This document shows positions 1-64,000 of a stretch of 64,000 bases of DNA, one piece after another. Under the pieces are notes generated by a model. That model was not told the DNA's origin, did no database searches, and was given only the letters and a program-made list of their open reading frames with translations. Source of the DNA: Roseococcus pinisoli (GTDB lineage: Bacteria > Pseudomonadota > Alphaproteobacteria > Acetobacterales > Acetobacteraceae); NCBI RefSeq assembly GCF_018413645.1, contig NZ_JAHCDA010000003.1:174969-238968 (forward strand), read 5' to 3'. Within the stretch, counting starts at the first letter, position 1, and each line of letters opens with the position of its first letter. The position numbers were made by a program, and so were the translations under genes.

Positions 1-32
1 CGGCGCGCGGAGGCCTCGCCCTCCGCGCGCCG
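1..32. terminator. GC-rich perfect hairpin downstream of the SDR gene
   Basis: A perfect 13-bp inverted repeat (1-13 against 20-32) with a 6-nt loop. It begins about a dozen bases after the stop of the minus-strand SDR gene at 45. There is no T-tract on either side, so it could be a rho-independent-like barrier or an mRNA 3' end stabiliser rather than a classical terminator. The seen part is the dyad; the role is inferred from position. Confidence 0.45.
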
Positions 33-44
33 GCCGCGCCCGCT

Positions 45-893
45 TCAGGGCGTCTTCAGCGTGAGCCCGCCGTCGACGACGATCTCGACGCCGGTCACGT
101 ACTTGGCCTCGTCCGAGGCGAGGTAGAGCGCCGCATAGGCGACGTCCCAGGCATCGCCCATCCGGCCCATCGGCGGTTGCGCGTTGCGCTTCGCCACGAT
201 CGCCGCGATGTCGCCGCCGCTGCGCTGCCCGGCGAGGCGCGCTTCCACCAGCGGCGTGTGCATGAGGCCCGGCACCACCACGTTGCAGCGGATGCCATGC
301 GGGGCGTAGCGCACCGCGATCATCTTGCTGAGCGCCGTGACGCCGGCCTTGGAGGCCGCATAGGCCATCAGGTCGTTGCCGATGTTCCGCATCGCCGCGA
401 TGGAGGAGAGGTTCACGATGGCGCCCCCGCCCTGCTTCTTCATCAGCGGCAGGACGGCGCGGGTGCTCAGATGCACATAGTGCAGGTTGTGGTGGAACTG
501 CCGGTGCCAGGCCTCGGGCGTCAGCTCCTCCGGCCCGCCGGGCACGCTGCCGCCGACATTGTTGACCAGGATGTCGATGCCGCCGAAGGCCGAGAGGGTG
601 GCCTCCACGATCCGCGCGATCTCGCTCTCCTGGGTCACGTCGCCGGAAAGGGCGAAGGCCTGGCCGCCCTCCTTCGCGATGAGGGCGGTGGTCTCCTCGG
701 CGGCGGCGAGGTGCAGGTCCACGCAGGCCACCTGCGCGCCCTCCCGCGCGAAGAGCACCGCCATGGCGCGGCCATTGCCGATCCCCTCTCCGACGGAGCC
801 GGCGCCGAGGATGAGGACGCGCTTGCCGGAAAGGCGGCCACCCGACCGATTCTGACCTCCGGGCTGCGTCCCCCGATCGTCGGACGGGGCCAT
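45..893 (-). CDS. SDR family NAD(P)-dependent oxidoreductase
   Basis: Classical short-chain dehydrogenase, 282 aa. The Rossmann glycine motif is at residues 30-41 (GAGSVGEGIGNG, a variant of TGxxxGxG). An acidic Asp59 after strand 2 favours NAD over NADP, NNVG is at 111-114, and the catalytic Ser163/164, Tyr178 and Lys182 are present. The C-terminus VDGGLTL is the usual SDR ending. About 20 N-terminal residues before the fold look disordered, so an internal start is possible. Its ATG overlaps the TGA of the upstream Bug binding-protein gene (ATGA), so the two are probably translationally coupled and the binding protein may import the substrate. The substrate cannot be named from sequence. Confidence 0.9.
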   Translation of the reverse strand: MAPSDDRGTQPGGQNRSGGRLSGKRVLILGAGSVGEGIGNGRAMAVLFAREGAQVACVDLHLAAAEETTALIAKEGGQAFALSGDVTQESEIARIVEATLSAFGGIDILVNNVGGSVPGGPEELTPEAWHRQFHHNLHYVHLSTRAVLPLMKKQGGGAIVNLSSIAAMRNIGNDLMAYAASKAGVTALSKMIAVRYAPHGIRCNVVVPGLMHTPLVEARLAGQRSGGDIAAIVAKRNAQPPMGRMGDAWDVAYAALYLASDEAKYVTGVEIVVDGGLTLKTP

Positions 894-1843
894 CAGCGCT
901 GCGCCCAGGGCGTGGTGGCCCAGAGCTGCCTGTAGCGCTCCTCGTCCTGCCGCAGGCGCGTGAACCAGGCATCGCCCGCCTCGTATTGCACGAGCAGCGA
1001 GCGCGCCTCGATCGCCTTGATGAACTCCGGATCCCGCGCGATGTCCGCCGTCGCCTCGCGGAAGCGCGAGACGATATGGTCGGGCGTGCCGACGGGCATC
1101 ACGAGGCCGCGCTCGGAGGCCATGTTCACGTTCAGCCCCTTCTCCTGCAGCGTCGGCAGGTCGGGCGCGAAGCGGCTGCGCTGCGGCGCGGCCAGGGCCA
1201 GCAGGCGCATGCCCTCGTTATTGGCGAGCACGTAGCCGAGGTTGAGGCCGGTCGCGACGATCTGATTGCCGAGGATGGCGGTGCGGATCGGCGGGTCGCC
1301 CTGGAAGGCCACATGGTTGAAGCGCAGCCCCGTCGCGGCCTGGATGAGCACCACGAGCAGGTGATCGTCCGTGCCGATGCCGGGCGAGCCGAAGGTGATG
1401 CTTTCGGGCGCACGGCGCGCGGCCTCGAAGAGCTGCTCGATGCTCTGATAGGGCGAGGAGGAGGCGACGGAGATGGCGGAGGGATCGCCGATCAGGTTGC
1501 CGATGCCCTGGAAGTCGCCGAGCTTGAACTGCGCCGGGCGCTCGATGGGAATGGTCAGCAGGCCCGGCATGTTGGTGGTGCCGAGGACGGTGCCGTCCGG
1601 CCGGCCGCGCGCGATGGCCGCCAGCGCGACCTCGCCGCCCGCGCCGGGCCGGTTGGAGACCACGACCGTGCCCTGGATGCGCGGCTCCAGGAAGCGCGCA
1701 TAGAGGCGGGCATCGACGTCGGTGGCGCCGCCCGGCGTGAAGCCCACGATGATCTCGATGGGCCGGTCCGGCCGCCAGGACTGGGCGAGGGCAGGGGCGG
1801 CGAGCACCGCGGGCGCGGTGCCGAGAAACAGGCGTCTTTTCAT
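893..1843 (-). CDS. Bug/TctC-family periplasmic substrate-binding protein
   Basis: 316 aa with an N-terminal signal peptide (MKRRLFLGTAPAVLAAPALA, cleavage before QSWRPD). The body is typical of Bug proteins: RPIEIIVGFTPGG near the start, a VSNRPGAGG segment, and a late APDLPTLQEKG. These proteins bind carboxylates, amides or aromatic acids in the periplasm for tripartite tricarboxylate transporters or for sensing. No TctA/TctB membrane genes are adjacent, as is common for orphan Bug genes. I chose the ATG at 1843 because GGGAGG lies just upstream and the signal peptide begins there; the open frame extends further upstream without signal-peptide character. Its stop overlaps the SDR start by 4 bp. 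Confidence 0.9.
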   Translation of the reverse strand: MKRRLFLGTAPAVLAAPALAQSWRPDRPIEIIVGFTPGGATDVDARLYARFLEPRIQGTVVVSNRPGAGGEVALAAIARGRPDGTVLGTTNMPGLLTIPIERPAQFKLGDFQGIGNLIGDPSAISVASSSPYQSIEQLFEAARRAPESITFGSPGIGTDDHLLVVLIQAATGLRFNHVAFQGDPPIRTAILGNQIVATGLNLGYVLANNEGMRLLALAAPQRSRFAPDLPTLQEKGLNVNMASERGLVMPVGTPDHIVSRFREATADIARDPEFIKAIEARSLLVQYEAGDAWFTRLRQDEERYRQLWATTPWAQR

Positions 1844-1904
1844 TTTTTCTTTCCTCCCGATGCCGTCTTTGCGGCGCCTTTGAGCGATGCCCGATGAGCA
1901 GGCC

Positions 1905-2912
1905 CTAATGCGTGGGCTCGTTGCCCTGGAGCCAGGCGATGAGCCGCCCCAGCCCCTCCCGCATGTCCACCTGCGGCTTCCAGCCGATCGCCTCGTAGGC
2001 CTTCTCATGCGCGATGCGGAAGGCGCCGCCCGAGGTGAGGCGCACCTTGCCCGGCGTGTCGCCCACGAAGGTGGGCGCGGGTCCGCCGCCGGCGAGGTCG
2101 GTCACCAGGGCGACGAGCTCCTTCGTCGTCACGGGCGTGGGGCCGGAGCAGTTGACCGCGACGTTGCTGGCCGCGCTCTCGAAGGCCATGCGGTTGGCGC
2201 GGGCGAGGTCGCCCACATAGACGAAGTGCTTGGTCTCGCTGCCGTCGCCGAAGATCTCGGGCGGCTCGCCCTTCTTCAGCTTCTCCAGCGTCTCGATGAT
2301 GTAGAGCGCATTGGCGGCGCGATGGTGCTGCCGCTCCCCATAGACGGTGGAATAGCGCAGCACGACGTGCGGCAGGCCCCGCTTCTGCGTGTAGGTGCGG
2401 CAGAGCTGCTCGCCGATGATCTTGGTGGCGCCGTAGATGATGGCGGCCGGCGGCGCGCCCTCGGAGAAGAAGGGCGTGGCCTCGACGAGGTCGCCCTTGA
2501 TGCCGGGGCCGTAGCCGTAGGTAGCGTTGGAGGAGGCGAAGACCACCTTCTTCACGCCGCGCGTGACGGCCGCCTCAAGGGCGTTCTGCACGCCGCGGAT
2601 ATTGACGTCGAGGCCGCCCCAGGGGTCGCGGTCCATGTTCAGCGTCATGTAGGCGGCCAGCAGCAGCGCGCCGTCCATGCCCTCCATGGCCTGCAGCAGG
2701 TCGCCCATGCGCATCACGTCGCCGCGGATGATCCTGAGGCGCGGATTGTCCTTCAGATGCGCGACGGCGGATTCGGCGCCCATGGAGAAATTGTCGAAGA
2801 GGCGGACTTCCGCCGCGCCGGCGTCGAGCAGCTCGGCCGCCGTGGCGGAGCCCACGAGGCTGCCGCCGCCGATGATGATGAACCTGCCGCCGGCAATGGG
2901 CACTGAAGCCAT
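1905..2912 (-). CDS. NAD-dependent epimerase/dehydratase family protein
   Basis: Extended SDR of 335 aa with the nucleotide-binding GGGSLVGSA at residues 15-23, Asp40 binding the NAD ribose, the Ser127/Ser128 pair and the catalytic Tyr160-xxx-Lys164. The fold is that of UDP-glucose 4-epimerase and related sugar-nucleotide enzymes, but no sugar-nucleotide genes are nearby, so the substrate is open. Start at 2912 is supported by GGGGGA 6-11 nt upstream; an in-frame extension to 2984 lacks homology-like sequence. It lies 61 bp upstream of the Bug gene on the same strand and could be co-transcribed with it. Confidence 0.85.
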   Translation of the reverse strand: MASVPIAGGRFIIIGGGSLVGSATAAELLDAGAAEVRLFDNFSMGAESAVAHLKDNPRLRIIRGDVMRMGDLLQAMEGMDGALLLAAYMTLNMDRDPWGGLDVNIRGVQNALEAAVTRGVKKVVFASSNATYGYGPGIKGDLVEATPFFSEGAPPAAIIYGATKIIGEQLCRTYTQKRGLPHVVLRYSTVYGERQHHRAANALYIIETLEKLKKGEPPEIFGDGSETKHFVYVGDLARANRMAFESAASNVAVNCSGPTPVTTKELVALVTDLAGGGPAPTFVGDTPGKVRLTSGGAFRIAHEKAYEAIGWKPQVDMREGLGRLIAWLQGNEPTH

Positions 2913-2962
2913 GCGATTTCCCCCGTATAATCTCTTGGGGCGAGCATGGAACGCCTCGCCGG

Positions 2963-3367
2963 TCAGGGCAATGCGGGGGCCCACTGCACCGCCCAGCTCT
3001 GGCGTAGCAGGCAGCGCCGCTGCGCGTCGAAGCGGTAGATCACCAGGCCGTCATAGGCCTCGCGCGTGTCGCTCGCCGTGAGGATGTAATCCGCCTTCCA
3101 GCGTACCAGCGCGGCCTCGGGCGTGAAGCCGAGAATCTCCGTCGTGCAGCTCAGCTCCCGCTGGCCGCCGAACTGCGCGGCGACATGGCGCAGGATGGCC
3201 TCGGGCCCCTCGAGCGGCGGGGCATGGGGCTTGAGGAAGTAGCGGGCCTCCGGCGCGAAGGCGCCATGGAGCAGGGTGATGTCGTGCCGGGTGATGGCGC
3301 CGACGACGCGCTCCAGCCACTCTTCGAACCAGGGCTCCGGCGCGTCGCCGAACAGCATCAGCGCCAT
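2963..3367 (-). CDS. NTF2-like/SnoaL-like domain protein
   Basis: Small single-domain protein, about 134 aa. The pattern is typical of NTF2-like folds: an amphipathic first helix (WFEEWLERVVGAITRHD), then a stretch reading HGAFAPEARYFLKP, an 'ILRHVAAQF' helix and a run of curved strands ending in RFDAQRRCLLRQSW. No catalytic residues can be assigned. The 5' end overlaps the DUF2125 gene: either ATG 3367 (10-bp overlap) or ATG 3358 (4-bp ATGA overlap) could be used, and neither has a strong ribosome-binding site. The two genes are clearly a coupled pair. Confidence 0.75.
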   Translation of the reverse strand: MALMLFGDAPEPWFEEWLERVVGAITRHDITLLHGAFAPEARYFLKPHAPPLEGPEAILRHVAAQFGGQRELSCTTEILGFTPEAALVRWKADYILTASDTREAYDGLVIYRFDAQRRCLLRQSWAVQWAPALP

Positions 3368-4281
3368 TCGATCTCGGGCATCATCACGACCGGCAGGCGG
3401 GCGACCGAGAGCCGGCGATGGCGGAGCTCCACCGGCACGTCGACGCGCGGCGCCCCGCCTTCGGGCGGAACGCGTCCGGCCAAGCTGACAACCGTGCGCA
3501 GCATGGGCGCCTGCGTGGGGGCGATGAACCCGGCCTGGGTCAGCAGCGTCACCGCCTCCGCCGCGCCGGTGAGCTGGAGCGTGCCGCGCCCTTCGGGCTG
3601 CAGCTCCGCGTCCAGCGTCAGCGTCGCGGACATATTGGCCACGACCTCGCCGGTGCGGAACTCGCCGCGCTCCAGGCTGACCGCGCCACCGGCGTCGCGC
3701 CAGGCGGCGACCGTCGCCTCGGGCGGGCGCGTCAGCCGGCCCGTGACCTGGACGGTGTCGAAGCCCGGCAGGCCCTGCGTCACGAAGCGGTTGGCCCGGA
3801 TATTGACCGCCGTGCCGAAGAATTCGGCGGAGACCTCGCCGATGTCGGTGAGGCCGCCGATCCGCAGCTGCTCGCCCTCCAGCGTGCCGCCCCGGCCGTC
3901 CAGCCGCACGCGAAGACCGAGCGACCGATACTCGACGGGCGTGATGCCGTTCAGATGGCTCAGCGCCTGGGCGCCGCCGAAGACGACGCGCAGCTGGCGG
4001 ATGTCCTGCGGGACGAGGGCGAGGGTCAGCCGCTCGGCCTGCCAGCCCAGCCCCATGGGCGACTCGGCGCGCAGCTGGTCGAGCCGGAGGCCGGCGGAGA
4101 AGGGGAAGCCCGTGTGGATGGGCGGGGCATGGGTGATACGCCAGCCCTCGGCCGTGCGGGCCCGGGTCCAGCGCGCCAGCTCGACCTCGAGGCGGGCGGT
4201 GGCCTCGTGCCAGACGAAATAGGCGCCACCACCCGCGAGGGCGATCAACACCACGAGGACGGCCAACCATTTTTTCGCCAT
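3358..4281 (-). CDS. DUF2125 domain-containing membrane-anchored protein
   Basis: 307 aa. An N-terminal membrane anchor spans about residues 5-23 (WLAVLVVLIALAGGGAYFVW), followed by a long beta-rich periplasmic part with the family landmark GWRITHAPPIHTGFPF at about 46-61. This resembles DUF2125, an alphaproteobacterial family with AsmA-like repeats of unknown role, probably envelope or lipid related. It is divergently oriented to the gamma-glutamylcyclotransferase gene with only 49 bp between the starts, so the two promoters must share that gap. Confidence 0.8.
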   Translation of the reverse strand: MAKKWLAVLVVLIALAGGGAYFVWHEATARLEVELARWTRARTAEGWRITHAPPIHTGFPFSAGLRLDQLRAESPMGLGWQAERLTLALVPQDIRQLRVVFGGAQALSHLNGITPVEYRSLGLRVRLDGRGGTLEGEQLRIGGLTDIGEVSAEFFGTAVNIRANRFVTQGLPGFDTVQVTGRLTRPPEATVAAWRDAGGAVSLERGEFRTGEVVANMSATLTLDAELQPEGRGTLQLTGAAEAVTLLTQAGFIAPTQAPMLRTVVSLAGRVPPEGGAPRVDVPVELRHRRLSVARLPVVMMPEIEWR

Positions 4282-4330
4282 GCGGGAGGGCTTATAGAGG
4301 GATGGTCGTTTCGCAAAGGTACTTTCTAGG

Positions 4331-4885
4331 GTGTCGCCCCTGCCATTGGATGCCGACGGGCATCTCTATGTCTTCGCCTACGGCTCGCTGATCTGGCGGC
4401 CGGGCTTTTCCCATCTGGGGCACGAGCCGGCCACGCTGCGCGGCTTCCACCGGCGCTTCTGCCTCTGGTCGCAGCACTATCGCGGCACGCCGGAAGTGCC
4501 GGGCCTGGTGCTCGGGCTGGACCGCGGGGGAAGCTGCCGGGGCGTGGCGTTCCGGGTGTCCGAGACGGAGGCGCCGGAGGTGCTCGACTACCTGGAAGCG
4601 CGCGAGAACCTCAATGGCGACAAGGTCTATGACCGACGGCTGCTGGCGCTGCGGCTGGCCTCGGGCCGCTCGGTCCAGGGCATCGCCTATGTCGCGGACC
4701 GGGCGCACCCGGCCTATTGCCGCCCCTGCGAGCAGAGCACCGCCGCCACCATCGCGCGCGGCCGCGGCGAGGCCGGCCTCAACCGGGACTACCTGCTGAA
4801 CACCGCCAGCCAGCTGGCCTCCCTCGGCCTGCGGGACCGGAAGCTGGAGCGCCTGGTGCGCCTCGTCCTGGCAAGCCCCGCTTAA
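4331..4885 (+). CDS. ChaC-type gamma-glutamylcyclotransferase
   Basis: 184 aa from a GTG start. The diagnostic YGSLIW motif that binds the gamma-glutamyl group is at residues 17-22, and a candidate catalytic Glu92 lies in YLEARENL. Conserved late elements, YVADRAHPAY and GLNRDYLLNT, match ChaC proteins. Members split glutathione into 5-oxoproline and Cys-Gly in the cytoplasm. The window also encodes all three PxpABC 5-oxoprolinase subunits about 9-11 kb away, which would convert the product to glutamate. The physiological link is inferred; they are not in one operon. Confidence 0.88.
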   Translation: MSPLPLDADGHLYVFAYGSLIWRPGFSHLGHEPATLRGFHRRFCLWSQHYRGTPEVPGLVLGLDRGGSCRGVAFRVSETEAPEVLDYLEARENLNGDKVYDRRLLALRLASGRSVQGIAYVADRAHPAYCRPCEQSTAATIARGRGEAGLNRDYLLNTASQLASLGLRDRKLERLVRLVLASPA

Positions 4886-4923
4886 CCTTTCGCCGCGATG
4901 ATCCATGGCGGAGGAACGACGCC

Positions 4924-5268
4924 ATGGATGAGGATGTGCGGGAGGCCCGGCTCCGCTGCACGCGGCACCTGGCCGAGCTGCATCGGCTGCACCTTGCCCT
5001 GCTGGGCGAGGCGCGCGGGCTGAAGCGCTTCACCGCCGAAGGGCGTGCCGCCGTGGAGATCGAGATCGTGGCGGAGCTGATGGAGCAGTACCTCTCCGCC
5101 AGTGGCGCCTTCCTGGAGAATATGCGCGGCCGGATGGAGGCGCGGCTCGGCCTGCTGCGACGGGGCGAACCCCTCGCGCATGGCCGGGCGGAGGAGGCGC
5201 CCGGCCATGGCGGATTCTGGCTCGGCTTCTCGCGGCTCTGCGCCGTCCTGCGACGGACGGCGCGTTAG
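4924..5268 (+). CDS. Hypothetical small helical protein
   Basis: 114 aa, not recognised. It is almost entirely predicted helix (MDEDVREARLRC…, AEGRAAVEIEIVAELMEQYL) and rich in Arg, Glu and Leu, with no signal peptide or membrane segment. GGAGG lies 8 nt before the ATG, which decides the start, and the gene follows the cyclotransferase by 38 bp on the same strand, so they are probably co-transcribed. Size and helicity are compatible with a flagellar-chaperone-like or regulatory protein, but nothing specific supports that. Confidence 0.65.
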   Translation: MDEDVREARLRCTRHLAELHRLHLALLGEARGLKRFTAEGRAAVEIEIVAELMEQYLSASGAFLENMRGRMEARLGLLRRGEPLAHGRAEEAPGHGGFWLGFSRLCAVLRRTAR

Positions 5269-5285
5269 CCGCGAGGGGAAGGCTT

Positions 5286-6335
5286 TCAGCCCTCCTTGAG
5301 CTGCGTCCCGAAGGCGGCCGCGTAGCGCGCGGCGAATTTCGGCTTCACCTCGGGATTGACGATGCGCGGCGGCATGCGCCCCGCCGCGATGTCCGAGAAG
5401 GCGAGCGCCGCGATCTTCGTGATGTTTGCGCGGCTCTCATTCGTCACGCCGGCGGTGTGCTGGCTGGCGATGACGGCGCGGTGGTGCAGCAGCGGATGGT
5501 CGGTCGGCGGGGGCTCCACCTCCCAGACGTCCAGGCCGGCCGTGGCCACCTGGCCGGAATTCAGCGCGTCCAGCAGCGCGGCCTCGTCATGGATGGAGCC
5601 GCGGGCGGTGGTGACGAAGATCACGCCCTTCTTCATCTTGGCGAAGGCCGCGGCGCCGATCAGGCCGCGCGTCTGGGGCGTCAGCGGGCAGTGGATGCTG
5701 ACGACGTCGGCCTCGGCGAAGAGCGTGTCGAGGTCGACCTTCTCCACGCCGCGCGCCTTCAGCGTCGCCGCGTCCACATAGGGGTCGGCGGCGATGACGC
5801 GGCAGCCGAAGGCCAGGCGGCAAATCTCGGCGACGCGCGTGCCCACATGGCCGCAGCCGACGAGGCCGACGGTACGGTTCCGGAGCTCCCAGCCCATCAT
5901 GGTGGCGCGGTTCTGGGCCTTGCCGGCGATCATCGCGGCATGGGACTCGGGCATGCGCTTGAGGCAGGCGAGCATCATGCCCACCGCGTGCTCGGCCACG
6001 CCTTCGGCATTGCCGCCGGCCTGGTTGACCAGCGCCACGCCGGCCTCGGTGCAGGCGACCGGATCGAGCGGATCGTAGCCGGCGCCGTAGCTTGCGGCCA
6101 TCAGCAGGTTGGGAAGCTTGCCCAGCAGCTCGGCATGGACGTGCAGCGGCTTGGGAAGCTCGTCGCGCGCGGCCATGACGTAGTAGCCGTGGCAGGAGGA
6201 GAGCGTCTGCACCGCCTCGGCCGTGCTGGCCTCCAGCGGGATGTGGATGACCTCGAGCGCGGGGTCCTTGGCGCAGGTCTCGAGGAACATCTGGTGCGGA
6301 ACGAAGCCGTAATAGGCGAGGCGGAACTTTGCCAT
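5286..6335 (-). CDS. D-isomer-specific 2-hydroxyacid dehydrogenase
   Basis: 349 aa with the full family layout: a catalytic domain at the two ends and an internal NAD-binding domain (GLVGCGHVGTR at 157-167, with Asp184 after the second strand, indicating NAD). The catalytic triad is intact: Arg245 (TTARGS), Glu274 (WEVEPPP) and His293 (SQHTAG). It would reduce a 2-oxoacid or oxidise a D-2-hydroxyacid; specificity (glyoxylate, phosphoglycerate or other) is not resolvable here. It is divergent from the GalB-like gene with 180 bp between, suggesting a shared control region and possibly a shared pathway. Confidence 0.9.
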   Translation of the reverse strand: MAKFRLAYYGFVPHQMFLETCAKDPALEVIHIPLEASTAEAVQTLSSCHGYYVMAARDELPKPLHVHAELLGKLPNLLMAASYGAGYDPLDPVACTEAGVALVNQAGGNAEGVAEHAVGMMLACLKRMPESHAAMIAGKAQNRATMMGWELRNRTVGLVGCGHVGTRVAEICRLAFGCRVIAADPYVDAATLKARGVEKVDLDTLFAEADVVSIHCPLTPQTRGLIGAAAFAKMKKGVIFVTTARGSIHDEAALLDALNSGQVATAGLDVWEVEPPPTDHPLLHHRAVIASQHTAGVTNESRANITKIAALAFSDIAAGRMPPRIVNPEVKPKFAARYAAAFGTQLKEG

Positions 6336-6515
6336 AGTGATGAGAACACTCCCTTGGTCGCGGGGAAATTCGCGCGAAGCGGCGGGCTTGCAAAGGGGGG
6401 CGATTGCCCGACCCCGGCCGCGCTTCTAGGTTGCGGCGCGCAAACGGAGGGGGGCTGGCCCTCGCGGCAGGCGGAGGTGGCCTGGTGCGATCAGGCTCCG
6501 CAGGGGAGTGGAATT

Positions 6516-7229
6516 ATGCCGAACGTGCTCGTCGTCACCGCGCATCCGGGGGATTTCGTCTGGCGCGCCGGCGGTGCCATCGCCCTGCATGCCAAGGCCG
6601 GCCACAAGGTGCACATCGTCTGCCTGGCCTTCGGCGAGCGCGGCGAGAGCCAGGGCGCCTGGGCCAAGCCGGGCGCGACCCTCGAAGGCGTGAAGGCGGG
6701 CCGCAAGGCCGAGGCCGAGGCGGCGGCGGCGGCGCTGGGCGCCACCATCGAATTCTACGACGCGGGCGACTATCCGCTCGTGACGACGCCCGCGATGCTT
6801 GACCGGCTGGTGGATACCTACCGCGCGCTGCGGCCGGAATTCGTGCTGACCCACGCGGCCAGCGATCCCTACAATATGGACCATCCGACGGCCTGTCAGT
6901 TCGCCCAGCATGCGCGCATCGTGGCGCAGGCCGCGGGGCACAAGCCCGGGCCGGACGCCGTCTACCGCGCCCCGCAGGTCTATATGTTCGAGCCGCACCA
7001 GACCGAGATGTGCGGCTTCAAGCCTGACGTCATCCTCAATATCGACGCCGTCTGGGAAACCAAGCGCAAGGCCTTCGAATGCCTGCCCGCGCAGACGCAT
7101 CTCTGGGCCTATTACGAGCGCGTCGCGCTCAACCGGGGCATCCAGGGCGCGCGCAACGCCGGCATCAAGATGACCTATGGCGAGGCGTACCAGCGCGTCT
7201 TCCCTGAAGTACTGGAGGTTTTTCGCTGA
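6516..7229 (+). CDS. galB: GalB-like 4-oxalomesaconate hydratase (PIG-L family)
   Basis: 237 aa of the PIG-L/LmbE fold. From recall, the N-terminus HPGDFVWRAGGAIALHA followed by CLAFGERGES closely matches the GalB hydratase of the Pseudomonas gallate pathway rather than the HPDDE deacetylases. The metal ligands His10, Asp13 and His123 (MDHPTA) are present. GalB hydrates 4-oxalomesaconate, an intermediate of gallate and protocatechuate 4,5-cleavage. No other gal or lig genes are seen here, so the true substrate may be a related unsaturated dicarboxylate. The stop overlaps the ATG of the acyl-CoA dehydrogenase by one base. The start at 6516 is preceded by GGGGAG. Confidence 0.72.
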   Translation: MPNVLVVTAHPGDFVWRAGGAIALHAKAGHKVHIVCLAFGERGESQGAWAKPGATLEGVKAGRKAEAEAAAAALGATIEFYDAGDYPLVTTPAMLDRLVDTYRALRPEFVLTHAASDPYNMDHPTACQFAQHARIVAQAAGHKPGPDAVYRAPQVYMFEPHQTEMCGFKPDVILNIDAVWETKRKAFECLPAQTHLWAYYERVALNRGIQGARNAGIKMTYGEAYQRVFPEVLEVFR

Positions 7230-8395
7230 TGGATTTTGCCCTGACCCCTGATCAGGAGGCCGTTCGCGAAGGCGTGGTCGCGCTCTGCTCGGGCTTCGAC
7301 GACGCCTATTGGCATGGCTGCGACAAGGCGCATGAATTTCCGCACGCCTTCCACAAGGCGATCGCGGAGGCCGGCTACCTCGGCATCTGCATCCCCGAGG
7401 AATACGGCGGCTCCGGCCTCGGCATCCACGATGCGGCGATCATGATGGAGGCGATCAGCGGCTCCGGCGCGGGGATGACCGGCGCCTCGGCCATCCACAT
7501 GAACATCTTCGGCCTCAACCCGGTGGTGGTCTTCGGCACGGAGGAGCAGAAGGCGCGCTTCCTGCCGCCGCTGGTGCGCGGCGAGGAGAAGGCCTGCTTC
7601 GGCGTGACCGAGCCGACCACGGGCCTCGACACCACGCGGCTGAAGACGCGCGCGGTGCGCAAGGGCGACAAGTACATCGTCGACGGCCAGAAGGTCTGGA
7701 TCAGCACGGCACAGGTGGCGGACCGCATCCTGCTGCTGGCGCGCACCACGCCGCTCGACCAGGTGTCGAAGCCGACCGAGGGCCTCTCGCTCTTCTACAC
7801 CAAGCTGGACCGCGACCGCGCCCGCGTCGTCGAGATCGACAAGATGGGCCGCGCCGGCGTGGACTCGAACGAGATCTTCTTCGAGGGCTACGAGGTGCCG
7901 GCCGAAGACCGCATCGGCGAGGAAGGCAAGGGCTTCCGCTACATCCTGCACGGCATGAACCCCGAGCGCGTGCTGATCGGCGCGGAGGCCATCGGCCTCG
8001 GCCGTGCGGCGCTGGCGCGCGCGGCGGGCTATGCGAAGGAGCGCGTGGTGTTCGGGCGCCCGATCGGCCAGAACCAGGGCGTGCAGCATCCGCTGGCGGC
8101 GGACTGGATGGCGCTGGAGGCGGCCTGGCTCATGGTGCAGAACGCGGCCTGGCGCTACGACCAGGACCTCGACTGCGCGGCACAGGCCAATGCCGGCAAG
8201 TACCTCGCGGCCGAGGCGGGGCTGAAGGCCTGCCAGAACGCCATCATGACGCATGGCGGCTTCGGCTATGCCCGCGAGTATCACGTGGAGCGCTACATGC
8301 GCGAGGCGATGATCCCCTGGATCGCGCCCGTTAGCCCCAACCTCATCCTCTGCCACATCGCCGAGCGCGTGCTGGGGCTGCCGAAGAGCTACTGA
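7229..8395 (+). CDS. Acyl-CoA dehydrogenase family protein
   Basis: 388 aa with the three-domain order of the family: an N-terminal helical domain beginning MDFALTPDQEAVREG, a middle beta domain with CFGVTEPTTGLDT and YIVDGQKVWIS (flavin and substrate contacts), and a C-terminal helical domain with VVFGRPIGQNQGVQH and AIMTHGGFGYAREYHVERYMRE. It would dehydrogenate an acyl-CoA using FAD and ETF. It is translationally coupled to the GalB-like gene (overlapping TGATG), implying one pathway. It converges on the SRPBCC gene with a 7-bp overlap of the 3' ends. The acyl substrate is unknown. Confidence 0.92.
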   Translation: MDFALTPDQEAVREGVVALCSGFDDAYWHGCDKAHEFPHAFHKAIAEAGYLGICIPEEYGGSGLGIHDAAIMMEAISGSGAGMTGASAIHMNIFGLNPVVVFGTEEQKARFLPPLVRGEEKACFGVTEPTTGLDTTRLKTRAVRKGDKYIVDGQKVWISTAQVADRILLLARTTPLDQVSKPTEGLSLFYTKLDRDRARVVEIDKMGRAGVDSNEIFFEGYEVPAEDRIGEEGKGFRYILHGMNPERVLIGAEAIGLGRAALARAAGYAKERVVFGRPIGQNQGVQHPLAADWMALEAAWLMVQNAAWRYDQDLDCAAQANAGKYLAAEAGLKACQNAIMTHGGFGYAREYHVERYMREAMIPWIAPVSPNLILCHIAERVLGLPKSY

Positions 8396-8874
8396 CGACC
8401 GAGCCAGGCCTCGAGATTCTCCAGGGAGGAGGCGAGGCCGGCCGCATGATCCTCGGGCCGGATGGCGTCGGGGACATTTGTACAGGTGATGGTGACCTGC
8501 GTGCCGATCGGGACGGGGGCGAGGGACCAGGTCATGGTCATCGCTCCCGCGAAGGCAGGATCCTCGGATTCGAACCGGATTTCCTGCACGAGGCGCCGGT
8601 TCGGCAGGAGCTCGACGAAGCGCCCCTGCACCACATCGGCCATCGCGGAGCTCTTGCCCGGCGCGCCGTCGCCGGGCGCGTCATAGGTCAGGATCATGCG
8701 ATAGGTGCCGCCGGCTTGCGGCTCGAAATGCTCGAGCCGTGCCGTCATGCCCTTCGGCGGCAGCCAGGCGATCCAGGCCTGCGGATCCACGAAGGCCTGG
8801 TAGATGCGGGCGGGCGCGGCGCGGACGAGCCGCGAGGCCTGGTCCTTTCGCGAAGACTGGCCCGTCCGCGGCAT
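8389..8874 (-). CDS. SRPBCC (AHSA1-type) domain protein
   Basis: 161 aa in the START-like/AHSA1 fold. The family opening RLVRAAPARIYQAFVDPQAW, with a WLPPKGM turn, is clear; the middle reads GGTYRMILTY and the C-terminal helix ends LENLEAWL. Members bind hydrophobic ligands, and no catalytic residue is assignable. The ATG at 8874 lies one base after the stop of the upstream amidase gene, so the pair is coupled; a longer open frame overlapping the amidase is not used. Confidence 0.85.
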   Translation of the reverse strand: MPRTGQSSRKDQASRLVRAAPARIYQAFVDPQAWIAWLPPKGMTARLEHFEPQAGGTYRMILTYDAPGDGAPGKSSAMADVVQGRFVELLPNRRLVQEIRFESEDPAFAGAMTMTWSLAPVPIGTQVTITCTNVPDAIRPEDHAAGLASSLENLEAWLGRQ

Positions 8875-8875
8875 C

Positions 8876-10312
8876 TCAGCCCGCCGGCGGCCGGTGCTGC
8901 GCCCAGGGGCGGGCCTGCTCCAGCAGTGCGCCGAGCCGCAGCACATCCGTCTCCGCGCCCCATTTCCCCACGATCTGCACCGCCGTCGGCAGCCCGTCCG
9001 TGCCGAAGCCGGAGGGCAGCGAGAGCGCCGGGTGGCCGGTCAGGTTGAAGGGGTACTGGTAGGCCGTCCAACCCTGGCGGGTGATGCCGTACTTCACGCC
9101 GTCGACATCCACCTCGTCATTGGCGGCGTCGAACTCGACGGGAAGCGCGGTGCGGGTCGTGGTGGGGGTGATGAGGAAGTCGTAGCGGGCGAACAACGCC
9201 TGGATGGCGTGGAACAGCCGCGTGCGCGCGAACTGTGCCTTGCGGAAGTCGTGCAGGCTGAAGCCGTCGCCACGCTCCATGAAGGCCAGCGTGACGGGGT
9301 CCATCTGGTTCTGCCAGCGCGGCAGGAACTGCGCGAAGCCGACCGCGAAGCCCGCCTGATACAGGACCCGGCCCTCGTATTCGATCCAGTCGATCTCGTC
9401 CTGCACCTCCTCGACCTCGGCGCCCATGGCGGCCCAGGCCTCGAGCGAGGCGGCGGTGTTCGCCGTCACATCGGCCGCGACGCGCGGGTTGTGGCAGCGC
9501 GGGATGTAGCCGATGCGGACGGCGGAAAGGTCGCTGCCGACGAGCTGCGGGGAGAGCTGCCGGCGATCCTCGCCCTTCAGCGACCAGACGTCCTTCGAGG
9601 CGCCGCCGGTCAGCACCGCATGCATCACGGCCGCGTCGGTGACGGTGCGGGTGAGGGGACCGGCGAAGGTGTTGTTGGCGTAGGTGTCGGTCGCCGTCTC
9701 GTAGGGCACGGTGCCGAGCGTCGGCTTGAGGCCGACGACGCCGCAGCAGGCGGCGGGGCCGCGCACCGAGCCCGCGCCGTCCGTGCCGAGGCCGAGCGGG
9801 CCGAGCCCGGCCGCCACCGCCGCCGCCGCGCCGCCGCTCGATCCGCCGGAGGTGCGGCTGAGGTTCCAGGGGTTGCGGGTGATGCCGTGCGGCGGGCTGT
9901 CGGTGAGGCCCTTATTGCCGAATTCCGGCGTGGTGGACTTGCCGATGATGATGGCGCCGGCCTCGCGCAGGCGCGCCACCAGCACGTCGTCCGCCGGCGC
10001 GGGGGGCGCATCCGTGAAGATCGCCGACCCCTTGCGCGTCGGCACGTCGCGGACGTCCAGCAGATCCTTGATGTTGACCGGCACGCCATGCAGCGGCCCA
10101 AGTTTGCCGCCGGCGCGCACGGCCTTCTCGGCCGCCTTCGCATCGGCGCGCGCCGCCTCGGCCATGACCTCGACAAAGGCATTCAGGCGCGGCTGCTCAC
10201 GCGCGATCGCGCCCAGCACGGTCTCCACATAATCCACGGGCGAGAGCTTGCCGCGGCGGATGAGCGAGGCAGCAGTGGTGGCGGGCGTGAACAGCAGGTC
10301 GTCATCGGACAT
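8876..10312 (-). CDS. Amidase-signature family enzyme
   Basis: 478 aa amidase-signature hydrolase. The Ser-cisSer-Lys triad is visible: Lys82 (VNIKDLLD), cis-Ser158 in the TSGGSSGG motif and nucleophile Ser182 in GTDGAGSVR. The spacing matches the family. It would hydrolyse an amide, of unknown type, in the cytoplasm. Start at 10312 has GGAG about 8 nt upstream. It is divergent from a Bug binding protein with 150 bp between, and heads a two-gene unit with the SRPBCC gene. The LysR gene beyond the Bug protein is a plausible regulator. Confidence 0.92.
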   Translation of the reverse strand: MSDDDLLFTPATTAASLIRRGKLSPVDYVETVLGAIAREQPRLNAFVEVMAEAARADAKAAEKAVRAGGKLGPLHGVPVNIKDLLDVRDVPTRKGSAIFTDAPPAPADDVLVARLREAGAIIIGKSTTPEFGNKGLTDSPPHGITRNPWNLSRTSGGSSGGAAAAVAAGLGPLGLGTDGAGSVRGPAACCGVVGLKPTLGTVPYETATDTYANNTFAGPLTRTVTDAAVMHAVLTGGASKDVWSLKGEDRRQLSPQLVGSDLSAVRIGYIPRCHNPRVAADVTANTAASLEAWAAMGAEVEEVQDEIDWIEYEGRVLYQAGFAVGFAQFLPRWQNQMDPVTLAFMERGDGFSLHDFRKAQFARTRLFHAIQALFARYDFLITPTTTRTALPVEFDAANDEVDVDGVKYGITRQGWTAYQYPFNLTGHPALSLPSGFGTDGLPTAVQIVGKWGAETDVLRLGALLEQARPWAQHRPPAG

Positions 10313-10437
10313 GGGAGAACTCCGTCTTGCGGCGTGAAGAGTGCTGGCGCTTCGCGTCGGACACAAGCGATCCCCCCTGTCCATTTTGCCATGAACCGAT
10401 CAGACTTTGTGCAAGGCGAGGAACAATCGCGCGGCAG

Positions 10438-10453
10438 GTATAATCTTTTGGAG
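10438..10453 (+). promoter_or_regulatory. Promoter-like TATAAT element before the Bug gene
   Basis: GTATAATCTTTTGGAG, with a perfect TATAAT -10 hexamer at 10439-10444 in a GC-rich background. The first bases after it already form the GGAGAGG ribosome-binding site of the gene at 10463, so any transcript would have a leader of only about a dozen bases. No convincing -35 is seen 16-18 bp upstream. A 14/16 match occurs at 2925-2940. Confidence 0.35.
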
Positions 10454-10462
10454 AGGCTTGGG

Positions 10463-11449
10463 ATGATGTTGAACTTCTTCAGGCGCGGTCTGGCGGCCGC
10501 GATGCTGCTCACCGGTGTGGGCGCCGCGGCGCAGGAATTTCCGCAGCCCGGCAGGCCGCTGATGTTCGTCTCGGGCTTTCCCGCCGGCACCGCCATCGAC
10601 ATTTACGGCCGCCTCATCCAGGAGCGCGCGCAGCGCGAGTTCGGCGTGCCCATGGTGATCGACATCCGCGCCGGCGCCTCGGGCAATATCGGCATGGAAT
10701 ACGTCGCGCGCGCGGCGCCGGACGGGCACACCATCATCCTCGCGACCTCGGCGATGATGGCGATCAACCCGGCCGTCTTCCCGCGCATGACCGTCGATCC
10801 GCAGACGGATCTGGTGCCCATCCTCGGTGTCTTCGACGCGCCGAACTTCATGACAGTCAGCACTGAGATGCGGCCGCAATTCACCACCTGCCAGTCGGTC
10901 ATCGACGCGGCCCGGCAGCGGCCGGGGCAGCTGAACTATGCCAGCACGGGCGCCGGCGCCTCGACGCATCTGGCCGGCGCGCAATTCGCCTCCGTCCTGG
11001 GGCTGGACCTGGTCCACGTGCCCTATCGCGGCGGCCCCTTCGCGATGACGGCGCTCTACCAGGGCGCGGTGGATGTCTTCTTCTACCAAACCGGCCCGGT
11101 GATCGAATTCTACCGCGAGGGGCGGGTGCGCCTGCTGGCCGTCACCTCCGGCGAGCGCGTTGCCGCGGTGCCGGAGGTGCCCACCGTGGCCGAGGCCTGC
11201 AACCTCCCGGGCTTCGACAGCACCACCTGGTACGCGCTGATGGCGCCGGCCCGCACGCCCCCCGCGATTCGGAACCGGCTGACGGAGGTCTTCACCCGCA
11301 TCGCCAACGAGCCCGAGCTGCGCGAGCGCATCACGGCCATGGGCTTCGCCCCGAACGTGCAGACGCCCGAAGCGACCCGCGCGCGGCTGGCGCGGGATGC
11401 CGTGACCTGGCGCGGCGTCGTCGAGCGCACCGGCGCGCGCGCGGAGTAG
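10463..11449 (+). CDS. Bug/TctC-family periplasmic substrate-binding protein
   Basis: 328 aa with a Sec signal peptide (residues 1-23, RRGLAAAMLLTGVGAAA then QEFPQPG). It carries the Bug landmarks: MFVSGFPAGTAID, an IRAGASGNIG segment, NYASTGAGASTHLAG for ligand carboxylate contact, VPYRGG, and a late PEVPTVAE. It is an orphan with no membrane components nearby. GGAGAGG lies 6 nt before the ATG (a second ATG follows directly). The LysR gene starts one base after its stop, so it is coupled to its likely regulator. The divergent amidase suggests an amide or carboxylate ligand, which is inference only. Confidence 0.9.
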   Translation: MMLNFFRRGLAAAMLLTGVGAAAQEFPQPGRPLMFVSGFPAGTAIDIYGRLIQERAQREFGVPMVIDIRAGASGNIGMEYVARAAPDGHTIILATSAMMAINPAVFPRMTVDPQTDLVPILGVFDAPNFMTVSTEMRPQFTTCQSVIDAARQRPGQLNYASTGAGASTHLAGAQFASVLGLDLVHVPYRGGPFAMTALYQGAVDVFFYQTGPVIEFYREGRVRLLAVTSGERVAAVPEVPTVAEACNLPGFDSTTWYALMAPARTPPAIRNRLTEVFTRIANEPELRERITAMGFAPNVQTPEATRARLARDAVTWRGVVERTGARAE

Positions 11450-11450
11450 C

Positions 11451-12383
11451 GTGGACCTCCGCCAGCTCAGGCTCTTCCGGCGGATCGTCGCGGAGGGCAG
11501 CTTCTCGCGGGCCGCGGCCGTGCTCGGCATCGCGCAACCCGCGCTGAGCCGTCAGGTGCGGGCGCTGGAGGAGGAGCTCGGCATCCGGCTCCTCCACCGC
11601 AACGGCCGCGGCGTGATCCCGACCGAGGATGGCCGCCGCTTCGCCGAGGCGGTGGCGCCCGTGCTCGACGATCTCGCCCGCATCCGCGACGAGGCGATCG
11701 CCGCGCAGGGCGTGGCGCGCGGGCGCCTGCGCGTGGCCATGCCGCCCTCGGTCGCGGCGGCGCTGGGCCCGGCGCTGATGCGCCATCTGCGCGCCGAGAT
11801 GCCGGGCGTCCAGCTGCACCTGCAGGATGCCTTCACCGGCACCATCCTCGAATGGCTGACGCGGGGCGAGGTGGATGTGGCGGTGCTCAACTCCATGCGG
11901 CGCAGCGCCGCGGTGAGCACCGAGCCGCTCTACGACGCGCATCTCTTCCTGGTCCATCCGCCCGGCGATCCGCGCGTGCTGCGGCGCCTGACGCCGGAGG
12001 GTGAGATCACGCTGGCGGAGGCGGCGTCGCTGCCGCTGCTGCTGCCCGGGCGTCATCATGGCGTGCGCCGGGAGATCGAGGCCGCCCTCTCGGCCGCGGG
12101 CCTGCGCGCCGCGCGGATCGAGGACATCGATTCCCTGACGGGCGTGAAGCACATGGTGGCCGAGGGCCTGGGCTACACGCTCTTCGCCTGGGACGCGGTG
12201 GCGCTGGAGATCCAGGCGGGCATCCTGGCGGCGACGCGGGTCTGCGCGCCGGTCCTGCTGCACGGCTTCGTGATCGGAACTTCCGCCGATGTCTCGCCGG
12301 CGGGGCGCGCGGTGGTGCGCTTCCTCCGCGCGGAGGTCCAGCGCCGGATCGCCGACGGCCGGCTGCGCGCCAGCCCTGGTTGA
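11451..12383 (+). CDS. LysR-family transcriptional regulator
   Basis: 310 aa from a GTG start. The N-terminal winged helix-turn-helix is canonical: LRQLRLFRRIVAEGSFSRAAAVLGIAQPALSRQVRALEEELG-type spacing over residues 2-43, followed by an inducer-binding domain (RGRLRVAMPPSVAAAL onward). It lies one base after the Bug gene stop and probably controls the divergent amidase/Bug region, whose 150-bp gap would contain the operator. The effector cannot be predicted. Confidence 0.93.
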   Translation: MDLRQLRLFRRIVAEGSFSRAAAVLGIAQPALSRQVRALEEELGIRLLHRNGRGVIPTEDGRRFAEAVAPVLDDLARIRDEAIAAQGVARGRLRVAMPPSVAAALGPALMRHLRAEMPGVQLHLQDAFTGTILEWLTRGEVDVAVLNSMRRSAAVSTEPLYDAHLFLVHPPGDPRVLRRLTPEGEITLAEAASLPLLLPGRHHGVRREIEAALSAAGLRAARIEDIDSLTGVKHMVAEGLGYTLFAWDAVALEIQAGILAATRVCAPVLLHGFVIGTSADVSPAGRAVVRFLRAEVQRRIADGRLRASPG

Positions 12384-12411
12384 TCCGGCCCCGGCTGATC
12401 CGAGAAGGCGG

Positions 12412-13461
12412 TCAGGCCGCCAGCGCTTCCGCCTGCGCGCTCTGGCGCAGCGTCGGCAGCACGTCGCGGCCCAGGCGCTCGATCGCGGCGAGCACGGCGG
12501 GCGTCTGAAGGCCGGAGAAGCCGCAATACATGCTCATATGCGTGGGGCGCAGCACCTTGATGTCGTTGGCCAGGATGCGCGTCACCTTCTCGACGCTGCC
12601 GATCGGCGTGTTCTCCAGCAGCCAGTCGATGCTCGGCTCGCCCTCGAAGGGGACGGAATGCATGCGCACGCCGTCGCGCGGCGGCACGGGCACGCGCAGC
12701 GAGAGCGTGGTGCGCGCCAGCTTGAGCAGGCCCTCCGCGGCGCGGCGCTGCTCGGCCGGATCGTCGGTGACGAAGATGTAGCGCTGCAGGCCGAGCGGCA
12801 TGTCGCGGCCGGAGAAGCCGCCGGCACGGTAGCCTTCCTCGGCCTTCTGCTTCAGCGGCAGCGCCATCTCGGCAGTGCGCACGCCCTGGCTGATGAGCAG
12901 CGTGGCGCCCACGCGGCCCGCGCGCTCCAGCAGGCTGCCGCTCGCGCCCGCCAGGTAGATCGGCGGCAGGCCGGGGGCCATGCAGATGGGCGCGGCCGGA
13001 TAGCTGTAGTGCTTGCCCTGATGGTCCACGCGGCCGGTCGTGAGGCCCTGCTCGAGGATGTCCCAGCCCTCGTGCATCATCTCGCTGCGGGCGGCGAGGT
13101 CGATGCCGTAGCCGTTGAACTCGTGCGCCTGGTGGCCGGTGGCGAGGCCGAGGTTGAGGCGGCCGTCGCACATGGTCTGCGCGAAACCGATCTCCTGCAC
13201 CGCCCGCAGCGGATTATGCAGCGGCAGCACGATCACCCCCGTGCCGAGGCGGATGCGCTTCGTCAGCCCGGCGCAATGCGCGACCATCATCAGGGGCGAG
13301 GGGCAGATGGAGGCGCTGGTGAAATGGTGCTCGGCGAACCAGGTCGCGTCGAAGCCCGTCTTCTCGGCCAGCTGCACGGCGGCGGCGGTCAGCTCGAAGA
13401 CCTGCGCGGGCGTCTCCTCGTCGTGATTGAGCGACATCAGGTTGAACAGCGCCATTTCCAT
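12412..13461 (-). CDS. LLM-class flavin-dependent oxidoreductase
   Basis: 349 aa bacterial-luciferase-like TIM barrel. Landmarks include FDATWFAEHHF at about residues 36-46, RIRLGTGVIVLPLHNPLRAVQE, GRLNLGLATGHQAHEF, and an Arg/Ser pocket for FMN phosphate. Such enzymes use FMNH2 or F420 to oxygenate diverse compounds; the substrate is unknown. The start at 13461 begins MEMALFNLMS; an in-frame ATG two codons on is equally plausible and a longer upstream frame lacks homology. It converges with the LysR gene 28 bp away. A second member of the family lies at 23157-24353. Confidence 0.88.
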   Translation of the reverse strand: MEMALFNLMSLNHDEETPAQVFELTAAAVQLAEKTGFDATWFAEHHFTSASICPSPLMMVAHCAGLTKRIRLGTGVIVLPLHNPLRAVQEIGFAQTMCDGRLNLGLATGHQAHEFNGYGIDLAARSEMMHEGWDILEQGLTTGRVDHQGKHYSYPAAPICMAPGLPPIYLAGASGSLLERAGRVGATLLISQGVRTAEMALPLKQKAEEGYRAGGFSGRDMPLGLQRYIFVTDDPAEQRRAAEGLLKLARTTLSLRVPVPPRDGVRMHSVPFEGEPSIDWLLENTPIGSVEKVTRILANDIKVLRPTHMSMYCGFSGLQTPAVLAAIERLGRDVLPTLRQSAQAEALAA

Positions 13462-13542
13462 CGCGGGCAAGTCTCCAGAGCGTTTTCGCCCCCACGATAG
13501 CAGCCGGCGCTGCATCGGCCCCCCTCGCTGAGGGCCTAGCGG

Positions 13543-14469
13543 TTATGCTTCCCGTAGCAGGTCAGCCATGCCGGCCATGGCGGATTCCAGACGGGTGAGG
13601 ACCGCGCGCGCCTGTTCCGGCGCCACGGCCTCGAAGCGCAGGACGGTGCCCGGCACCGACTGGCCGAGCCGGTGGAGGTCCGCCGTGATGACGGTGCAGA
13701 TCTTCGGATAGCCGCCGGTGGTGTGCCGGTCGGGCAGCAGGGCGATGGGCTGGCCGCTGCCCGGAACCTGGAGGCAGCCCGTGGCATTGCCGTCGGAGGT
13801 GATCTCCGGCCGGCCGAGATGGGTGAGCTGCGGGCCGGAAAGCCGCAGGCCCATGCGGTCCGCTTCCGGCGTGACGGTGAAGTCGGAAGAGAGCAGCGCG
13901 TCGATGGCCGCCTCGGAAAAATGGTCGTCCTGCGGGCCGAGCACGACGCGCAGCGGCCGGTCGCGCTCCGCCGGGACGGGGTGGGGCAGGCGGCGCTCGC
14001 GCCGCGAAGCCGCGGCAGGCTGCGCCAGCGGCAGGAGGTCGCCGGCCTGGACCCGGCCGCCATGCAGCCCGCCGAAGCCTGCGCGCGTGTAGGTCGAGAG
14101 GCTGCCGAGAACGGGCGCGAGGGCGAAGCCGCCCTCCACGGCCAGGTAGCAGGCGCCGCCCGAGATCCGTCCGATCTTCAGGACTTCGCCCCGGCGGAGC
14201 GTGAAGCTCTGCAGCATCGGAGGCGCGACGTCGGCGCCGGCCAGGGCGAAGCGGGCGGATTCCGCCTCCACCTCGATCGTGCAGCCTACGCGACACATCT
14301 CCAGCGCGGCGGTTCCGGGCGGATTGCCGACGACGAGATTGGCGCTGCGCAGCGAGATGGGGTCCAGCGCGCCCGAGGGCGGCACGCCCAGCCGCTGATA
14401 GCCCGTCCGGCCGAGGTCCTGGACCGTGGTGAAGAGGCCGCCTTCCACGATGCGGAGCACGGCGCTCAT
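13543..14469 (-). CDS. pxpC: 5-oxoprolinase subunit C (biotin-dependent carboxylase-like)
   Basis: 308 aa of the KipA/PxpC family. The N-terminal GGLFTTVQDLGRTGYQRLGVPPSGALD is diagnostic, as are VVLGPQDDHF and the C-terminal GGYPKICTVITADLHRLGQ. With PxpA and PxpB it forms the bacterial ATP-dependent 5-oxoprolinase that opens 5-oxoproline to glutamate. Its ATG overlaps the pxpB stop by 4 bp. Length is typical. Confidence 0.93.
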   Translation of the reverse strand: MSAVLRIVEGGLFTTVQDLGRTGYQRLGVPPSGALDPISLRSANLVVGNPPGTAALEMCRVGCTIEVEAESARFALAGADVAPPMLQSFTLRRGEVLKIGRISGGACYLAVEGGFALAPVLGSLSTYTRAGFGGLHGGRVQAGDLLPLAQPAAASRRERRLPHPVPAERDRPLRVVLGPQDDHFSEAAIDALLSSDFTVTPEADRMGLRLSGPQLTHLGRPEITSDGNATGCLQVPGSGQPIALLPDRHTTGGYPKICTVITADLHRLGQSVPGTVLRFEAVAPEQARAVLTRLESAMAGMADLLREA

Positions 14470-15185
14470 GCCCGGCACAGCGCGACGGGGTCGGCGCCTT
14501 CCCGGAAGCCGGCCGAGAGGGCCTCGAACTCCGCGGGAGGGACGGGGCGGAAGCTGACCTCGTCGCCCGTCGCGATCAGCGCCGGGCGCGCCAGCCGCGT
14601 CGCATCGAAGAGCGGAACGGGCGTCCGGCCGATGAGGCTCCATCCGCCGGGGACGGTCTGCGGATAGATCGCGGTGAACTCGTTCGCCACGCCGAGCGAG
14701 CCAGCGGGAACGGCGAGGCGCGGGATGGTGCGCCGGGGCGCCGACAGCCGGGGATCGAGGCCCGCCAGATAGGGGAAGCCCGGGTAACCGCCGACCATGG
14801 CCGCGTGATACCGGCCCGCCGAATGGATCTCCACCACCCCCTGCGGCGAGAGGCCGAGGCGGGCCGCCAGCTCCGCGAGGTCGGGCGCGCGCTCGCCCTC
14901 GTAGCAGATGGGCAGCACCCAATGCGCGGGCGCCGTCTCGGCCTCGGTGGCGGCGGGCAGGTCGTCCAGCAGCGCCTTCAGGCGGCGCAGGCTCAGCCGG
15001 GACGGATCGACATGGATGGTCAGCGAGCGCAGCGTCGCCACGCGCTCGACGATGCCGTCGATCCCCTCGAGCTGCCGGTCCAGCCGGCGCGCCCGCGCCG
15101 CCGCCTCGGGCGTGTAGGAGGCCGCGAATTCGACGGTGAGGGCGCCGTCGCCGACGGGCAGGAGACGTGGCTCGGAAGGAATCAT
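14466..15185 (-). CDS. pxpB: 5-oxoprolinase subunit B
   Basis: 239 aa of the KipI/PxpB family: LLPVGDGALTVEF near the N-terminus, LTIHVDPSRLS, the HSAGRYHAAMVGGYPGFPYL motif and VPAGSLGVANEFTAIYPQTVPGGW are all recognisable. It works as a complex with PxpC, encoded directly downstream with a 4-bp overlap. The start is uncertain: ATG 15185 gives a conventional N-terminus; ATG 15209 would add eight residues. pxpA is divergent, 59 bp from the 15185 start, so all three subunits probably share one regulatory region. Confidence 0.92.
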   Translation of the reverse strand: MIPSEPRLLPVGDGALTVEFAASYTPEAAARARRLDRQLEGIDGIVERVATLRSLTIHVDPSRLSLRRLKALLDDLPAATEAETAPAHWVLPICYEGERAPDLAELAARLGLSPQGVVEIHSAGRYHAAMVGGYPGFPYLAGLDPRLSAPRRTIPRLAVPAGSLGVANEFTAIYPQTVPGGWSLIGRTPVPLFDATRLARPALIATGDEVSFRPVPPAEFEALSAGFREGADPVALCRA

Positions 15186-15244
15186 CGCGCCAGCTTGCAC
15201 CGCCCTCATGGACGGGCAAGAGGCCCCGGTCCATCATCGCGCCC

Positions 15245-16018
15245 ATGGTGGCGGTCTCCCTCAACGCCGATCTCGGCGAAAGCTTCGGGCCCTGGAAGAT
15301 GGGCGACGACGCGGCCTTGCTGCCGCTCATCAACGCGGCGAGCCTCGCTTGCGGCTATCATGCCGGCGATCCGGAGATCATGGCCGAGACGGTGCGGTTG
15401 GCGCTCGCCGCCGGCTGCAGCATCGGCGCCCATCCCGGCTTCCCGGACCTGCAGGGCTTCGGCCGGCGGGCCCTGAAGATGTCGGCCCGCGAGGTCGAGG
15501 CCATCACGGCCTATCAGGTCGGTGCGCTGGCCGGCACGGCGGCGCTGCATGGCGGCAAGGTCACGCATGTGAAGCCGCACGGCATGCTGAACACCATCGC
15601 GAGCGCGGAGGAGGATCTCGCCCGCGCCATCGCCCGCGCTGCCCGGGCGGTGGACCGCGACATGATCCTGGTCGTGCTGCCGGGCACCGAGCTCGAGAAG
15701 GCCGGGCGCGCGGAGGGCCTGGCCTGCGCCCTCGAAGGCTATGCCGATCGTCTCTACGAGCCCGACGGCCGGCTCGCCTCCCGCGCCCTGCCGGATGCGG
15801 TGCATCATGACATCGCCGTGATCCGCGAGCAGGCGCTGCGCATGGTGCTGGAAGGCGAGGTCATCGCCCGCGGGGGCGTCCGGTTGAAGCTGGCGGTGCA
15901 GACACTCTGCCTCCATGGCGACGAGCCGAGCGCGGTGGAGGCCGCGCGGCAGGTCCGCGCCGGGCTGCTCGAAGGCGGGGCGCAGCTCCTGACACTGCCA
16001 CGGATGATGGCGGCGTAA
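15245..16018 (+). CDS. pxpA: 5-oxoprolinase subunit A (LamB/YcsF family)
   Basis: 257 aa. The start SLNADLGESFG, the LACGYHAGDP motif, GAHPGFPDLQGFGRR and VKPHGMLNT are signature elements of PxpA. The usual operon order pxpA-B-C is broken here by inversion: A is on the plus strand and B-C on the minus strand, back to back. A gamma-glutamylcyclotransferase in the same window supplies the same metabolite. Confidence 0.94.
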   Translation: MVAVSLNADLGESFGPWKMGDDAALLPLINAASLACGYHAGDPEIMAETVRLALAAGCSIGAHPGFPDLQGFGRRALKMSAREVEAITAYQVGALAGTAALHGGKVTHVKPHGMLNTIASAEEDLARAIARAARAVDRDMILVVLPGTELEKAGRAEGLACALEGYADRLYEPDGRLASRALPDAVHHDIAVIREQALRMVLEGEVIARGGVRLKLAVQTLCLHGDEPSAVEAARQVRAGLLEGGAQLLTLPRMMAA

Positions 16019-16030
16019 TCGGCGGTCCCC

Positions 16031-17389
16031 GTGATCGTCGAACGACTTTTCTCTTTTTCTTTCGCCGGGCCGGCCCGTCGCCGCAGTGCAGCGAATCGGG
16101 TTAGATCGACCCGGCACGACGACGAAGGGACCAAGGGTTTGTCTGGCTTCCTGCTGCTGATGGCGCAGGCCGTGATCTACTTCGCCGTGATGACCCTGGT
16201 GCTGAGGGCCCGTCGCAGTATCGGGATCGGGGTTTTCGTCTGCGCCCTGGGCGTGATGCACTTCCTCGAGACCTACCTGGCCGCCGTCTTCTTCATTGAG
16301 CTGCCCTTCGGGCTCATCTCCCCCGGCTCCACGGTCATGTTCAGCGGCAAGCTCGCCATGATCCTGCTCCTCTACATCATCGAGGACAGCGAGACGGTGC
16401 GGGAGCCGATCTACGGCCTCCTGATCGGCAATGCGCTGATGATCGCGCTGGTCCTGCTGCTGCGCTTCTACGAGCCGGCGGCGGGCCTCTCCCATCTCGG
16501 ACCCGATCTCGTCCTCATCGACCATGTCGGCGTGCTGATGATCTGGGGAACGACGCTCCTCTTCCTGGACAGCCTCGCCATCATCCTGGTCTACGAGTTG
16601 CTTGCACGGCGCTGGCGCGGGCGGGTCTTCCTTCCCATTCTCGTCAGCCTGACGCTGGTCCTGACCTTGGATCAGCTGGCCTTCTTCTCCGGGCTTCATC
16701 TGGTGGCGGGGACGCCCAATTCGGCCCTTTTCGGCGGCTGGATCGCCAAGATGGGGGCGGCGCTGACCTTCGCCCTCATGGCCACCGCCTATCTGCGCTG
16801 GGTCGAGCGCATGCCGGCCGGGGGAGAGCCGGGCGGAACCGCGAAGCTCCTGGGCAAGCTCACCTACCGGCACCGTTACGAGGAGTTGCTAAGCGCCAGC
16901 GTGACGGACCCGCTGACCGGCGCGCTCAATCGCCGGCAGCTGGACAGCTCCGGCCCTGCCCATATCGCCCAGGCGGCGGCGGAAGGGCGGACACTCGCCC
17001 TGGTCCTGGTGGACCTCGACAACTTCAAACAGGTGAATGACGGCTTCGGCCATCAGACCGGCGATGCCGCGCTTCGCGTCACCGTCACCGCGCTGCGTGC
17101 CTCCATCCGGCCGAGCGACGAGATCTTCCGCTATGGCGGCGACGAGTTCGTCATCCTGGCCCATGGGCTGATCCCGGAGGATCTGCCGGCCTATGCCGAG
17201 CGCCTGCGGGCGGCGGTGGCCCGATCCGGCCAGCAGGACCCGGTGCCGCCCCTCACGGCGTCCATCGGTGCCGCCCTCTATCCGAGGGACGCTTTGCATT
17301 TCGAAGGGCTGTTCGCGAAGGCCGATCAGCGTCTCTACGAGGCCAAGGCCCATGGGCGGGACAGGGCGGCGGCGACCGACCTGGACTAA
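16031..17389 (+). CDS. Membrane-bound diguanylate cyclase (GGDEF)
   Basis: Up to 452 aa. Roughly seven hydrophobic segments span about residues 37-260, then a GGDEF domain of about 170 aa with DPLTGALNRR, the DLDNFKQVND metal-binding strand and an intact GGDEF active site. The RPSD inhibitory I-site lies five residues upstream, so the enzyme should be active and product-inhibited. The membrane part faintly recalls VUT/YhhQ-like proteins (LISPGSTVMF followed by YIIED), which is a weak match. The GTG at 16031 is the longest start; a TTG at 16139 just before the first membrane helix is more plausible on protein grounds. The 3' end overlaps the next gene by 4 bp, tail to tail. Confidence 0.85.
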   Translation: MIVERLFSFSFAGPARRRSAANRVRSTRHDDEGTKGLSGFLLLMAQAVIYFAVMTLVLRARRSIGIGVFVCALGVMHFLETYLAAVFFIELPFGLISPGSTVMFSGKLAMILLLYIIEDSETVREPIYGLLIGNALMIALVLLLRFYEPAAGLSHLGPDLVLIDHVGVLMIWGTTLLFLDSLAIILVYELLARRWRGRVFLPILVSLTLVLTLDQLAFFSGLHLVAGTPNSALFGGWIAKMGAALTFALMATAYLRWVERMPAGGEPGGTAKLLGKLTYRHRYEELLSASVTDPLTGALNRRQLDSSGPAHIAQAAAEGRTLALVLVDLDNFKQVNDGFGHQTGDAALRVTVTALRASIRPSDEIFRYGGDEFVILAHGLIPEDLPAYAERLRAAVARSGQQDPVPPLTASIGAALYPRDALHFEGLFAKADQRLYEAKAHGRDRAAATDLD

Positions 17390-18360
17390 GGAGCGGAGGC
17401 GCGCAGCAGCGCCTCGATCGCCGCGGGCTCCGGGCGGCGATGGTAGAAGAGCGTGTGGAAGTCGCCGACGCGCCCTGCCAGCTCGCCCGCCGGTTGGCGG
17501 CCGAACAGCACGGGCAGCCAGATCAGGCCGAGCAGCCTGTTCACCGAGGGCGGCGTGTCCAGCCAGCCGAAGGGGCTGGCCGGCACCGTCCTGACGCGGC
17601 CTTCCCGGAAGGCGGTCAGCGCGCTCCAGGCCGGGTGGCCCTGCGCGGCGGCGGCGAAGCCCGGATCGGTGGCGAGAATCCAATCGGGGTTCCAGGCCCG
17701 GATCTGCTCGGTGCCCGTCGCGCTCCCGGCGATGGCCTCCGCGCCAGCGAGGTCGAGCGTTTCGGACGAAGCGGCGACCGGGGCGTCGAGCGCGACGGCG
17801 CCCCGCAGATACAGCACGCGCGGCCGGGTGGCCGAAGCAGGGGGGCGGGCCGCGGCCAGGATGCCCTCGGCTGCCTGCGCCAGCCTGCCGGCGGCGGGGC
17901 CACGGCCCAGGAGGGCGCCGAGCTCGCGATAGGTGTCGGGAATGCGGGCCAGGGCGCCGTCCAGCAGCAGCGTGGGCACGCCCGTCCTTTGCTGCACATC
18001 CTCGGCCAGGGCGACGTAGGGCGCGGCGACGCTGCCGTAGTCCAGCACGAGGTCGGGGCGGTCGCGCAGCAGGGCGTCGATGCCGGCGGCGCTGTCGCGG
18101 CCCGTGAGGCGGGGAAGGCCGGGCAGCCGCAGCACCTCCTCCGGCAGGAAGGCCGCCGCCGAGGCCGGTGGGGGCGCCGAGGGCCAGCCCGTCATCAGCT
18201 CGGGCGCGAGGCTATGGAGAAGAATGGCGGCCGGCGGCCCGGCCGGCACGACGCGGCGGAGGCGGTCGCCCAGCGTCACCGTGCGGCCCGTCGCGTCGCG
18301 CACCTCGCGCGCCGCCGCCGGCGTGGCCAGCAGCGTGGCGAGGAGCGCGCGGCGGAGCAT
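17386..18360 (-). CDS. Class III periplasmic binding protein of an ABC importer (BtuF/MolA-like)
   Basis: 324 aa with a signal peptide (LRRALLATLLATPAAA). The Peripla_BP_2 architecture includes VRDATGRTVTLGDRLRRVV, a first lobe ending in DRPDLVLDYGS, a long linking helix and NPDWILATDP. Such proteins bind siderophores, cobalamin, haem or molybdate/tungstate. The upstream molbindin gene ends in TGATG with this ATG, so they are coupled, which favours a molybdate or tungstate ligand as for Haemophilus MolA. No permease or ATPase gene is adjacent. GTG 18363 is an alternative start one codon earlier. Confidence 0.85.
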   Translation of the reverse strand: MLRRALLATLLATPAAAREVRDATGRTVTLGDRLRRVVPAGPPAAILLHSLAPELMTGWPSAPPPASAAAFLPEEVLRLPGLPRLTGRDSAAGIDALLRDRPDLVLDYGSVAAPYVALAEDVQQRTGVPTLLLDGALARIPDTYRELGALLGRGPAAGRLAQAAEGILAAARPPASATRPRVLYLRGAVALDAPVAASSETLDLAGAEAIAGSATGTEQIRAWNPDWILATDPGFAAAAQGHPAWSALTAFREGRVRTVPASPFGWLDTPPSVNRLLGLIWLPVLFGRQPAGELAGRVGDFHTLFYHRRPEPAAIEALLRASAP

Positions 18361-18569
18361 CACCCCACGCCGATCATCACGTCGGAGGCCTTCACGATCG
18401 CAGTGGCCTTCATGCCTTCCTTGAGGCCGAGCTCGTCCACCGCCTCGTTGGTGATGGAGGCGGTGATCGTCTCGCCGCCCGTCAGCTTCAGCTTCACATG
18501 CGAGGTAGTCGCGCCCTTGGTGACCGAGAGCACGGTCCCGGCGATCTGGTTGCGGGCGGAAATCTTCAT
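18360..18569 (-). CDS. Molbindin (Mop/TOBE domain) protein
   Basis: 69 aa single Mop domain: MKISARNQIAGTVLSVTKG at the start, TSHVKLKLTGGETITASIT in the middle and LKEGMKATAIVKASDVMIG at the end. This is the full length of a stand-alone molbindin, which oligomerises to store or buffer molybdate or tungstate in the cytoplasm. It is the first gene of a pair with the class III binding protein (one-base overlap) and lies 64 bp downstream of pcaB on the same strand, so read-through from the pca operon is possible. Confidence 0.92.
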   Translation of the reverse strand: MKISARNQIAGTVLSVTKGATTSHVKLKLTGGETITASITNEAVDELGLKEGMKATAIVKASDVMIGVG

Positions 18570-18633
18570 GGCGCGTCCCTTCCTGAGGCAGTCCGCCGAG
18601 GATAGCGAACTGCCCCCGGGCACGCCACGCCGA

Positions 18634-19980
18634 TCAACGCAGGCGGGCAAGCACCTGGTCGACGAAGGCGGTGGCGCTGCCGAGGTAGTTCTCCGGGTCG
18701 CACATGGCCTCGATCGCCGAGGCTTCCACGCGCGACGAGATCTCGGGCATCCGGCGCAGCGCCTCGGCCAGCGGGATGCCCTGGGCGATGGCCGCGTCGC
18801 AGGCATTGTTCACGAGGTGATGCGCCTCGCCGCGGCCGAGGACGGGCGCGAGCTCCATCATCACCTGCTCCGAGGCGATGAGGCCGCCCGTGGCCGCGAG
18901 GTTCTTCCGCATCCGGGCCGGGTCCACGACCATGCCTTCCGCCAGGAAGCGCGCCTGCGCCAGCGCGCCATGGGTGAGGTTGAAGGCCTGGCCGATGGCC
19001 AGCATCTCGGTCTGCCAGGGGCCAGTGCCGCGTTCCTGGTCCTGCGCCATCGCGGCCAGCACCTGCGGCACCAGCGCGTGCACGCCGCGCGACTGCGCGA
19101 TGATGTATTCACACGAAATCGGGTTGCGCTTCTGCGGCATGGTGGAGCTGCCGCCCCGGCCGAAGACATGCGGCTCGTTCACCTCCGCGACCTCGGTCTG
19201 CATCAGCAGGATCACATCCGTCGCGATCTTGGAGAGCGACCCGCAGACGAGGCCGAGGAAGTTCACCGCCTCGGCGATGCCGTCCCGCGCGACATGCCAG
19301 GGGATGTCCGGGCAGGCGAGGTCGAGCTCGCGCGCGAGCTCGCGCTGCACGGCGATGCCCTGCTCGCCCAGCGAGGCCAGCGTGCCGGCCGCGCCGCCCA
19401 GTTCCAGCCGCTCCACGCGGGGGCGGAGCTGGTCGAGGCGCTCCACCATGGTCAGCAGCGGCGAGAGCCAGACCGCGACCTTGTAGCCGAAGGTCACCGG
19501 CAGCGCGTGCTGGAGATGCGTGCGCCCCGCCATGATGGTCGCGCGGTGCCGCCGCGCCAGCCGGCCCAGCGCGGCGTTCACCGCCAGCAGCTCGCTGCGG
19601 ATGAGGGCCAGGCCGTCGCGCATCTGGAGGACGACGGCGGTGTCCATCACGTCCTGCGTGGTGGCGCCCCAATGCGTCCAGCGGCCGGCCTCGGGGCCCG
19701 AGGCGGCGGTGAGCTGCTTCACCAGCCCGACCACGGGATAGCCCGTGTTGCGCGTGGCTTCGGCGAGCGCCGCGAAGTCCAGCCCGTCGACGGCGGCGGC
19801 CGCGGTGATGGCGGCGGCCGCCTCGGCCGGCACGATGCCGAGGCGCGACTGGGCGCGGGCCAGGGCGGCCTCGAAGTCGAGCATGCGCTGGAGGAAGGCG
19901 CGCTCGCCCATCGCGGCGCGCATGGGATCGGTACCGTAGAGCGCGCCCAAGACGGGCGAGTCGGCGGGATTCACAGGCAT
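18634..19980 (-). CDS. pcaB: 3-carboxy-cis,cis-muconate cycloisomerase
   Basis: 448 aa of the fumarase/aspartase superfamily. The superfamily signature GSSTMPQKRNP is intact, and the WTHWGATTQDVMDTA and MAGRTHLQHALPVTFGYK blocks match PcaB and adenylosuccinate-lyase-like enzymes. It would lactonise beta-carboxymuconate to gamma-carboxymuconolactone in the beta-ketoadipate pathway. It follows pcaG with a 4-bp gap, the usual pcaHGB order, which makes the assignment firm. pcaC, pcaD, pcaIJ and pcaF are not in this window. Confidence 0.93.
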   Translation of the reverse strand: MPVNPADSPVLGALYGTDPMRAAMGERAFLQRMLDFEAALARAQSRLGIVPAEAAAAITAAAAVDGLDFAALAEATRNTGYPVVGLVKQLTAASGPEAGRWTHWGATTQDVMDTAVVLQMRDGLALIRSELLAVNAALGRLARRHRATIMAGRTHLQHALPVTFGYKVAVWLSPLLTMVERLDQLRPRVERLELGGAAGTLASLGEQGIAVQRELARELDLACPDIPWHVARDGIAEAVNFLGLVCGSLSKIATDVILLMQTEVAEVNEPHVFGRGGSSTMPQKRNPISCEYIIAQSRGVHALVPQVLAAMAQDQERGTGPWQTEMLAIGQAFNLTHGALAQARFLAEGMVVDPARMRKNLAATGGLIASEQVMMELAPVLGRGEAHHLVNNACDAAIAQGIPLAEALRRMPEISSRVEASAIEAMCDPENYLGSATAFVDQVLARLR

Positions 19981-19984
19981 GGGA

Positions 19985-20524
19985 TCAGACTTCCAGGAAG
20001 ACGGTTTCCGCCCCGCCCTGCAGCCGGATGTCGAGCTGCCAGGTTCCAGGGATGACCGGCGTTGCGATCATGGTGCAGCGCCGTTCGACCGGCACCAGCG
20101 CGAGCAGCGGATCGCTCTCGTTCAGGGGATCGTCGGCGAAATAAAGGCGCGTGGTGAGGTGGCGCAGCAGCCCGCGCGCGAAGATCGCGATCTGCACATG
20201 CGGCGCCTGAAGCGTGTTGCCGCGGCCGGGCACGGGCCCTGGCTTGAGGGTGGTGAAGCGGAAGCGTCCGCCGGCATCGGTGCCGCAGCGCCCGAAGCCC
20301 TGGAAGGCGCCGTCGTAGCGGCCTTCCGGGTCGGCGTGCCAGATCTCGATCATGGCGTCGGTGACGAGGGCGCCGTCGCCGTCCGTCACGGTACCCTGCA
20401 GGGTGATGCGTTCGCCCGCGATGCCGGCATTGGGCCCGTCCTCGCGCAGCAGGTCGGACCATTCGGGGAAGTCGATGAGGTGCCAGAAGGGCCCGGCGGT
20501 CTGATGGGCGGTGGCGGTGCTCAT
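19985..20524 (-). CDS. pcaG: Protocatechuate 3,4-dioxygenase alpha subunit
   Basis: 179 aa intradiol dioxygenase, alpha type. It opens TAHQTAGPFWHL, has the ITLQGTVTDGDGALVTDAMIEIW strand pair, and ends LDIRLQGGAETVF. As expected for alpha subunits it lacks the Tyr-Tyr-His-His iron set found in the beta subunit. Its ATG overlaps the pcaH stop by 4 bp. Confidence 0.94.
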   Translation of the reverse strand: MSTATAHQTAGPFWHLIDFPEWSDLLREDGPNAGIAGERITLQGTVTDGDGALVTDAMIEIWHADPEGRYDGAFQGFGRCGTDAGGRFRFTTLKPGPVPGRGNTLQAPHVQIAIFARGLLRHLTTRLYFADDPLNESDPLLALVPVERRCTMIATPVIPGTWQLDIRLQGGAETVFLEV

Positions 20525-21231
20525 GCCCGGCCCTCCTCGAAGGGCGTCGCGGCCTCACCACGCAGGGTGATGTCGAAGCGGTAGCCCAGCGCGAATTCCG
20601 GCCGGGTGATGTCCAGGTCGAATTTCCCGATCAACCGGTCGCGCGCGGCCTCGTCGGCGGTTGCGAGGAAGATGGGATCGAGCGCCAGCAGCGGATCGCC
20701 GGGGAAATACATCTGCGTGACGAGGCGCTGGGCGAAGCCGTGGCCGAAGAGGCTGAAATGGATGTGCGTCGGCCGCCAGGCATTGTGGTGGTTGCGCCAG
20801 GGATAGGCGCCGGGGCGGATGGTGGTGAAGCGGTACCAGCCTTCGTCATCGGTGAAGACGCGGCCCTGGCCGGAGAAATGCGGGTCGAGCGGCGCGTCGT
20901 GCTGGTCGCGGGCATGGTGGTAGCGGCCGGCCGAATTGGCCTGCCAGATCTCGACCATGGAGCCCCGCAAAGGCGCGCCGCGCTCGTCGAGGACCCGGCC
21001 GGCGACGATGATGCGCTCGCCCATCGCCGCATGGCCGTCGACCACCGAGAGATCGGCGTGGGAGGGCAGGGCGAAGCGCGGGGAACTCGCCTCCGTCAGC
21101 GTGACGGGCGCGCGGATCGGCTCCTGCTTCGGCGCTCTTCGATGGGTACTGCCGTAATCCGGGCTGTCGAGGGGCGGCTGGCTGCCGGGGACCGCACGGG
21201 CATAGGGGGTCGGATCGGTCATGCGGACCAT
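20521..21231 (-). CDS. pcaH: Protocatechuate 3,4-dioxygenase beta subunit
   Basis: 236 aa, the iron-binding catalytic subunit that cleaves protocatechuate between the two hydroxyl groups. Non-haem iron ligands are visible: Tyr in SAGRYHHARDQ, Tyr in RPGAYPW and the His-x-His of RPTHIHFSLFG. The operon pcaH-pcaG-pcaB is transcribed away from the riboflavin riboswitch. Start choice is between ATG 21231 and ATG 21222; neither has a good Shine-Dalgarno. No PcaQ or other regulator gene is next to it. Confidence 0.94.
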   Translation of the reverse strand: MVRMTDPTPYARAVPGSQPPLDSPDYGSTHRRAPKQEPIRAPVTLTEASSPRFALPSHADLSVVDGHAAMGERIIVAGRVLDERGAPLRGSMVEIWQANSAGRYHHARDQHDAPLDPHFSGQGRVFTDDEGWYRFTTIRPGAYPWRNHHNAWRPTHIHFSLFGHGFAQRLVTQMYFPGDPLLALDPIFLATADEAARDRLIGKFDLDITRPEFALGYRFDITLRGEAATPFEEGRA

Positions 21232-21331
21232 TCTAGGGGTCTAGGGCGAGCGTCATCAAACCGATCGACGAAGGTTGCCAAGGCGGCGTTGCGGGACAAT
21301 GTTGCACCTGCACCGGGATGTCCCGGGGCAA

Positions 21332-21482
21332 GCGTTCTCAGGGCGGGGTGGAAATCCCCACCGGCGGTGATGGCGAGCGATCGCCTCAGCCCGCGAGCGC
21401 CCGTTCCTCCCTGGAGGGGCGGGGTCAGCAGATCCGGTGCGATCCCGGAGCCGACGGTCATAGTCCGGATGGAAGAGAGCGC
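21332..21482 (+). promoter_or_regulatory. FMN riboswitch (RFN element)
   Basis: Textbook RFN element: GGGCGGGGTGGAAATCCCCA followed by CCGGCGGTGA, then AGCCCGCGAGCG, a variable GC-rich arm (about 21397-21424), CAGCAGATCCGGTG, CCGGAGCCGACGGT and the closing CATAGTCCGGATGGAAGAGA. It lies 86 bp before ribH. A 6-bp hairpin at 21492-21516 follows without a T-tract, so control is more likely at translation than by termination. Confidence 0.96.
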
Positions 21483-21491
21483 GATGCCATG

Positions 21492-21516
21492 CCGGCCCGA
21501 TCGCGCTTGCGGCCGG
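21492..21516 (+). promoter_or_regulatory. Hairpin between FMN aptamer and ribH (putative expression platform)
   Basis: CCGGCC at 21492-21497 pairs with GGCCGG at 21511-21516. It sits directly after the aptamer and before the ribH ribosome-binding site (AGAGGGAA). No poly-T follows. Its role as switching structure is inferred from position. Confidence 0.4.
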
Positions 21517-21568
21517 GGCGGCGGGGAATCGTGCGCCCTGATTCAGGTCTCAACCCGAAGAGGGAAGC

Positions 21569-22042
21569 ATGAATCAGACTGACAACACCCGTTTCGCCTT
21601 CATCCAATCCGGCTGGCACCGCGACATCGTCGGCCAAGGGCGGGAAGCCTTCCTGGCGGAGATGGCACGCCGCGGCGTGCCGGCCGGCCGCATCGACGTC
21701 CATACGGTGCCGGGCGCCTTCGAGATCCCTCTGCACGCCAAGCTCCTGGCGCGTTCCGGCCGCTATGCCGCGATCGTGGCCTGCGGGCTGGTCGTGGATG
21801 GCGGGATCTACCGCCACGAATTCGTGGCCGGCGCCGTGATCGACGCGCTGATGCGCGTGCAGCTGGAGACGGAGGTGCCGGTGATCTCGGCGGTGCTGAC
21901 GCCGCAGCATTTCCACGATCACGAGGAGCATCAGCGCTTCTTCAGCGACCACTTCCTCGTGAAGGGGAAGGAAGCGGCCACCGCCTGCCTCGATACGGTC
22001 GCGGCGCTCGCCGCGCTGACGGGCCTGCGGCAGGCCGCCTGA
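21569..22042 (+). CDS. ribH: 6,7-dimethyl-8-ribityllumazine synthase, RibH2 type
   Basis: 157 aa. It condenses 5-amino-6-ribitylaminouracil with dihydroxybutanone phosphate in riboflavin synthesis. The sequence (FAFIQSGWHRDIV, VPGAFEIPLHAKLLARSGRYAAIV, DGGIYRHEFVA, VPVISAVLTPQHFHDHEEH) fits the type II lumazine synthase of rhizobia and Brucella, which forms decamers rather than 60-mers. Control by the upstream FMN riboswitch is certain from position. It stands alone, not in a ribD-ribE-ribBA operon, which suits an alphaproteobacterium with a second ribH elsewhere. Confidence 0.95.
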   Translation: MNQTDNTRFAFIQSGWHRDIVGQGREAFLAEMARRGVPAGRIDVHTVPGAFEIPLHAKLLARSGRYAAIVACGLVVDGGIYRHEFVAGAVIDALMRVQLETEVPVISAVLTPQHFHDHEEHQRFFSDHFLVKGKEAATACLDTVAALAALTGLRQAA

Positions 22043-22100
22043 GTCCGAGCCCGGGGGGCGGCTTGCACGAGCTTGCGGCCCCGACGGTTCGGACGGAAGC

Positions 22101-22136
22101 TTCCCTCATCCCCGTCGATATCGGGGGTGAGGGGAA
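22101..22136. terminator. Strong hairpin downstream of ribH
   Basis: CCCTCATCCCCG (22103-22114) pairs with CGGGGGTGAGGG (22122-22133) with one wobble and a 7-nt loop; flanking TTC/GAA can extend it with a bulge. It lies 60 bp after the ribH stop. No T-run follows, so it may be a terminator of the GC-rich, non-canonical kind. The 180-bp gap holds nothing else that I can identify. Confidence 0.5.
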
Positions 22137-22222
22137 CGTCGGATGACACGCGATGGAAGCCGGGGCAGGCCTCTGATCGAAGGCGGCTCCGCTGGCCGTC
22201 GATCGTCGAGGGTGTCGATGCC

Positions 22223-23101
22223 TTGAGCACCACCGCGCGCCCGGCCTGGCTGACGGCCGCGCCCATCCTCTTCGTCTCGCTCTGGTCGGGCGGCTTCACG
22301 GCCATCAAGCTCTGCCTGCCCTATGTCGAGCCGCTGACGCTGCAGGTGCTGCGCTACGCCGTGGTGGTCGCGCTGCTGGGCCCGCTCTGGCTGGTGCTGC
22401 GCCCGGTCCGGCCCAGCCGCGCGACGCTGGTGCACCTGGTCCGCATGGGGCTGCTGGTGCAGTTCGCCTATTTCGCCTCGATGAACCTGGCCATGGCCCA
22501 TGGCATGGGGGCGGGGACGATCGCGCTGCTCATCGGGCTGCAGCCGGTGGTGGTGGCGCTGCTGGCACCGAGCATCGTGGGCGACCCGCCGGTGGGAAGG
22601 CGGGGATGGATCGGCCTGCTGCTGGGCATGGCGGGGGCCGGGCTGGTCATCGTCTCGGGCTCCGGCCTCGCGGCAAGCGGCTGGGTGGGGCTGTTCTTCG
22701 CGCTGGTGGCGCTGGCCGTGATGACCGGCGGCGCGCTGCTGGAGCGCAAGGGCCGGCCCACGGTCGATCTCGTCACCGCCAACCTCGTGATGTGCGGCGT
22801 GGCCCTGATCGCGACGCTGCCTCTGGCGGCCGGGCTGGAGAGCATGCGCGTGGAGCTCGCGCCGCAATTCTTCGTGGGGCTGGCCTACCTCGTCTTCGTG
22901 AACTCGCTGATCTCGCTGTCGCTGCTCTTCGCGATGCTGCGGCATGGCGAGGCCGCCCGGGCCTCCTCGGTGTTCTTCCTCGTGCCGCCGCTGGCCGGAC
23001 TGATCGCCTGGGCGGTGCTGGGGGACGTCATGAGCCCGCTGGCCATCGGCGGCACCGCGGTGGCGGCCCTTGGCGTCGCCTTGGTCGTCTGGAAGCGTTG
23101 A
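22223..23101 (+). CDS. DMT superfamily (EamA) transporter
   Basis: About 292 aa with ten predicted membrane helices in two EamA repeats, for example PILFVSLWSGGFTAIKLCLP at the start and PPLAGLIAWAVLGDVMSPLA near the end. It is an inner-membrane exporter of small metabolites, substrate unknown. I place the start at TTG 22223, which has GAGGG about 10 nt upstream and gives the usual family length; the frame remains open to 22073 but the extra 50 residues are not membrane-like. It follows ribH by 180 bp, beyond a strong hairpin. Confidence 0.85.
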   Translation: MSTTARPAWLTAAPILFVSLWSGGFTAIKLCLPYVEPLTLQVLRYAVVVALLGPLWLVLRPVRPSRATLVHLVRMGLLVQFAYFASMNLAMAHGMGAGTIALLIGLQPVVVALLAPSIVGDPPVGRRGWIGLLLGMAGAGLVIVSGSGLAASGWVGLFFALVALAVMTGGALLERKGRPTVDLVTANLVMCGVALIATLPLAAGLESMRVELAPQFFVGLAYLVFVNSLISLSLLFAMLRHGEAARASSVFFLVPPLAGLIAWAVLGDVMSPLAIGGTAVAALGVALVVWKR

Positions 23102-23109
23102 CCTCGACC

Positions 23110-23121
23110 GACCGAGCGGTC
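23110..23121. promoter_or_regulatory. GACCGAGCGGTC dyad, TetR-type operator candidate
   Basis: Inverted repeat GACCG-AG-CGGTC in the 55-bp gap between the EamA transporter and the LLM oxidoreductase, 36 bp before the latter's ATG. Half-sites of this kind are bound by many TetR-family repressors. The regulator is not encoded in this window, so binding is inferred only. Confidence 0.4.
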
Positions 23122-23156
23122 AGCCTGTTGGCCAAATTCCACCGGAGAACGTTCCC

Positions 23157-24353
23157 ATGGCCCATGCGGGTCTGAAATTCGGCATCTTCCTCGCCCCCTT
23201 CCACCGACTGGGCGACAACCCGACGCTGGCGATCCATCGCGACATCGACCTGCTGGTGGCGCTGGACTCGCTGGGCTTCGACGAGGCCTGGATCGGCGAG
23301 CACCACTCCGCCGGCTGGGAGACGATCGCGAGCCCCGAGCTCATCATCGCCGCCGCGGCCGAGCGCACCAAGCACATCAAGCTCGGCTCCGGCGTCACCA
23401 GCCTGCCTTATCACCACCCGTTCCTCGTGGCGCAGCGCTTCGTGCAGCTCGACCATATGACGCGCGGCCGCGCCATGCTGGGCTGCGGGCCGGGCGCGCT
23501 GATCTCCGACGCCTATATGATGGGGCTCGAGGCCAAGAACCAGCGGCCCCGCATGGAGGAGGCCCTCTCGGCCATCATGAAGCTCCTCGCCTGCGAGGAG
23601 CCGGTCACGGTGAAGACCGACTGGTTCGAGCTGCGCCAGGCGCGCCTGCACCTGGCGCCCTATTCCCACCCGACCTTCGACATCAAGGTCGCCTCCTCCA
23701 CCACGCCCTCGGGCGCGCTGGCGGCGGCGAAGCACGGGCTCGGCCTCATCTCGCTCGGCGCCGGTCTTCCGGGCGGCCCGCAGAAGCTCGCCGAGCAGTG
23801 GCGCCTGGCGGAGGCCGAGGCGGCGAAGCACGGCAAGACCATGGACCGCGCCAATTGGCGCCTGGTCGTGAACCTGCATTGCGCCGAGGATGACGAGCGC
23901 GCCATCCGCGAGGTGCGCCGCGGCGAGCGCATGGAGACCGAGGATTATTTCGGCGAGGTGCTGGGCCGCCCGCCGACGCGTTCCGAGGAGCCGCTGCGCG
24001 ACGGGCTGAAGGCCGGCACCACGCTGGTCGGTAGCCCGGAGACGGTGGCCAAGGGCATCGAGCGCCTGCTCGCCTTCACCGAGGGCGGCGCCGGCGGCAT
24101 CCTCTTCCGCGCGCATGAATGGGCCGACCGCGAGCAGACGCTGCGCAGCTTCGAGCTCTTCGCGCGCTGGGTCATGCCGCGCTTCCAGGGCAGCCTGCGC
24201 ATGCAGACCGAGAGCCGCGAATGGTGCGTGGCCAACCGCGAGGGCATCTTCGCGCCCAACCTCCAGGCCCTGAAGCAGGCCTTCGTGGATGCGGGCCAGG
24301 ATGTTCCGGAGATGGAGCGCCTGAAGCTGCGCGAGCGGCAGCCGGGCGACTGA
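23157..24353 (+). CDS. LLM-class flavin-dependent oxidoreductase
   Basis: 398 aa luciferase-like monooxygenase. Landmarks: KFGIFLAPFHRLGDNPTLAI, GFDEAWIGEHHSAGWE, HIKLGSGVTSLPYHHPF, DHMTRGRAMLGCGPGAL and VGSPETVAKGIERLL. It resembles limonene or alkanal monooxygenase-like FMN enzymes; a C-terminal extension of about 60 aa (SLRMQTESREWC to the end) is longer than in the shorter family member at 12412. GGAGA lies 10 nt before the ATG. A TetR-type dyad just upstream suggests ligand-induced expression. Confidence 0.88.
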   Translation: MAHAGLKFGIFLAPFHRLGDNPTLAIHRDIDLLVALDSLGFDEAWIGEHHSAGWETIASPELIIAAAAERTKHIKLGSGVTSLPYHHPFLVAQRFVQLDHMTRGRAMLGCGPGALISDAYMMGLEAKNQRPRMEEALSAIMKLLACEEPVTVKTDWFELRQARLHLAPYSHPTFDIKVASSTTPSGALAAAKHGLGLISLGAGLPGGPQKLAEQWRLAEAEAAKHGKTMDRANWRLVVNLHCAEDDERAIREVRRGERMETEDYFGEVLGRPPTRSEEPLRDGLKAGTTLVGSPETVAKGIERLLAFTEGGAGGILFRAHEWADREQTLRSFELFARWVMPRFQGSLRMQTESREWCVANREGIFAPNLQALKQAFVDAGQDVPEMERLKLRERQPGD

Positions 24354-24409
24354 TCGCCCGTTAGGGCGCGCCGGTCCTGCGATGGCTTCGGCTGTCGCGG
24401 ATCGGCGCC

Positions 24410-26974
24410 TCAGACGCCGTCGCTGACCACGACGCGGTCGCGCCCTTCGGCCTTTGCCCGATAGAGCGCGGCATCGGCCGCCGCCGTCAGGCCCTCGCCA
24501 CGCTCGACATTCAGCGGGAACAGCGCGAGCCCGATGGAGGCGGTGATGCCGTCCAGCACGCCGCCGGGCCAGGGCACGCGCAGCGCGCGGATGGCATCGA
24601 GCAGCGTTTCCATGCGCGCGCGGGCGGCGGCCAGCTCGGCGCCCGGCATGAGGATCAGGAACTCCTCGCCGCCGAGCCGCCCGACCACATCGTTCGGCCC
24701 CGCCACCTGCCGCAGGATATCGCCCAGACCACGGAGCACGGCGTCGCCGGTCTCGTGGCTGTAGCTGTCATTGATGCTCTTGAAGTGATCGAGGTCGAGG
24801 ATCGCCAGGGCCAGGGTGCTGCCGTTGCGCGCCACGCGCGCCGTCTCCCGCGCCAGCGCCTCGTGCAGGAAGCGCCGGTTGTGCAGGCCCGTCAGCGGGT
24901 CGCGCAGGGCCTGGCCGCGAAGCTGCTCGCGCAGCTCGATATTGGCGATCGACAGCGAGACCTGCTCGGCCAGCATGGTGGCGAGCTGGGTAGAGGCCAG
25001 GCGCGCTCCCGCACCTTCCGGACCGGCCACGCCCGGCTCGCGGTAGAGCAGGCCGAGCAGGTTGTTCTGCGCGATGAGCGGCAGGCACACGCTGCCGTCG
25101 GGCAGTTCCGCCGAATGCGGGGCGACATGCTCGCAGACCAGCCCACGGCTCGCATCGGAAAGGGGGAAGGGCTGCCCACGGCGCAGCGCCCAGCAGGAAT
25201 CCGGGGCGAAGCTCGACGCCCCGGCCTTGAGGTCGCCCCAGGAGGTGCCGAGCGTGACGTGATCCCGCGCGGGGGACAGCAGATAGAGCGCGCCGGCCTC
25301 GTCAGGCAGAAGGCGCGCGGCATAGCCCCGGACGGCGGCGAAGACCTCCTCCGGCTTGATGCAGGATTGCAGGATGCCGCTGAGCTCGGTGAGGAGGGCG
25401 ATCTCCTGCGTGCGGGCTTCGGCCGAATGCAGCAGCTCCGTGAGGCGGGCATTGGCGCTTTGGAGCTCGCGGGCATGGTCGCGCCGCTCCTCCTCGACCT
25501 TCAGGGCGTCGGTCTTGTCCTGGATGACCCAGAGGATCTGCCCATTGGCATCGCGGCCGCCGGTCAGGCGCTGGCCGAAGGCATCGACGGTGATCGGCTC
25601 CTCCTGCGACCCGCGCAGATGGAGCTGTACGGCGTCGGGCAGCCCTTCCCGGATGCGGGCGAGGGCCGCGTCGAAGGCCTCGGAATCCTCGGGGCGGGCG
25701 AGAAGCCGCGCGATATCGAGCCCCGGCAATTCTTCGAGCGACAGGCCGCAGAGGGCCGCGAGGCGGTGGTTGCCACGCTCCACCCGGCGCCCCGTCGTGA
25801 AGAGGATGCCGGCCAGCGGGTTCTCCACCAGCGCGCGCTGCTCGGCGCCCAGCGCGGTCAGGCTGCCGGACAGCCGGCGGGAGCGCATCAGGATCAGCAC
25901 GAGGAAGGCCGCCAGCAGGCTGATGGCCGCCCCGCTGGCGAGGACGAGGTTCGGGACGACGCTGTCGCGCTCGTAGATCGAGCCTTCGCGCGCGGCGAAT
26001 TGCAGCAGCCAGACGCGATCTCCCACCACCAGCGAGCGCTCGGCCGAGATGCCGAGCGGCGAGGAGGCGACGGGCGTGACGAGCCGCAGATTGGGCTCGA
26101 GGCTGTCATACATCAGCGAGGCGGCGACCGAGGGGTCTTCCGGCTCGTGGGTCGGCAGCCCTTCGAGAGTGGTGCGGCCATAGCCGCGGTCCAGAATGCG
26201 GATATGCGCCTGCTGCGGGATATGCGTGCCCAGCACGCCGCGCATCAGGTCGTTCAGCCGATAGACGGCGGCGACGAAGCCATGCAGCGCGGCGCGGCGC
26301 TGCGCGATGGTCTGCACGGGCTCGCTCACGCGATAGATCGGCGCGCGCAGGATGAAGCCGAGCCCGCCGGAATTATCCTGCACCAGGCGGACGGGCGGCG
26401 TCGCCACCATCCGGCCGGTCTCGGTGGCGCGGCGAAGGCTGTCGAGCTGAAGGGGGTTGGCGCCGGCGTCGAAGCCCAGGGAGTTCTCGTTGCCGCGCAA
26501 CGGCTCCACGAATTCGACGACGCTGTAGGAGAGGCGCGGCCCAGGCGGCGTCACGGCGAATTGGGGCAGGCCGCGCGGGTCGACGCTCATATCCGAGCGG
26601 ACTTCGGCCAGGAAGGCATCGAGGTGGCCGGGTTCCACCCGCCGGAGGGCCTGCAGCGCCTGGAAGCCGGGATGGCGATGCCCCAGCTCGAGCACCTCCA
26701 CGTAGCGCCGGAACTGCGAGCGGTTCACACGGCCGACCGAGGCAAAGAGCCCCTGCATGCTGACCAGCACCTCGGCATGCGCGCGCAGCCGATCGCCGAC
26801 CGCCGCCGTCACCTCGCCCATGTCGCTCGCGAATTTCCGCTCGGTCTGGTCGTGGATGAGCTGCACGGCGAGGATACGGGCGCCGGCCGACAGGGCGAGG
26901 CCGCCGAGCAGGACCGCGGCTGCGATGGCGAGCATGCGTCGGCTGGGCGGGGCGAGCAGCTCCTTGGGCGTCAT
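24410..26974 (-). CDS. CHASE-PAS-GAF diguanylate cyclase
   Basis: 854 aa. Order: membrane helix about 14-36; periplasmic CHASE sensor about 50-330 (VSMQGLFASVGRVNRSQFRRY, LGFDAGANP); membrane helix about 340-363; PAS-like domain about 370-490; a short coiled coil; GAF domain about 545-690; GGDEF domain about 700-850. The active site reads GGEEF and is intact, with DLDHFKSINDSYSH. The I-site position reads GPND instead of RxxD, so feedback inhibition is probably lost. I start it at ATG 26974; a GTG at 27046 would add 24 residues. No good ribosome-binding site supports either. Confidence 0.87.
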   Translation of the reverse strand: MTPKELLAPPSRRMLAIAAAVLLGGLALSAGARILAVQLIHDQTERKFASDMGEVTAAVGDRLRAHAEVLVSMQGLFASVGRVNRSQFRRYVEVLELGHRHPGFQALQALRRVEPGHLDAFLAEVRSDMSVDPRGLPQFAVTPPGPRLSYSVVEFVEPLRGNENSLGFDAGANPLQLDSLRRATETGRMVATPPVRLVQDNSGGLGFILRAPIYRVSEPVQTIAQRRAALHGFVAAVYRLNDLMRGVLGTHIPQQAHIRILDRGYGRTTLEGLPTHEPEDPSVAASLMYDSLEPNLRLVTPVASSPLGISAERSLVVGDRVWLLQFAAREGSIYERDSVVPNLVLASGAAISLLAAFLVLILMRSRRLSGSLTALGAEQRALVENPLAGILFTTGRRVERGNHRLAALCGLSLEELPGLDIARLLARPEDSEAFDAALARIREGLPDAVQLHLRGSQEEPITVDAFGQRLTGGRDANGQILWVIQDKTDALKVEEERRDHARELQSANARLTELLHSAEARTQEIALLTELSGILQSCIKPEEVFAAVRGYAARLLPDEAGALYLLSPARDHVTLGTSWGDLKAGASSFAPDSCWALRRGQPFPLSDASRGLVCEHVAPHSAELPDGSVCLPLIAQNNLLGLLYREPGVAGPEGAGARLASTQLATMLAEQVSLSIANIELREQLRGQALRDPLTGLHNRRFLHEALARETARVARNGSTLALAILDLDHFKSINDSYSHETGDAVLRGLGDILRQVAGPNDVVGRLGGEEFLILMPGAELAAARARMETLLDAIRALRVPWPGGVLDGITASIGLALFPLNVERGEGLTAAADAALYRAKAEGRDRVVVSDGV

Positions 26975-27093
26975 CCCGGAGGAGGCCGGAGAAGCAGGGG
27001 GCCGGAGCAGGAATGTCGCGCCAAGTCGAACCGCCCTCTGATCCACCCATTGGCAAAGGCTGCCGGTGTCAGCTTACGACGAATCGCACCCGG

Positions 27094-27121
27094 TACAATG
27101 CGACTCATTATATGAAATTGA
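27094..27121 (-). promoter_or_regulatory. AT-rich promoter-like island upstream of the GGDEF gene
   Basis: On the minus strand TATAAT occurs at 27112-27107 inside a 30-bp AT-rich patch, a rare composition in this window. No good -35 lies 16-18 bp upstream. It would direct transcription toward the GGDEF gene with a leader of about 130 bases. The rest of 26975-27166 shows no gene. Confidence 0.3.
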
Positions 27122-27128
27122 ATGCATG

Positions 27129-27156
27129 TGGCGGGGAGGCCGCCGGCCCCCCGCCA
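27129..27156 (-). terminator. Hairpin downstream of the AtuA small-subunit gene
   Basis: TGGCGGGG (27129-27136) pairs with CCCCGCCA (27149-27156), with an inner GGCC/GGCC stem, about 10 bp beyond the stop at 27167 as read on the minus strand. Only a weak T-bias follows. It probably ends the AtuA-like two-gene operon. Confidence 0.5.
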
Positions 27157-27166
27157 TCGTTGGTCC

Positions 27167-27499
27167 TTATGACAACTCGACCGTCAGCGACAACAGGCGG
27201 AAGGAGTTCGACTTGCCGTGCCCATCGAGGTTGAGGCTGCCGTTCACGCCGCCTTCCAGCACCTCGTCCACCACGAAGTTGAAGGCCTGGAGGTTCGGCA
27301 GGTCGTAGCGCGTGCAGCCGGTGGCGCCGCGATGCGTGAAGAGGGCCAGCACGCGGTCGGCCGTGATCTGCTCGGCGATGAGCGCGTAGTGCTCCGGCTT
27401 GTAGGGCATCAGCGACATGTTGAGGCGGTTGCCCTTGTCGCCCGCACGGCTGTGGGCGATCTCGTGCAGCAGGACGGTCTTCTTGGCGGTGGCGGTCAT
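27167..27499 (-). CDS. AtuA-related small subunit
   Basis: 110 aa. The sequence HEIAHSRAGDKGNRLNMSLMPYKPEHYALI and THRGATGCTRYDLPNLQAFNFVVDEVLEGGV is the small domain that is fused to, or encoded next to, DUF1446/AtuA proteins. The ATG overlaps the large-subunit stop by 4 bp. The pair presumably forms one enzyme, with the activity unassigned beyond the name of the family (acyclic terpene utilisation). Confidence 0.85.
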   Translation of the reverse strand: MTATAKKTVLLHEIAHSRAGDKGNRLNMSLMPYKPEHYALIAEQITADRVLALFTHRGATGCTRYDLPNLQAFNFVVDEVLEGGVNGSLNLDGHGKSNSFRLLSLTVELS

Positions 27500-28884
27500 C
27501 CGGCGATCTCCTTCGCGGTGCGGACGATGACGCGGGTGGGCACCCGCTCGCGCAGGACGAGGTGGCTCCGGGTCAGGATGCGCGGCGTGACGCGCCACCG
27601 CGCGCCGCCCGTGCCGGCCGTGCCGCAGCAGAGCATGGCCAGCACCTCGCGCGAGGCCTGGTCCGCATCGTCGCGGGTATGGGCCTCGACGGCGAGGCGG
27701 ATGCGGATGTCCTCCGGCTCCGGACCCGAATAGGAACGCCAGAGCGCGCCATCGTCGCTGTCATGCACGCTGGCCACGCCGATGAGGTCGGCGCGGGCAC
27801 GCACGATGTCGAGGCCGCGGACCTTCAGGCGCTCCAGCAGCACATCGGCCGTGGCGCGGGCGCGGGCCAGCGCATTGGGGCCGGCGACCGAGACCTCACC
27901 CTCGCCGAGCCAGCTGCCCTCGAAGCTCGCGGTTACCTTCAGCGTGTCGGGCCGTGCCTGGCCGCGAAGGTTGTGCAGCGCCACGCGGTCCTTGCCGACC
28001 TGTTCGACGCGGCACTGGCTGATGTCCAGCACCACGTCCGGCGTGATGTAGTGGGACGGGTCGTGCAGCTCGTAGAGCAGCTGCTCCTTGATGGTGCGCA
28101 GGTCCACGAGGCCGCCGGTATTGTCCGCCTTGGTGATGACGAGGCCGCCATCGGCGGTCACCTCCGCGATCGGGAAGCCGATATTCGCGGGGTCCGGAAT
28201 GTCCTTGAAGCCCGGATCCCAGAAGACGCCGCCGGTGACCTGGCTGCCGCATTCCAGCAGGTGGCCGGTCGCGGCGCCGAGGGCCAGCGCGTCCCAGTCG
28301 TCGAAGCGCCAGCCGAAGTGATGCGCGAGCGGCGCGATGGCGAGCGCGGGGTCGCTGGTGCGGCCGGCGACGACGACATCCGCGTCCTGCTGCAGCGCCT
28401 CGACCAGCGGCTCGGCACCGATATAGGCATTGGCGGCGATGAGCTTCCAGGCGCCCATGTCGAGGCCCGCATCGGCTTCGTGCACGGGCAGCTGGCCGCC
28501 GGCCACGAGGCCGGTGACGTCATCGCCCTCGACCAGCGCGATGCGGAGGTCGGGCAGGCCCTTCTCCATCGCGAGCTTGGCGACGGCACGCGCGGCGGCG
28601 GGCGGATTGGCCGCGCCCCAGTTGCCGAGCAGCGGGATCCTGTTTTCCTTGGCGGGCGCCAGGATCGGGCCGAGCAGCCGCTCCAGCATCGGCTCGTAGC
28701 CGGCATTCGGATCGCGGCGCTTCTCGAGATGGGCGAGGGCGACGGTGCGTTCGCCGAGCGTCTCGAAGAACATCGCCGAGGGAAGGCCGCTGGCGATGAG
28801 CGTCTTCAGGACGGGGAGCGGCGCATCCACGCGGTCGCCCGAGAAACCGGCGCCGTTGCCGACGAGAAATTTATTAACTGCCAT
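27496..28884 (-). CDS. DUF1446/AtuA family protein (acyclic terpene utilisation)
   Basis: 462 aa. It begins NKFLVGNGAGFSGDRVDAP and has the AtuA-family blocks ALVEGDDVTG, DVVVAGRTSDPALAIAPL, LECGSQVTGG and the VEQVGKDRVALHNLRG segment. In pseudomonads AtuA belongs to citronellol/geranate catabolism, but homologues are widespread with acyl-CoA genes and the reaction is not established. GGAGGAG lies 5 nt before the ATG, fixing the start. No atuB-H genes are adjacent, so terpene use is not implied. Confidence 0.85.
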   Translation of the reverse strand: MAVNKFLVGNGAGFSGDRVDAPLPVLKTLIASGLPSAMFFETLGERTVALAHLEKRRDPNAGYEPMLERLLGPILAPAKENRIPLLGNWGAANPPAAARAVAKLAMEKGLPDLRIALVEGDDVTGLVAGGQLPVHEADAGLDMGAWKLIAANAYIGAEPLVEALQQDADVVVAGRTSDPALAIAPLAHHFGWRFDDWDALALGAATGHLLECGSQVTGGVFWDPGFKDIPDPANIGFPIAEVTADGGLVITKADNTGGLVDLRTIKEQLLYELHDPSHYITPDVVLDISQCRVEQVGKDRVALHNLRGQARPDTLKVTASFEGSWLGEGEVSVAGPNALARARATADVLLERLKVRGLDIVRARADLIGVASVHDSDDGALWRSYSGPEPEDIRIRLAVEAHTRDDADQASREVLAMLCCGTAGTGGARWRVTPRILTRSHLVLRERVPTRVIVRTAKEIAG

Positions 28885-28993
28885 GAACTCCTCCAGGCTT
28901 TCTCTCATGATCCGCGGCAGCGGTGCGGTCAATGCGCGGGGGCATTCCCCGCGCGCGGTTCGTCCTGGAGGAGCAGGTGGGTAGGGCGGGCGC

Positions 28994-29581
28994 TCAGTTG
29001 CGGCTGGGCGCGGGCTCAGGGCCGACGAAGAAGTGAACGCCCGAGGCATTCGCATCCAGGATCTCGAGCGAGCGGCCGCGCAGGGTCAGGGTGCGGCTCT
29101 GCGAGAGGTCCAGCGGGAAGGCGACCTCGTCGCCGCGGCTCGCGACGACGGGCCGGGCGGTGCCGGTGGTCGTCGAGCGGCCGGAGAAGAACCCCGTATT
29201 GGGCGGCCGCCAGGCATTGGCCGGCATGCCGACGCTGGAACTGGTCTGGCCGCTGAAGGTCGTCGTCGTGCGCGGGGCCATGTGGTGGTAGACGGTCTCG
29301 TTGGTCTCGACCTCCACCTCGCGACGGCGGAAGATCGGCCGCCCCTCATCGTCCAGGCCCATGTAGCGCAGCTCGACGAAGCCGCGGTCCCGCGTGCGGC
29401 CGAAGATGTCCGCGCCGCCGAATTCGTCGGGCAGGTTGTCGCGCAGGCTGACGCGCAGCATCACTTCCCCGACTCCCGCGCGGGCCTCCCCGGGTGGGCG
29501 TGACGAGCTCTCCTGCATGCGGACGGGCGAGCAGGCGGTGAGAAACGCCATCAGGGCGAGAAGAGGGCTGAAGCGATACAT
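28994..29581 (-). CDS. Putative lipoprotein of unknown function
   Basis: 195 aa. The signal peptide ends in a lipobox LTAC with Cys17, so it should be lipidated. The mature part has a beta-rich segment (GVGEVMLRVSLRDNLPDEFGG, FVELRYMGLDDEGRPIF), a Thr/Ser-rich stretch at about residues 105-135 and a final strand pair (LTLRGRSLEILDANASGV). Lipoproteins of this kind occur in alphaproteobacteria without known role. It has its own sigma-70-like promoter at 29607-29635. Confidence 0.75.
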   Translation of the reverse strand: MYRFSPLLALMAFLTACSPVRMQESSSRPPGEARAGVGEVMLRVSLRDNLPDEFGGADIFGRTRDRGFVELRYMGLDDEGRPIFRRREVEVETNETVYHHMAPRTTTTFSGQTSSSVGMPANAWRPPNTGFFSGRSTTTGTARPVVASRGDEVAFPLDLSQSRTLTLRGRSLEILDANASGVHFFVGPEPAPSRN

Positions 29582-29606
29582 CGAGGGGTCTCCAGGGACG
29601 GAGCGA

Positions 29607-29635
29607 ATACAACCTCAGGCTGCAAATTCCCTCAA
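29607..29635 (-). promoter_or_regulatory. Sigma-70-type promoter of the lipoprotein gene
   Basis: Read on the minus strand: TTGAGG (29635-29630), 17-bp spacer, TTGTAT (29612-29607). It lies 26-54 bp before the start codon in a locally AT-rich gap. Confidence 0.5.
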
Positions 29636-29678
29636 TGGGTGCATTTTTGTTTTTAATACAATTTCAGCGCATCCAGGT

Positions 29679-31157
29679 TCAGCCGCTGCGCACGCGTGCC
29701 ACCGCCTCCCGCCACTCCGCTTTGCGTCGATCGGCTTCCGGGCGGGCCATGTGCGGTTGGAAGCGCCGCTCGCGCCGCCAATGGGTGGAGGCATCGCCGG
29801 GCGGCGGCAGCAACCCGGCTTGCAAGCCCGCGAGATAGGCCGCGCCCAGTGCCGTCGTCTCCGGCACGACGGGCCGGTCCACCGGCGCGCCGAGGATGTC
29901 GGCCAGGAACTGCATGGTCCAGTCGCTCGCGACCATGCCGCCATCCACGCGCAGCACGGTATGGCCCATCGCCGGCCAGTCGCGCCGCATGGCGTCCAGC
30001 AGGTCCGCGGTCTGGAGGGCGACGCTCTCAAGCGCCGCGCGGCAGATCTCGGCCCGACCCGAGGCGCGGGTGAGGCCGAGGATCGCGCCGCGCGCCTCCG
30101 CATCCCACCAGGGCGCGCCCAGGCCCGTGAAGGCCGGGACGAGGTGGACGCGCTGCGCGGGATCGGCGCGGGTGGCGAGCTCGCCGGCCTCGCTGGCCTG
30201 GCTGATGATGCCCAGCCCGTCGCGCAGCCACTGCACCGTCGCGCCCGCCATGAAGATCGAGCCCTCCAGCGCATAGGTGCGCCGGCCCTCGAGCTGCCAG
30301 GCGATGGTGGTCAGCAGGCGGTTCTGCGAGGCCACGGCTTCCTCGCCCGTCACCAGCAGGGCGAAGCAGCCCGTGCCGTAGGTGGATTTGATCATCCCCG
30401 GCTCGAAGCAGGCCTGGCCGAGGGTGGCGGCCTGCTGATCGCCCGCCATGCCGAGGATCGGGATGGAGCCGCCCAGCAGCCGCGTCTCGCCGAAGCGCGA
30501 GGCGCAGTCCCGCACTTCCGGCAGGATCGCGCGGGGGATGCGGAAGAGCGCCAGCATCTCCTCGTCCCATTCCCCGCGACGGATGTCGAAGAGCAGGGTG
30601 CGGGCCGCATTTGTCGCATCGGTCGCGTGGACGCGCCCCTCCGTCAGGCGGAACAGAAGGAAGCTATCCACCGTGCCGAAGCAGAGCTCGCCCCGTGTTG
30701 CGGCCGCCCTTGCGCCGGGCGTGTTGTCCAGCAGCCAGGCGAGCTTGGTCGCGGAGAAGTAGGGGTCCAGCAGCAGGCCGGTGCGCGCGGTCACCAGGGG
30801 TTCGTGGCCCGCTTCGCGCAGCGTCTCGCAGAGTGCGGCGGTGCGCCGATCCTGCCAGACCGGAGCGCGGCCAATGGCGCGGCCCGTGGCGCGTTCCCAG
30901 AGAATGGTGGTCTCGCGCTGGTTGGTGATTCCGATGCCCGCGACATCGGCCGGCGCGTGGTCGGAACGGTCCATCGCCTCGCGCAGAACGCGCAGGGAGT
31001 GGGCGGCGATGTCCTCCGGCTCGTGCTCGACCCAGCCGGGGGCGGGGAAGTACTGCGGCAGCTCGATCTGGGCCATGGCGCGGGGCACGAGGGCGGCGTC
31101 GAAGGCGATCGCGCGGGTCGAAGTGGTGCCCTGATCGAGGGCCAGAAGGGCGGTCAA
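29679..31157 (-). CDS. glpK: Glycerol kinase
   Basis: 492 aa FGGY kinase. [15 protein letters not shown] at the N-terminus is the phosphate-binding loop, with [37 protein letters not shown] and [19 protein letters not shown] further on. It phosphorylates glycerol to glycerol-3-phosphate in the cytoplasm. Length is typical. It is isolated: no glpF, glpD or glpR neighbours. The intergenic region at its 5' side (31158-31259) is shared with a divergent secreted-protein gene. Confidence 0.95.
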
Positions 31158-31194
31158 AAAGTATTCTCGGGCATAAAGTTATCCTTCAGCTCCG

Positions 31195-31224
31195 TTGACG
31201 CCCCTTCTGGCCGCCACCTACTAT
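31195..31224 (+). promoter_or_regulatory. Sigma-70-type promoter for the secreted PPC-like gene
   Basis: TTGACG (31195-31200), an 18-bp spacer, TACTAT (31219-31224), giving a predicted start near 31231 and a leader of about 30 bases ahead of the ATG at 31260. One of the best promoter matches in the window. Confidence 0.6.
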
Positions 31225-31259
31225 GCGCCTTCTAACGAGCAGAAGACGGAACCCCCCAC

Positions 31260-31727
31260 ATGGTCAACAAGATTGCCGCCCTTGCCCTGGCGGGCAGCCT
31301 TTTCGCGCTTCCGTCGATGGCCCAGGATTACAATCAGCGTCCGACCTTCGGGACCATGGACCTCACGACGAATTTCCAGCCGGATCCGCGCTCGATCGAC
31401 GTGACGGCGGGCGGCAACATCAATTCCGAGCGCCTCGGCAATGGCTGCACGGGCTCCATCGCCAATGCGCCGGACGTGCGCCTGAACTACCAGGCCGGCC
31501 GCTTCCCGCTCTACATCTCCGTGCAGTCGGATGCGGACACGACGCTCGTCGTGAACCTGCCGGACGGCAGCTGGGTCTGCAACGACGACTTGGTCGACCT
31601 GAACCCCGGCGTGGTGCTCGATCGCCCGGTCTCCGGCCAGTACGACATCTGGATCGGCGTGTTCGGCGGCGGCACGGGCGTTCCGGCGCGGCTCTCGATC
31701 TCCGAGATCCCGCCCCAGCGGCGCTGA
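31260..31727 (+). CDS. Secreted PPC-like beta-sandwich protein
   Basis: 155 aa with a Sec signal peptide (MVNKIAALALAGSLFALPSMA, mature QDYNQRP). The mature part has the hallmark run GCTGSIANAPDVRLNY, PLYISVQSDADTTLVVN, PDGSWVCNDDLVDLNPG and SGQYDIWIGVFG, typical of bacterial pre-peptidase C-terminal-like domains that occur alone as small exported proteins. Two Cys (in GCTGS and WVCND) could form a disulfide. The function is unknown; a periplasmic or extracellular location is inferred. It is a monocistronic unit with its own promoter and a strong terminator. Confidence 0.8.
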   Translation: MVNKIAALALAGSLFALPSMAQDYNQRPTFGTMDLTTNFQPDPRSIDVTAGGNINSERLGNGCTGSIANAPDVRLNYQAGRFPLYISVQSDADTTLVVNLPDGSWVCNDDLVDLNPGVVLDRPVSGQYDIWIGVFGGGTGVPARLSISEIPPQRR

Positions 31728-31772
31728 AGCCTTCCCGATTTGACGCGCGTCCGTCGCGGGTCTGAAATCCAG

Positions 31773-31804
31773 GGGCCTGCGGATCCTTCCGCAGGCCCTT
31801 TTTT
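31773..31804 (+). terminator. Intrinsic terminator
   Basis: An 11-bp perfect stem (31773-31783 with 31788-31798), 4-nt loop and six T residues at 31799-31804, 45 bp after the stop of the secreted-protein gene. The only textbook T-tailed terminator I found in the window. Confidence 0.92.
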
Positions 31805-31827
31805 CTTGTGTCCAGGATTTCCGACCC

Positions 31828-33000
31828 ATGCCCGTGAACAACAGCATCGCCTCCTTCGCCGAAGAGATGACCGAGTGGCGTCGTGACATCCACGCCCATC
31901 CCGAGCTGCTCTTCGAGGAGCATCGCACGGCCGAGGTCGTGGCGAAGAAGCTGGAGGAATGGGGCATCGAGGTGCATCGCGGCATCGCCGGGACCGGCGT
32001 GGTGGGCGTGCTGCGCAGCGGCAATTCGGGGCGCAGCATCGGCCTGCGCGCGGATATGGACGCACTGCCCATGCCGGAGGAGACCGGCCTTCCCCATGCC
32101 TCGACCGTGCCGGGCAAGATGCACGCCTGCGGGCATGACGGGCACACGACCATGCTGCTGGGCGCGGCCAAGTACCTCGCCGAGACGAAGAACTTCGACG
32201 GCACGGTCCACTTCCTGTTCCAGCCGGCAGAGGAGGGCGGCGCCGGTGCCAAGGTGATGATCGAGGAAGGCCTCTTCGACCGCTTCCCCTGCGACAGCGT
32301 CTATGGCGTCCATAACGACCCCGGCCTGAAGCTCGGCGAGACCTCCGTGGTCGCGGGTCCCATCCTGGCGGCGTCGGACCGGGTGAACATCATCGTGAAG
32401 GGACGCGGCGGCCATGCCGCGCGGCCGCACATGTCGCTCGATCCGATCCTGATCGGCGCGCAGATCGTGGTGGCGATCCAGGGTATCGTGGCGCGCCGGG
32501 TCGACCCGCTGGATTCGGCGGTGATCAGCCTGTGCCAGTTCCACTCGGGCACCGCCAGCAACGTCATCCCCGACACGGCGACCATCAACGGCACGATCCG
32601 CACGCTGCGTCCCGAGACGCGCGACGAGATGGAGCGGCTGATCACGCAGATCGGCCAGAACATCGGCGCCATGCACGACGCCGAGGTCGTGGTCGAGTAC
32701 AAGCGCGGCTATCCGCCGACCGTCAATCACGAGGCGGAGACGGAGCGCGCGGCGCTGGCGGCGGCGAAGGTGATGGGGGCCGACAAGGTCATCCGCAAGC
32801 GCCCGCCGGCGATGGGCGCCGAGGACTTCTCCTACATGCTCATCGAGCGGCCCGGCTGCTTTCTGAAGCTCGGCCAGGCGGGCGCCGACAAGGGCGGCGT
32901 GCCGGTTCACAACACCAAGTACGACTTCAACGACGACCTGCTGCCCATCGGCGCGAGCTTCTTCGCGACCCTGGTCGAACAGGAGCTGTCGCGCGGCTGA
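31828..33000 (+). CDS. M20 family amidohydrolase (hippurate hydrolase-like)
   Basis: 390 aa. Metallopeptidase M20D pattern: MTEWRRDIHAHPELLFEEHRT, GLRADMDALPMPE, HACGHDGHTTMLLGAAKYL with metal ligands, the PAEEGGAGA catalytic Glu, VYGVHNDPG and FHSGTASNVIPDTA, then AMGAEDFSYML. It would hydrolyse an N-acyl or N-aroyl amino acid in the cytoplasm; the name hippurate hydrolase is the usual family label, not proven. The start lies 24 bp after a strong terminator, so it needs its own promoter. Confidence 0.92.
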   Translation: MPVNNSIASFAEEMTEWRRDIHAHPELLFEEHRTAEVVAKKLEEWGIEVHRGIAGTGVVGVLRSGNSGRSIGLRADMDALPMPEETGLPHASTVPGKMHACGHDGHTTMLLGAAKYLAETKNFDGTVHFLFQPAEEGGAGAKVMIEEGLFDRFPCDSVYGVHNDPGLKLGETSVVAGPILAASDRVNIIVKGRGGHAARPHMSLDPILIGAQIVVAIQGIVARRVDPLDSAVISLCQFHSGTASNVIPDTATINGTIRTLRPETRDEMERLITQIGQNIGAMHDAEVVVEYKRGYPPTVNHEAETERAALAAAKVMGADKVIRKRPPAMGAEDFSYMLIERPGCFLKLGQAGADKGGVPVHNTKYDFNDDLLPIGASFFATLVEQELSRG

Positions 33001-33007
33001 CGGTGCG

Positions 33008-33037
33008 GGCCTCGATCCGTGAAGGCGGATCGAGGCC
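33008..33037. terminator. Bidirectional hairpin between convergent genes
   Basis: A perfect 12-bp stem (GGCCTCGATCCG with CGGATCGAGGCC) and 6-nt loop in the 57-bp gap between the amidohydrolase and the convergent glycosyltransferase. No T-tract; it may serve both genes. Confidence 0.6.
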
Positions 33038-33057
33038 AGGCCACCATCGGCATTACG

Positions 33058-35244
33058 TCACGAGGCCGCGTCCCAGACTGTCCCGCCACGGGACAGGCGG
33101 GATGGGTCCTCGGCGATCAGTCTGATCTGTTCGCAGAAGACCTCCTCGGAAAACTCCTCTGCCCGCCGGCTTGCCGCCTCGCCGATGCGGATCCGCTCCT
33201 CCTGCCGGTCAGGCTTCAGGAGGCGCAGGCTGGTTTCGACCAGAGAGGCGGCATCCTCGTAGAGGAACCCGTTCTCGCCCTCGGTGATGATCTCAGGAGC
33301 GCCGCCTGCCTTCAGCGCGAGGGCGACGCATTGGGCAGACATCGCCTCGACGATGGTGATGCCGAAATGCTCGGCTCGCTCCGGATGGGACTGCAGGTCC
33401 ACGCCCAGGCCCGTGCCGTGCCAATAGAGGGCGGCATCGCGATAGAGCTCGCGCATCGTCTCCGCCGGGCTGTCCACATGGAATTCGACGGGCAGGCCCG
33501 CCGCCTTGGCCTGGAGGAAGGCGAGATACTCCCTGGGCTCAGCTCCGGGCACGAGGGAGCCGGCGAGATGGAGGGAGATCGCCCCGTTATGCCGGCGATG
33601 CAGCTCCCGGAAGGCGTCGATGAGCAGGTCGTGACGCTTGGCATGCCCGCTGACAAAGAAGCGCCCGACCGACAGGATCATCGGCCGCTTCCGCGAGGCG
33701 CGTCCGGGCATGCGGGGAACCGGCGGCGAGACGATCCGGATGGGTGGCTCGTCCAGCGCCGCGGTTCGCAGGGCCGCCCGCAGATGGTGGCGCGAATAGC
33801 CGGAGTTCACCATCACGCCCCCATAGCCCGCATAGGCCGAGGCGACGGGCGTCACCTCGGGCGGCAAGGGGAAGGGGAACTGGCACATGAAGAGATTGCG
33901 CCGCGCCCGGGCCGCGATCGGCGGAATCATCTCGTTGCCCATGGCGACCATCAGGTCGAAGGGAGGCAACGCCGCCACCGCCTCGAGGTCGATCGGCACG
34001 ATGCCGCTCAGATCGAGGCCGAGCCGGGAGCCCATGGTCCGCAACCGCAGCCGGCTATAGGGCGCAAGCCCGGCGAAGGCGACGTCGTGATCGCGGCTCA
34101 GCGCCGCGGCGAGGGTCAGGATGTAGCGTTCGCCGCCACCTGGCGTCAGGTCATAGGGAGAGAAGATCAGCGCGCGCCGCCGCGGCGGCGGGGGCTGCGC
34201 CGGTCCGCGCAGGGCGTGGGCCCACCGGCGGGCGAATTTCTGATGGCCGATATCGGAGGACGGGAGGCGGTCATCCGCGCTTTCCGTGCGCGAGAGGGCA
34301 AGGTCGGGGCAACACCAGATTCCTGCCTCCATGGCGGCAATCCGAAAGGAGAGATCGGCATCCTCGTGGCTGCCCGGCTCGAAGGCGAGATCGAAGCCTC
34401 CGGCGTCCAGGAACAGCTGCCGCGGCATGAGCCGGACGGCATCGCAGAGATGGTCCACCCGCGCGGGCTGCGGGGGGACGGACCCGGTCGCTTCTCCCCG
34501 CCGGAGAGGGACTAGGTGCCCTTCTGTGTCCAAGGCATGCCCCGCTGCCACGACCAGCTTGTCCTCGGAGACGAGGATTGGGCCGACGATGCCAGCCCCC
34601 GGCGTGACGGAAAGGGCAAGGCAGAGTTGGCGCAGCCATCCCGATCGAAGACTGACATTCGGATTGAGCAGACAGAGGAGCGGGCTCCGGGCCCGCTCGG
34701 CCAGGATGTTGTTGGCCTCGCCCGATTGGCGTCGCGGCCCCAGCCGGATCACCTCGATGTTAGGGGCCTCTGCCGTGAGAGGTTGCCAGGCGATATCCGC
34801 GATCAGGACCTCATGGACGACGTCCCCAGTGCTGGCCGAGATTTCGCGCAGGCAGCGGGCCGTCGCATACGCGTCGACATTCACGATGAGGATCGAAACC
34901 TCGAGATTCTCCGTTCGAGGAACCGGAAGCTCGGGCGCGGGGGGACGGGTCGCCGGTGAGGCTTGAAGCGAGGGCTGCCGGGCCCCGTGGCCGAGAGAGC
35001 GGCGTAAGGCCTCCATCACCCATCTGGCAGGCGCAGTCATCCGCCAGGATGTCGAGCGGCGAAGCGCCTCCCGCTCCCCGAGTGCCGCGGCCAACTGGCG
35101 TTCGACCTCTTGGCGAGCCATGGCTTGTTCCGCAACCTTCACTCGCGCCGATGCGAGTTCCACTTCCCGTCGCCATGAAACCACCGGTGACAGTCCCGAG
35201 GCCAATGGGTGCTCCCTAGTCTCGTCCCGCAGAAAATCGTTCAT
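33058..35244 (-). CDS. Two-domain glycosyltransferase (GT2-like plus GT4)
   Basis: 728 aa. A coiled-coil N-terminus (about residues 30-75) ends in [11 protein letters not shown], a motif common before glycosyltransferase domains. Residues about 115-350 form a GT2-like domain ([38 protein letters not shown]), but the usual NND of the donor site reads NPN, so this half may be inactive. Residues about 370-715 form a GT-B domain of the GT4 type, with [21 protein letters not shown] and an intact E-x7-E in EHFGITIVE. It probably builds a surface polysaccharide or glycan. Start ATG 35244 has AGGTG upstream; no other polysaccharide genes are nearby. Confidence 0.85.
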
Positions 35245-35396
35245 CCCGCGTAGTTCACCTTTTGGTTGGCGACGCGAATCAAGGTTCGCTTCAACAGGGC
35301 CATATGATCCGGAGCGGCGCTTCGGCAACCGGCGGCATTAGCTTCTGTGGAGAGGATAGTGCCCGCCGCGCGGGAAGTGCTGTAGCCTACCTTCCC

Positions 35397-37028
35397 ATGG
35401 CCTCAGACATCCCGGCTTCCGCCAGACCCGGTCCCGATCACGACGGAGCGATCCGCGGGGCCGGTGCCCCGATACACGGGCGCTTCTTCGGCCGAATCGG
35501 CACGCGCGCGGCCCTGATCATGGTCCTGATCCTGGCGGTGCTGGCCTTCCTCACCGTCAACTCGCTCTTCACCCTCTCCCGTCAGGGCGCAATCATCGAG
35601 GAGATGGGCGTCCGCGACCGCGCGGCCATCGAGGCGGTGGACGACTTCTCCAACGACGTCGCCGACTTCGCGCAGGGCTTCGCCGCCGTCCTCGCCGGCG
35701 TCCTGCCGCCCACCGTCACGGCCGTGCGCATGCAGCGCAACGCCGAGGGCATCATGGAGAGCTTCGACCTCCTGATGTCCATCGTCGGCACGCGGATCGA
35801 CGCGGTGGCGGCTGCTGGCGCGCGGGACATGCGGGCGCGCCTGCCCGACCTCGGCGAGCGCACGCGCGATGCCTTCGCGCGGCGCCAGCGCGACCTCTAC
35901 GCGCCGCTGCAGGAGGAATGGCTCGACATGGTCGTGGCCTTCAACCGCCTCTCCAGCGACGCCCGGGCCATCGCCAAGGCCGATGCGGACCTGAACCTGC
36001 ACCGCGCGCATCAGCTGCAGGAGGAAGGGCGCCTCCTGAACTTCATCGCCGCCGGCGTGGGCGTGCTCAGCCTCGGCCTCATCTGGTTCGTGCTGGTGGT
36101 GCTGACCGCCCGGCCGCTCGGGCAACTGGCGGCCTCCATGCAGAAGCTCGCGCGCGGCCACGCCGATGTGGAGATCCCGGGCGCCGACCGTGCCGACCAG
36201 GTGGGCGAAATGGCGCGCGCCGTTGAGGTGTTCAAGACGAACCTCGGCAACACGAACCGGCTGATGGACCAGGCGCTCGAAGGCGCCCGCCGCACGGCCG
36301 TGGTGACCACGCAGGCGAGCCAGGCGATCGGTCAGGTGAGTGACGGGGCCATGACCCAGCTCGCCGAGCTCCGCCAGGTCTCGGACGCGCTGGGCCACAC
36401 CACGGAGGCGGTGGCGGATGTCGGCCGCAGCACGCAGCGCGCGCGCGACACGGCGTCCGAGGCGCAGTCCCTGCTGGGCGAGAGCCTGGAGAAGGTGCGG
36501 CAGCTCATCGAGACCGTGGACGCGGTGGGCGAGGATACGGAGCGCGTGACGCGCATCGCCGCCACCATTGCCAAGATCGCGACGCAGACGAACATCCTGG
36601 CGATCAATGCCGCCATCGAGGCGGCGCGGGCCGGTGAGCACGGGCGCGGCCTCGCCGTCGTCGCCGAGGAGGTGCGGGCGCTGGCCGCCAATACCGAGGC
36701 GCTGGCGCAGGAGATCGCCGACGTGGTGCTCGCCGCCGGGCGCCGCACGCGCGAGGGCGCGGGCACCGCCGCCGCCGTGGGCGAGGCGATGGACGATTTC
36801 GAGCGGCTGACGGGCGAGAGCGCGCGGCTGGCCGCGGCCATTGCCGTCGCCATGGAGGAGCAGCAGACCACGGTCGCCTCGCTGGACGAGCGCGTGGCCG
36901 TGCTGACGCGCATCGGCCAGTCCAACGCGACGGCCGCGGAGGAAATCACGGTGACGATGATCGACCTGTCCCGCCTCGCGAGCGAATCGCGCAGCGCCGT
37001 GGAGAGCATGGCGGCGCGCTCGGAATGA
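35397..37028 (+). CDS. Methyl-accepting chemotaxis protein
   Basis: 543 aa. Membrane helices lie at about 37-57 and 222-245 and bracket a predicted helical periplasmic sensor ([20 protein letters not shown] through the Arg-rich [15 protein letters not shown]). A HAMP domain follows ([20 protein letters not shown]) and then a coiled-coil signalling domain with the conserved hairpin tip [19 protein letters not shown] and [13 protein letters not shown]. The start at 35397 (MASDIPAS) is preferred; the frame extends to 35262 without membrane character. It lies next to a receiver-phosphatase gene and opposite a cheA-cheB-cheR set, so it is the likely receptor of that pathway. Confidence 0.92.
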
Positions 37029-37078
37029 GACCTGCAACCAGCAAAGGCTGCCCCAACACGCTGAGGCGCGTGCGGATT

Positions 37079-37098
37079 CCGGCCGCGACTGCGGCCGG
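37079..37098. promoter_or_regulatory. Hairpin between the MCP and receiver-phosphatase genes
   Basis: CCGGCCGC/GCGGCCGG, 8-bp stem with a GACT loop, in the 163-bp gap between the two genes. It could attenuate read-through so that the receptor is made in excess of the phosphatase. Nothing else is seen in the gap. Confidence 0.35.
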
Positions 37099-37191
37099 CG
37101 CCGCCCAACTGACTTTCCGGCCGGGCGTTCCAATGGTGCGGCGAAGCCAAGGCCGCGAAGGCGGCCGCCCGGCGTCTGAGGGGCGCTCAGC

Positions 37192-38340
37192 ATGACCGCC
37201 GAAATACTGGTCGTCGACGACAGCAGCTTCAACCGGCTGCTGCTGAAGCGCCGGCTGGCCGAGCTCGGCTATGGCGAGCCGGCCATGGCGGTGAACGGTG
37301 TCGAGGCGCTGGCCGCCATCGCGGGAAAGTCGTTCGACATCGTCCTGCTCGATCTCGAAATGCCTGAGCTCGACGGCATCGGCGTGCTGGAGCGGCTGCA
37401 CGACATGCCGAACGCGCCGCCGGTCATCGTGATCTCGGCGCAGACGGAGATGTCCGGTGTCATCCGCTGCATTGAGCTGGGCGCGGAGGACTATCTTCCG
37501 AAGTCCTTCGACCCGCCGCTGCTCAAGGCACGTCTGCAGGCGGTGCTGGAGAAGAAGCGCCTGCGCGATCTTGCGGCGGAGCGTCTGCAGGCGCTGGAGA
37601 GCGAGCTGGAAAGCGCGCGCCTGGCCCAGCTCTCTTTGGTGCCGCGCGACTTCGCCGGCCTCTCCCGCGGGCGCCTGACCGTCGCCGCCCATATGGAGCC
37701 CGCCCGCGAGGTGGGCGGCGACCTCTACGACATGCGCTGGATCGGCAAGCGGCACCTCATGTTCGCCGTGGCCGACGTGGCCGGGAAGGGCGCTTCGGCC
37801 GGCCTCACCATGGCGCGGACCATGGGGCTGATCCGCGCCGGCGTCCGGCTGGCGGACACGGCCGGGCAAGTGCCGGATCCGGGGCCGCTGATGGCGCTCG
37901 CCAATGACGAGCTCGCCCTCGACAATCCGGACATGACCTTCGTGACCGCCGCGCTGGCGATCCTGGATGCGGAGACGGGCGAGGGGCGCATCTGCGTGGC
38001 CGGTCACGAGGCGCCGCTGCGGCTTTCGGCCGCCGGGGTCGAGGTGATGGGAGGCTATTCCATTCAGCCTGCGCTCGGCGTGATGGAGGAGTTCCCCTAT
38101 GCCAGCGCGCCCTTCGTGCTGGCCCCGGGCGAGACCATGTTGCTGCTGACCGACGGCGTGACCGAGGCGCAGGACATCTCGGGCGAGCTCTTCGGCAAGG
38201 AGGCGGTGCTGGCCGCGCTCGGTTCGCTCGTGGAGCCTGGCCCGGCGATCGCGGCGCTGCTGGCGGCCGTGGCGGGCTTCGTGAAGGAGGCGCGGCCCGC
38301 CGACGACGTGACGGTGCTCGCGGTCCGCTTCCAGGCCTGA
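37192..38340 (+). CDS. Response regulator with SpoIIE/PP2C phosphatase output (RsbU-like)
   Basis: 382 aa. Receiver domain 1-115 with intact acidic pocket Asp9/Asp10, phospho-acceptor Asp54 (LLDLEMPE) and Lys104. A linker coiled coil follows to about 145, then a PP2C-type SpoIIE domain with the metal aspartates EPAREVGGDLYD, VADVAGKG, LTDGVTE and ARPADDVTVL, all present. It should dephosphorylate a STAS antagonist when its receiver is phosphorylated, and the STAS gene at 44188 is the obvious target. It is convergent with cheA, ending 2 bp away. The pairing of kinase and receiver is inferred. Confidence 0.92.
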   Translation: MTAEILVVDDSSFNRLLLKRRLAELGYGEPAMAVNGVEALAAIAGKSFDIVLLDLEMPELDGIGVLERLHDMPNAPPVIVISAQTEMSGVIRCIELGAEDYLPKSFDPPLLKARLQAVLEKKRLRDLAAERLQALESELESARLAQLSLVPRDFAGLSRGRLTVAAHMEPAREVGGDLYDMRWIGKRHLMFAVADVAGKGASAGLTMARTMGLIRAGVRLADTAGQVPDPGPLMALANDELALDNPDMTFVTAALAILDAETGEGRICVAGHEAPLRLSAAGVEVMGGYSIQPALGVMEEFPYASAPFVLAPGETMLLLTDGVTEAQDISGELFGKEAVLAALGSLVEPGPAIAALLAAVAGFVKEARPADDVTVLAVRFQA

Positions 38341-38342
38341 CG

Positions 38343-40757
38343 CTAGAGGCTGTCGGGCTCCAGGAGCAGGACCGGATCGCCATTGCCCAGCACGCCGACG
38401 CCGCCGACGCCCGGCGTGCCGGCCAGGGCCGGATGCAGTGGCTTGAGCAGCAGGTCGGTCCGGCGGCCGACCCGGCCGACGCCCAGCGCCAGCGCGCCGG
38501 CCGGACGGCGGATCATCACGATGGCGCTGCTGCTGGAGGCGGGCAGGCGCAGGACGGATTCCAGCGTCGTGACGGCCTGCCCTGCCGGCAGCTGCTCGGG
38601 CCGGATCACCGCTTCCACGCGGCCTGCGGGGAGCGCGTAGGGATGGCCGGCGGCCTCCACCAGCAGCACGGGCTGGATGGCGGCGGTCAGCGGTAGGTCG
38701 AGGACGAAGCGCGTGCCCGCGCCGGGCGCGCTTTCCACCCGCACCGAGCCGCCGGCCCGCCGCGCCGCATCCTGCACCACGTCCAGCCCGACGCCGCGGC
38801 CCGAGGTCTCGGTCACCGTCTCGCGCGTCGAGAAGCCGGGGAGGAAGAGCAGCGCATGGATCTCCTCCCGGCTCAGCCGCGCCCCCGCCTCGGCGGAAAT
38901 CAGCGTGCGGGAGACGGCGCGCGACAGCACGGCATTGTCGTCGATGCCGCGCCCGTCATCGGCGATGCTGACCAGCAGGCGGCCGGGCTGGCGATCGGCG
39001 ACCAGATGCAGCCGGCCCGTGGCGGGCTTGCCGGCGGCCAGGCGCTCCGAGGGCGGCTCGACGCCATGGTCCACCGCATTGCGGACGAGGTGCAGCAGCG
39101 GGTCGGCCAGGAGATCGGCGAGGCTGCGGTCGAGCTGCACTTCCTCGCCCTGGATCTCGAGCGCGACCTCGCGGCCCTGGGCCTCCGCCGTGGCGCGGAG
39201 CACGCGCGGAAGGCGCATCGCTAGGCTGGCGAAGGGCACCACGCGTAGCTCCAGCACCGCCTCGTCGAGCTGGCGGAGGGCGAGGGAGAGGCGGCCGCTG
39301 GCGCGCTCGGCGAGGCCGGCGGTCGCGCGCAGCCGCTCCAGCGCATTGCCGAGTACCTGGGAGCTCCGCGCCGGCAGGCGCGCCTGCAGCGAGGCGAGGT
39401 CGTCCAGCGCGGTGCGGGCCTGGGGTGTCGCCAGCGCCTCGCCCAGCGCCAGTGCCGCGGCGCGCAGCTCGGCTTCGAGCGCGATCACCGCATCGATGCT
39501 GTCCTGCCGGACGCGCATGGTGGGCGCGGGCGGCGGGGCATCGGCGGCGGCGAGATCGGTCAGCGCGCTGCCTTCCGGATCGGCTTCGGCGCGCAGGGCC
39601 GCCAGCTCCTCAGGCGGCAGGTCGCTGGCGACAAAGATGTCGAGCGCTTCGGGTGATCCGGCGCTGCCGAGGACCTCGCCGGCGCGGGCCAGGAAGGGCT
39701 CGGCGATGGCCTCGGCCGTGGGAAGGGGGCCGAGCCGCAGGCGCCAGATCCGGCGGCCCGCCTGCAGGGCGGCAGCGGCGCGGGCGTGGGAGGAGGCCGG
39801 CAGCACGGCGGCGAGCCCCGGGGTCAGCGGGGGCGGCAGGGGCAGCGCGCGGTCGGCGACGGGGACAAGGGTCGACGCGGTCAGCGCCCGGCGGAAATCG
39901 TCCCGCAGCTCGGCCAGCCGTTGCGAGGCGGCCTCGCCGGAGCGGCTGGCGAGGTCCTGGATCTGGCGGCCAAGCGCCTCGGCCGCCTCGTTGCCGAGGG
40001 CATCGGCGCTGGCGGCCAGGCTTTCGGCGGCGACAATGAGGTCGGGTCCCGGTTCTTCGAGCGCCGCGGCCAGGGCCTCGGCCGAAGGGCGCAGATCGCC
40101 GGCAAGGGCGGGGATACGCTCGCCACCGGTCGCGGCCTGCAGCAGCAGCAACGCGCGGCGCAGCCGACCCAGCGCGGCCAGCCGGTCAGGGGCGGTGGGA
40201 ATGGCCTCCAGCAGCAGGGCTAGGCGCGGCAGCTTCGCCGCCTGGGCGGCCTGGGCCAGGGCGGTCGCCTTGGCCGGCTGCTGGGCCAGGAAGGGAAGCT
40301 CGCTCGCGAACCGCGAGGCCAGGGTCAGCCGAAGCGGGTCTGCGGTGGCGGAAGTGGCCGGCGCATCGGCCTTGGGCTGGGGCGCCGGTGCCGGCCTGCC
40401 TTCCGCCAGGGCCACAAGACGGGCCAGGAGTTCCGGCGGCGGCGCGCGGTCCTGCCGCTGGTCGAGCAGGGCGGAGCGCTGGCCGCGCAGCGTGTCCACC
40501 GCCTCGAGCAACGCGTCGCGCACCGGCTTGTCGAGGGCGAGGCGCCCGGCGCGGGCCAGGCCCAGCACGTCCTCCGCCTTGTGCGCCAGACCGCCGAGAC
40601 CCGCCGCGCCGATGGCGGCCGACATGCCCTTGAGGCTGTGCATGGCGCGGAACAGCACGTCGATCGGCGCCTCGCCGGCCAGGCCGTGCTCGAGCGTGTC
40701 GAGGTGCTCGGCCGTTTCGGCGGCGAATTCCTGCCAGAGGGGATCATCGGCCTCCAT
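38343..40757 (-). CDS. cheA: Chemotaxis histidine kinase CheA
   Basis: 804 aa. HPt domain at the N-terminus with phospho-accepting His40 (RAMHSLKGMSAA). A long Ala/Pro-rich middle section of about 300 aa contains weak helical repeats. Then come dimerisation helices, the ATPase (N-box HLVRNAVDHGVE, G1 DDGRGID, G2 TSGRGVGLDVV) and a C-terminal CheW-like domain (LPLTAAIQPVLLVEAAGHPYALPAGRVEAVI). No separate P2 domain is recognisable. It is the last gene of the minus-strand cluster, 3 bp after the HPt-receiver gene, and meets the phosphatase gene tail to tail. Confidence 0.93.
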   Translation of the reverse strand: MEADDPLWQEFAAETAEHLDTLEHGLAGEAPIDVLFRAMHSLKGMSAAIGAAGLGGLAHKAEDVLGLARAGRLALDKPVRDALLEAVDTLRGQRSALLDQRQDRAPPPELLARLVALAEGRPAPAPQPKADAPATSATADPLRLTLASRFASELPFLAQQPAKATALAQAAQAAKLPRLALLLEAIPTAPDRLAALGRLRRALLLLQAATGGERIPALAGDLRPSAEALAAALEEPGPDLIVAAESLAASADALGNEAAEALGRQIQDLASRSGEAASQRLAELRDDFRRALTASTLVPVADRALPLPPPLTPGLAAVLPASSHARAAAALQAGRRIWRLRLGPLPTAEAIAEPFLARAGEVLGSAGSPEALDIFVASDLPPEELAALRAEADPEGSALTDLAAADAPPPAPTMRVRQDSIDAVIALEAELRAAALALGEALATPQARTALDDLASLQARLPARSSQVLGNALERLRATAGLAERASGRLSLALRQLDEAVLELRVVPFASLAMRLPRVLRATAEAQGREVALEIQGEEVQLDRSLADLLADPLLHLVRNAVDHGVEPPSERLAAGKPATGRLHLVADRQPGRLLVSIADDGRGIDDNAVLSRAVSRTLISAEAGARLSREEIHALLFLPGFSTRETVTETSGRGVGLDVVQDAARRAGGSVRVESAPGAGTRFVLDLPLTAAIQPVLLVEAAGHPYALPAGRVEAVIRPEQLPAGQAVTTLESVLRLPASSSSAIVMIRRPAGALALGVGRVGRRTDLLLKPLHPALAGTPGVGGVGVLGNGDPVLLLEPDSL

Positions 40758-40760
40758 GGC

Positions 40761-41438
40761 TCAGCCTCCCACGGCCTGGCGGGCGGTGGCCAGGATTTCC
40801 GCCCCCGCCCGCTCGGCGAGGTCGGGGGAGAGGGCGCCGGAAGGCTTAGCCACGGCGGCGAAGGCACCGCGGCGCAGGGCCTCCAGCGCCGCCGGGGTGC
40901 CGGGATGGGCGGCGGAGGACACGACCACCACCGCGCCATGCCCGGCCAGGGCCCATTCGGCGAGGAAGCCCATGCCGTCCAGCACCGGCATCTCCAGGTC
41001 GAGCAAGGTGAGGTCCGGCCGCAGCTCCGCCTGCGCGGCCAGCCCGGCCGCACCATCCGCTGCCTCGCCCACCACGGCGAAGCGCGGATCGGCGGCCAGG
41101 ATGCCGCGGAGCAGGCGGCGCATCATCGCGCTGTCGTCGACGATGAGCGTGCGGATCGGGCGATCGGCGGCCGCAGTTCCGGGCGCGGGCGCTGGTGGCG
41201 TCTCGCCGGAGGCGATGGCGGCGAGGGCCTCGGCCGTGGCCCGCAGAAGATCGAGGTCGGTGACCTCGTCCAGCTCGCGCAGCCTGGCCTGAAGCGGCGC
41301 CATCTCCATCCCATCCGCCATGCCGCGCAGCCGCACGACGGCGCGCTGCGCCGCGGGCAGGTCCGCCGCGAGGGCGAGATCCGCGCAGAGGGGCAGGAAT
41401 TCCTCGCGAAACGCGGCGAGCAGCTCCTCGTCCATCAT
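40761..41438 (-). CDS. Receiver protein with degenerate HPt-like N-terminus
   Basis: 225 aa. Residues 1-75 are helical and align with an HPt core, but the HxLKG position reads VRLRG (Val35 replaces His), so phosphotransfer is impossible there. Residues 96-222 form a CheB-type receiver: DDSAMM, phospho-acceptor Asp147 (LLDLEMPVLDG), SS at 174-175 and Lys198 in AVAKPSG. There is no methylesterase domain. It overlaps cheB by 4 bp (ATGA) and precedes cheA. It could be a phosphate sink or a CheA-binding regulator; that is inference. Confidence 0.85.
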   Translation of the reverse strand: MMDEELLAAFREEFLPLCADLALAADLPAAQRAVVRLRGMADGMEMAPLQARLRELDEVTDLDLLRATAEALAAIASGETPPAPAPGTAAADRPIRTLIVDDSAMMRRLLRGILAADPRFAVVGEAADGAAGLAAQAELRPDLTLLDLEMPVLDGMGFLAEWALAGHGAVVVVSSAAHPGTPAALEALRRGAFAAVAKPSGALSPDLAERAGAEILATARQAVGG

Positions 41439-42457
41439 TCGGCCTTCCAGATGTCGCGCAGCAGCTTGCCGATCGCCTCGGGCGCCAGGGATTCCGCGGC
41501 GGGAACGCGGGCGCGCGCAGAGTGCGGCATGCCGCTGACGACGGCGGTCTCCCCGCTCTGCACCAGAATACGGCCGCCGATGCGGGCGAGCTCCGCCGCA
41601 CCGGCCGCGCCGTCCTCGCCCATGCCGGTCAGCACCACGCCGCAGGCGGGCAGGCCGAGCAGGGCCGCGGAGCGGAAGAGCAGGTCGGCCGAGGGATGCA
41701 CCGGCGCGCTCGTCGGCGCGAGGCGAAGCGCCAGCGCGGCGCCGACGCGCAGCAGCACCGCATCGGTCGGCAGCAGCGCGGCTTCGCCCGGCAGCAACGG
41801 CGCATCGTTCCGCGCGACGCGCACCGGCCAGCCGGCTCGCCGCTGCAGCTGCTCCGCGAGCTCGACCGCGAGGCTCTGCGGCATGTGCTGGGCGACGACC
41901 ACCGGCACCGGCAGCGGCCCGCAGGCGGCGAGCAGGACGGCGAGCGCATCCGGCCCGCCGGTCGAGGCGGCCATGAGGATCAGCGGCGGTGGCGCATGGT
42001 CGGCCGCCCGCGCTGGCGGCGGGACGGCGGGGGCGGGCTGGAGCCGGGCCTGCGCAGCCGCCCAATGCCGCAGTCGATCGCGCAGCGCGCGGTCCAGATG
42101 GCCGAGGTCGAGGCCGCCCAGGCCGGTCTCCTTGCTCACATAGTCGGCAGCGCCGGCTTCCAGCGCGGCGAGGGCGGCGGGGCTGTCCTGCTGGGTGTGA
42201 TGGCTGACCATGATCACGGCCGGCGGATTGGGCAGCGCCATGATCCGGCGCGTCGCCTCGATGCCGCCGAGGACGGGCATTTCCACGTCCATCGCGACGA
42301 CCTGGGGCTGGTGCTCGCGCACGGCGGCGATCGCAGCCTCGCCATTGGCGGCCTCGGCCACCACGCGCAGATCGCCCTCGGCCTCGATGATCCGCCGGAG
42401 GGCGATGCGCATGAACGCGCTGTCGTCGACGACGACGACGGGGATGCGTCCGGTCAC
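41435..42457 (-). CDS. cheB: Chemotaxis protein-glutamate methylesterase CheB
   Basis: 340 aa from a GTG start that overlaps the previous stop (GTGA). Receiver domain with Asp57 (AMDVEMPVLGG) and Lys109, a Pro/Ala linker, and the methylesterase domain with the catalytic triad Ser165 (ASTGGPDAL), His191 (AQHMPQ) and Asp282 (TGMGEDGA). It removes methyl groups from receptors to reset sensitivity. All active-site residues are present. Confidence 0.95.
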   Translation of the reverse strand: MTGRIPVVVVDDSAFMRIALRRIIEAEGDLRVVAEAANGEAAIAAVREHQPQVVAMDVEMPVLGGIEATRRIMALPNPPAVIMVSHHTQQDSPAALAALEAGAADYVSKETGLGGLDLGHLDRALRDRLRHWAAAQARLQPAPAVPPPARAADHAPPPLILMAASTGGPDALAVLLAACGPLPVPVVVAQHMPQSLAVELAEQLQRRAGWPVRVARNDAPLLPGEAALLPTDAVLLRVGAALALRLAPTSAPVHPSADLLFRSAALLGLPACGVVLTGMGEDGAAGAAELARIGGRILVQSGETAVVSGMPHSARARVPAAESLAPEAIGKLLRDIWKAE

Positions 42458-43404
42458 AGCGCCCCCATCAGATGCGGCGACATGACGGGCAGGGGCGCGC
42501 CGTCGAGCCGGGCGATGGCCTGGACCAGCCCGTTCCGCTGGACGAGGGGGGTGATGTCGGCCGCCGGCACCATGCGCACGCCCGCCACCTGCTCGACGGC
42601 GACCATCACTTCCGGCCGCGTCGACAGGCGGATGAGCGGCGCGGGGCCCTGCTCCAGGGTCGAAGGGCCGCCCATGGCCAGGCCGCCATCCACCACCGGC
42701 AGCACGGCGCCGCGATGCGCGGCCACCCCGGCGAGGCCGGCGCGTGGCGTGGGCAGCGGGGTGGTGGGCGGCAGGATGGCCACCACGGCCTCCGCCGGCA
42801 GGGCCACGTCCATTCCCGCGGCGCGGAAGAGGACGAGGTGACGCTGCGGAACCGGAACGGGCGGGGCGATCTCGACGGTGGGTGGCGCGTGATCCAGGGC
42901 CTGGCGTGCCGCCGCCGAGACGAGCCAATCGGCAAACGCAGAATCCGCCTCGGGGCCTGCCTCGATCCGGGTCGCCGGCAGGCCGAAGCGCCGGCCCTCA
43001 TGGTTCAGCACCAGCAGGAGGATAGGCTCCTCGGCACCATCCTCTTCCGTGCCGGCCGCGAAGCCCGTGGACAGGACGAGCACGGGCGCGCCCCCGGCCT
43101 CCGCCAGCCCTGCCACGCCGGTCGATGTCCCCGGCATGGGGCGAAGCGCCGGCATGGGGAGGATGTGCTCCGCCAGCTCGGCGGGGACATCGAGCGCGAT
43201 CCCGCCGAGCAGGACGCGCAGGACCCCGATGCGCGAGGCGCGGCCGCGGCTCGACGCGAGGGGGAGAGGAGCCGGCGCCGCCTCTTCGGCGACGATGGCC
43301 GGCGGCACCTCGCGGGGCGCCGCAACGGCGGGGGCGGCCATGCCCTGCGCGAAGGTGAACCAGCTGCCGCCCGGCAGCGGATGGAGGATCTCGGCGTCAG
43401 ACAT
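42454..43404 (-). CDS. Tandem CheW-domain coupling protein
   Basis: 316 aa. Two CheW-like folds are visible: one at about 55-160 (VLRVLLGGIALDVPAELAEHI, LLLVLNHEGRRFGLPATRI) and one at about 195-305 (HLVLFRAAGMDVALPAEAVVAI, GVAAHRGAVLPVVDGG). Single CheW proteins are about 150-170 aa, so this is a duplication that could bridge two CheA or receptor units. It overlaps cheR by 8 bp at its start and cheB by 4 bp at its end. Confidence 0.85.
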   Translation of the reverse strand: MSDAEILHPLPGGSWFTFAQGMAAPAVAAPREVPPAIVAEEAAPAPLPLASSRGRASRIGVLRVLLGGIALDVPAELAEHILPMPALRPMPGTSTGVAGLAEAGGAPVLVLSTGFAAGTEEDGAEEPILLLVLNHEGRRFGLPATRIEAGPEADSAFADWLVSAAARQALDHAPPTVEIAPPVPVPQRHLVLFRAAGMDVALPAEAVVAILPPTTPLPTPRAGLAGVAAHRGAVLPVVDGGLAMGGPSTLEQGPAPLIRLSTRPEVMVAVEQVAGVRMVPAADITPLVQRNGLVQAIARLDGAPLPVMSPHLMGAL

Positions 43405-44143
43405 CCGGCATGGACCAGAGCGATTCGCCGCAGGCAATGGCACTGGGCGGCGTGCGGTCCGTCGGGCCGAGGGCGAGGAGGCCGCCCGGCTGCAGCGCCG
43501 CGCACAGGGCTTCGGTCACGGCGCGGCGCGCGGGCTCCGTCAGGTAGATCAGGACGTTGCGGCAGAACACCACGTCAAAGCCCGTCTCGGAGAGGCCGAG
43601 GAGGTTGCGCCGCTCGAAGCGGAGCACGCGGCGCAGCGAGGGGTGCAGGCGCGTCTGGCCTGCCGCGTCCAGGAACCATCGCCGCAAGTCGGCGGGAACC
43701 AGGCCCAGCGGATCGCCGAGCCCCGGCGCGATGATGCCGGCCTCCGCGCTGGCGAGGGCCGGGCGGCAGAGATCCAGGCCCAGCACCTCGATTTCGATAC
43801 CGGGCGCGCCATGCGTCGCCTCCAGGGCCAGGGCGGCCAGGGTGAAGGCTTCCTCGCCCGTCGCGCAGCCGGCGGAAAGCAGGCGGAAGGGGCGCCCCTC
43901 GGCGCGGGCTCTCGCCAGCGCGGCCGGAAGATGGTGCGCGACGGCGGCGCATTGCACCGGATGGCGGAACAGGCGCGTCTCCTGCACCGTCACGGCATCG
44001 AGCAGCGCGGCCCAATGCGGGTCCTCGGTATCGGGCGGGACGGCGGCGCAGGCTTCGACCAGGTGGGGAATCCGCCGCAGCCGTGCCTCGAGCACGGGCG
44101 AGGCAGCGAAGCCGACCAGGGATTCGAGCGCGGCCACCACCAC
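43397..44143 (-). CDS. cheR: Chemotaxis protein methyltransferase CheR
   Basis: 248 aa from a GTG start. The N-terminal helical domain is somewhat short and leads to TVQETRLFR (the TTNETxFFR helix). The SAM-binding LLSAGCATGEEAFTLA and the NVLIYL motif are intact. It methylates receptor glutamates. A CTG codon at 44191, overlapping the STAS stop, would restore about 16 residues and is an alternative start. The gene belongs to one overlapping cluster from the STAS gene to cheA. Confidence 0.93.
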   Translation of the reverse strand: MVVAALESLVGFAASPVLEARLRRIPHLVEACAAVPPDTEDPHWAALLDAVTVQETRLFRHPVQCAAVAHHLPAALARARAEGRPFRLLSAGCATGEEAFTLAALALEATHGAPGIEIEVLGLDLCRPALASAEAGIIAPGLGDPLGLVPADLRRWFLDAAGQTRLHPSLRRVLRFERRNLLGLSETGFDVVFCRNVLIYLTEPARRAVTEALCAALQPGGLLALGPTDRTPPSAIACGESLWSMPDV

Positions 44144-44187
44144 CGCCTCGCCGGCCGGGGCGGAGGCGGCGAGGGGGGCCGCGGTGC

Positions 44188-44511
44188 TCAGGCGGCGGCG
44201 GCCTCGGCCCGCGTGGCGAAGGCCGGGATGATCTTGTCGAAGCCGCTGATCTCGAAGACCTCGCGCACCGGCGCCTGCAGTCCGACGACGGCGAAGGTCG
44301 AGCCGGCGGTCTTGGCCTGCTTGGCGGCCTTCAGCAGCACGCGCAGCCCGGCGGAGGAGACGTAGCGGACATTGGCGAGGTCGGCGATGACACCACCCTT
44401 CGCCAGCAGCCCGATCAGCGCCGTCTCGGTCTGCGCTGCCGTCGCCGTGTCGAGCCGGCCGTCCAGCACCGCGACGGTCTTCGTCCCCTCGGTGGTTTCG
44501 CTGATTTCCAT
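44188..44511 (-). CDS. STAS-domain anti-sigma factor antagonist
   Basis: 107 aa single STAS domain (ISETTEGTKTVAVLDGRLDTATA at the start). The phosphorylatable serine lies in YVSSAGLRVLL, probably Ser53. This is the RsbV/SpoIIAA type: phosphorylated and inactivated by an RsbW-like kinase, reactivated by a PP2C phosphatase. Both partners are in this cluster. GGAGAGC precedes the ATG. It is followed by cheR. Confidence 0.93.
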   Translation of the reverse strand: MEISETTEGTKTVAVLDGRLDTATAAQTETALIGLLAKGGVIADLANVRYVSSAGLRVLLKAAKQAKTAGSTFAVVGLQAPVREVFEISGFDKIIPAFATRAEAAAA

Positions 44512-44632
44512 AAGCTCGCTCTCCGTCGTGGTCGGCCCCGCGGCCGGGGGGCGCTTCGGCAGGCAGCCTATCTTACATCGGCCGCTTCTGTAATCGGTCT
44601 GATCGATGGCCCGGATCGGCCGGAGGCTGCGC

Positions 44633-45046
44633 CTAGCTGCCGAGCGGCAGGGAGCAGCTCAACCGGTTCGTGCCGTCCTGGCGCTCGTAGCGGGCATCGC
44701 GCGTCATCTTGCGGACGAGATGGACGCCGAGCCCCCCCACGTCGCGTTCCTCCAGCGCCGTTTCGGTATCCACCTCTTCGCGCGCGAGAGGGTTGTAGGC
44801 CGGCCCGTCATCCGTCAGCAGCAGCTCGAGCGCGTCGTCGGAAGGGGTGATGTCGAGGGTGAAGTAGGTGGCGCCGGCAGCATGCATGGCGACGTTGGCG
44901 GCGATCTCCTCGACGACCAGGCCCAGCCGTGCGGCGACGGCCATGTCGATCTCCGCTTCCTCGGCATAGGCTTCGAGCGCGACCGCCAGTTCCTCGACGC
45001 TCTCGAGGGTCGCGGGCAGCCGGCGATGGAAGGCTGGTCTGGCCAA
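44633..45046 (-). CDS. RsbW-like ATP-binding serine kinase/anti-sigma factor
   Basis: 137 aa GHKL ATPase of the HATPase_c_2 type, from a TTG start preceded by GAGGGGA. N-box VVEEIAANVAMHA, G1 LTDDGPAYNP and the GGLGVHLV glycine motif are intact. It should phosphorylate the STAS protein and, when free, bind a sigma factor or another target. It is 121 bp upstream of the STAS gene, so they are likely one operon or share a promoter in that gap. No sigma factor gene is present in the window. Confidence 0.9.
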   Translation of the reverse strand: MARPAFHRRLPATLESVEELAVALEAYAEEAEIDMAVAARLGLVVEEIAANVAMHAAGATYFTLDITPSDDALELLLTDDGPAYNPLAREEVDTETALEERDVGGLGVHLVRKMTRDARYERQDGTNRLSCSLPLGS

Positions 45047-45219
45047 TTGGTCGCGTCCCCTCGAATCAGTCCTAGGCTAGCCGTCTTCACGACACCCTGC
45101 ATCCAAGGCTTGCGCAAGGGGGAGCACGTCCCGCGGACATGCCGTCCGCCGCGTTCCGTGCTTCCCTGCAAGGGAAGGTCGCGGCCCGGCGGGCCGCGCG
45201 GATCATCGGAGTATTGGCA

Positions 45220-46182
45220 GTGAGCATGGACGGAATCAGGACACGGGTGACGGAGCAGCTGGGCATCCGCTACCCGATCGTGCAGGGCGGCCTCGCGCGC
45301 GTCGCGAAGGCGGAGCTTTGCGCGGCGGTGTCGGCGGCGGGCGGGCTGGGGCAGATCGCCACCGCCGGGCTGGACGGCGCCGAGGCGCTGCGGGCGGAGA
45401 TCCGCAAGGTGAGGGCCGTGACGGACAAGCCCTTCGGCGTGAACTTCCCCCTGGGCCGCATGGACATCACCGCCATGCTGGAGGTGACGCTGGAGGAGAA
45501 GGTACCGGTCATCGCCCTGACGGCGGGCAATCCGGCGCCCTGGATCAAGCGGATCGCCGGCGCCGCGAAGATCCTGGTGCTCATCGCCGGGCCGGAACTG
45601 GCGAAGAAGGCCGAGGCGGCGGGCGCGGACATGGTCGCGACCGTGGGCTACGAGGGCGGTGGCCATCTGGGCCGTGGCGACGAGACCTCGCTGGTAATGG
45701 TGCCGCGCGTGGTGCGGGCCGTCTCCATCCCGGTGCTGGCCTCGGGTGGATTCGCGGATGGGGCGGGGCTGCTGGCGGCGCTGGCGCTGGGCGCCGAGGG
45801 CGTCGAGATGGGCACGCGCTTCGTCGCGACCGTGGAGGCGCATGCGCATGCCAACTATAAGGAAGCGCTGGTGGCGGCGCAGCCCGCGGGAACGATGATC
45901 ATCAAGCGCTCGCTGGGCATGCCGGGCCGGACGCTCGACAGCGCCTATGCGCGGCAGATCGTGGCCCGCGAGGCGGCCGGCGCACCCGCCGAGGAGATCG
46001 TGCCGCTGATCGCGGGGACCGTGAACGCCCTCGGCACCGACGAGGGGCGCCTGGAGGAGAGTTTCGTCTGGGCCGGCCAGAGCGTCGGGCTGATCGACGG
46101 CATCCTGCCGGCGGGTGAGGTGGTGCGCCGCATGGCGGAGGAGGCGCGGGCTGGAATGACGCGCCTTCAGGCGGCCTTCTAG
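45220..46182 (+). CDS. Nitronate monooxygenase-like FMN protein
   Basis: 320 aa 2-nitropropane dioxygenase/NMO family TIM barrel. Landmarks: PIVQGGLARVAKAELCAAVSAAGGLGQI at the start, ADMVATVGYEGGGHLGRGD, PVLASGGFADGAGLLAALALGAEGVEMGTRFVAT and a late AGQSVGLIDGI. It binds FMN and oxidises nitronates or related carbon acids. GTG 45220 with GGAG 8 nt upstream is preferred over the ATG two codons later. Confidence 0.9.
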   Translation: MSMDGIRTRVTEQLGIRYPIVQGGLARVAKAELCAAVSAAGGLGQIATAGLDGAEALRAEIRKVRAVTDKPFGVNFPLGRMDITAMLEVTLEEKVPVIALTAGNPAPWIKRIAGAAKILVLIAGPELAKKAEAAGADMVATVGYEGGGHLGRGDETSLVMVPRVVRAVSIPVLASGGFADGAGLLAALALGAEGVEMGTRFVATVEAHAHANYKEALVAAQPAGTMIIKRSLGMPGRTLDSAYARQIVAREAAGAPAEEIVPLIAGTVNALGTDEGRLEESFVWAGQSVGLIDGILPAGEVVRRMAEEARAGMTRLQAAF

Positions 46183-46185
46183 CCA

Positions 46186-46325
46186 TCGAGGGGCGCCGCC
46201 CCTCGAGCTCCCTGGCAGGAAACTCGGTTTCTTGCACCTTCGATAAGGTATTGAATCGATGAGGGTCCGGGGGAGGTGTCCCCGGAGGGAGGAGAGTGAG
46301 GGGGCGAAGCCCCCTCGCAGACCCT
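46186..46325. repeat. Multi-hairpin palindromic intergenic element (REP-like)
   Basis: Three hairpins in one 140-bp stretch: 46186-46206 (TCGAGGGGCG/CGCCCCTCGA, nearly perfect), 46267-46285 (CCGGGG/CCCCGG) and 46298-46316 (GAGGGGGC/GCCCCCTC). An outer AGGGTC (46262-46267) pairs with GACCCT (46320-46325). This looks like the repetitive palindromic elements scattered between genes in Acetobacteraceae. Only one copy is in this window, so repetitiveness is inferred. It fills the gap between the NMO and argS genes and may also terminate transcription. Confidence 0.55.
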
Positions 46326-46359
46326 TGGCGAAACGCCGCCGCCGCCGCACAAGCCCCCC

Positions 46360-48144
46360 ATGAGCCACGACATCTTCGCCCAGCTGCGCGACCGCGCCAT
46401 CGCTGCCCTACAGGCCATCCTCCCCGAGCTTCCGGCGGACGCCTATGCGCGCGTCACCATGGAGCCCCCGCGCGAGGCCAGCCATGGCGACATGTCCACC
46501 AATGCCGCGCTGGTGATCGGCAAGGCGGCGAAGATGGCGCCGCCGAAGCTGGCCGCCCAGCTCGCCGAGGCGCTGGCCGCCCTGCCGGAGGTCGTGGAGG
46601 CCGCGCCGGCCGGCCCGGGCTTCGTGAACCTCCGCCTGCGCGAGGATTTCCTCCGCGCGCAGCTGCCCGTTGTCCTGCGGGAGCGCGAGGCCTTCGGCCA
46701 GGGCGATGCCAAGCCGGGCCGGGTGAACGTGGAATACGTCTCCGCCAATCCCACGGGCCCCATGCATGTCGGCCATTGCCGCGGCGCGGTGGTGGGTGAT
46801 GCGCTCGCCGCCCTGCTGGCCAAGGCCGGCCACGACGTCACGCGCGAATACTACATCAACGATGCCGGCGCGCAGGTGCAGGCACTCGGCTGGGCGGCCT
46901 ATTGGCGCTACCTGGAGGCGCTGCCGGTCGCGGCGCATGGCCTCTGGGCCGAGGGAGCCTCGCCCGAGGAGCGCAAGGCCGCCGTCGAGGCCGCCTATGG
47001 CACCACCCTGCAATATGGCGGCGAGTACCTCGTCCCGGTCGGCGTCGAGCTCGCCGCGAAGCACGGCGCGGCCCTCTTCCCGCCCGATGCGGAGAAGCTC
47101 GCCCTGGTGCGGGGCGTCACCGTGCGGGAGATGATGGTCGAGATCCGTGAGGACCTGGCCGCGCTCGGCGTGAAGCACGACATCTTCGTCAGCGAGGCCG
47201 AGCTCATCGCCGCCGGCAAGCTGGAGGAGGCCGAGACCCTGCTCGACAGCCAGGGCCTGATCTATCGCGGTACGCTGGAGCCCCCCAAGGGCAAGCTGCC
47301 GGACGATTGGGAGCCGCGCGAGCAGACGCTCTTCCGCTCCAAGGATTTCGGCGACGACACCGATCGCGCGCTCCGCAAGTCCGATGGCACGGGCACCTAC
47401 TTCGCCAACGACATCGCCAACCACCTGCACAAGATCGAGCGTGGCTTCGGCGCGCTGGTCCATGTCTGGGGTGCGGACCATGGCGGCTATGTGAAGCGCA
47501 TGCAGGCGGCAGTGGCGGCCCTGTCGCAGCGCCGCGTCTCGCTGGACGTGGTGCTGGCGCAGATCGTCCATGTGGTGAAGGACGGCCAGCCCGTCCGCAT
47601 GAGCAAGCGCGCCGGCAGCTACATCACGCTGCGCGACCTCATCGACGAGGTCGGGCGCGACGCCGTGCGCTTCACCATGCTGACCCGCAAATCCGACGCG
47701 CAGATGGAGTTCGACCTGGACCTCGTGATCCAGCAGTCGCGCGACAATCCTGTCTTCTACGTGCAGTACGCCCATGCCCGCTGCCGCTCGGTGCTGCGCA
47801 GCGCCGGCGATCCTTCGCTGGAGAGCCTGGCGGAAGCGCCCCTGGACGCCCTGACCGACCCGGCCGAACTCGCGCTGATCCGCCGCATGGCGACCTGGCC
47901 GCGGGTGGTCGAGGCCGCGGCGGCGGCGCGTGAGCCGCACCGAATCGCGTTTTTTCTGAATGACCTCGCCAGTGATTTTCATCTACTGTGGAACAAGGGC
48001 AAGGACGACACCACCTTGCGCTTCATCCAGGCGGACGCGCCCGCTGCAACGCAGGCGCGGCTCGCTTTGGTGGCTGCCACGGCGGCCGTGGTGAGGTCCG
48101 GGCTCGGGGTGATGGGGGTCACTCCGGTCGAGGAGATGAGATGA
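46360..48144 (+). CDS. argS: Arginyl-tRNA synthetase
   Basis: 594 aa class I synthetase. The N-terminal Add-1 domain is about residues 5-100. The HIGH-type motif NPTGPMHVGHCRGA (about 130-143), TREYYINDAGAQV, a KMSKS-type loop VRMSKRAGSYITL and the C-terminal DALR anticodon domain with QYAHAR are present. It charges tRNA-Arg. It leads the argS–SPOR–nagZ–M50–scpA–scpB run typical of alphaproteobacteria. Its stop overlaps the SPOR gene ATG by 4 bp. Confidence 0.97.
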   Translation: MSHDIFAQLRDRAIAALQAILPELPADAYARVTMEPPREASHGDMSTNAALVIGKAAKMAPPKLAAQLAEALAALPEVVEAAPAGPGFVNLRLREDFLRAQLPVVLREREAFGQGDAKPGRVNVEYVSANPTGPMHVGHCRGAVVGDALAALLAKAGHDVTREYYINDAGAQVQALGWAAYWRYLEALPVAAHGLWAEGASPEERKAAVEAAYGTTLQYGGEYLVPVGVELAAKHGAALFPPDAEKLALVRGVTVREMMVEIREDLAALGVKHDIFVSEAELIAAGKLEEAETLLDSQGLIYRGTLEPPKGKLPDDWEPREQTLFRSKDFGDDTDRALRKSDGTGTYFANDIANHLHKIERGFGALVHVWGADHGGYVKRMQAAVAALSQRRVSLDVVLAQIVHVVKDGQPVRMSKRAGSYITLRDLIDEVGRDAVRFTMLTRKSDAQMEFDLDLVIQQSRDNPVFYVQYAHARCRSVLRSAGDPSLESLAEAPLDALTDPAELALIRRMATWPRVVEAAAAAREPHRIAFFLNDLASDFHLLWNKGKDDTTLRFIQADAPAATQARLALVAATAAVVRSGLGVMGVTPVEEMR

Positions 48145-48911
48145 ACGATACGATGCTTCCCTCCTGGCGGATCCGTCCGCCGGAGAGGGCGTCGGCGGGA
48201 TGGGGGATTCCGCCGAAGGTCTGGATGATCGGGGGCGGCCTGGCCGGCTCCGTGGTGCTCGCGAGCGCCATCATCTGGGGAATTTCCATGACGGGGACGC
48301 GCGGCGTGCCCCTCATCGAGACGGACGGGCGCCCTTACCGGGTGCGGCCCGACACGCCAGGGGGCGCCGTGGTGCCCAACCAGCAGGAACTGATCTTCGA
48401 GCGCGGCGCGGGACGCCATGAGCGCCCGGCCGAGGCACGTCTGGGCCCGGGGCCTGAGGCGCCGCGGCTGGACATGCTGCGCGCCCAGTCGGCGCCGCCG
48501 CCCGCCCCGGCCGCCGCGCCTGCTCCCGCCCCGGTGGCGGCAGCGCCGGTCCAGCATGCCCCGGCCGCTGCTCCGGCACCGGTTGCCGCCGTGCCTGCGC
48601 CTCGCGTGGCGCCCGCCCCGGCCCAGCCGGCGGCCCGGCCCGCCGCGGCCGCGCCCGCGACCGGGGGGCGCTTCATGGTTCAGCTTTCCGCCGCGGGCAG
48701 CGAGCAGGCCGCCCGCACCGAATGGACACGCCTGCAGCGCCGAGCGCCCGACCTGGCCGGGCGCTCGCCCATCGTCACGCGCTTCGAGCGGGACGGGCAG
48801 GCGACGCTTTGGCGCCTCAGGACGGGCGGCTTCGCCGACCAGGCCGCCGCGCGGGCCTTCTGCGCGCAGCTCCGGGAAAAGAGCGTCGCCTGCATTCCGG
48901 TGGCTGGGTAA
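48141..48911 (+). CDS. SPOR domain-containing membrane protein
   Basis: 256 aa. A short cytoplasmic tail, one membrane helix at about 28-48 (VWMIGGGLAGSVVLASAIIW), a long Ala/Pro-rich periplasmic linker (about 115-170) and a C-terminal SPOR domain (GRFMVQLSAAGSEQAARTEW, then TLWRLRTGGFADQAAARAFC). SPOR domains bind denuded peptidoglycan at division sites. The neighbouring nagZ fits a wall-remodelling role. Two Cys near the end may form the SPOR disulfide. Confidence 0.92.
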   Translation: MNDTMLPSWRIRPPERASAGWGIPPKVWMIGGGLAGSVVLASAIIWGISMTGTRGVPLIETDGRPYRVRPDTPGGAVVPNQQELIFERGAGRHERPAEARLGPGPEAPRLDMLRAQSAPPPAPAAAPAPAPVAAAPVQHAPAAAPAPVAAVPAPRVAPAPAQPAARPAAAAPATGGRFMVQLSAAGSEQAARTEWTRLQRRAPDLAGRSPIVTRFERDGQATLWRLRTGGFADQAAARAFCAQLREKSVACIPVAG

Positions 48912-48913
48912 GC

Positions 48914-49864
48914 ATGACCGCGGATCGGGCCGACAGCGCCGCGCGCGCCGCCATTATCGGCGTCTCGGGGCTTCGGCTCACCTCCGCGGAGGCGGCGCTG
49001 CTGCGCCGCCTGAGGCCGATGGGCGCGATCCTCTTCGCCCGCAACGTGGCCGATCCCGATCAGCTTCGTGCGCTGACCGGTGAATTGCGCGAGGTGCTGG
49101 GGGAGGCCGCCCCGATCCTCGTCGACCAGGAAGGCGGGCGCGTCGCCCGCCTCAAACCGCCTCACTGGCCCCTGCATCCGCCGGCCGCGACCTTCGAGAA
49201 CGGCCCCGCCGAGGCCGCGCGCGCCGGCGCGGCCGCGATCGGCGCAGAATGCATCGCCGTCGGGCTGGACGTGGTCTGCGCCCCGCTGCTCGATCTGCGG
49301 CTGCCCGGCATGCACAAGGTGATCGGCGACCGCGCCTTCTCCGCGGACCCGGCCGAGGTCGCCCGGCTGGGCGCGGCCTGGATCGCCGGCCTGCGCGATG
49401 CCGGCGCACTGCCGGTCATCAAGCACATCCCTGGCCATGGCCGCGCGACGCTGGACAGCCACGAGGCGCTGCCGGTAGTCGAGGCCTCCCGCGCGGAGCT
49501 GGAGCTGGACTTCGCGCCCTTCCGCGACCTGGCCGCCGACGACCTCTGGGCCATGACGGCGCATATCCTCTACCCGGCCCTGGATCCGGCGCGCTGCGCG
49601 ACCCTTTCCCCGATCGTGATCGACCGTGTGATCCGGGGCGAGATCGGCTTCGGCGGCTTCCTTCTGTCGGACGATCTCGGGATGAAGGCGCTCAAGGGCG
49701 ACTTCGGGGCGCTGACCCAGGCCGTGATGGCCGCCGGCTGCGACGCTGCGCTGCACTGCTCCGGCATTCTCGAGGAAACGGCCGCCGTCCTGGAGGCCTG
49801 CCCCATCCTGACCGAGGCCGCGCTCCGGCGCCTCGACGCCGCCCGCCTCCCGGTCCAGGCCTGA
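48914..49864 (+). CDS. nagZ: Beta-N-acetylhexosaminidase
   Basis: 316 aa GH3 enzyme. LVDQEGGRVARLKPPHWP, VLDVCAP-type core, the catalytic loop KHIPGHGRATLDSHEALP and nucleophile Asp in LLSDDLGMKAL are present. It removes GlcNAc from anhydro-muropeptides in the cytoplasm during cell-wall recycling. It starts 2 bp after the SPOR gene. Confidence 0.95.
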   Translation: MTADRADSAARAAIIGVSGLRLTSAEAALLRRLRPMGAILFARNVADPDQLRALTGELREVLGEAAPILVDQEGGRVARLKPPHWPLHPPAATFENGPAEAARAGAAAIGAECIAVGLDVVCAPLLDLRLPGMHKVIGDRAFSADPAEVARLGAAWIAGLRDAGALPVIKHIPGHGRATLDSHEALPVVEASRAELELDFAPFRDLAADDLWAMTAHILYPALDPARCATLSPIVIDRVIRGEIGFGGFLLSDDLGMKALKGDFGALTQAVMAAGCDAALHCSGILEETAAVLEACPILTEAALRRLDAARLPVQA

Positions 49865-49871
49865 CCGCGCC

Positions 49872-50576
49872 ATGATGGACATGCTGCCGGAACTTCTCCC
49901 GGCCATTATGGCGACCATCATCGCCATCACCCTGCACGAGGCCGCGCATGGCTATGCGGCCCTCTGGCTCGGCGACCCGACGGCCAAGCTCATGGGCCGG
50001 CTGTCGCTCAACCCGATCCGCCACGTGGACCCCGTGGGCACGCTGCTGGTTCCGGGCTTCCTGCTCGTCTCGCAGCTGCTGGCCACCGGCCAGGTGGATG
50101 TGATGTTCGGCTGGGCCAAGCCCGTGCCGGTCGATATCCGCAACCTGCGCGACCCGCGCTCGGGCATGATGTGGGTCGCCGCCGCCGGGCCGGCCATGAA
50201 CTTTGGCCTGGCCTTCATCGCGGCCCTGCTGGTGCATGCGGTGGGGCTGGCGGACAGCTTCCTCTCGGCCGAATCGATGACGCTGGTCTACCGCTTCCTC
50301 GGATTGTCCATCCTCGCGAATCTGGTGCTCGGCCTGTTCAATCTCTTTCCGGTGCCGCCCCTCGATGGCGGCCGCATCATGGTGGGGCTGCTCCCCTATC
50401 GGGCGGCCATGGCCTATGCGCGGCTGGAGCGATACGGGCTGTTCCTGGTGATCGGCATCCTCTTCCTGCTGCCGATGGCGATCCCGGCCTTCCAGCCCAT
50501 GGAGGCCTTCATCCGCCATATCGTGCGCCCGGCCTTCGCCTTCGTCCTCCGCGCCGCGGGGCTCGGGACGCTGTGA
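49872..50576 (+). CDS. Site-2 protease family (M50) membrane metalloprotease
   Basis: 234 aa with about six membrane segments. The zinc motif HEAAH is in TLHEAAHGYAAL and the second motif PPLDGGRIMVGLLP is at about 160-173. It is a short rhomboid-like/M50B member without PDZ domains, as in the conserved alphaproteobacterial nagZ-scpA neighbourhood. Its substrate is unknown. The stop overlaps the scpA GTG start by 4 bp. Confidence 0.92.
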   Translation: MMDMLPELLPAIMATIIAITLHEAAHGYAALWLGDPTAKLMGRLSLNPIRHVDPVGTLLVPGFLLVSQLLATGQVDVMFGWAKPVPVDIRNLRDPRSGMMWVAAAGPAMNFGLAFIAALLVHAVGLADSFLSAESMTLVYRFLGLSILANLVLGLFNLFPVPPLDGGRIMVGLLPYRAAMAYARLERYGLFLVIGILFLLPMAIPAFQPMEAFIRHIVRPAFAFVLRAAGLGTL

Positions 50577-51352
50577 GCGCCCCGGCCGCGAACCCCGCCG
50601 CCGAAAGCCTCGTTCTGGACCTCGAGGGCTTCCAGGGCCCGCTGGACGTGCTGCTGGAGCTCGCGCGGGCGCAGAAGGTCGATATCCGCCAGATCTCCGT
50701 CCTCGCCCTGGCCGACCAGTTTCTTGCCATCGTCGAGGGCGCGCGGCGGGTCCGGTTGGAGCTGGCGGCGGAATGGCTGGTCATGGCCGCCTGGCTCGCC
50801 TGGCTGAAGTCCCGCCTGCTGCTGCCCGAGGAGGAGCGCGAGCCCGAGGAGGAAGACCCCCTCCTGGCCGCCAACCGCCTCACCGAACGGTTGGCCGAGC
50901 TCGACCGCATGCGTGTGGTCGCCGCCTGGCTGGGCGCCCGCGCGCAGCTCGGCCGGGAGACCTTCGCCCGGGGCGCGCCGGAATCCCTGCGGGTGGAGGA
51001 CCGCTCCGGCCTCGTGGCCGACCTCTCCACCCTGCTGCGCGCCTATGCCACCGCCCGCCGGCGGGGCGCGGCCGACCGGCCCTTCACGCCCAAGCCGCGC
51101 AAGCTCTGGTCGGTGGCCGAGGCGCTGGCGCGGCTGCAATCGCTGATCGGCGATGCGCCGGGCTGGAACAAGCTCTCGACCTTCCTGCCGGAGGGGATGC
51201 TTTCGCCGCTCGACCAGCGCGCCGCGCTGGCGAGCACCTTGATCGCCGCGCTCGAGGCCGCCCGTGGGGGCAGCGTCGAGCTGCAGCAGGAGGGGATCTT
51301 CGCCCCGATCCTGCTGCGGAAAACCGAAGGGGATCTGCGACATGTCGCCTGA
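50573..51352 (+). CDS. scpA: Segregation and condensation protein A
   Basis: 259 aa kleisin. LVLDLEGFQGPLDVLLELARAQKVDI is the conserved N-terminal SMC-head-binding helix, with MAAWLAWLKSRLLLPEEE and a C-terminal winged helix (QGIFAPILLRK region). With ScpB and SMC it forms the bacterial condensin. GTG start overlapping the previous stop. Confidence 0.95.
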   Translation: MSAPAANPAAESLVLDLEGFQGPLDVLLELARAQKVDIRQISVLALADQFLAIVEGARRVRLELAAEWLVMAAWLAWLKSRLLLPEEEREPEEEDPLLAANRLTERLAELDRMRVVAAWLGARAQLGRETFARGAPESLRVEDRSGLVADLSTLLRAYATARRRGAADRPFTPKPRKLWSVAEALARLQSLIGDAPGWNKLSTFLPEGMLSPLDQRAALASTLIAALEAARGGSVELQQEGIFAPILLRKTEGDLRHVA

Positions 51353-52001
51353 CCAGAACACGCCGGAGCAGGGCGACTTCGACCGCGCGCTCCGCATCGC
51401 CGAGGCCCTGATCTTCGCGACCGACCGGCCGGTGCCGGCCGCCCGCGTGCAGCTGGCGCTGCCCGAGGGGGTGGAGGCCATCACCGTGCTGACGGCGCTG
51501 GCCGCGCAATCCGCGGGCCGCGCCGTGGAGCTCGTCGAGGTCGGCGGGGGCTGGGCCTTCCGCACGGCGCTGGACCTGGCCCCGGCCATCACCCGGGTGG
51601 TCGAGGTGCCGCGGCGCCTGCCGCGCGCGGCCATGGAGGCACTGTCCATCGTCGCGTACCACCAGCCCGTCACCCGCGCCGAGATCGAGGAGATCCGCGG
51701 CGCGGCGCTGGCCCAGACCACGCTGGACCAGCTGCTGGATGCGGGCCTCGTGACCTCGCGCGGCCGCAAGGAGACGCCGGGCCGGCCGACCCTCTGGGGC
51801 ACCACGCCGAAGTTCCTGGACCAGTTCGGCCTCAAGTCGCTGTCGGAGCTGCCCCGCAAGGAGGAGCTCGTCTCCAGCGACATCACCGCGATCGAGCTTT
51901 CGGGCGGTCCCAACGGTGCGCCGCCCCTCATCGAGGATCAGCCGCATGCGGCGCCCGAGGAGATGGACACGCCCCCATCCCGCCCGCAAAAGGCGGCATG
52001 A
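51342..52001 (+). CDS. scpB: Segregation and condensation protein B
   Basis: 219 aa. Two winged helices: the first from ALRIAEALIFATDRPV, the second with AMEALSIVAYHQPVTRAEIEEIRGA and LVTSRGRKETPGRPTLWGTTPKFLDQFGL, both diagnostic. Partner of ScpA. It overlaps scpA by 11 bp and the next gene by 4 bp. Confidence 0.95.
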   Translation: MSPDQNTPEQGDFDRALRIAEALIFATDRPVPAARVQLALPEGVEAITVLTALAAQSAGRAVELVEVGGGWAFRTALDLAPAITRVVEVPRRLPRAAMEALSIVAYHQPVTRAEIEEIRGAALAQTTLDQLLDAGLVTSRGRKETPGRPTLWGTTPKFLDQFGLKSLSELPRKEELVSSDITAIELSGGPNGAPPLIEDQPHAAPEEMDTPPSRPQKAA

Positions 52002-53053
52002 GCCTTCGCCTTACCGATATCCGCCATGCTTTCGGCCCGCGCGAGGTCCTGCGCGGCGTGACGCTGGAGGTCGGGCCGGGGGAGACCATCTGCCTGCTCG
52101 GCCCCTCCGGCGATGGCAAGACCACTTTACTCCGCCTCGTGGCGGGGCTGGAGCCGCTGCAGCATGGCCGCATCGAGCTCGCGGGCCGCGTGCTGGCCGA
52201 GCCGGGGCGCGAGGCGCCGCCCGAGGCGCGGAAGGTCGGCTTCGTCTTCCAGGACTACGCGCTGTTCCCGCATCTCACCGTGGGCGACAACGTGGCCTTT
52301 GGCCTGCGCCATTTTCCGCGCGCGGAACGGGGAAGGCTGGTGGCCGAGGCGCTGGACCGGGTCGGCCTGGCGGGCCGCGTGGAGACCTGGCCGCACCAGC
52401 TTTCCGGCGGGCAGCAGCAGCGGGTGGCCCTGGCCCGTGCGCTGGCGCCCAAGCCGCAGGTCCTGCTGCTGGACGAGGCCTTTGCCAGCCTCGACACCCG
52501 GCTGCGCGAACAGGTGCGCGACGACACGCTGAAGGTGCTGGAGCAGGCGGGCATTCCCGCCCTCATCGTCACGCATGACGCCGAGGAGGCCATGTTCATG
52601 GCCGACCGCATCGCCCTGATCCGGCAGGGGCAGGTGGCGCAGCTCGGCACGCCGGAGGAGCTCTATCTCCATCCCGCCGATCCCTTCGTGGCGGGCTTCC
52701 TGGGCGAGGTGAACCGGCTGCCGGCCCATGTCTCGCAGGGCTTCGCGACCGGCGCGCTGGGTGGCATTCCGGCCCCCGGGCTTCCGGACGGCCCGGCCGA
52801 GCTTTTCCTGCGGCCCGAGGGCCTGCGCATCCTCCCGCAAGGGGAGGGGACGGCGGCCGAGGTCCTGTCCTGCCGGCTGCTGGGGCCGCAGATGCGGGCG
52901 CGGCTGAGGATCGGAGACGGGCAGGAGCTGAATGCCCGCCTGCCGCCCGGCCTCCGCCTGAGCCGCGGAGACCGCGTCGGCCTCGCTTTCGATTCCGAAA
53001 GGGCCTTCGCTTTTCGCGCCGGGCAGGGTGCAACCTCGGCGCCGAGCGACTAA
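51998..53053 (+). CDS. Orphan ABC transporter ATP-binding protein (PotA/FbpC type)
   Basis: 351 aa. Walker A GPSGDGKTT (Asp replaces the usual Cys), Q-loop FQDYALFPHLTVGDNVAF, signature LSGGQQQRVALARAL, Walker B VLLLDEAFASLD, switch His in VTHDAEEAM, then a C-terminal TOBE-like regulatory domain (LFLRPEGLRILP onward). It should energise an iron, polyamine, sulfate or molybdate importer, but no permease or binding protein is adjacent. It sits between scpB and tatB, exactly where tatA is usually found. Confidence 0.9.
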   Translation: MSLRLTDIRHAFGPREVLRGVTLEVGPGETICLLGPSGDGKTTLLRLVAGLEPLQHGRIELAGRVLAEPGREAPPEARKVGFVFQDYALFPHLTVGDNVAFGLRHFPRAERGRLVAEALDRVGLAGRVETWPHQLSGGQQQRVALARALAPKPQVLLLDEAFASLDTRLREQVRDDTLKVLEQAGIPALIVTHDAEEAMFMADRIALIRQGQVAQLGTPEELYLHPADPFVAGFLGEVNRLPAHVSQGFATGALGGIPAPGLPDGPAELFLRPEGLRILPQGEGTAAEVLSCRLLGPQMRARLRIGDGQELNARLPPGLRLSRGDRVGLAFDSERAFAFRAGQGATSAPSD

Positions 53054-53134
53054 GTAGAGGCGGGCCCGCATTGGCGGCGCGCCAGAGCCCTGTTATCCAG
53101 GACAAATGACGCCGGTATCCGAATTGGGGATGTA

Positions 53135-53770
53135 ATGCTCGACCTCGCCTGGTCCGAGATCATGTTGGTGGCCGTGGTGGCGCTGGTGGTGATTGGTCCC
53201 AAGGACCTGCCCGGCGCCATTCGGGGCGTTGCTGACCTCGTGAAGAAGGGCAAGAAGCAGCTTGCCCAGTTCCAGCAGCAGGCCGACGAGCTCGTGCGCG
53301 AGGCCAAGCTGGAGGACGTGCGGAACCAGATCGCCGACGTGAAGGGCGCGCTGAACGAGATCCGTCGCTTCGACCTGAAGGGCCATATCGAGAAGACCGT
53401 CGATTCGGACGGCACCCTCTCCAAGACCTTCAACGACAGCCCGGTTTCCTCGACGCCCGCCTGGAAGCCGCCGCCGACCGCCGCCGACACGCCCGACGCC
53501 CCGGCGATGATCCCGCCGCAGACCATGGCGCCCTACAAGGCGCCGGAGCCTGAGCCGGCGCCCGATGCGCCCTCCTTCGTGCCGCCCTCCACCCCGGCCC
53601 CGCTGAACCTCTCGCCCGCGCCGCTTCCGGCCGCGCCGGCGGCGGAGGCCGTGACGGTCGAGGAACCTGCGGTCGAGAAGCCGGTGGAAGCCGCCGTTTC
53701 GGCCGCGCCGTCCGCCGCGCCAGCCCCTGCCGCGTCCCCGGCTTCGGCCGACGCGGCCAAGATCGTCTGA
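53135..53770 (+). CDS. tatB: Sec-independent protein translocase subunit TatB
   Basis: 211 aa. One N-terminal helix (IMLVAVVALVVIGPKDLPGAI) with the conserved Gly-Pro hinge, an amphipathic helix with VKKGKKQLAQFQQQADELVREAKL, then a Pro/Ala-rich tail of about 90 aa. It binds twin-arginine precursors with TatC. It begins a tatB-tatC-serS unit 81 bp after the ABC gene; tatA is not in the window. Confidence 0.93.
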   Translation: MLDLAWSEIMLVAVVALVVIGPKDLPGAIRGVADLVKKGKKQLAQFQQQADELVREAKLEDVRNQIADVKGALNEIRRFDLKGHIEKTVDSDGTLSKTFNDSPVSSTPAWKPPPTAADTPDAPAMIPPQTMAPYKAPEPEPAPDAPSFVPPSTPAPLNLSPAPLPAAPAAEAVTVEEPAVEKPVEAAVSAAPSAAPAPAASPASADAAKIV

Positions 53771-53778
53771 GGCCCGCC

Positions 53779-54573
53779 GTGTCCACAACCGCCGAAGACG
53801 AAGATCCCATCGACGACAAGCCGATGCCGCTGATGGACCACCTGATGGAGCTGCGCCGGCGGCTCCTCTGGTCGGCCATCGCCTTCCTCATCTCCTTTGG
53901 CGTCTGCTACTATTTCTCGCAGCAGATCTACGGCTTCCTCGCCCGCCCGCTGGCCACCATCCTGCAGGAGCAGGGCGGCGGCGACCGGCGCATGATCTTC
54001 ACGGCGCTCTACGAGGCCTTCTTCACCTATCTGAAGGTGGCCTTCTTCGGCGCGGTCTTCTTCTCCTTCCCGATCTGGGCGACGCAGCTATGGCTGTTCA
54101 TCGCGCCCGGCCTCTACCGGTCCGAGAAGCGGGCGGTGACGCCCTTCCTCGTCGCTTCCCCCATCCTTTTCCTGATGGGCGCGGCGCTGGCCTACTACTT
54201 CATCTTCCCGCTCGCCTGGCATTTCTTCATCAGCTTCGAGACGCCGGCAGGCGCGGGCTCCGTGCCGATCCAGCTCGAGGCGAAGGTCAGCGAATATCTC
54301 TCGCTGGTCATGCACATGATCCTGGCCTTCGGCATCGCCTTCCAGATGCCGGTCGCGCTGGTGCTGCTGTGCCGCGTCGGCATCCTGAGCGTGGCAGGCC
54401 TGCGGAAGGGCCGGCGCTACGCGATCGTGGGCATGTTCGCACTGGCCGCGATCATCACGCCGCCGGACGTCATCAGCCAGGTCGGTTTGGCCATCCCGCT
54501 GATCCTGCTCTACGAGATTTCGATCCTCTTCGCCGTCTGGGTGGCGCCCAAGCCGCCGGAGGAAACGAAGTGA
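53779..54573 (+). CDS. tatC: Sec-independent protein translocase subunit TatC
   Basis: 264 aa with six membrane helices. PLMDHLMELRRRLLWSAIAFL is the conserved N-terminal TatC motif; FFSFPIWATQLWLFIAPGLY, EKRAVTPF and FGIAFQMPVALVLL follow. GTG start 8 bp after tatB. Confidence 0.95.
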   Translation: MSTTAEDEDPIDDKPMPLMDHLMELRRRLLWSAIAFLISFGVCYYFSQQIYGFLARPLATILQEQGGGDRRMIFTALYEAFFTYLKVAFFGAVFFSFPIWATQLWLFIAPGLYRSEKRAVTPFLVASPILFLMGAALAYYFIFPLAWHFFISFETPAGAGSVPIQLEAKVSEYLSLVMHMILAFGIAFQMPVALVLLCRVGILSVAGLRKGRRYAIVGMFALAAIITPPDVISQVGLAIPLILLYEISILFAVWVAPKPPEETK

Positions 54574-54624
54574 GGACGTGGCGGCAGAACGGCCGATCGT
54601 GACCCTGCGCTTCACGATTTGAGC

Positions 54625-54646
54625 GGCCTTCCCAACCGGGAGGGCC
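54625..54646. terminator. Hairpin between tatC and serS
   Basis: GGCCTTCCC/GGGAGGGCC (one wobble) with a 4-nt loop, 51 bp after the tatC stop. No T-tract. It may mark the end of the long housekeeping operon before serS. Confidence 0.45.
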
Positions 54647-54713
54647 AGGGGCCTACATTACGGGGCCGAATGCGCTGCCGGAGCGGCGCGGCCCCCTGGA
54701 TCGGTGATCTGAC

Positions 54714-55982
54714 ATGCATGATATCCGAGCGGTAAGGACCGACGCGGCCGCCTTCGACGCGGCCATGGCACGGCGAGGCATGGAGCCGCAGTCGGCGGCC
54801 ATCCTGGCGCTGGACGAGGCGCGGCGCGCGGCCATCGCCCTGACCGAGGGCGTCCAGGCCAAGCGCAACGCGCTGTCCCGCGAGATCGGCGCCGCCATGA
54901 AGCGCGGCGACAAGGCGGAGGCCGATCGGCTCAAGGCCGAGGTCGCCGCCACCGTCGCGGAAGCCGAGGGCGCCGAGGTCGACGCCAAGGAAGCGGCCGT
55001 GACGGAGGCGCTCTCCGTCCTGCCCAATATCCTCGATCCCGAGGTGCCCGAGGGCCGGGACGAGGCCGACAACGTCGTCATCCACACGCATGGCGAGCCG
55101 GCGCGCCCGAATTTCGAGCCGAAGCAGCATTTTGAGCTCGGCGAGGCGCTCGGCCTCATGGACTTCGCCGCGGCCACCAAGCTCGCGGGTTCCCGCTTCA
55201 CCGTGCTGCGCGGCGCACTCGCCCGGCTGGAGCGCGCGCTCGGCCAGTGGATGCTGACGCTGCACACCGACCAGCACGGCTATACCGAGACGGCGGTGCC
55301 CTACCTCGTGAACGCGGCCACCATGCATGGCACGGGGCAGCTGCCGAAGTTCGAGGAAGACCTCTTCAAGACGACGGATGGCCGCTACCTCATCCCGACC
55401 GCCGAGGTGCCGCTGACCAACCTCGCGCGCGATGAGATCCAGCCAGAGGCGGCCCTGCCGCTGCGCTTCACCGCCCTCTCGCCCAGCTTCCGCAGCGAGG
55501 CCGGCAGCGCCGGGCGCGACACGCGCGGCATGCTGCGACAGCACCAGTTCAGCAAGGTCGAACTCGTTTCCATCACGAGGCCGGAGGAGAGCGACGCCGA
55601 GCACGAGCGCATGACGCAATGCGCCGAAGCCGTGCTGACCGCCCTCGGCCTCACCTGGCGCCGCATCTTCCTCTGCGCCGGCGATACCGGCTTCAGCGCG
55701 GCCCGGACCTATGATCTCGAAGTCTGGCTGCCGGGCCAGCAGGCCTGGCGCGAGATCTCCTCCTGCTCCAACTGCCGGGACTTCCAGGCGCGCCGCATGA
55801 AGGCGCGCTACCGCCGGGGCAAGGACAATGTGCTGGTCCATACCCTGAACGGCTCGGGCGTCGCGGTCGGCCGTGCGCTCATTGCGGTGATGGAGACCCA
55901 TCAGCAGGAGGATGGGAGCATCCTCATCCCCGAGGTCCTGCGGCCCTGGATGGGTGGGCTGGAGCGCATCTCGGCAGGGTAG
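54714..55982 (+). CDS. serS: Seryl-tRNA synthetase
   Basis: 422 aa class II synthetase. N-terminal tRNA-binding coiled coil at about 30-105, motif 2 ([31 protein letters not shown] region) and motif 3 ([19 protein letters not shown]). Charges tRNA-Ser and tRNA-Sec. The gene order tatC-serS is conserved in alphaproteobacteria. Confidence 0.97.
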
Positions 55983-56053
55983 GGGCGCATCCCGGCCCTG
56001 CGTGGGGCCGGGCTGACTTCCCGGGACGCCCTGCTTAGGATGCTTCGTAAACC

Positions 56054-57307
56054 ATGCGGAACGTCCCCGTGAGCAGCCAACAGACCGCCATGAAAGCAGC
56101 CCCAGCGCCCTCGGCCGCGTCCGCGCCCCTGGCCCCGGCCGTCGACAACACCACCTTCGCCGTCATCCTGTCGCTCAGCTTCTGTCACCTGCTGAACGAC
56201 ATGATGCAGTCGCTGGTGCCGGCGCTCTACCCGATCCTGAAGGACGCCTATGGGCTGGACTTCGCGCAGATCGGCCTGATCACGCTGGCCTTCCAGTGCA
56301 CGGCCTCGCTTCTCCAGCCGCTGGTCGGCATCTACACCGACCGCCGGCCCATGCCCTATTCGCTGCCCATCGGCATGAGCTCGACGCTGGTCGGGCTGCT
56401 GCTGATGGCACATGCCCATTCCTATCCGATGATCCTGCTGGCGGCCGCGTTGATCGGCGTCGGCTCCTCGGTCTTCCATCCGGAGGCGTCGCGCGTGGCG
56501 CGCTTGGCCTCGGGCGGGCGGTACGGCCTCGCACAGTCCCTGTTCCAGGTCGGCGGCAATACGGGCTCGGCGATCGGGCCGCTGCTCGCGGCCTTCGTGG
56601 TGGTGCCGCACGGGCAGCAGAGCCTGGTCTGGTTCTCCGCCGCGGCGCTGCTGGCCATGCTGATCCTGGTCCAGGTGGGCACCTGGTACGCCCGGAACCG
56701 CGTCGCGAAGACGGCCGTTCGCAAGGCGGCGGGCACCCCTCACGGGCTCTCCCGGAATCGTGTGGCCTTCGCGATCGTCGTGCTGGTGGCGCTGCTCTTC
56801 TCGAAGAACGTCTATACGGCGAGCCTCAGCTCCTACCTGACCTTCTACCTGATCGACCGTTTCGCGGTCTCGGTGCAGGCGGCGCAGGTGATCCTCTTCG
56901 TCTTCCTGGGCGCGCTGGCGGCCGGCCTCGTCATCGGCGGCATCGTGGGCGACCGGGTGGGGCGCCTGCCCATCATCTGGTTCTCCATCCTGGGCGCGCT
57001 GCCCTTTACCATGGCGCTGCCCTACGCCGATCTGTTCTGGACCGTGGTGCTGGCCGTGCTGATCGGCCTGATCATGTCCTCGGCCTTCCCGGCGATCCTG
57101 GTCTATGCGCAGGAGCTGCTGCCGGGGCGCGTCGGCCTCGTGGCTGGCCTGTTCTTCGGCTTCTCGTTCGGGCTGGGCGGCCTCGGCGCCGCGGGGCTCG
57201 GCGAGCTGGCGGACCGGACGAGCATCGCCACGGTCTATGCCGTCTGTGCTTATCTGCCGCTGCTCGGCCTGCTGACGGTATTCCTGCCGAAGCTGCCCAG
57301 CCGCTGA
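56054..57307 (+). CDS. MFS exporter of the fosmidomycin-resistance (Fsr) type
   Basis: 417 aa with twelve predicted membrane helices. The family blocks LSFCHLLNDMMQSLVPALYP, LITLAFQCTASLLQPLVG and GSSVFHPEASRVARLASGG are those of Fsr-like proteins, which export diverse drugs. The substrate here is not known. It is followed 14 bp later by the AhpD-like gene, so the two are likely co-transcribed. Confidence 0.9.
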   Translation: MRNVPVSSQQTAMKAAPAPSAASAPLAPAVDNTTFAVILSLSFCHLLNDMMQSLVPALYPILKDAYGLDFAQIGLITLAFQCTASLLQPLVGIYTDRRPMPYSLPIGMSSTLVGLLLMAHAHSYPMILLAAALIGVGSSVFHPEASRVARLASGGRYGLAQSLFQVGGNTGSAIGPLLAAFVVVPHGQQSLVWFSAAALLAMLILVQVGTWYARNRVAKTAVRKAAGTPHGLSRNRVAFAIVVLVALLFSKNVYTASLSSYLTFYLIDRFAVSVQAAQVILFVFLGALAAGLVIGGIVGDRVGRLPIIWFSILGALPFTMALPYADLFWTVVLAVLIGLIMSSAFPAILVYAQELLPGRVGLVAGLFFGFSFGLGGLGAAGLGELADRTSIATVYAVCAYLPLLGLLTVFLPKLPSR

Positions 57308-57321
57308 AGGAGGAAGGGCCC

Positions 57322-57729
57322 ATGACCACCGCCGCTCTCTGGACCGATGCGCAGGTCGAGGCCGATCCTCGGGTGAAGGCCGTCTTCGACGACATCCGCG
57401 CCGTGCGGAAGTCGGACTTCGTCAACAACTTCTGGCGCGCGCTGGCCAACCAGCCGGCCGTGCTGGAGCGCACCTGGTCCTCCCTCAAGGACGTCATGAT
57501 CGCGCCGGGCGCGCTCGATCCGCTTACCCGCGAGCTCATCTACATCGCGGTCTCGACCGCGAATGGCTGCAGCTACTGCATCCATTCCCATACGGCGGCG
57601 GCGCGGGCCAAGGGGATGACGGAGGCGCAGCATGGCGATCTCCTCTCGGTCATCGCCATGGCCTCGCAGACCAATGCCCTCGTCACCGCGCTTCAGGTGC
57701 CCGTCGACCCGGCCTTCATCGTCGAGTGA
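57322..57729 (+). CDS. Carboxymuconolactone decarboxylase family (AhpD-like) protein
   Basis: 135 aa. The redox motif CSYCIHSH at about 87-94, with HTAAARAKGMTEAQ after it, marks the AhpD-like peroxidatic branch rather than PcaC. Length and the LDPLTRELIYIAVSTANGC block fit. GGAGG precedes the ATG. It should not be taken as the missing pcaC gene of the pca operon at 18.6-21.2 kb. Confidence 0.9.
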   Translation: MTTAALWTDAQVEADPRVKAVFDDIRAVRKSDFVNNFWRALANQPAVLERTWSSLKDVMIAPGALDPLTRELIYIAVSTANGCSYCIHSHTAAARAKGMTEAQHGDLLSVIAMASQTNALVTALQVPVDPAFIVE

Positions 57730-58560
57730 TCAGCCGGCCAGCGGCTCCAGCCGGAAAGCCCCTCCGTCCCGGATGACGCGGGCATAGCCCGTGAGGTGGC
57801 TGCCGCCGACGATCCAGCCTTCCGCGGCGGCGCGGGCGAGGAGGGTCCTCCTGGTCCGGACGGCCGTGGCGGGATCGAGGTCGAAGAAGAGGCCGGCTCC
57901 CGGATCGCTGGACTGCAGCTGCGCCAGATGCAGCGCGTCAGCCCAGAGCAGGAGCTTCGTGTCGCCCTGCGACAGCAGGTATCCGCCCTGGCCAGGCGTG
58001 TGGCCCGGCAGCGCGATCAGCTCGATCTCCGGCGTGATCGCCCCGAAGGGAACCGGGCGCAGGCGGTCGCCATAGGTCGCAATCAGCCGCGCGGTGATCT
58101 CGAAGCCGCTGCGCCGCTTCTCGGGCAGGGCCAGGCGCTCGGCGTCATTGGTGAAGAAGGCGAGCTCGGCGGCCGGCAGCAGGATCTTCGCGCGCGGGAA
58201 ATACGGCGCGTCGGCCTCGCCGAGCAGGCCCAGGGCATGGTCGCCATGGACATGGGTCAGCAGGATCCGGTCGACATCCCCGGGTTCGACCCCGGCCTCG
58301 CTCATCGCCTTCCGGGCATGGCCGAGATGCGGGCCCCAATGCGGCCCCGTGCCGGCGTCGATCAGGCTGATGCCGTCCGGGCCCCGCAGCAGATGGACAT
58401 TCACGTCGAAGCTGAGCGGCCGATCGCCCCAGGCGTCCATGGCGAGGGCCCTGGCCTCCTCGCCATCCTCATGGATCAGGACCTCGCGGCCGATCTCGAA
58501 GATCCCGTCGACCAGGGTGTCGATCCGGATGGCGCCGAGATGAAAGGGATCTGTCGTCAT
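57730..58560 (-). CDS. MBL-fold metallo-hydrolase
   Basis: 276 aa. The zinc motif HVHGDHALG, IDAGTGPHWGPHL, LPGHTPGQGGYLL and WADALH are intact. Reaction unknown (esters, thioesters, lactones are all possible). It is the last gene of a minus-strand operon behind the histidine kinase, with a 10-bp gap, and abuts the AhpD-like gene with no spacer. Confidence 0.9.
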   Translation of the reverse strand: MTTDPFHLGAIRIDTLVDGIFEIGREVLIHEDGEEARALAMDAWGDRPLSFDVNVHLLRGPDGISLIDAGTGPHWGPHLGHARKAMSEAGVEPGDVDRILLTHVHGDHALGLLGEADAPYFPRAKILLPAAELAFFTNDAERLALPEKRRSGFEITARLIATYGDRLRPVPFGAITPEIELIALPGHTPGQGGYLLSQGDTKLLLWADALHLAQLQSSDPGAGLFFDLDPATAVRTRRTLLARAAAEGWIVGGSHLTGYARVIRDGGAFRLEPLAG

Positions 58561-58570
58561 TCTTGCCTGC

Positions 58571-59920
58571 CTAGACTGGTAGCCGCAGCCGTGCCCGCAG
58601 CCCGCCCATCGGGCTCTGCTCCAGCATGATGTCGCCCCCATGCGCGCGCACGATGTCGCGCGCAATGGCGAGGCCGAGGCCGGTTCCGGTGGCGGATCCG
58701 CTGCTGAAGGGCCGGAAGGCCTCCGCGCGCTCCGCGGCCGGGATGCCGGGCCCGTCGTCGTCGACCGTGAGTTCCGCCCAGCTGCGCCCGGCCTCCTCCA
58801 GCGGCGTCACGCCGATGGCGATCCGGCGGGCATGCCGCCGAGCATTGTCCAGCAGGTTGCCCAGGGCGCGCTTGAGCGCGTCGGGCCGCAGCGGCAGCAC
58901 CAGCTTGTCGGGCGTCGCGACCTCCACGGCGGCGCCGCTGCGGCGCGCCTTGGCCACGATGTCCTCCACCAGGTCCACGAGGTCGGCGGGCTGGGGCGCC
59001 TCGGTGCGCTCGCCGCGGGCGAAGGCGAGGTAGCTCTCCACCATCCGCTCCATCTCATCGAGATCCTGGTTGAGGGCGGCCACGTCCTCGTCGGTCTCGG
59101 GGGATCGCGGGAACATCGCGAGGGCGAGCCGCATGCGCGTGAGCGGTGTGCGCAGGTCGTGGCTGATGCCGGCCAGCATCTCGGTCCGCTGGTTCACGAA
59201 GCGCAGGATGCGCTCCTGCATGGCGTTGAAGGCCAGCGCTGCCTGCCGCACCTCGCGCGCGCCCTCGGGCTTCATGGGGCCTGCCTCGCGGCCCAGACCG
59301 AAGGCCTCCGCGGCCTCGCCCAGGCGGCGGATGGCGCGCACCTGGTTCTTCATGAACAGCACCGCGATACCGGCCAGCAGCAGGGCCGAGCCGACCAGCC
59401 AGAACACGAAGACATAGAGCGTGGTGGTGAAGAGCCGCTTGCGTGGTGCTTCGACGCTGAGGATGCCGGTGGCGGTCTGCACCCGGATGACGAGGGATTG
59501 CGGGTCGCTCTGCCAGTCGGCATCGAAGGTGAAGTTCATCCGCTCGCGCAGCGCGTTGGTGAGGTCCTGCTCGAGGGGAAGGAGCGGGTTCCAGGCCGGG
59601 CGGGAGGGAGGCACGCCCAGCAGCGCGCCCGGCTCGAAGCCCAGGGAAAGGCCGAGGCGCCAATTGGCCTCGCGCAGGATCTCGGGGCGCCGGGCCTCGG
59701 GCATCGTGTCCATGAGCGTCGCGACGAAGGCGACGTCGCCGGCGAGGCCTGCGGTGAGTCGGCGGGAGATGACGTCGAGGTGCCCGCCGTAGAAGAGCTG
59801 CAGCGCCACGGCCTGCACGACCACGAGCGGCAGCAGCATGATCAGCAGGGTGCGCGCCAGCAATCCGCGCGGCAGCAGGGAGCTGATGCGGCGGAGGAGC
59901 GACTTGTCGGGGCGTTTCAC
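58571..59920 (-). CDS. Two-component sensor histidine kinase
   Basis: 449 aa. GTG start overlaps the response-regulator stop (GTGA). Membrane helices at about 20-42 and 165-190 flank a periplasmic sensor; HAMP-like segment; dimerisation helix with phospho-His in AGISHDLRTPLTRMRLAL; ATPase with NLLDNARRHA, DDDGPGIP and GTGLGLAIARDI. EnvZ-like class. Partner of the upstream OmpR-type regulator. Confidence 0.94.
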   Translation of the reverse strand: MKRPDKSLLRRISSLLPRGLLARTLLIMLLPLVVVQAVALQLFYGGHLDVISRRLTAGLAGDVAFVATLMDTMPEARRPEILREANWRLGLSLGFEPGALLGVPPSRPAWNPLLPLEQDLTNALRERMNFTFDADWQSDPQSLVIRVQTATGILSVEAPRKRLFTTTLYVFVFWLVGSALLLAGIAVLFMKNQVRAIRRLGEAAEAFGLGREAGPMKPEGAREVRQAALAFNAMQERILRFVNQRTEMLAGISHDLRTPLTRMRLALAMFPRSPETDEDVAALNQDLDEMERMVESYLAFARGERTEAPQPADLVDLVEDIVAKARRSGAAVEVATPDKLVLPLRPDALKRALGNLLDNARRHARRIAIGVTPLEEAGRSWAELTVDDDGPGIPAAERAEAFRPFSSGSATGTGLGLAIARDIVRAHGGDIMLEQSPMGGLRARLRLPV

Positions 59921-60621
59921 GGCCCGGGTCTCAGCACGTAGCCCTTGTGCCGGATGGTGTGCAGGAAGCGCGGCTCGCGCGGGTCGAGCTCGATCTTGCG
60001 GCGCAGGCGCGTCACCTGCACGTCCACGCTGCGCTCCCCGGCATCGGGCGTGCCGAGCGCGACCGCGATGTCCTCGCGCGACAGCACTTCGCCCGCGCGC
60101 CGGGCGAGGGCGCTGAGCAGCGCGGCCTCGCCGCCGGTCAGGCGCTGGGTGCCGTCGGGGCCGCGCAGCTCGCAGCGCTCGGCGTCGAACCAGCGCTGGC
60201 CGAGCTGGATCGGGCCCGAGGGCATGGGCGCGGCGGAGGGCGCGGGTGCGGCGCGCCGCAGGATGGTGCGGATGCGCAGAGCGAGCTCGCGCGGGTCGAA
60301 GGGCTTGGCGAGGTAGTCGTCGGCGCCGTGCTCGAAGCCGGCCACTCGGTCGTCCGGGGCGCCGCGGGCGGTCAGCATCAGGATGGGCGTGTCGTGGCCG
60401 TCGCGCCGCAGGCCCTCGGCGAGCTCGAGGCCGGTTTCGCCCGGCATCATCACGTCCAGCACCAGCAGGTCGAAGGCCATGGCGCCGATGGCCGCCCGGG
60501 CTTCCGCGGCGTCGCCGGCGACGGCCACGCGATGGCCCTGCTCCGCGAGGAAGCGCTGCAGCAGCGCGCGCAGGCGGGCGTCGTCGTCGACGACCAGGAT
60601 ATCCGCGGTCGGTTCGGCCAT
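59917..60621 (-). CDS. petR: OmpR-family response regulator (PetR-like)
   Basis: 234 aa. Receiver domain with DDDARLRALLQRFL, phospho-acceptor Asp in LLVLDVMMPGETGLELAEGL and Lys in YLAKPFDPREL; C-terminal winged helix (LTGGEAALLSALARRAGEVLSRED, SVDVQVTRLRRKIE, TIRHKGYVLRPGP). GGAG before the ATG. The order MarR–OmpR matches petP-petR of Rhodobacter capsulatus; the symbol is by context, not proof. Confidence 0.85.
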   Translation of the reverse strand: MAEPTADILVVDDDARLRALLQRFLAEQGHRVAVAGDAAEARAAIGAMAFDLLVLDVMMPGETGLELAEGLRRDGHDTPILMLTARGAPDDRVAGFEHGADDYLAKPFDPRELALRIRTILRRAAPAPSAAPMPSGPIQLGQRWFDAERCELRGPDGTQRLTGGEAALLSALARRAGEVLSREDIAVALGTPDAGERSVDVQVTRLRRKIELDPREPRFLHTIRHKGYVLRPGP

Positions 60622-60635
60622 GGCAGGGTCTCCGT

Positions 60636-61247
60636 TCAGGCCCGGCCGGCGCCGGCCGGGCGGGGCGCCGGGCCAGGCGCCGAACTGGGCGAGAAGGTGG
60701 GCGTGGTCCGGCCGGGGGCGGCCGATTTCTCCAGGGCTTCGAACTGCGCGCGGGCATCGGGGCCCATCAGGCCGCGCATCACCTGGCGGAAGCCTTCCAC
60801 GGCCTGCGGGCCGGCCTCGCGATAGGCCCGCAGCACCCATTCGCGCTGTGCGGCGAAGAGGCGCTGCTCCAGCGCGCTGCCCTGCTCGGTGAGGGTGAGG
60901 AGGCGCTGGCGCTTGTCCTTGAGGCCGGGCGCCTGCTTCACGTAGCCCTGCTCGATGAGGGGCTGCAGCACGCGGCCGAGCGACTGCTTGGTGATGTCCA
61001 GGATGGCCAGCAGCTCGCCGACCTTGATGCCCGGCGCGCGGCCGACGAAATGCAGCACGCGGTGATGCGCGCGGCCCATCTCCATGGTGGCGAGGATGCG
61101 GTCGGGGCCGGCGGTGAAGTCGCGATAGCCGAAGTAGAGAAGATCCTGGGCGAGGCGAAGCTCCTCCTCGCGGAGGAAGAGAAGATTGCGCGCCGCGCCC
61201 ATGCCGCGAGGGGCCTCCGGCTTCATCGGTTCCGTCCTTTCGGACAT
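60636..61247 (-). CDS. petP: MarR-family regulator (PetP-like)
   Basis: About 203 aa. LLFLREEELRLAQDLLYFGYRDFTAGPDRIL leads into a MarR winged helix (HHRVLHFVGRAPGIKVGELLAILDITKQSLGRVLQPLI, LKDKRQRLLTLT) and a Pro/Ala-rich tail. It lies 14 bp upstream of the response regulator and probably co-regulates. I start it at ATG 61247, because an AT-rich promoter-like patch lies upstream; ATGs at 61286 and 61301 are also in frame. Confidence 0.82.
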   Translation of the reverse strand: MSERTEPMKPEAPRGMGAARNLLFLREEELRLAQDLLYFGYRDFTAGPDRILATMEMGRAHHRVLHFVGRAPGIKVGELLAILDITKQSLGRVLQPLIEQGYVKQAPGLKDKRQRLLTLTEQGSALEQRLFAAQREWVLRAYREAGPQAVEGFRQVMRGLMGPDARAQFEALEKSAAPGRTTPTFSPSSAPGPAPRPAGAGRA

Positions 61248-61267
61248 ATCTACGCCGCTCCCAGTTT

Positions 61268-61298
61268 TAGTCAGATTCGTTGACATATTTAGTTCGGT
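61268..61298. promoter_or_regulatory. AT-rich control region upstream of the MarR gene
   Basis: A rare AT-rich patch containing an imperfect dyad, TAGTCA and TGACATA separated by 7 bp (61268-61287). A TTGACA occurs on the plus strand at 61280-61285, facing away from the MarR gene into a region where no plus-strand gene is seen. It could be the MarR autoregulatory operator; the remaining gap to 61498 shows nothing else. Confidence 0.3.
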
Positions 61299-61498
61299 CA
61301 TTCCTCTGATCCAGGGCCCGGCCGGCGGATTTGGGTGACGGAAAGGGGGAGCGCCGATGCGCTGCGCGGTTCCTGTGCCCGAATCGGCGTCGACGTGCCC
61401 TGGTGCCCCGCCATACTATGCCTTGACCCCTTTCGCGCGCGAGGGCGGCGCCATGCCAACCCTCCGCGCGCCTTCCCGGACCTATTGCTGCGGAAGGC

Positions 61499-64000
61499 CT
61501 ATTGCTGCGGAAGGATGGTGATCCTGCCGACGGCCTGGCGGGCGAAGAAGGCCGGGCGGTACATGTCCGCCACCTCGGCGCCCGGCAGTTCGAAGCGGCC
61601 CGCCGTCACCGCGCGCAGCCGGACCGCCAGGCGGAAGTCCCGGCGCTCTGCGTTGAAGGTGACGGCCGCGGCCACCCGGTCGTCGAGCGCGGGCGTCGCA
61701 TCGGGCTCCGCCAGCTCGCCGAGGCCCGGAAGGCCGGGCACCGCGCCCGGCCCGAGCCGCGCCTGGATTTCCCAGCCGGCGGGCAGGCCCTGGCTGATCA
61801 TCGCCAGATGCTCCTGGCCCGATTCCGCCCGCGCCTCGATCACCATCAGGAAGGAGGTGCCGGAGCGCAGCTGGTCCAGGTTCAGCTCCATGCCCTGGAG
61901 GTCGAGGAAGCGCCGGCGGATGGTCATGGCGTTCCGCCCCGCAGGCAGCGCTTCCGTCGGGATACCCGTGACGGTCAGCGTGACCGGCAGCGGCGCGTCG
62001 CCCAGGTTGCGCAGCACGCCGCCCGCCGTCGCGTTGAAGACCCGTGGCGCCGCATTGCCATCGAAGGCGGCGCGTACCGGCCGCCCGTCGCGGCCCAGCG
62101 AGGCCGCGGCGAGCACGGCCCAGGCGGCCTCCTGGGTGGAGGCGGCCGCCGGCGTCAGCTCCGGACCGGGCAGCCGTTCGGTCGCCTGCTGGATCATCGC
62201 CGCCGGGGCCTGCGCTTCCTTCAGCAGCACGAGCACCGCCATCGCATCGCGGGCGGCGCTGCCATAGTCGTAGAGCCAGTCGCGCCGGGCCGGCGCCGCC
62301 AGCGCGGCGGCGAAGGCGCGTTGAGCCCGATCGTTGTCACCGGCCCGGGCGAAGGCCGCGGCGAGCTGGGCGCGCGCCAGCGGCGTCGGCAGGCGATCGA
62401 GGCTCTCCATCAGGCGCCGGGCGGCGCCCAGCCGGTGCCGGCCGGCGAGCGAGAGCGCGTTCAGCCGCGCGGCCTGGGCGGCGAACTCCGTCGGCTCGTT
62501 GGCCGTGGTGTCCTCCAGCCGGGTGGCCAGGTCGTCCAGCGCGGCATCGAGCGCGGCCGTCGCCACCGTGGCGCCGGCGGTGCGGGCGCGGATCAGCGCT
62601 TCCGCCGCATAGGCCGAGGTCCAGAATTCCGGCTCGCCCTGCGCCGACCAGAGGCCGAAGCTGCCGTCATAGCGCTGGCGGGACAGGATGCCGTCCACCG
62701 CGCGCTGCAGCAGCGCGGCCTGCTGGGGCGTGCTGCCCTCGCTGATCGCCGCGCCGATGCCCAGCGCGCGCGAGGAAAGCTGCTCCAGGCAGGTATAAGG
62801 ATAGATCTCCAGCCCGCGCAGCATGCCCTCGGCATCGAAGCGGACCGGCGTGCCGAGGCGCGCCGTCGCGCGCCAGGCGCCGGGCAGGAAGCGGGTGGCG
62901 TTGGGTGCCAGCCGCAGCTCCTGGCCCGGGGCCAGCTCGCTCAGCGTCGTGACCGAGGTGAGAGCGCGCGAGGAGCGCACCTCGATGCGGGACTCACGGG
63001 TGGCGGCGAAGCCCCCGGGGCCGCCGACGGCGAGGCGAAGGGTTCCCTCGCCGGCACCGGTCGCGCGCAGGGTCGTGCTGGGCTGGGCGCGGGCGCCCGT
63101 GGCCAGGCGCGCGGCAAGGCGGGCCGGGCCGCCGAGGGCGATGGCGCCCTCCGCAGTCAGCGTCGCGCTCACCTCGCCTTGCGGGAGCTCGAGATTGTGC
63201 AGGAGGACGGGCAGGGTTGCTTCGTCGCCCGGGGCGAGGAAGCGCGGCAGCAGCGCCTCGGCCAGGACCGGGTCGCGGACTGTCATGGCCCGGCTTGCCG
63301 AACCGATGCGCGGCCCCTGCCAGGCCACGGCCATCAGCCGCAGCTCGCCCGCGAAGTCCGGGAGGTCGAGCGGGATGGTGGCGCGGCCATTGGCATCGGT
63401 TTCCACCACGCCGCTGAACAGCACGACGTTGCGCTGCGGAATGGGCAGCAGGCCAAGGTCGCCCGTCTCGTCGCCGCCCTGGCGCAGCACGGCCGGGGTG
63501 GCATCGTCGGGGCGGATGAGGCGGCCGTAATCGTCGCGGATATCGACGCCGAGGGTGCGGCGGCCGGTGTAATGCGCCAGCGGATCGGGCGAGGCGAAGC
63601 GGGTGAGGCGCAGGATGCCCTCATCCACGGCGGCCAGCGTCAGATGGACCGAGGCACTGCCTCCCGTGACGGTGACGGGCACCTCCACGCGAGTGCTGGG
63701 CCGCGCCCGCTCGGGCCCGCCGATCGCGACGTCCAGGCGGCGCGCGGCGGGGTCGATCTGCACCCAGGCCAGGCCGAGCGCGCGGCCCGGCGAGGTGGCG
63801 GGAGCGCCGGCCCTGAAGACGGTGACGGCGACATAGGCGCCGGGACCCCAGGCCGGGTCGGCGGTCAGCGGAACATCGGTGCCGCCCTCCGGCACGTCGA
63901 CCTCGCGCACCGTCATCAGCCGGTCGGTCAGGACGGCGAGGCTGGCGCGGCCCGCGAAGGGCGCGGTCACCCGCACCGTCACCGTGTCGCCCGGCGCGTA
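61499..64000 (-). CDS. Bacterial alpha-2-macroglobulin family protein (5' part beyond the window)
   Basis: At least 834 codons; the frame is open through position 64000, so the N-terminal signal and first macroglobulin domains lie outside. Visible: a macroglobulin strand starting YAPGDT, the bait-proximal domain, and the thioester region with TCLEQLSSRALGIG, where Cys-x-Glu-Gln is intact. The alpha-helical thioester domain follows (TSAYAAEALIRARTAG, repeated Ala-rich helices), then a receptor-binding-like C-terminus (ELPGAEVADMYRPAFFARQAVGRI). Such proteins trap proteases in the periplasm. The usual partner PBP1C gene (pbpC) is not downstream. Confidence 0.9.
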   Translation of the reverse strand, partial: YAPGDTVTVRVTAPFAGRASLAVLTDRLMTVREVDVPEGGTDVPLTADPAWGPGAYVAVTVFRAGAPATSPGRALGLAWVQIDPAARRLDVAIGGPERARPSTRVEVPVTVTGGSASVHLTLAAVDEGILRLTRFASPDPLAHYTGRRTLGVDIRDDYGRLIRPDDATPAVLRQGGDETGDLGLLPIPQRNVVLFSGVVETDANGRATIPLDLPDFAGELRLMAVAWQGPRIGSASRAMTVRDPVLAEALLPRFLAPGDEATLPVLLHNLELPQGEVSATLTAEGAIALGGPARLAARLATGARAQPSTTLRATGAGEGTLRLAVGGPGGFAATRESRIEVRSSRALTSVTTLSELAPGQELRLAPNATRFLPGAWRATARLGTPVRFDAEGMLRGLEIYPYTCLEQLSSRALGIGAAISEGSTPQQAALLQRAVDGILSRQRYDGSFGLWSAQGEPEFWTSAYAAEALIRARTAGATVATAALDAALDDLATRLEDTTANEPTEFAAQAARLNALSLAGRHRLGAARRLMESLDRLPTPLARAQLAAAFARAGDNDRAQRAFAAALAAPARRDWLYDYGSAARDAMAVLVLLKEAQAPAAMIQQATERLPGPELTPAAASTQEAAWAVLAAASLGRDGRPVRAAFDGNAAPRVFNATAGGVLRNLGDAPLPVTLTVTGIPTEALPAGRNAMTIRRRFLDLQGMELNLDQLRSGTSFLMVIEARAESGQEHLAMISQGLPAGWEIQARLGPGAVPGLPGLGELAEPDATPALDDRVAAAVTFNAERRDFRLAVRLRAVTAGRFELPGAEVADMYRPAFFARQAVGRITILPQQ

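Follow-up and report, generated by a model that had tools for sequence, protein, structure and literature searches.

In a 2018 review, chemosensory systems were reportedly proposed as frequent sensors of the partner switches of Gram-negative bacteria. The accessible text of two papers describes the outputs of many additional chemosensory systems (PMC9239204) as unknown, and likewise what several partner switches of Gram-negative bacteria act on (PMC8256260). According to one report on Shewanella, the che1 locus uses a partner switch to act on sigma-S (Bouillet 2016, cited in PMC7666153). This system shares with the window, the 64,000-nucleotide stretch of Roseococcus pinisoli DNA analysed here, a partner switch that is encoded beside a Che-like locus or acts by way of it, as far as the available part of that article describes it (PMC7666153). 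The target there is sigma-S, whereas no RpoS, and so no target of the Shewanella type, was recognised among the 10 sigma70 region-2 matches of the window genome. A similar coupling of a chemosensory system to a partner switch is thus already on record, the novelty claimed for it by the first-pass annotation was overstated in the light of the Shewanella report, and the cluster described here is a fresh variation on an established theme.

Other described partner switches share parts with the present one. In R. capsulatus, an alphaproteobacterial REC-PP2C phosphatase, a STAS protein and an RsbW homologue likewise form one pathway (RbaY-RbaV-RbaW), however, the upstream kinase is given as unknown and the word "chemotaxis" does not occur in the accessible text (PMC3999984), whereas the window has linked cheA, MCP and adaptation genes. 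In RsbK-RsbY-RsbM/RsbV-RsbW of B. cereus, a kinase also signals to a REC-PP2C phosphatase that acts ahead of RsbV/RsbW, and a methyltransferase that tunes this kinase is a further shared feature, but RsbK is described in the available sections as a hybrid sensor kinase rather than a CheA array, and the target is sigma-B (PMC4574943). REC-phosphatase/STAS partner switching is likewise found in P. aeruginosa (HptB-HsbR-HsbA and RssB-RssC), where HsbR receives its input from hybrid kinases via HptB and the portions available do not mention CheA linkage (PMC5812489; PMC12143880). In the cyanobacterium Nostoc punctiforme, the chemotaxis-like Hmp system and the partner-switching proteins HmpU-V-W both serve one process, hormogonium development and motility, and the STAS protein HmpV has been suggested as the output, although the accessible text does not state that CheA is linked to HmpU (PMC6495340, PMC8256260). 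Our literature search found no publication on such a cluster in Acetobacteraceae.

Gene Content of the Locus

The first-pass annotation had described chemosensory genes interleaved with a partner-switching module, and a Pfam search bore out every gene that it named, position included. The block at 35397-45046 holds nine genes:

35397..37028, + strand: MCP with two hydrophobic segments, HAMP and MCPsignal (Pfam; hydropathy)
37192..38340, + strand: REC-SpoIIE (PPM) response-regulator phosphatase with phospho-acceptor D54 and an interdomain linker (Pfam; alignment)
38343..40757, - strand: CheA with P1/HPt carrying H40, ATPase core and a weak C-terminal CheW-like domain (Pfam; alignment)
40761..41438, - strand: fusion of a pseudo-HPt, lacking the HPt His, to a CheY6/CheB-type receiver with D147; CheY-equivalent of the cluster
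41435..42457, - strand: CheB methylesterase with receiver (Pfam), 4-bp overlap with the next gene
42454..43404, - strand: CheW-type adaptor with two CheW-like stretches, 4-bp overlap with cheB
43397..44143, - strand: CheR methyltransferase (Pfam), 8-bp overlap with the adaptor gene
44188..44511, - strand: stand-alone STAS antagonist (RsbV/SpoIIAA-like) with Ser-Ser at residues 52-53
44633..45046, - strand: RsbW-like HATPase_c_2 serine kinase with a TTG start and complete N/G1/G2 boxes

Phosphatase and RsbW are separate genes here, whereas Shewanella CrsR is a single protein that combines a receiver with phosphatase and kinase domains. To our knowledge the pseudo-HPt fusion has no counterpart in Shewanella che1. 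The block had been said to contain no flagellar gene, and no flagellar domain was detected by Pfam in its nine proteins, however, the same genome encodes FliG and a second che cluster.

A receptor, a CheA that has both the His of P1 and the ATPase boxes, and a CheW-type adaptor stand together in this single cluster, and both adaptation enzymes, CheR and CheB, are present in the window. The MCP (MCPsignal 2e-25, plus HAMP) has its hydrophobic segments at about residues 30-60 and 211-245, the roughly 150 residues between them have no Pfam match, and its orthologues adjoin REC-SpoIIE in relatives. CheA is recognised by its HPt (4e-15) and HATPase_c (2.5e-17) domains, while its CheW-like end scores 23.0 bits, slightly below the Pfam cut-off of 23.5. 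Its phospho-acceptor His is present in 11/11 aligned rows, an alignment that leaves out G072, where the gene is split by contig ends, and L006 and L010, whose contigs lack P1. The remaining window proteins of the array also match well in Pfam (CheB 2e-42; CheW 5e-21 over two stretches; CheR 2e-33).

The partner switch is equally complete, with the Asp motifs of a SpoIIE phosphatase, a STAS Ser and the boxes of an RsbW-like kinase. The REC-SpoIIE protein (REC 6e-26, SpoIIE 4e-39) matches PDB 3EQ2 almost over its full length (E 3e-22), an entry identified in the accessible text as P. aeruginosa RssB (PMC12143880), and 14/14 aligned rows keep both the receiver Asp and the Asp motifs of the SpoIIE metal site. 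The STAS protein (1e-17) scores above the TIGR00377 cut-off and its Ser-Ser is kept in 12/12 rows, and the N, G1 and G2 boxes of the RsbW-like protein (HATPase_c_2 9e-18) are kept in 11/11 rows, G005 being left out because no RsbW was found there. No credible solved relative of the RsbW protein was returned by phmmer. Key catalytic motifs, which had been called intact, are complete and kept in relatives in the alignments, with the CheB and CheR residues checked by eye in the window alone.

No alternative partners are evident in the window genome for the phosphatase, the STAS protein or RsbW. The REC-SpoIIE of the module is the only SpoIIE match, the other two of the three STAS matches are sulfate permeases, and the module's RsbW-like protein is the best of 16 HATPase_c_2 matches, the next four being histidine kinases.

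Co-conservation Among Relatives

The union of a chemotaxis-type sensing pathway and a partner switch in one inherited gene block is real and conserved in some environmental bacteria. We drew a sample of 150 genomes of one bacterial family evenly from a larger group and scored this CheA as present at E <= 2e-131, the best match in any remaining genome being 7.8e-59. CheA was found in 10/150 genomes and REC-SpoIIE in 13/150, including all 10 CheA-bearers. Within 10 kb on the same contig, STAS is linked to cheA in 10/10 of these genomes and RsbW in 9/10, with no RsbW found in the G005 cluster, and REC-SpoIIE lies close to cheA in 7/10. Two relatives outside the ten (L003 and L005) carry nine of nine genes each. 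In G107 the module genes all lie on the same strand, and the frames of cheA and REC-spoIIE share 4 bp when the first in-frame start is taken. Gene calls in the fetched loci came from a rough caller based on G+C by codon position, with missed genes recovered by tblastn. By contrast, when 72 CheA loci of lower similarity (L011-L082), several of them incomplete, were compared with the window proteins by single-sequence tblastn, no match to SpoIIE, STAS or RsbW reached E <= 1e-3 in any of them. Distance matrices of five module proteins were correlated in all 10 pairs (r 0.58-0.95), with 0/2000 permutations as high in each, a figure obtained without a housekeeping control.

Chance proximity of the che cluster and the partner-switching module, the outcome that the first-pass annotation had proposed to check by gene neighbourhood, is rejected on these data and its probability is negligible. 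REC-SpoIIE is unlinked in three of the ten genomes (G011, G141 and G072), where it stands elsewhere, but joint presence holds even where the genes are split, and the linkage of STAS and RsbW to cheA, the one-strand order in G107 and the empty contrast loci all oppose chance. The arrangement is more than coincidence because the genes are co-conserved among relatives.

Proposed Pathway

We read the block as a single inherited module in which control of a partner switch would lie with a membrane chemoreceptor array, and give this reading a probability of about 0.62. Its basis is in sequence, namely domains, motifs, gene coupling, co-inheritance and the finding that the window genome has a single copy of the switch, whereas we infer the individual phosphotransfers, whether the effect is positive or negative, and what the target is. 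In this scheme the MCP, via the CheW-type adaptor, would set CheA autophosphorylation at H40, with receptor adaptation by CheB and CheR. Phosphorylated CheA would pass phosphate to D54 of the REC-SpoIIE receiver, activating the phosphatase through the linker, and the activated phosphatase would dephosphorylate the STAS protein, probably at S53. Unphosphorylated STAS would then engage RsbW or another target until rephosphorylated by RsbW. CheA would have a further receiver in the pseudo-HPt-CheY protein, which would most likely shape the signal as a phosphate sink or gate.

The reverse direction, in which the switch feeds into the array and STAS or RsbW modulates the receptor, CheA or CheR, is highly unlikely. 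It could draw on the position of the STAS and RsbW genes upstream of cheR in the same gene run, and on a Campylobacterota survey whose available text predicts that a STAS protein may act on a chemoreceptor (PMC9239204). However, the phosphatase carries the receiver and the natural flow is therefore from kinase to phosphatase. The switch is also retained where CheR was not found: the G104 cluster, in which neither cheR nor cheB was found, keeps CheA, REC-SpoIIE, STAS and RsbW, and the G107 cluster keeps the partner switch. Retention of the switch without cheR/cheB in the cluster, together with a dead HPt fused to CheY, yields clear predictions for signal routing. Since the switch is single-copy and clustered with its likely kinase, a few deletions in the window genome would suffice to test every step between the receptor and the target.

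Candidate Targets of the Switch

The first-pass annotation had also suggested that RsbW releases a sigma factor or another target. Sigma-factor release is unsupported because none of the 10 sigma70 region-2 matches lies on the contig carrying the cluster, and because two-hybrid tests in R. capsulatus, the nearest studied alphaproteobacterial system, found no RbaW-sigma contact according to the accessible text (PMC3999984). The matches comprise one RpoH, one of RpoD size, whose frame adjoins a dnaG-like gene (by eye), and eight taken as ECF-type from size, domains or a neighbouring anti-sigma. Five stand beside a recognised anti-sigma (NepR with PhyR; FecR three times; RskA_C once), leaving the RpoD-size protein, RpoH and three ECF types. 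These neighbours narrow the sigma candidates without pinpointing a target. A search beside the clusters for a conserved additional gene as candidate target showed none that recurs throughout, and the flanks, partly read by eye, vary among genomes. We consider it more likely that STAS or RsbW acts on a non-sigma partner than that a sigma factor is the target.

An output unrelated to motility, as put forward in the first-pass annotation, is tentative in view of the FliG genes of these genomes. Even so, a flagellar target, as with HsbA/FlgM in Pseudomonas, by which the module would tune motility gene expression, seems very unlikely. HptB-HsbR-HsbA is described in the available sections as freeing FliA via FlgM (PMC5812489), and FliG was found in 13/13 REC-SpoIIE-bearing genomes tested, although this may be background, as module-bearing genomes alone were counted. 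Against such a target, the nine cluster proteins are free of flagellar domains and the FliG of the window genome sits on a different contig.

Two Candidate Receivers for One Kinase

The simple linear route from CheA to the switch, as first proposed, retains the linkage of STAS and RsbW to cheA but is weakened because CheA probably also targets a second complete receiver, that of the CheY6-like fusion. A single-domain CheY is literally absent, as had been noted, however, the receiver of the fusion is the CheY-equivalent of the cluster and might draw phosphate from CheA in competition with REC-SpoIIE. Among solved structures it is closest to R. sphaeroides CheY6 (E 5e-24), and the best PDB relative of the CheA P1 is CheA3 P1, the partner of CheY6 in one solved complex. 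The fusion is found in all 12 clusters aligned, and in an Azospirillum and a delta-proteobacterial MAG its place between cheB and cheA is taken by a stand-alone receiver. Judged on sequence, the receiver of the fusion is no less suited as a CheA target than REC-SpoIIE. The N-terminal domain had been called an HPt, and we reject a phosphorelay function for it because the site His is missing in 12/12 aligned rows. Its model is HPt-like and the best Foldseek match is CheA3 P1 (E 0.47), with designed bundles and receptors also among the matches; the HPt-like fold is putative, supported by rank only.

The pseudo-HPt-CheY protein might be the main CheA output, to the motor or elsewhere, with other histidine kinases mainly driving REC-SpoIIE and the shared cluster serving co-regulation, which we consider unlikely. 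In addition to the CheY6 likeness and the slot that it occupies, this would suit the three genomes with an unlinked REC-SpoIIE and the more distant REC-SpoIIE relatives that stand near histidine kinases (five Pfam-confirmed). On the other side, Pfam found no histidine kinase besides CheA in the cluster, every sample genome with this CheA keeps REC-SpoIIE, and the two genes overlap in G107. A doubtful extension of control of the switch by the array is that the array took over the genome's single switch, replacing the hybrid kinase of relatives, and drives a non-sigma STAS effector, with the dead HPt as a CheA P1 mimic gating phosphate to the phosphatase branch.

Residues beside the phosphorylation site also speak against other kinases as the main input. 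The CheA-linked REC-SpoIIEs all fall on one side of a branch in the tree (100/99), and a Ser following the acid pair and a Glu at D+2 occur in 14/14 of them vs. 0/14 relatives outside such clusters. Both residues are also present in CheB and the CheY-like receiver of the same clusters, so the CheA-linked receiver is, by sequence comparison, of CheB/CheY type at these positions, unlike its relatives near histidine kinases and others outside CheA clusters. This apparent convergence rests on a single evolutionary event and few positions. At 19 differing positions, seven favour the CheA-linked group alone, two the four nearest others alone, two both and eight neither. One of the two positions that favour the nearest others alone is an alignment gap.

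Gene Cluster and Its Conservation in the Acetobacteraceae

The coupling of a chemosensory pathway with a partner switch, as proposed in the first-pass annotation, is real and conserved. All nine genes lie where they had been placed, with Pfam assigning domains across 35397-45046: an MCP (HAMP and signalling domain), a receiver-SpoIIE phosphatase (REC-SpoIIE), CheA, a receiver protein, CheB, a CheW-type adaptor in which two stretches are CheW-like, CheR, a STAS antagonist and a HATPase_c_2 protein (RsbW). The MCP and REC-SpoIIE genes are on the forward strand, facing the seven remaining genes on the reverse strand. There, cheR and the adaptor gene share 8 bp, and overlaps of 4 bp join the adaptor gene to cheB and cheB to the gene for the receiver protein (the receiver fusion, 40761-41438), which is spaced 3 bp from cheA; the STAS gene ends 44 bp from cheR and the RsbW gene 121 bp from the STAS gene. 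We infer that this run is one operon. A large glycosyltransferase-like gene, recognized by eye at 33058-35328, is divergent from the MCP gene.

Among 150 family genomes, evenly drawn from a larger group, REC-SpoIIE was found in 13 (E ≤ 1e-40) and RsbW in 30 (E ≤ 1e-5, mostly weak matches). With up to six candidates scored per genome, CheA of the window type was present in 10 of the 150 (E ≤ 2e-131), the top match in any other genome being 7.8e-59, and all 10 belong to the 13 with REC-SpoIIE. The STAS search was confined to those 13 and succeeded in 12, with no STAS protein found in G148. As the earlier annotation expected, the STAS and RsbW genes are linked to cheA in related genomes: STAS on one contig within 10 kb in 10/10 (in G072 to an N-terminal CheA fragment, the gene being cut by the contig end) and RsbW in 9/10, the exception being G005, where RsbW is absent from the expected cluster position. 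The nearest RsbW of G005 is on another contig, adjoining an FHA-SpoIIE phosphatase gene (locus L144, 6605-8232).

The phosphatase is less tightly placed, near cheA in seven of the 10 genomes and elsewhere in three (G011, G141, and G072). In G011 and G141 it is mid-contig, adjoining its MCP, so separation from cheA is not due to a contig break; for G072, where its contig measures 12 kb, true separation is less certain. G006, G110, and G148 carry a more distant REC-SpoIIE copy (44-46% identity), accompanied in G006 by STAS, RsbW and a HAMP hybrid histidine kinase, adjoined in G110 by RsbW and STAS, and beginning in G148 at the contig end. Distant REC-SpoIIE genes lie near RsbW and STAS in two loci of the same family (L106, 5547-13260, which also has a HAMP hybrid histidine kinase; L107, 1-3396), and five family genomes (loci L108, L109, L110, L111, and L112) have a second STAS-RsbW pair apart from the che cluster.

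Distance matrices of CheA, REC-SpoIIE, STAS, RsbW and the receiver fusion are correlated in all 10 pairs (r 0.58-0.95), with none of 2000 label permutations reaching the observed r in any pair; as the comparison covered these five module proteins, shared species history alone may account for these values.

A scan of genome contigs gave 536 relatives, of which the best 80 were retained and the neighbors of L003-L010 read; L004, L007, and L008 are the same genomes as G044, G104, and G072, respectively, and each was counted once. Among these best 80, all nine genes occur in an Acetobacteraceae MAG (L003), Roseococcus thiosulfatophilus (L004) and a Roseococcus sp. (L005). Two Falsiroseomonas contigs (L006, L010) begin within cheA, leaving the STAS side out of view, and have REC-SpoIIE and MCP adjoining; cheA is only partial in Rhodovarius (L008), and the che cluster of Azospirillum (L009) is without a SpoIIE domain. 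In the other 72 loci (L011-L082), single-sequence tblastn with the window proteins, on contigs several of which are short, had no hit at E ≤ 1e-3 for the SpoIIE domain, STAS or RsbW; their CheA proteins, mostly from Pseudomonas and Paenibacillus, are 32-40% identical to that of the window. The cluster of Neoroseomonas marina (L007/G104) yielded no CheR and no CheB, and the intervals on either side of its adaptor gene, 51 and 361 bp long, are too short for cheR or cheB. Genome G107 has the one-strand order MCP-RsbW-STAS-adaptor-CheB-receiver fusion-CheA-REC-SpoIIE, with cheA and the REC-SpoIIE gene overlapping by 4 bp at the first in-frame start of the latter, and CheR was not found in this cluster by tblastn. 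The switch is therefore kept in clusters from which CheR (G107) or both CheR and CheB (G104) are missing. At the RsbW/STAS end of the cluster, divergently oriented genes (L005, 5044-5778; L096, 6082-6870) encode two proteins that have no Pfam match and by eye have a similar short stretch in common.

Partner Switch and Its Likely Kinase

Key residues are conserved throughout: the CheA phospho-acceptor His in 11/11 aligned rows (G072, L006, and L010, cut by contig ends, being left out), the REC-SpoIIE receiver Asp together with the Asp motifs of the SpoIIE metal site in 14/14, the STAS Ser-Ser motif in 12/12 and the N, G1 and G2 boxes of RsbW in 11/11, where we take the choice of STAS Ser and the box names from the RsbV/SpoIIAA and RsbW families. 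A single SpoIIE match occurs in the window genome, along with three STAS matches (the two outside the cluster are sulfate permeases) and 16 HATPase_c_2 matches. The window protein is the top one of the 16 (3e-17); Pfam identifies the four that follow (1e-7 to 3e-6) as histidine kinases, and the remaining 11 are weaker. Given these counts, the phosphatase, STAS protein and RsbW of the window are very probably one another's partners.

In a tree of 28 REC-SpoIIE proteins, one branch (100/99) splits the 14 CheA-linked proteins from 14 others. The latter were labeled as a histidine kinase group, and in five cases (L106, L129, L130, L133, and L134) Pfam confirmed that such a kinase lies in the same stretch. 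In the fetched stretches the CheA query matched ATPase regions only. A Ser after the acid pair and a Glu at D+2 are both present in 14/14 CheA-linked receivers, and either in 0/14 others; in the same clusters, the Ser is found in CheB (11/11) and the receiver fusion (12/12), and the Glu in 10/11 and 12/12, respectively. The consensus of the CheA-linked proteins departs from that of the four nearest other REC-SpoIIE proteins at 19 positions. CheB or the fusion agrees with the CheA-linked side only at seven of these, with the other side only at two (one an alignment gap), with both at two and with neither at eight. In two-component systems, the region of these residues is a kinase contact. These CheB/CheY-type residues are suggestive of CheA as the kinase, in a comparison that is post hoc and reflects one evolutionary event.

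The Receiver Fusion

The protein first read as an HPt-receiver hybrid is borne out in its receiver, with the Asp present in 12/12 aligned rows, but not as a functional HPt, since the His is absent from the HPt site in 12/12. AlphaFold models its N-domain as four helices (mean pLDDT 93), for which Foldseek ranks P1 of R. sphaeroides CheA3 first (E 0.47), followed by other HPt domains, designed bundles and receptors, all at 0.47 or worse. The closest PDB relative of the fusion receiver is CheY6 (E 5e-24), and that of the CheA P1 domain is CheA3 P1 (E 1e-8); CheY6 and CheA3 P1 are partners in one solved structure. When fold alone is considered, CheY6 is outranked by the CheB receiver of T. maritima. 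Azospirillum (L009) and a delta MAG (L012) have a stand-alone receiver, 41-48% identical, between cheB and cheA. From the CheY6 likeness and this shared slot, the fusion is the CheY-equivalent of the cluster with a dead HPt, and is a candidate sink, gate or output. Because the cluster holds a CheY-equivalent, the linear scheme originally drawn, from receptor through CheA, REC-SpoIIE and STAS to RsbW and its target, is too simple.

Known Systems and the Rest of the Genome

Chemosensory control of a partner switch is not new as a concept. Shewanella che1 is reported to act on sigma-S via a partner switch (PMC7666153), and HmpU-V-W (PMC8256260, PMC6495340), RsbK-RsbY-RsbM (PMC4574943) and HptB-HsbR-HsbA (PMC5812489) have been described. 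A survey of Campylobacterota covers both chemosensory classes and STAS kinases (PMC9239204). For RbaYVW, PMC3999984 gives the upstream kinase as unknown and RbaV as a possible output, with no RbaW-sigma contact in two-hybrid assays for the sigma factors tried. Linker-driven activation is reported for PPM phosphatases, with a comparison to RssB (PMC12143880). RssB is a solved near-full-length relative of the window REC-SpoIIE.

FliG is present in 13/13 REC-SpoIIE-bearing genomes; only these were searched, so the count speaks neither for nor against a role in motility. The window genome has 10 sigma70 region-2 matches. Five of them are accounted for by an adjacent anti-sigma factor: NepR (with PhyR) beside one, FecR beside three and an RskA_C protein beside another; next to RpoH, an RpoD-size sigma factor and three ECF types, no neighboring anti-sigma factor was recognized. 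MCP matches number three in total. A second che cluster in this genome (L145, 7052-12751, contig C1) encodes a ChpT-like phosphotransferase, a CheA that ends in a receiver of its own and CheB, together with a CheW-like protein and CheR, both recognized by eye.
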